DNA of 13,976 nucleotides, taken from NCBI GenBank assembly GCA_031271365.1, contig JAISVV010000043.1:1-13976 (forward strand). Direction: 5' to 3'. Below the pieces are notes generated by a model that was not told the origin of the DNA, searched no databases, and saw nothing but the letters and a program-made list of their open reading frames with translations. Positions 1 through 13,976 of the stretch are shown piece by piece; the first letter of the stretch is position 1; every line of letters begins with the position of its first letter. Made by a program: the position numbers and the translations under genes. The DNA comes from Elusimicrobiota bacterium (lineage in GTDB: Bacteria; Elusimicrobiota; Elusimicrobia; Elusimicrobiales; Elusimicrobiaceae).

Positions 1-2
1 CG

Positions 3-383
3 GCGTTTGAGCGTATAGTAAAAATAGCCAAACAAAAAACTTTGCTGGAAGTGGAGATAGAAAAAACTTTAAACGAAACAAAGCTGGGCTATTCCCGCCG
101 CGAAGCGTTGGAGCGCCTTGCCGCGCGCACCGGCGCGCAGGATATACGTTCTTTTGTGGGGCTTATAGTGCAATCCGACGAATTGGGCACAAGTTTGGTG
201 GATTTGCTGCGCAACTTTTCAATAGATTTACGCTTTAGAAGATTAAATAAGGCCGAAAAATTGGCGGCGCAGGCCTCTACAAAGATGTTAATACCTTTGT
301 TTTTATTTATATTTCCGGTGGTGTTCATTATGATGCTCGCGCCGATGATTGCCGATTTTGCCAAAGGCGGTATGCCGTTTTAA
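3..383 (+). CDS. TadC-like pilus platform protein, C-terminal part (5' truncated by window)
   Basis: The frame is open from the window edge, so the TTG at 42 is not a true start and the beginning of the gene lies outside. The 126 visible residues match the C-terminal half of a type II secretion F domain (GspF/TadC family). They include a helical stretch with RREALERLAARTG, then a segment around SFVGLIVQSDELGTSLVDLL, a basic-acidic stretch (RFRRLNKAEKLAAQAS) and a final membrane helix rich in Leu, Ile, Phe and Pro. In Tad pili, TadB and TadC form the inner-membrane platform on which the TadA ATPase works. The short distance between the last helix and the stop (about 10 residues) is typical of TadC. 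It is probably the last of the upstream tad genes and is co-transcribed with the TPR gene that follows after 10 nt. The family is fairly sure; TadC rather than TadB is inferred from the motif order and ending. Confidence 0.85.
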   Translation, partial: AFERIVKIAKQKTLLEVEIEKTLNETKLGYSRREALERLAARTGAQDIRSFVGLIVQSDELGTSLVDLLRNFSIDLRFRRLNKAEKLAAQASTKMLIPLFLFIFPVVFIMMLAPMIADFAKGGMPF

Positions 384-393
384 GAGGATATCT

Positions 394-1803
394 ATGAAAA
401 GAATACTTGCAGCCGTTTCGCTTTTTGCCGTTACTTTAAACGCTTTTGCCGCCGCGGACGTGCAGGGCCGCCCGCTTAGAGAAACGGGCAAAGAAGCCGG
501 CCTTATGCTGGATTTGCAAAAAATAGGTTTGGGGACAATTTCCAACGTGGAGCAAAAGAAGCAATACCTCTCCACCGTGCAGCTGGAAAAGCAGCGCATA
601 CAAAACTATACTCTCAGAATGGTGTACGAAAACGCTTACACCCTCTACCGCCGCGGCGATTATCAAAGAGCGGCGGAGCTGGCCCACGTTATTTTAAGTA
701 TAGACCCCAGCCTTACCCGGGCCCGCACGCTGGCCACCGAGGCCGAGCGCATGGCCACTTACGGCACTATCTCCGAGCAGGAAATTATAAACGCTAAATA
801 CGCGCAGGCCCAAAGTCTTTACAAGTCCGGCAGGCTGCTTAGCGCGCAGGGTAAATACGATGAGATTTTGGTATTGCGCCCCGCCGAGTCCCGCGCGCAG
901 GACTGGGTTAGACGCATAGATAACGAAATTGCGCAGGAACACGTGCGCCGCGGCTACTACGCCTATAAAAACGGCGATTACAACGAAGCGCTTGACCAAT
1001 GGTACAGCGTGCTTTTGATTAAAAAGGACGATAAAGATTTGCAGAGCAAAATCTCCGAAGTTGAAAATACCATGCGCAAAGAAGAGACGCAAAAAGTTTT
1101 AAGCAACGCTTTTACTTTGTATTCCTCCGGCAAGCTGGAGCCCGCTTACAAAGAGTTTGAGCGCGCCATGGAAATACAGCCGGGCGAGGCAAGCACGCAA
1201 AAGTACGCCATGCAGCTTAAGGAAGAAATCTCGCGGGAATATTATTTGGCGGGCAATAAGGCCTATAACTCCAAAAGATACAATACCGCCATAGCCAACT
1301 GGACCGCGGCTAAAAATTGGGGCTATAACCAAGGCGAAGTTAACCAGCGCGTAAAAGACGCCGAGCGCGCCCAGGCCCGCGCGGCCGCCGAAGCGGCCGC
1401 TAAAAAACAAGCGGCGCAGCAAGATATCGCCCAGCCGGCCGAAGGCCCCGCAGCGGGCCCCGTCGCCGGCGACGAACTGCCGCCCGTGCCTACATTGCCG
1501 CCGGGCACTCTGCCCGAGGCCGGCCCCGCGCCAAGCCCCATCGGCGGCGGCCCGGTGCCCGCAACGCCCCTTGAAGTCGGCGGCGCGGCGGTACCCATAG
1601 GCGGGGCGCAGCAGCAGGCTATTATCACGCCGGAGGCCAGGCAGGCCTCGATGGCGCGTTATTCCGCCGGCCTTGGTTTTTATAACCAGGGCGACTACGA
1701 AAAAGCAAGGGAAGAGTGGCAGGCCGCCATACAGCTTAACCCCGAAAACTCCGACGCTTCCATCGGCCTTAAGAGGATAGAAGAGCGATATACTAACAGG
1801 TAG
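394..1803 (+). CDS. Secreted TPR-repeat protein, possible TadD-like pilus assembly factor
   Basis: This 469-aa protein starts at ATG 394, preceded by AGAGGA at 383-388. The in-frame ATG at 349 lies inside tadC, and using it would bury the signal peptide. The N-terminus (MKRILAAVSLFAVTLNAFAA) is a Sec signal peptide with likely cleavage after the AFA region, and there is no lipobox. Five degenerate tetratricopeptide-like units span about residues 76-120, 130-178, 184-224, 235-278 and 284-327. A sixth, more canonical unit is at 421-465 (YNQGDYEKAREEWQAAIQLN). Between them lies an Ala-rich helix (325-345) and a Pro/Gly/Ala linker (about 346-408). TPR proteins act as protein-protein scaffolds; in Tad loci TadD is a TPR lipoprotein needed for secretin assembly. 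Here position next to tadC suggests a similar envelope role. This protein is longer than typical TadD and is not a lipoprotein, so orthology is uncertain. Confidence 0.8.
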   Translation: MKRILAAVSLFAVTLNAFAAADVQGRPLRETGKEAGLMLDLQKIGLGTISNVEQKKQYLSTVQLEKQRIQNYTLRMVYENAYTLYRRGDYQRAAELAHVILSIDPSLTRARTLATEAERMATYGTISEQEIINAKYAQAQSLYKSGRLLSAQGKYDEILVLRPAESRAQDWVRRIDNEIAQEHVRRGYYAYKNGDYNEALDQWYSVLLIKKDDKDLQSKISEVENTMRKEETQKVLSNAFTLYSSGKLEPAYKEFERAMEIQPGEASTQKYAMQLKEEISREYYLAGNKAYNSKRYNTAIANWTAAKNWGYNQGEVNQRVKDAERAQARAAAEAAAKKQAAQQDIAQPAEGPAAGPVAGDELPPVPTLPPGTLPEAGPAPSPIGGGPVPATPLEVGGAAVPIGGAQQQAIITPEARQASMARYSAGLGFYNQGDYEKAREEWQAAIQLNPENSDASIGLKRIEERYTNR

Positions 1804-1806
1804 AAT

Positions 1807-2925
1807 ATGATTAAAAAGATAAGCATACGCTGGTTTTTATGGTTTTCCCTGGTGGCGGGTTACGCTATAATTTTGGGCGCGCTTTTGTATTTCAATATGT
1901 TTAAGCTGGTGTTTGACACCAATTTACAAAACCAGATTATCTCCACCGTGCGGCACAACGCCGGCGTTTTGCTTGAAGGGCTTTTGACAAAAAGCTACCC
2001 CACGATACTGGAAAATGACGCCATAACCGGCTGGATGCGCCAGGACAGCAGGATACTTGGCGTAGTTTTCTTTAACGGCAACGGCAGCGTGCGCTGGCAT
2101 AAAGACATGAGCATGATAGGCCGCGGGATAGAAAGCTACGACAAATCCGGCTACCTTGACACCGACGCCGTTTTTGAAGCCTTTGAGCAAAGGCGGCCGC
2201 GCGTTATAATGAAAGACGGCGGTAATGTGTACGAAATCGCCATACCGCTTATGGGCAAGGGCGAAAGGGTGGCCGGCGTGGTGGATTTGGACGTCTCCCG
2301 CGAGCAGGTTAAAAAGGAAATTAACGGAGCTTTACTCTCTTACCTTGCCGGCGCTTTGGCGATATTTGCCCTGATGGGGTTTGTTTTATATCTTTTTGTG
2401 ATAAGAAACGTGGTTAACCCCATTGTCTATCTTACCGAGAGCATAGAAAATATTTCTACAAAAAGCTTCCAGCTGGATTTTATAGAACGCAGCGACGAAG
2501 TGGGCGCCTTGGCCAAAGCCGTGGAGCAGTTTTTAAGCAAAGTAAAAAGAGAGCTTGAGGAGCGCGAGACCATAGACAAAAGCCGCCAGCACTACGAGCA
2601 GGAATGGTGGAGCGAGGTTTTGGCCATCACCATACCCAAAGGCAGCCGCGCCATTGTCGTGGACGAAAACAATAATATAATGCACGCCAACTTTGAAGTT
2701 GCCGTAAAAAAAGACGGGCCCGTGCATCTTTTGGATATTTTTGGCGGCACCCAGCAGGAGATTGTGCATATAGTGGGCCAGGCTATGGACAACCCGGGCA
2801 AAATATTCAGGGCTAATACGGAATCCGGCGGCAGAGCGTTTGGCATTAAGACTTTGCAGCTTAACTCCAAAGGCGGCGTGGTAAGGACGGTTATCGTCTT
2901 AGAGCCGCTGGCGGCTAAAAAATAA
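1807..2925 (+). CDS. Membrane sensor protein: extracytoplasmic domain, HAMP and PAS-like domain, no kinase
   Basis: This 372-aa protein starts 3 nt after the TPR gene. Visible layout: TM1 at about 8-32, an extracytoplasmic domain of about 140 residues (33-173) resembling the single-Cache sensor type, TM2 at about 176-199, a HAMP domain at about 200-250 (NPIVYLTESI, then RSDEVGALAKAVEQF), a short coiled coil (about 240-265), and a C-terminal PAS-like domain at 270-372 (SRAIVVDENNNIMHANFEV). No histidine kinase, GGDEF, EAL or methyl-accepting domain follows; the protein ends with the PAS-like fold and a Lys-Lys tail. It could be a receptor that signals by contact with a separate kinase, such as the ones encoded further on, or a regulator of the pilus machine. 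The domain reading comes from the sequence; partner and ligand are unknown. Confidence 0.75.
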   Translation: MIKKISIRWFLWFSLVAGYAIILGALLYFNMFKLVFDTNLQNQIISTVRHNAGVLLEGLLTKSYPTILENDAITGWMRQDSRILGVVFFNGNGSVRWHKDMSMIGRGIESYDKSGYLDTDAVFEAFEQRRPRVIMKDGGNVYEIAIPLMGKGERVAGVVDLDVSREQVKKEINGALLSYLAGALAIFALMGFVLYLFVIRNVVNPIVYLTESIENISTKSFQLDFIERSDEVGALAKAVEQFLSKVKRELEERETIDKSRQHYEQEWWSEVLAITIPKGSRAIVVDENNNIMHANFEVAVKKDGPVHLLDIFGGTQQEIVHIVGQAMDNPGKIFRANTESGGRAFGIKTLQLNSKGGVVRTVIVLEPLAAKK

Positions 2926-2972
2926 GCTATTATGTAAGTTGCCTTAAGGGGCATTAAAGGAAAGGAGAAACT

Positions 2973-3284
2973 ATGAGACTTGATATAAAAAATATAAGCA
3001 TCAAAAGTATTGTGCTTTCGGTTTACCCGATAGTTATTTTTATTTTCTCTTTGGTGCGCGCCGGCGTTTCGGCGGAAATCGGGCTGGAGCTGAGCCTGTT
3101 TCAAATCCTGATGAGCGTGCTGCTGGTTGCTTTGGTGGAAACCGCGGCCCTGGTAATTTTAAGTTTGGTATTTGCTTTCTTCTATAACCTTTTTTGCGCT
3201 TTCGGCATGAGAGGCCTGAGAATCACCTTAGAAGACGTGGAAGAACCCGCCGCGCAGGAAAGCGAAAACGACGGAGCCCGCTAA
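2973..3284 (+). CDS. Small two-helix membrane protein, DUF3566-like
   Basis: This 103-aa protein has a strong ribosome binding site (AAAGGAG at 2961-2967, 5 nt from ATG). A short cytoplasmic start (MRLDIKNISIKS) leads into TM1 at about 12-32, a short loop, then a long hydrophobic stretch at about 42-75. After that comes YNLFCAFGMRGLRITLED and an acidic tail. The ending, with an aromatic-Asn pair, a Gly near the membrane boundary and a beta-like ITLE segment, resembles DUF3566 transmembrane proteins, which are of unknown function. The similarity is from memory of the family pattern and is weak evidence. It sits between a sensor gene and the thioredoxin-fold gene in one transcriptional direction, with gaps of 47 and 40 nt. 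No function can be assigned. Confidence 0.65.
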   Translation: MRLDIKNISIKSIVLSVYPIVIFIFSLVRAGVSAEIGLELSLFQILMSVLLVALVETAALVILSLVFAFFYNLFCAFGMRGLRITLEDVEEPAAQESENDGAR

Positions 3285-3324
3285 ACGGGCCGCTTTAGGT
3301 TTAAATAAATTAAAAGGAGAACGT

Positions 3325-4275
3325 ATGAGCAATAAAAAAATAGCAGTGTTTTTTTTAACGCTTGTTTTTGCCGCCGGCGTTTGTTTTGCGCAGGCTAAAA
3401 AAACAACTAAGGCCGCAACGCCCAAGAATGTACCGGTAACGGTTATCGTGATGAATGACAGTACATTCGGCGGGCCGGACGCAAGCCTTAACCAGGGGTT
3501 GGAAAACTTTTTAGGCGTACCGCTTGAGTTTACCTATATCACCAGAGCAGACGCTTTAAAAGACCCTAAATACTCCGGCTTTAATCTGGATTATATGCCG
3601 CTGTATCTTTTAAGCCGCAACGCCGTCTCTAACGAAAAGTTCGGCGAGCATATTTCCTCCGGCTACTTACCCGCTACGGAAGATTTTATCGTCTTTGAAA
3701 AACAAACCAGGCAGGGCGTTTACGCCGGCATGGAAAAAAAGCCCAATCTTATAGAGCTTTTTGTAATGTCGCAATGCCCTTACGGCGCTATGGCCGAAGG
3801 CAAAATTATAGACGCTCAGAAACTTGGCGTTATCCCCGACAATATTAAGATTGACGTAAGGTATATAGCCAGCCCCGGCAGGACGGAGGGCGAGTTTTCC
3901 AGCCTGCACGGCTCGGCCGAGTGGGAGGAAGACGTAAGGCAGCTTATCATAAAAGATAAATACCCGAATAAATTTTGGAAATATCTTGAGATAAGAAATA
4001 AAGATTATCAAAGCAGCCGCTGGGACATTGCCGCCGAAGAAGCCGGCATTAACCCCAACATCTTCCGCAAAAATTGGAAGCGCGGCGTTGAACTGCTTAA
4101 AAAAGATATAGAATACGGCGAGAAACTTGGGGTAAGCGCGTCGCCCACGGTTATCTGGGAAGGCCAGGTGGTGACGGATTTAAACAGCCTCTCTTCTCTG
4201 CCGGGCCTCGAGGGTTTTAGCAGGGTTACCGGCGCCGCCGCACAGGCTGCCGCCGCGCCCGCAGCGCAATGCTAG
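3325..4275 (+). CDS. Secreted thioredoxin-fold (DsbA/GILT-like) protein with CPYG motif
   Basis: This 316-aa protein has a ribosome binding site AAGGAGA at 3314-3320. The signal peptide covers residues 1-22 (LTLVFAAGVCFAQ); Cys20 is not in a proper lipobox, so type I cleavage is likely. The N-terminal half (about 35-130) is an unrecognised alpha/beta domain. The second half reads as a DsbA-like thioredoxin fold: beta strand and active-site loop LIELFVMSQCPYG (Cys151), a helical insertion (about 195-265), and the cis-proline loop SASPTVIWEG (Pro274). The motif is CPYG instead of CxxC, so only one cysteine is in the active loop. The only other cysteine in the mature protein is the very last residue, Cys316, after an Ala-rich tail. 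A periplasmic thiol role (isomerase, reductase or a non-catalytic chaperone) is inferred. Cysteine-containing pilus proteins encoded downstream are possible clients. It is the last gene before a terminator. Confidence 0.75.
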   Translation: MSNKKIAVFFLTLVFAAGVCFAQAKKTTKAATPKNVPVTVIVMNDSTFGGPDASLNQGLENFLGVPLEFTYITRADALKDPKYSGFNLDYMPLYLLSRNAVSNEKFGEHISSGYLPATEDFIVFEKQTRQGVYAGMEKKPNLIELFVMSQCPYGAMAEGKIIDAQKLGVIPDNIKIDVRYIASPGRTEGEFSSLHGSAEWEEDVRQLIIKDKYPNKFWKYLEIRNKDYQSSRWDIAAEEAGINPNIFRKNWKRGVELLKKDIEYGEKLGVSASPTVIWEGQVVTDLNSLSSLPGLEGFSRVTGAAAQAAAAPAAQC

Positions 4276-4303
4276 TTTAAGTTTTAAGATAATTTAGCAG
4301 TTT

Positions 4304-4343
4304 AAACGGGGCATAGCGCTAATGGGTTATGCCCCTTTGTTTT
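4304..4343 (+). terminator. Intrinsic terminator after the thioredoxin-fold gene
   Basis: An 8-bp perfect GC-rich stem, GGGGCATA (4308-4315) with TATGCCCC (4328-4335), is followed directly by TTTGTTTT. It lies 28 nt after the stop of the thioredoxin-fold gene and ends 13 nt before the kinase start codon, so it separates the first and second gene groups. Confidence 0.9.
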
Positions 4344-4356
4344 AACGGACAGCGTA

Positions 4357-6186
4357 ATGAAAAAAGGCCGTTTGTTTTATACAATTTTTTTGATAATACT
4401 CCTTTGCGCTTTTGCGCCAATGGCGCTTTTGGCGTACTTTGCCTTTGGCTTAAATAAAAGCGCGCTTAAAGCCGCTTTTGACGAAAGCGCGCTGCGCTAT
4501 AACGGCCGCGTAAACGCGCAGATAAACGGTTTTATAGATAAAAACAAAACGCGGACGGAAACTTTTTTGGCCATGGCTTTCCCGTCCGGCCGCTTTGAGC
4601 CGCTGCCCGGCAGCGAGAGTATTTATAATTTTGTTTCCAACACGCCGGATATTGCCGGCCTGACTTTTTTTGGCCCCAACGGCGCGGTGACGGCGTATTT
4701 CGGGGCGAGGGCGTCCGTCTCGCAGGAAGGCGCGGCCCAGCTGCTGCAAAAAACTATTTTAGGGCGTCAGATAAACATAGGCGCTTTGCGCCGCAACCCC
4801 GCAAGAAAACAGCTTTACACAACCATCGCCTACCCTATGCAGGAGGGCGCGCTGCTGGCGGAATACGATATGCAGCCCCTGGAGGCCGCCCTTGAAAACG
4901 CCAGGATAGAAGGCGCGCTTACTTTACTTTTTTCCGGCGATAATTTTTTAATATATTCCTCTACCGACGCTTTGGCCCACGGCGCTACCGACGCCTACGC
5001 CGATAAAATGGCCCAGCTTGCCCCTTTGGCCGTTGCGGGCAAAGCCGCCGCGTTTCAAACAAAAGACTATATAGGCTTTTTAAGCATTAACCCCGCAACG
5101 GGCTGGTTTGTTTACACGCAGCGGCCTTACTCCGTATTAAACGGCGTTATGGCCGCCGGGGTTAAAGGCTCGCTTTTTAAGCTCGGGTTTATTTTAGTTT
5201 GCGCGTTTTTGCTGGCGTTTTTATTGGCGGCTGCGCTATCGGGTATGCTGACGCGGCCTTTGGCGGCTATGACAACCTCGGTAAAACTGATAGAGCGGGG
5301 GGAAACCCAAAACATGCCGCCGCTGCCTTTGCCCAATAACGAGATAGGCGCGCTTTCTATGGCTTTTGCAAAGATGCTTGACTCCATAAAAATAAAAATA
5401 GACGATATGGCCCAGGACAGGCATGATTTGGAAGAGCTTAACCAATCCTTAGAAGTGCGCGTGGGCAGCCGCACAAAAGAGCTTAGAACCGCTTTAAACG
5501 AAATGATTAAAAAAGAAAGGCTGGCCGCGATAGGGCAGATGGCCTCGATAGTCAGCCACGAAATTAAAAACCCGCTGGCCGTTATGGCAAACGCGGTTTA
5601 TCTTATAAAAGCGCGCCTGGGCGCAAATGCCGACGTAAAAACGCTTAAAAATATCTCCGTCATAGAAGAGGAAATTAAGCAGGCCAACGGGATTATAGAG
5701 GAAATTTTGGGGTTTGCCCGCTCGCGCGAGCAGATTTTGACGCTGGTGGATTTAAACGCTTATATAAAAGAGATTTTATCCTCCTATCCCGTGCCGAAAA
5801 ATATACATTTGACAACCCAGTACCAGCAAGGCGCTCTGCCTGTTAAAATAGATACCGAGGAAATGAAGCAGGCCGTGCGCAATATTATCGGCAACGCCCT
5901 GGAAGTTATGCCGCAGGGCGGGCAGCTTATTATAAAAACGCGCCGCGAAGGCATAAAGGCGCTGCTGAGCATAAGAGATACCGGCCCCGGCATACCCAAA
6001 GACGTGCAGGACAAAATATTTACGCCCTTTTTTACCACTAAAGCGCGCGGCACCGGCCTTGGGCTTGCCGTGGTTAAAAAAGCCGTTTCCAGAAATAACG
6101 CCGACATCGTTTTGCAAAGCGAAGCCATGAAAGGCACCAAGATGACCATAATCTTTAACTTACAAACAAACACAGAGGCGTTATGA
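4357..6186 (+). CDS. Membrane sensor histidine kinase (Cache-type sensor, HAMP, HisKA, HATPase)
   Basis: This 609-aa protein has TM1 at about 8-30, a large extracytoplasmic region at 31-270 consistent with a double-Cache sensor, TM2 at about 273-295, HAMP at about 296-350, a coiled coil at 352-388, and a HisKA H-box SHEIKNPLAV with His401. The HATPase domain shows an N-box NIIGNALEVM (Asn513), G1 DTGPGIP (541-547), F-box FTPFFTTKARG and G2 GTGLGLAV (565-572). All key residues are present, so it should autophosphorylate, and the core looks NtrB-like. The start codon has only a weak upstream purine signal (CGGA about 10 nt away) and lies right behind the terminator. The stop overlaps the next start (ATGA at 6183-6186), so translational coupling with the hybrid kinase is likely. 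It is probably the input kinase of the relay; the ligand is unknown. Confidence 0.93.
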   Translation: MKKGRLFYTIFLIILLCAFAPMALLAYFAFGLNKSALKAAFDESALRYNGRVNAQINGFIDKNKTRTETFLAMAFPSGRFEPLPGSESIYNFVSNTPDIAGLTFFGPNGAVTAYFGARASVSQEGAAQLLQKTILGRQINIGALRRNPARKQLYTTIAYPMQEGALLAEYDMQPLEAALENARIEGALTLLFSGDNFLIYSSTDALAHGATDAYADKMAQLAPLAVAGKAAAFQTKDYIGFLSINPATGWFVYTQRPYSVLNGVMAAGVKGSLFKLGFILVCAFLLAFLLAAALSGMLTRPLAAMTTSVKLIERGETQNMPPLPLPNNEIGALSMAFAKMLDSIKIKIDDMAQDRHDLEELNQSLEVRVGSRTKELRTALNEMIKKERLAAIGQMASIVSHEIKNPLAVMANAVYLIKARLGANADVKTLKNISVIEEEIKQANGIIEEILGFARSREQILTLVDLNAYIKEILSSYPVPKNIHLTTQYQQGALPVKIDTEEMKQAVRNIIGNALEVMPQGGQLIIKTRREGIKALLSIRDTGPGIPKDVQDKIFTPFFTTKARGTGLGLAVVKKAVSRNNADIVLQSEAMKGTKMTIIFNLQTNTEAL

Positions 6187-7316
6187 GCGATTTAAAAAAT
6201 GTAAAAGTGCTTGTGGTTGACGACGAAGATAATTTAAGAGAAACGCTGTGCGAACTTTTAGAAATAGAAGGCTACGACGTTTACCAGGCGGCCAGCGTAA
6301 AAGAGTGTCTGGAGCTTGCACGCAGCGAGTTTTTCAGCGTTATTTTAATGGATTATAACTTGGGCGACGGCACCGGCCTTGACGCGGTTAAAGAAATACG
6401 CAAATTTAATACCGAGTCGCAGATAATTATGATAACGGCCTACGCGTCTTTAAATACTGCAGTTAAGGCGATACACGAGTCGGTATACGATTTTTTAATA
6501 AAACCCGTGGACCTTGATTACTTAAAGCGCACCATAAAAATGGCGCTGGAAAAATCGCAGCTGGAGCAAAGCAACAAAGAGCTTTTGCAGCAGCTTAAAC
6601 AGAGTAATAAAAATTTAAGCGATTTAAACAATATGAAGAGCAAGTTTTTTTCTATAGTTTCGCACGATTTATCAAACTCTATGATGGCCGTTAAAATGAG
6701 CTACGACATGCTGCGCAAAACCATAGCGGCCCCGGATGAAAACCAAAAAGTAAAAATGGGCTATATGGAGCAAAGCATAGGCCAGATATTTTTGCTTACC
6801 AAAGACCTTGTGGACTGGGCCGCCATAGAAAAAGGCAAACTGCGCCTTGAAAAAGCGCCCTTTGACCTTACCGCGCTGATAAAAGCCGGCTTTGAGATTT
6901 TTAAAGAAAAAGCGAAACTTAAAAATATCACCGCCGATTTTGAGGGGAAAGAAAGCCTTATAGTGCCGGGCGACGCCAAGCGCATAAGGCAGGTTATCTC
7001 CAACATCGCCGAAAACGCTATAAGACATACGCCGCCAAATGGCAAAATAATATTTTCCGTGATGAAAAATGACGAGAAAAATGCTAAAGTATCGATAAGG
7101 GATTCCGGCGAGGGCATAGACCCGGCCCAAACGGAACATCTGTTTGAAAGCTTTTATCAGGAGGGCCAGGGCGGCAGGCTGGGGCTCGGGCTTTCCATAG
7201 CCCGCGACATTGTTTTAAACCACGGCGGCAAAATATGGGCGCAAAGCGAAGGCAAGGGCAGGGGCGCCGTATTCAGTTTTACTTTGCCCGTTTTTAATCC
7301 AAATCAGGAGATATGA
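6183..7316 (+). CDS. Cytoplasmic receiver-histidine kinase hybrid (REC-HisKA-HATPase)
   Basis: This 377-aa protein has no membrane segment. The N-terminal receiver domain (about 6-122) has the acidic pair Asp13/Asp14, the phosphoacceptor Asp57 (LMDYNLGDGTG), Thr85 and Lys107 (FLIKPVD). A coiled coil at about 122-150 leads to an H-box FFSIVSHDLSNSMMAV with His161. The HATPase domain has ISNIAENAIRHTPP (Asn274/Asn278), DSGEGID (307-313) and GGRLGLGLSIA (330-340). In the H-box the usual proline five residues after the histidine is Ser166, which is uncommon. This order (receiver first, kinase second) suggests that phosphorylation by the upstream membrane kinase tunes the activity of this kinase, which then phosphorylates the response regulator encoded next. 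ATGA overlaps on both sides show tight coupling. The family call is sure; the direction of phosphotransfer is inferred. Confidence 0.93.
   Translation: MSDLKNVKVLVVDDEDNLRETLCELLEIEGYDVYQAASVKECLELARSEFFSVILMDYNLGDGTGLDAVKEIRKFNTESQIIMITAYASLNTAVKAIHESVYDFLIKPVDLDYLKRTIKMALEKSQLEQSNKELLQQLKQSNKNLSDLNNMKSKFFSIVSHDLSNSMMAVKMSYDMLRKTIAAPDENQKVKMGYMEQSIGQIFLLTKDLVDWAAIEKGKLRLEKAPFDLTALIKAGFEIFKEKAKLKNITADFEGKESLIVPGDAKRIRQVISNIAENAIRHTPPNGKIIFSVMKNDEKNAKVSIRDSGEGIDPAQTEHLFESFYQEGQGGRLGLGLSIARDIVLNHGGKIWAQSEGKGRGAVFSFTLPVFNPNQEI
7306..7310 (+). promoter_or_regulatory. Ribosome binding site deciding the response regulator start
   Basis: AGGAG lies 8 nt before ATG 7319 and only 2 nt before the alternative ATG 7313, which favours 7319. 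Confidence 0.65.
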
Positions 7317-7318
7317 TT

Positions 7319-7981
7319 ATGGCCGTTAAAAAGAAAAATGTTAGAGTGCTTATCGCGGACGACCAAACCTTATTCAGGGAAGGCATAAAAGACGTCTTAA
7401 CCGGAGAAAAGTGGATTGAGGTAGTAGGCGAAGCCGCCGACGGCGAGGAAGCCGTCGCGCTTACCAAAAAACTTAAGCCCGAAGTGGTGCTTATGGATAT
7501 TAAACTGCCCAAACTTGACGGTATCGCCGCCACAAGGCAGATTAAAGCCGCCGTGCCGGAGGTTAATGTTTTAATGCTCTCGAGTTTTGAAGACGAAGCC
7601 CACGTAATGGAAGCCATTAAAGCCGGCGCTAACGGATATCTTTCTAAAATGCTGCCCGCGGCGGAGCTGGTTAACTCTATCCGCACATTTACCACCGAAG
7701 GCCTTATGATACCCCAGCAGCTTATGGGCAAACTTTTACAAGGCCTGCGTAAAATGGACGAAGGCGCGCCGAGCCAGGCTTCGCTTACCAAAACCGAGAT
7801 ACGGGTTTTAAATCTGTTGGGCAACGGCCTGAGCAATAAAGAACTGGCGCTGGAGCTGGGCTGCAGCGTTAAAACTATTAAAAACCATCTTAACAGCTCT
7901 TTCCATAAGCTGGACGTTACCAGCCGCACCGAAGCCGTGGTTAAAGCGATTAAGCTGGGTATAATCTCCTCGGACAGGTAA
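7319..7981 (+). CDS. NarL/LuxR-family response regulator
   Basis: This 220-aa protein combines a receiver domain (about 7-125: Asp14/Asp15, phosphoacceptor Asp60 in VVLMDIKLP, Ser88/Ser89, Lys110 in GYLSKM) with a LuxR-type helix-turn-helix (about 154-218). The DNA-binding part reads LTKTEIRVLNLLGNGLSNKE, then VKTIKNHLNSSFHKL, typical of NarL/FixJ regulators. ATG 7319 is preferred over ATG 7313 because AGGAG at 7306-7310 lies 8 nt from 7319 but only 2 nt from 7313; 7313 would give two extra residues and an ATGA overlap. It is the likely output of the kinase pair. The next genes are pilus genes, and PprB of Pseudomonas, a regulator of the same class, controls the Flp/Tad pilus, so control of the adjacent pilin genes or of the promoter at 9869 is plausible. 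Confidence 0.93.
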   Translation: MAVKKKNVRVLIADDQTLFREGIKDVLTGEKWIEVVGEAADGEEAVALTKKLKPEVVLMDIKLPKLDGIAATRQIKAAVPEVNVLMLSSFEDEAHVMEAIKAGANGYLSKMLPAAELVNSIRTFTTEGLMIPQQLMGKLLQGLRKMDEGAPSQASLTKTEIRVLNLLGNGLSNKELALELGCSVKTIKNHLNSSFHKLDVTSRTEAVVKAIKLGIISSDR

Positions 7982-7985
7982 AATA

Positions 7986-8150
7986 ATGAAACGAGCCCTG
8001 GCGTTGATAACCTCTAAACGCGGCCAGCAGACGGTTGAGTTTGTTATGATGCTCGGGCTTATAGTGTCGGTGATTTTGGCGGCTACAATCAGCTTTCACA
8101 AGGAAATCGCCGGCGGTTTTTTTACCATCATCGGCGGTATATTGGGATAA
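7986..8150 (+). CDS. Flp-type prepilin, 54 aa
   Basis: This short gene starts 4 nt after the regulator stop, with AGG at 7976-7978 upstream. It encodes 54 residues: a basic leader (MKRALALITSKRG), then QQTVEFVMMLGLIVSVILAA, and a short C-terminus ending in FTIIGGILG. The pattern Lys-Arg-Gly followed by four residues and Glu at mature position 5, then Phe at position 6, is the class III (Flp/TadE) prepilin peptidase site with the usual Glu-aromatic pair. Cleavage after Gly13 would leave a mature protein of 41 residues, near the small end for Flp pilins. It is probably the structural pilin or a minor pilin of the Tad pilus, processed by a TadV-type peptidase encoded elsewhere. The motif is seen directly; whether it is the major subunit is not known. 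Confidence 0.8.
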   Translation: MKRALALITSKRGQQTVEFVMMLGLIVSVILAATISFHKEIAGGFFTIIGGILG

Positions 8151-8155
8151 ATTTT

Positions 8156-9256
8156 ATGCTTAAAGTTTTTAATCCCGTGTTAAACAAAAGGGCGCAAATC
8201 CTGATGCCCGCGCTGCTGCTTATACCGACATTTTTGCTGGTGATATATTTATTGTTTGAAACCGCCAAACTTTCGCGCGAAAAAATACGCCATCAGTTTG
8301 CCTTAGATACCGCCGCCTTTGTGGAGCTTACCTCCGCCTCTAACTTTTTAAACGCTACGGCTTATACAAACGGCGCTTTCCCTTTTAGGTTGTTTAGGGA
8401 GAATTTTGAGGTGGAAAATAAAATTTACGAGGTAGATGAAACTGTAGAGCCGGAAGAGGGCGAACAGCCGAACAGAGAAAAAGTCAGCATCTTTGACGTC
8501 TACTACAGCGCCGGCGCTTTCCCCGGCATGTCGGACCCGATGTCAAGCCCGCGCGAAGAAGATGTTGAATGGCAGCTGCGCTACTACGGCAACAGCCGCC
8601 CCGGCTGGAATCAGGAAGAGCCCGAAATCAGGGAGGACCAAACGTACGATTTAATGTCGGCCGAGCTGGCAAAAACCCATATGGTGGGCCCGCAGCTTGA
8701 TAGTGAAGCTTTGCAGCTTTATATTTTTATGTATTTCCTTTTGCATCAAATTTACGAGAACCAAAAAGCCGTCTATCTGCGCATTGTATCCGACGGGGAG
8801 TTTTTTAGAAAAGGCTACTATCTGAACGTGGGCAATTGCTCCATGAGCGAATGCGGGCGCGAGGGCGCTTTAGAGTTTCAAAAATACGTTATGCAGACAA
8901 CGCCGGTTTTTATACGCAAAATAGGGTTGCCTTTCAAACACTATAGCGAAGAGGGCTCTTTATCCTATCGTGAAGTAACCAGAGTAGACTTAGACCTTGA
9001 GGAAGAAGACGTTTTAGACGGCCGGTTGTTTCAGTTTGCGTTCCTTACCAGGGAAACGCGCGATAAACTGCGCGAGCTTTACACCGGCATAGACATTAAC
9101 CAGCAGTTTAAGGCGCCGTCAAACTATTTTAATATCAACCTGGCGCGTTTTAACCCGCACACGCACGTGCGCGTGGCGTTGCAGTGCACCAAAGAAGCAA
9201 ATAACTGCGTGTGGCCCAACCCCACGCCAAAGTATCAGGTAAGGATATTTCCGTGA
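8156..9256 (+). CDS. TadG-like membrane-anchored pilus-associated protein
   Basis: This 366-aa protein starts 5 nt after the prepilin stop. The N-terminus has a basic patch (NPVLNKRAQ), one membrane helix at about 15-35 (ILMPALLLIPTFLLVIYLLF), then an amphipathic stretch (ETAKLSREKIRHQFALDTAA) and a long extracytoplasmic domain. That layout matches TadE/TadG-like minor pilins and Tad-associated anchors. The canonical Gly before the cleavage site and Glu5 are missing (Lys-Arg-Ala-Gln-Ile-Leu-Met), so prepilin cleavage may not occur. Four cysteines sit in two close pairs: Cys228/Cys233 and Cys344/Cys351, likely disulfides. A very acidic stretch (VDETVEPEEGEQ) is near residue 100. The last 4 nt overlap the GTG start of the next gene. 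The TadG label is by architecture and position, not strong sequence identity. Confidence 0.65.
   Translation: MLKVFNPVLNKRAQILMPALLLIPTFLLVIYLLFETAKLSREKIRHQFALDTAAFVELTSASNFLNATAYTNGAFPFRLFRENFEVENKIYEVDETVEPEEGEQPNREKVSIFDVYYSAGAFPGMSDPMSSPREEDVEWQLRYYGNSRPGWNQEEPEIREDQTYDLMSAELAKTHMVGPQLDSEALQLYIFMYFLLHQIYENQKAVYLRIVSDGEFFRKGYYLNVGNCSMSECGREGALEFQKYVMQTTPVFIRKIGLPFKHYSEEGSLSYREVTRVDLDLEEEDVLDGRLFQFAFLTRETRDKLRELYTGIDINQQFKAPSNYFNINLARFNPHTHVRVALQCTKEANNCVWPNPTPKYQVRIFP
9241..9245 (+). promoter_or_regulatory. Ribosome binding site for the TadE-like GTG start
   Basis: AAGGA lies 7 nt before GTG 9253, inside the end of the upstream gene. It supports the GTG start over ATG 9211. Confidence 0.65.
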
Positions 9257-9816
9257 ACGTATTTTTTAGACTGCCGCGCGGCAAAAAAGGCCAAGCCACC
9301 ACGGAGGTGGTTTTGCTGTTTCCGATATTTTTTATACTCACTTTGTTTATAGTTAAAATTTACGGGCTTTTGGTGCTTGTGCAAAAGGCGGAGATTGCCT
9401 CCTTCTACGCCGCAAGGCGCTGGCAGCTGGAAAGCCACCGCGCGCTGCAATATTCGCAGGGGTGGGATAAAAACTTTTTACAAAAAGATATCGCCCAGCG
9501 CGTGGAGGAATACATAGGCTTTAGAAACGCTTCCCAGCGCAAATTTTTGGCCCTGCGCCGCGTTAACCTGGATATAGAGCGCACCAACGTCTGGAACGTA
9601 GTTAAACTTACCATTAACACCTACCCGCCCAGGATACCTTTTATATGTAAGTATGATAAACGCATTGTGTGCAAATACCCTTACGGCATGGCGTGTATGC
9701 GCGGGTATAATTTTTTATGCGAGTCCGGCGGCACGATAGAAGTTACCAAAAACGTAATAAACCGCGACAGGCCCGTAGGCTTTATACTGCCAAACTCCGC
9801 GATGAAGGGGCTGTAA
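9253..9816 (+). CDS. TadE-like pseudopilin (GTG start)
   Basis: This 187-aa protein is read from GTG 9253, which overlaps the previous stop (GTGA) and has AAGGA at 9241-9245, 7 nt upstream. An in-frame ATG at 9211 would add 14 non-leader-like residues inside the upstream gene. The N-terminus MNVFFRLPRGKKG is followed by QATTEVVLLFPIFFILTLFI: cleavage after Gly13 gives Glu at mature position 5, the prepilin peptidase hallmark shared with TadE. After the helix comes a domain with four cysteines (132, 140, 148, 156) within 25 residues, suggesting two disulfides. TadE and TadF are minor pseudopilins needed for Tad pilus assembly. This is the last gene of the relay-pilus operon; no clear intrinsic terminator follows. 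Confidence 0.8.
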   Translation: MNVFFRLPRGKKGQATTEVVLLFPIFFILTLFIVKIYGLLVLVQKAEIASFYAARRWQLESHRALQYSQGWDKNFLQKDIAQRVEEYIGFRNASQRKFLALRRVNLDIERTNVWNVVKLTINTYPPRIPFICKYDKRIVCKYPYGMACMRGYNFLCESGGTIEVTKNVINRDRPVGFILPNSAMKGL

Positions 9817-9831
9817 GACGGATACCGCGCC

Positions 9832-9850
9832 ATATCGGGTTATATCGGGT
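9832..9850. repeat. Two 9-bp direct repeats at 10-bp spacing upstream of the promoter
   Basis: ATATCGGGT occurs at 9832-9840 and again at 9842-9850, one helical turn apart. The second copy runs into an inverted repeat GGGTC (9847-9851)/GACCC (9857-9861). Relative to the predicted transcription start near 9904 the copies are centred at about -68 and -58, a usual place for an activator. Candidate binding site, possibly for the response regulator encoded upstream; that link is inference. Confidence 0.5.
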
Positions 9851-9868
9851 CACGGGGACCCATGCCCC

Positions 9869-9897
9869 TTGACAAAACGCCGCGGGGGTTGTATACT
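9869..9897 (+). promoter_or_regulatory. Near-consensus sigma70 promoter
   Basis: TTGACA (9869-9874) is a perfect -35 box. After a 17-bp spacer comes TATACT (9892-9897), five of six matches to the -10 box. Transcription should start near A9904, giving a leader of about 146 nt before the first gene of the low-complexity cluster. Confidence 0.85.
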
Positions 9898-9904
9898 TAT
9901 GCTA

Positions 9905-9994
9905 GGCGCACTCTAAGCGCCACAATCGCAGCTCCATGTATGAGCGCGGCCGGTAGTAATGGCCGACGGGTCAGCAGGGGCCAAAGTTTTTTTT
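9905..9994 (+). promoter_or_regulatory. Structured 5' leader with attenuator-like alternative pairing
   Basis: Right at the predicted transcript start is hairpin H1, GGCGC (9905-9909)/GCGCC (9917-9921). H2 pairs CGCaGCTC (9927-9934) with GAGCGCG (9942-9948), 7 bp with one bulge. The GGCC at 9961-9964 can pair with GGCC at 9948-9951 (H3), or, with T9960, with GGCCA at 9979-9983 (H4). H4 is followed after AAG by eight T (9987-9994), so H3 and H4 are mutually exclusive and H4 looks terminator-like. H4 is weak (5 bp, 14-nt loop). I do not recognise a known riboswitch class in it. Confidence 0.5.
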
Positions 9995-10003
9995 ATGCCG
10001 GTG

Positions 10004-10013
10004 TTTGCGCAAA
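10004..10013. promoter_or_regulatory. Palindrome TTTGCGCAAA in the leader
   Basis: A perfect 10-bp palindrome between the T run and the first start codon. It could be a small operator; a 10-bp palindrome can also arise by chance. Confidence 0.25.
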
Positions 10014-10050
10014 ATAGTTTTAGGACGTAATTTAAAAGAGGGTTAAATTT

Positions 10051-11097
10051 ATGGCGCTTATAGTTAAAAGTTCAAAATCGGCGGCTAACGCAAGCAAGCA
10101 GGCCTATACCTGGGGGGCTTGTATACTGGTTGCCGTTTTGTTAATAACAACGGCAATCCCCATGCTTGCCGGCGGCAAAAAAAACAACCGGGATAAATAC
10201 AGGGAAACTTTCTACGACCTTGCCGCCATGCCTTTTGACAGCGACGCCGGCGAAGCGCAGCTTTTAGCCTCGGCCCAATATCAGGATATAGCAAAGACGG
10301 ATTTAATAAATACGCTTTTTTCCAAAAAAGACAAAGAAGAACGCCAGGCGCAGGACGCCGAATTGGGCCCCATGGCCCCGCCCGACGAAGAATATAAAGC
10401 CGTCGCAGACGAAAAGGCCCGCGCCGCCGCAGCGGCAAGGCAAAGGGCGGCATTATCCGCAAGGCCGGCCGGGCGCGCCGCGGCGCCTGCGGCAAGGCCT
10501 ACTACGCCGGGCAATTTGCGCTCGGGCAGCACCATCAGCGGCGGCGGCGGCACAAGTTTATCAGGCAGCATTTGGCGCGGCGACGACAAGCCCAACCCCA
10601 AAGCCGGCAGCGGGCAGGTTAGCGCGGCGCAGATAGCGGCGCGGCTTAAAGACGGCGGGCGCGCCACCGGCTTTGCCGACGCTTACGCCCAAACCATGGC
10701 CGCGGGCCGGGCTAAAGATTTAGAGGGCGCCGCCGGCGGCGCGGTGGACGCTTTCCAAGGCGGCAAGGACGGCAAGGAAGCCGCCCCGCTTGAAACCGCG
10801 CTGAAAGGCGACGCCTTGGCCCTTGGCGAAGAAGGCCTGGGGGAAGAAGGCGTAGCCGGTCTGGACGACCTTTCCAAAGCCGCAGACAGTTTGGCTGATA
10901 AGGCTGATGATAAGGTGAATGATACAAATAGGGACATAGATAATAAGGTGGATCAATGGAATATTTGGCGTTATATATTGGAGAAAGGCGTTGATATGCT
11001 TATGGGTGCTGCCGGTAAATTAATAACCGGTGACGCAGGATGGTTTAATAAAGAAAGTGATAGTAGCGGTGGTAGCGGCGGCGGTTCTGGAGGTTAA
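10051..11097 (+). CDS. Unrecognised membrane-anchored low-complexity protein (cluster gene 1)
   Basis: I do not recognise a family for this 348-aa protein. GAGGG lies 8 nt before the ATG. Layout: a short basic start, one membrane helix at about 18-40 (CILVAVLLITTAIPMLAGG), then GGKKNNRDKY, a partly ordered stretch (50-100: RETFYDLAAM, then IAKTDLINTLFSKK), and an Ala/Arg/Pro-rich region (120-155). A Gly/Ser-rich region (157-190) and an Ala/Gly/Asp/Leu region (190-270) follow, and then a charged stretch (272-300) likely to form a coiled coil. A possible amphipathic helix at 303-325 contains IWRYILEKGVDMLM, and the Gly/Ser tail ends the protein. A type II orientation with most of it outside the cytoplasm is likely. 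From about nt 10888 to the end codon choice changes (GAT and AAT replace GAC and AAC, GC falls), hinting at a different origin of the last 70 residues. It is first behind the strong promoter. Confidence 0.75.
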   Translation: MALIVKSSKSAANASKQAYTWGACILVAVLLITTAIPMLAGGKKNNRDKYRETFYDLAAMPFDSDAGEAQLLASAQYQDIAKTDLINTLFSKKDKEERQAQDAELGPMAPPDEEYKAVADEKARAAAAARQRAALSARPAGRAAAPAARPTTPGNLRSGSTISGGGGTSLSGSIWRGDDKPNPKAGSGQVSAAQIAARLKDGGRATGFADAYAQTMAAGRAKDLEGAAGGAVDAFQGGKDGKEAAPLETALKGDALALGEEGLGEEGVAGLDDLSKAADSLADKADDKVNDTNRDIDNKVDQWNIWRYILEKGVDMLMGAAGKLITGDAGWFNKESDSSGGSGGGSGG

Positions 11098-11120
11098 GAC
11101 TAAATTTGAAAATTTAAGTC
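11098..11120 (+). other. Intercistronic hairpin without T tract
   Basis: GACT plus AAATT pairs with AATTT plus AGTC around a TGAA loop, 9 bp with one bulged A. It starts right after the stop codon of cluster gene 1. No T run follows, so it is more likely an mRNA stability or processing element than a terminator. It is AT-rich and could be chance. Confidence 0.3.
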
Positions 11121-11143
11121 CCATTCAGTAAAAGGAGTTAGTT

Positions 11144-12694
11144 ATGAAAACAATACTTAATAAAATCGGCGCAATATCCAAGCCTGCCATTGTCGGCACT
11201 GCTTTGGGTTTGGCCACAATTGTCGTAGGTCTCGGTGTTTTAACCACTTTCACGGGCGGCAAAGGCGGCCCCAAAGGGTTTAGCGGCGCGGCGTTGGAAC
11301 AATACTCCGGCCAGCAGGGCGGGGCGGGCGTTTCCGCGCGCGACCTTGAGGCCAGGTTAGCCCTTGCCGAACAAGTCCGCCGCGGCGACGGCGGTATGGA
11401 TTCCGTTGCCAGCCTGCAGGCGGCTGCCGCAAGGGACAGAGACGCTTTAGCCTACGGCGGCTCTAACGGCGGGCGCGGCGCGGCGCAGGGCGTCGGCAGC
11501 GTTGCTGGTGCGGGGCATGAAGGCTCTTTGGATGGTATGTATGCCAGCGGGCAAGGGGTAGACGCTATCGCCGCGGGCGAAAGTTACGGCGGTGCGGGGG
11601 CGGCGGGCGCATACGCGCAAGGCGCTGCGGAGGAGCAAGGGGTCGAAGCGGTTGGTTTAGGGCAGGGTGTTATGTCCGCCGCGGCGAATGCGGGCGGCTC
11701 CGGCAATGCGCTTAGAACTTCCCAAACAATGAGCGGCAGCCAGGTAAGAAGCGGCGGCCTTGGCAGCGGCAGCACGGCTGCGGGCGGCAGCTTATATTCC
11801 GCGGGTTCTTCTAACGAGCGCGGCTCCGGCGCGGGCGTGGCTGTGCCGCAGGCCGGCGCGGCCGCTTTAAACGCGGGCGATGTAAACGCCTTTAGGGGCG
11901 GGCGCGCGGGCGCTATGGGCGGTTTTGGGGTAAGGGCTTCGGGCGACGGCAGCGGCGGCTCGGGCCAGGCGTATTCTTCCGGCTCGCTGGGCGATTTGGC
12001 CAGCGCGCACAGATATTCTTCCGGCGGTAAAGGCGCGGTATATGGCGATACTGAAAAGGGCGCGGCTTTGGCCGCCGCCGCCTTTGACGGCAGCCAGGAA
12101 AACCAGGGCATAACCATGAGCGGCGAAGGCACCGTGCAGAAACAAGCTAACCAGGCATTGCAGGATTACAGCGCCAATGATCCAAACGCCGGTAAACTGA
12201 ACGCCAGCATTGGGAAAGTTAATGACCTCGGTAATCAGATATCAGAAGAGCAGGCGTTGGGCAAAGAGTATAGAAAGAAAATTGGCTGGAAAATGGCCGG
12301 CATGGCCGGCACAGCTATTGTGGCTGCCATAGCAGTAGCTGCGCTCATGAAAGCATTTAGATCTGCTCAAGCTGTCCCTTTGGCTGGGCAATACGCCGGG
12401 CTAGGGTTTTTGATTGGGGCTATTGCTGTCGCCGCTGCGGCCATTGTGGGCTTTTTCTTATTCCTGTATGCCGGAGGCGAAGGTATTTTGGATTTGGTAA
12501 AAAAACTAGACGACATGAAGTATAGCGGGGGATCTGGCGGTCTTAAGTCCCTCGCATGGGTACTTTTTGGTTTATCTACCGCCCTAGTGGGGATATCTTT
12601 TATCGTCCCTCAGATAAAACAGGCTCTTGCTGGGATAAAAAAGACGGCTGGCAGTGTAGGAGACGGCTTCTTGAAAATGATAGGCTGGACTTAA
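11144..12694 (+). CDS. Unrecognised Gly/Ala/Ser-rich protein with four membrane helices (cluster gene 2)
   Basis: No family is recognised for this 516-aa protein. AAAGGAG at 11131-11137 lies 6 nt from the ATG. TM1 is at about 14-37 (IVGTALGLATIVVGLGVLTTF) and is followed by GGKGGPKGF, similar to the GGKK step after the helix of cluster gene 1. Residues 40-330 are an extreme Gly/Ala/Ser-rich region with recurring SSG, GGSG, GAAGA and YSSG motifs and no cysteine. A helical, Gln-rich linker (330-378) leads to three helices: about 386-403, 419-443 (GFLIGAIAVAAAAIVGFFLF) and 469-489, ending in an amphipathic stretch and GWT. The bundle resembles small VirB2/TrbC-like or holin-like hydrophobic modules only in size, so no claim is made. 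The low-complexity part may form a flexible surface or periplasmic spacer. Codon use from about 12170 on differs from the Gly-rich part. Confidence 0.75.
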   Translation: MKTILNKIGAISKPAIVGTALGLATIVVGLGVLTTFTGGKGGPKGFSGAALEQYSGQQGGAGVSARDLEARLALAEQVRRGDGGMDSVASLQAAAARDRDALAYGGSNGGRGAAQGVGSVAGAGHEGSLDGMYASGQGVDAIAAGESYGGAGAAGAYAQGAAEEQGVEAVGLGQGVMSAAANAGGSGNALRTSQTMSGSQVRSGGLGSGSTAAGGSLYSAGSSNERGSGAGVAVPQAGAAALNAGDVNAFRGGRAGAMGGFGVRASGDGSGGSGQAYSSGSLGDLASAHRYSSGGKGAVYGDTEKGAALAAAAFDGSQENQGITMSGEGTVQKQANQALQDYSANDPNAGKLNASIGKVNDLGNQISEEQALGKEYRKKIGWKMAGMAGTAIVAAIAVAALMKAFRSAQAVPLAGQYAGLGFLIGAIAVAAAAIVGFFLFLYAGGEGILDLVKKLDDMKYSGGSGGLKSLAWVLFGLSTALVGISFIVPQIKQALAGIKKTAGSVGDGFLKMIGWT

Positions 12695-12703
12695 AGGATA
12701 TTT

Positions 12704-13378
12704 ATGTACAATAACGACGGCCGTGACACATTTAACGAAAACCTTCCCCGGCAACAATCTGTTGCCGGGGGCAGGGTTGCAAAATATTTTGATATCGTTT
12801 GGGTAGGCGTTTTTGGCACCTATATTTTAATCAGTCTCATCATGATGTTGTTCGTTAAAGCCCATTCTGATAGTCTTGCCAAAGCTGCGGAGGTGCAAAA
12901 TGCGCTGTTTTTAGAAGAGTATACCCGCACAGTCATGGCAGAGGATACGCGCGCCCGCGCCACCACGCATCAGTTTACGCAGGAAAGCCGTATGGCGGGC
13001 ACGGATTACTTAAGGCAGGCCGCCGCAGGCGAGACGCAATTGCAACTTGGCGCCGCCCAGCCCGCGCAGGAGCAGCAACCGCAGGGGCAGCAGCTTGATT
13101 ACGCCGCCCAGGTAGAGGCCTACCGCAAGCAGGTTGCCGCGCAAGAAGCCGCGGACCGCGCCAAGCGGGAGCAAGCCCGCAAGCAAGAGGAGCAGCGCAA
13201 AGCCCAGCAACGCGCCGCGCAACAGCAGCAACAGGCGCAGCAGCAATCAAGGCCGCAGTTGCAGACTTCGAGCGGCGGCAGGCCGCAAAGCGCGGGTTTT
13301 AAGCCAAAGGACGTTGGCGTCGGCGCGCAGCCCGGCGGGCAAAACCGGCTGGAAACAAGAAAGGTTTTAAACAACTAA
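12704..13378 (+). CDS. Unrecognised membrane-anchored Gln/Ala-rich coiled-coil protein (cluster gene 3)
   Basis: No family is recognised for this 224-aa protein. AAGGA lies 5 nt before the ATG, and the gene starts 9 nt after gene 2. A 30-residue cytoplasmic-type start (MYNNDGRDTFNENLPRQQSV) precedes TM at about 31-51 (IVWVGVFGTYILISLIMMLF). A helical region follows (53-110), then a Gln-rich stretch (112-130), a highly charged and Gln-rich likely coiled coil (133-182: AYRKQVAAQEAADRAKREQA, then a Gln run), and a disordered tail with GGRPQSAGF and NRLETRKVLNN. The basic ending is unlike the Gly/Ser tails nearby. Single-helix anchor with extended coiled coil recalls TolA- or TonB-like spanning proteins in general plan only. 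The coding region contains a perfect hairpin at codons 15-23 (separate entry). Confidence 0.75.
   Translation: MYNNDGRDTFNENLPRQQSVAGGRVAKYFDIVWVGVFGTYILISLIMMLFVKAHSDSLAKAAEVQNALFLEEYTRTVMAEDTRARATTHQFTQESRMAGTDYLRQAAAGETQLQLGAAQPAQEQQPQGQQLDYAAQVEAYRKQVAAQEAADRAKREQARKQEEQRKAQQRAAQQQQQAQQQSRPQLQTSSGGRPQSAGFKPKDVGVGAQPGGQNRLETRKVLNN
12746..12770 (+). repeat. Perfect 11-bp inverted repeat inside the coding sequence
   Basis: CCCCGGCAACA (12746-12756) and TGTTGCCGGGG (12760-12770) are perfectly complementary around a 3-nt loop ATC. The RNA stem would be very stable and begins 42 nt after the start codon of cluster gene 3. No T run follows, so it is not a simple terminator. It could slow ribosomes, mark an mRNA cleavage or stability point, or be a DNA-binding or mobile-repeat remnant. 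Confidence 0.85.
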
Positions 13379-13397
13379 TTTTAACAGAGGCCAGATT

Positions 13398-13976
13398 ATG
13401 AAAATACTTAAAGCAACCGGGCAAATAGACTCAGGCAGAAAAACATCTTCTTTAAACAGGGGTATGTGGTCTGTCTTGGGTTTTGCCGGCCTGATGATGA
13501 TGCTTGTGTTTAATGTTATCCCTGTGGCGGTGACGCAGTCCGGCCCTGCCTTAAAGAATAATGCCGCCGCGGTATGGGATGCTTTTAACTACGGGGCCTC
13601 CGGCGCAGACGGCGGTTATTGGGCCGCTTTAACGCAGGAGCAGCTGAATGCTTCTTCCGGCGGCAGGAGCATGGATTATATACTTGCCGACGATAACCTT
13701 ACCGGCGGCCGTAACGCCGCCGCGGCGCAGGAGTGGGAAGGTTACCGCGCTTCGCAAAACCCCCGGGCCGGCGCGGGCGGCATTGACGCCCAAAGCGCAG
13801 AGGATACCGGGGTTTATAACCCTTCTTTTAAAGCCGCCGCGCATACCGCACAGCAAGAAGCGGCCGCGCAAGCCGCAAGGGCCCGGCAGGCGCAGCGCAA
13901 TGGTTTAACTTCTTCCGCCGCAGCAGGCGGAAAGGGCGGCGGCGGCAGTTCCGGCGGCAGCAGCTTTTCAGACGGC
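13398..13976 (+). CDS. Unrecognised membrane-anchored low-complexity protein (cluster gene 4), 3' truncated by window
   Basis: The frame is open from ATG 13398 to the window edge, 193 codons, so the end is outside. AGAGG at 13386-13390 lies 7 nt before the start, and the gap to gene 3 is 19 nt. It has a basic start (MKILKATGQIDSGRKTSSLN), one membrane helix at about 22-45 (MWSVLGFAGLMMMLVFNVIP) and then a moderately ordered stretch (47-115: VWDAFNYGASGADGGYWAAL, MDYILADDN). After that it becomes Ala/Gln/Arg-rich (about 140-168) and Gly/Ser-rich (175-193, with GGKGGGGSSGG). It shares the cluster pattern: short basic N-terminus, single helix, then low-complexity exported part. No family is recognised, and the C-terminal part that might identify it is missing. 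Confidence 0.75.
   Translation, partial: MKILKATGQIDSGRKTSSLNRGMWSVLGFAGLMMMLVFNVIPVAVTQSGPALKNNAAAVWDAFNYGASGADGGYWAALTQEQLNASSGGRSMDYILADDNLTGGRNAAAAQEWEGYRASQNPRAGAGGIDAQSAEDTGVYNPSFKAAAHTAQQEAAAQAARARQAQRNGLTSSAAAGGKGGGGSSGGSSFSDG

Follow-up and report, generated by a model that had tools for sequence, protein, structure and literature searches.

For the Tad machine of Caulobacter crescentus the OmpA-like protein CpaD and CpaI are proposed, in the part of the published account covered here, to occupy the space between the outer- and inner-membrane parts, CpaD as an anchor and CpaI as a bridge, and the connection between the two membranes of Tad machines is presented there as one for which differing solutions evolved across lineages (PMC13170226). 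The locus described below resembles this machine in combining a candidate OmpA-like peptidoglycan anchor with a candidate bridge between the parts in the two membranes, but CpaD is a 225-aa outer-membrane lipoprotein whereas the corresponding protein of the relatives, here called F, has ~1,160-1,430 aa and a predicted inner-membrane anchor in the form of an N-terminal helix, and no counterpart of the four genes studied here (genes 1-4) was recognised in the Caulobacter machine as covered in that part of the account (PMC13170226). The Tad-like Kil system of Myxococcus xanthus is similar, as far as the covered part of its description goes, in its short secretin, in the missing TadG and RcpB and in the many associated genes of unknown function, but FHA-domain proteins are over-represented in Kil and the Pfam matches of genes 1-4 include no FHA domain (PMC8460266).

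F shares with MotB, TagL/TssL and ZorB, OmpA-type proteins which envelope machines anchor in the inner membrane, a short N-terminus, one helix and an OmpA-type domain near the C-terminus, but in the F protein of locus L018 about 900 residues separate the helix from the domain and the domain model contains a helical insert. Reading alone showed no MotA/ExbB-type motor gene among the ORFs read. TadE-type minor pilins are like the products of genes 1-4 in having one N-terminal helix and in being encoded at the same locus, but none of genes 1-4 matched TadE at E up to 1 whereas the neighbouring gene at 9211-9816 matched it at E 4.2e-4, just below the cut-off. No published description of the block was found in the literature searched, most subscription papers lying outside it.

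Layout and promoter of the four genes

The window, by which we mean the whole 13,976-nt stretch of DNA analysed, is an entire contig (C145), and the draft genome to which it belongs spans 952 kb with a completeness of 64.6%. Its Tad content is limited to the end of a T2SSF-type gene at the contig start (42-383), a TPR protein (349-1803), a TadF-like gene (8156-9256) and the TadE-like gene (9211-9816, + strand), which served as locus marker and has counterparts in 58 of 60 relatives; a HAMP protein is also encoded on the contig (coordinates not listed). Four consecutive genes follow on the same strand, and their coordinates confirmed the gaps of 46, 9 and 19 nt given in an earlier sequence-only reading. 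Gene 1 (10051-11097, +, 348 aa), the founder of what we call the gene-1 family, encodes a short N-terminus, a membrane helix at residues 22-40 and a flexible exported part. Gene 2 (11144-12694, +, 516 aa) has an N-terminal helix at residues 15-33, a low-complexity part, a sequence module described below and three C-terminal hydrophobic helices. Gene 3 (12704-13378, +, 224 aa) has one helix at residues 31-49 and is Gln-rich with a coiled-coil-like tail, and gene 4 (13398-13976, +, 193 aa, open), with a helix at residues 26-44, is cut at its 3' end by the contig end and occupies the place of a protein which we call E in relatives. The single N-terminal membrane helix which had been assigned to each protein was thus found in all four, with the correction that gene 2 adds its three C-terminal hydrophobic helices.

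Composition agreed with the low-complexity exported parts proposed earlier: Ala fractions were 0.18-0.23 and Gly fractions 0.14-0.21 in those of genes 1, 2 and 4, and the Gln fraction was 0.33 in residues 113-190 of gene 3. AlphaFold2 modelled only residues 351-490 of gene 2 (12194-12613, +) confidently (block-mean pLDDT 83-96), as helices which include the C-terminal hydrophobic ones, and over most of residues 104-279 pLDDT was <50, as for disorder. The predicted topology, in which a short anchor at the N-terminus precedes a long flexible region, is well supported by sequence. The GGK step after the helix, which had been noted for genes 1 and 2, proved incidental, since the relatives that have it number 3 of 26 for gene 1 and 1 of 36 for gene 2.

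No family had been recognised for the four genes, and none of them matched a Pfam or NCBIfam model above cut-off; the best sub-threshold matches (Pfam, gene 4, E 0.0024; NCBIfam, gene 3, E 0.0027) carried unrelated names. With this lack of Pfam or NCBIfam matches over the cut-off, genes 1-4 were not identified as described Tad subunits. A TrbL/VirB6 conjugation protein was not supported as the identity of gene 2, with Pfam TrbL found at E <=0.05 in 3 of 36 members (best 0.01, under the cut-off) and no Pfam TrbL match in the gene 2 protein of the window.

A putative promoter, TTGACA-17-TATACT (9869-9897, +), has 11 of 12 consensus matches and a 17-nt spacer and sits 153 nt ahead of the gene 1 ATG. 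It was the best of six promoter-like sites in 9000-13976, where shuffled sequences gave 2.8. The suggestion that the block has its own promoter was borne out in the 17 tad-linked loci read (seven of genus g1, the window included, and ten of g6), all of which carry the motif before gene 1. In 16 of them the interval from TadE to gene 1 contains TTGACA, a 17-nt spacer and TATACT, TAGACT, TAAACT or TATAAT; when each interval was shuffled 200 times, at least 10 of 12 matches arose by chance in 1 to 19 of the shuffles. In the 17th (G022) the motif lies within an over-long start call. The strict form occurred 22 times in the 545,602 bases of these loci (both strands), each time just ahead of a gene-1-family gene; a looser pattern also matched at L027:608-636, away from gene 1. 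Among seven further loci scanned the motif stood ahead of gene 1 in six; it was not found before gene 1 in G014, where the contig ends nearby. Tandem duplicates of gene 1 (A and B) were observed in five genomes (L018, L020, L025, L028, L029), and each copy has a separate promoter motif.

Conservation of the block and its position behind TadE

With a profile of 26 relatives the gene-1 family was found in 84 of 90 family genomes, the window's own included, and in 49 of 51 near-complete ones. The E family profile matched 81 of the 90, the window by construction, which leaves 80 of 89 others. When the window was left out, gene 1 and E were both present in 79 genomes and on one contig in 64, and in 63 of these 64 E shares the strand of gene 1 and follows it at a distance of 2.1-5.5 kb (the exception is G018; where gene 1 is duplicated, the copy nearest E was used for the distance). 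Since the low complexity of these proteins causes iterative profile growth to drift between families, hand-picked and mostly positional sets were used. A single-sequence search with gene 2 found 17 of 60 genomes, its own included, all within the genus (17 of the 18 sampled there), and the same search with gene 3 found only itself among 60 genomes; a weak match was seen in the fetched locus L020 (E 1.4e-4, single sequence). Small single-helix proteins occupy the place of gene 3 in those loci of the genus that were read, as they do in some g6 loci (L039, L050). The gene 4 fragment, which ends before the module, matched no relative. Against a profile of 21 E proteins made without gene 4 its 193 aa scored -1.5 bits and its residues 1-60 scored 2.1, under the 6.2 bits of the best of 199 scored shuffles, so that its position is all that links gene 4 to E.

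As read from these comparisons, the block is a real, conserved operon of gut Elusimicrobia. Low complexity can yield spurious ORFs and spurious similarity, and with a gene 4 fragment that matches no relative one could think of chance neighbours or non-genes, that is, of unrelated low-complexity ORFs. For genes 1 and 2, however, the families, their order and the promoter are conserved over dozens of genomes, which is more than chance would give and largely refutes this explanation there; for the block we consider it very improbable. The four-gene set of the sequence-only reading is present here as four ORFs and recurs as far as genes 1 and 2 are concerned, but gene 4 joins it through its position and the block of the relatives is longer, continuing past E with the giant F and then an exported TPR protein, G. 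A recurrent block beside tad genes, which that reading had asked to be looked for, was found, with the gene 1-E order kept in the 63 of 64 other genomes; neither a model over the cut-off for genes 1-4 nor loss of the block in relatives was seen. The relatives, where named, are 'Elusimicrobiaceae bacterium', 'Candidatus Avelusimicrobium' and 'uncultured Elusimicrobium sp.', and the operon proteins of the few named ones are annotated as hypothetical. For a near-core operon with such annotations, the comparisons supply the order of its genes, a promoter and a module common to several of its proteins.

The claim that the genes follow Tad-type genes also held in the family. In a table of TadE and gene 1 compiled by hand for 67 family genomes (it excludes G004, G025 and genomes outside the class sample), the two are on one contig in 59, and in 56 of the 59 the start of gene 1 follows TadE in the same orientation at a distance of 140-487 nt. 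In three genomes (G018, G024, G134) gene 1 is far from TadE on one contig, and in eight of the 67 the two are on different contigs, some maybe through assembly breaks; they are likewise on different contigs in G004 and G025. Two drafts, G014 and G059, gave no TadE or TadF match despite their gene-1 or A1 genes. For A1, an alignment of the protein which follows TadE in family f2, matches were obtained in 37 of the 196 class genomes, and for TadE in 165. TadE is present in 36 of the 37 and on one contig with A1 in 26, and in all 26 A1 lies within 6 kb downstream of TadE on the same strand (within 1 kb in 11). No A1 match was obtained in many TadE-bearing class genomes, most of which belong to f10.

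Two f10 loci (L084:1881-3512, L086:8264-9973) carry an FtsH-like membrane protease (AAA/M41, compact) which separates TadE from the module protein; an S41 (PDZ) protease follows the A1 protein in one f2 locus (L057:9243-10376). By eye, further loci showed similar N-termini. In G021, which belongs to another family genus, six low-complexity membrane-helix proteins lie behind TadE (L063:1481-12022) as a separate expansion.

The Tad/Flp (type IVc) component set (TadA-type ATPase, TadB/TadC, secretin, CpaB, TadE-/Flp-type pilins) is complete in G001, where locus L099 encodes a Flp-type pilin, TadE, CpaB, a secretin, a TadZ-TadA fusion, TadB and TadC; several gene names (Flp, TadZ fusion) and KsgA were assigned partly by eye. 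The G001 Tad-locus proteins scanned gave no match of the CpaD/RcpB or TadG type.

Our preferred reading, to which we give a probability of a little over 0.4, is that the Tad (type IVc) pilus machine has an accessory complex specific to Elusimicrobia, a periplasmic bridge with a cell-wall anchor, whose inner-membrane side is encoded by the operon. Against it stand the 11 of 67 tabulated genomes in which gene 1 is not beside TadE (three far, eight on another contig), the split contigs of the untabulated G004 and G025 and the missing TadE/TadF matches of G014 and G059; moreover, gene order is no proof of a complex, and the functions are ones that we infer. A somewhat less probable but serious alternative is a Tad-independent trans-envelope scaffold which ties the inner membrane to peptidoglycan for shape or integrity and which lies next to TadE mainly through ancestral order. 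The block is intact where the tad linkage has been lost (G007, G015, G024, G002, G011/L032), G018 has kept all components although they lie at three places (gene 1 beside a gene-2-like ORF; E beside G; F), the presence of the gene-1 family is near-universal, and the architecture of F is like that of inner-membrane-anchored OmpA-type proteins. However, a location close to TadE is found repeatedly, in several of the families that make up the class, and nearly every A1 genome also has TadE.

A module shared between the proteins

Genes 1, 2, E and A1 have in common a short helix-like segment with 'A-x-x-A-F-D-G', or a variant of it, at its end. This AFDGG-type module lies at residues 211-240 of gene 1 (10681-10770, +) and residues 290-319 of gene 2 (12011-12100, +), as placed by a cross-family matrix test in which the matrix of one family must pick the module of another as its best place (expected 0.09-0.37); the anchor had been set by eye before this test, and rows within a family are not independent. 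The gene 2 matrix picked the module in 21 of 26 gene 1 and 13 of 22 E proteins, the gene 1 matrix in 15 of 36 gene 2 and 10 of 22 E, the E matrix in 11 of 26 gene 1 and 9 of 36 gene 2, and the A1 matrix in 7 of 26 gene 1, 8 of 36 gene 2 and 10 of 22 E, while the other three matrices picked it in 2, 2 and 3 of the 7 A1 proteins. Five of seven 330-380-aa N-terminal-helix proteins which lie downstream of TadE in other families reached module z scores of 4.2, 8.1, 7.5, 5.7 and 7.1; the misses were G066 (1.3, cut by a contig end) and G021c (0.6). The other five proteins of G021 gave one z of 4.8 and four <=1.4, and four unrelated controls gave 1.0 to 2.6. In the second-position proteins of other families (n=10) z was <=2.8 and the module is absent by the matrix test. 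This absence counts against an accessory bridge of the Tad machine, as does the fact that the module is short, was first seen by eye and has weak support from profile comparison.

Downstream proteins, the short secretin and the proposed assembly

Outside genus g6, in g1 and g2, F has a predicted OmpA-type fold. The test used 13 of 24 F C-termini, the 11 of g6 being left out because their C-terminus looks different. The 13 matched an OmpA profile at E 1.5e-6, and the 50 fold matches listed for the modelled domain were all OmpA-type by title or recognition. Pfam OmpA was found in 5 of 10 C-terminal pieces of F, all under the cut-off (best 21.8 versus 27.2 bits), and at E <=0.05 in 3 of 24 longer pieces. 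OmpA-type domains bind diaminopimelate through an Asp and an Arg. The Arg column was filled in 13 of 13 F rows, though row L048 is not OmpA-like there, and 'G-x-T-D' occurred in three of the 13 (L047, L049, L052). F in G006 (L023:3161-7164) and G in G005 (L029:4282-6131) were each read as two adjacent ORFs.

The predicted peptidoglycan-binding fold of F argues for a periplasmic location, and this, together with the further hydrophobic helices at the end of gene 2, makes it improbable that the proteins are cargo, low-complexity proteins exported to the surface with the aid of the Tad machine as flexible spacers or fibres. Their long Ala/Gly/Ser- and Gln-rich parts and the low model confidence of gene 2 would suit such a role, and the membrane proteases encoded near counterparts in three other-family loci scanned could release them.

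Judged by its sequence, the Tad secretin here is unusually short, and its N-terminal periplasmic domains are almost absent. In G001 it has 247 aa with the pore domain at residues 86-247 (L099:2877-3620). A secretin match was obtained in 58 of 60 family genomes, and each of the 58 includes a secretin whose open frame spans 245-285 aa, a length which contig ends can cut. Most family genomes also encode, at another place, a full-length secretin in addition to the short one. The short secretin and TadE share a contig in 47 of the 56 genomes with TadE coordinates, and in 47 of 47 it lies 13.4-23.0 kb upstream of TadE on the same strand.

If the operon does serve the Tad machine as an accessory complex, genes 1, 2 and E (and 3) would co-assemble via the module and the coiled-coil partner, F would pin the assembly to peptidoglycan, and the whole would span the periplasm from the TadB/TadC platform to the minimal secretin. 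Genes 1-4, E, F and G would then occupy the periplasmic space between secretin and platform, and by analogy the block might do the job proposed for Caulobacter CpaD (OmpA-like anchor) and CpaI (bridge). Two points weigh against this arrangement: only its position ties gene 4 to E, and the F proteins of g6 lay outside the OmpA test. A wider proposal, which we regard as unlikely, is a class-wide, undescribed trans-envelope assembly in which paralogous inner-membrane proteins with the common module and with long flexible spacers would polymerise with a coiled-coil partner and the OmpA-type giant would pin them to peptidoglycan, in replacement of the periplasmic domains missing from the minimal secretin. 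If true, this would be a new way for a type IV filament machine to build its periplasmic part. The pairing of a secretin near to a pore domain only with conserved membrane-anchored proteins is family-wide, and it makes testable the claim that separate, partly disordered proteins can replace secretin N-domains.

A histidine kinase, a hybrid kinase and a LuxR-type response regulator (4357-7981) are encoded directly before TadF-TadE in the window, an order repeated in the relatives read, and may control the promoter of the block. The DsbA-like protein at 3325-4275 (Thioredoxin_4 E 0.007, sub-threshold; CPYG seen by eye) lies in the locus which in relatives also encodes the Cys-rich E and F proteins, and may oxidise them.
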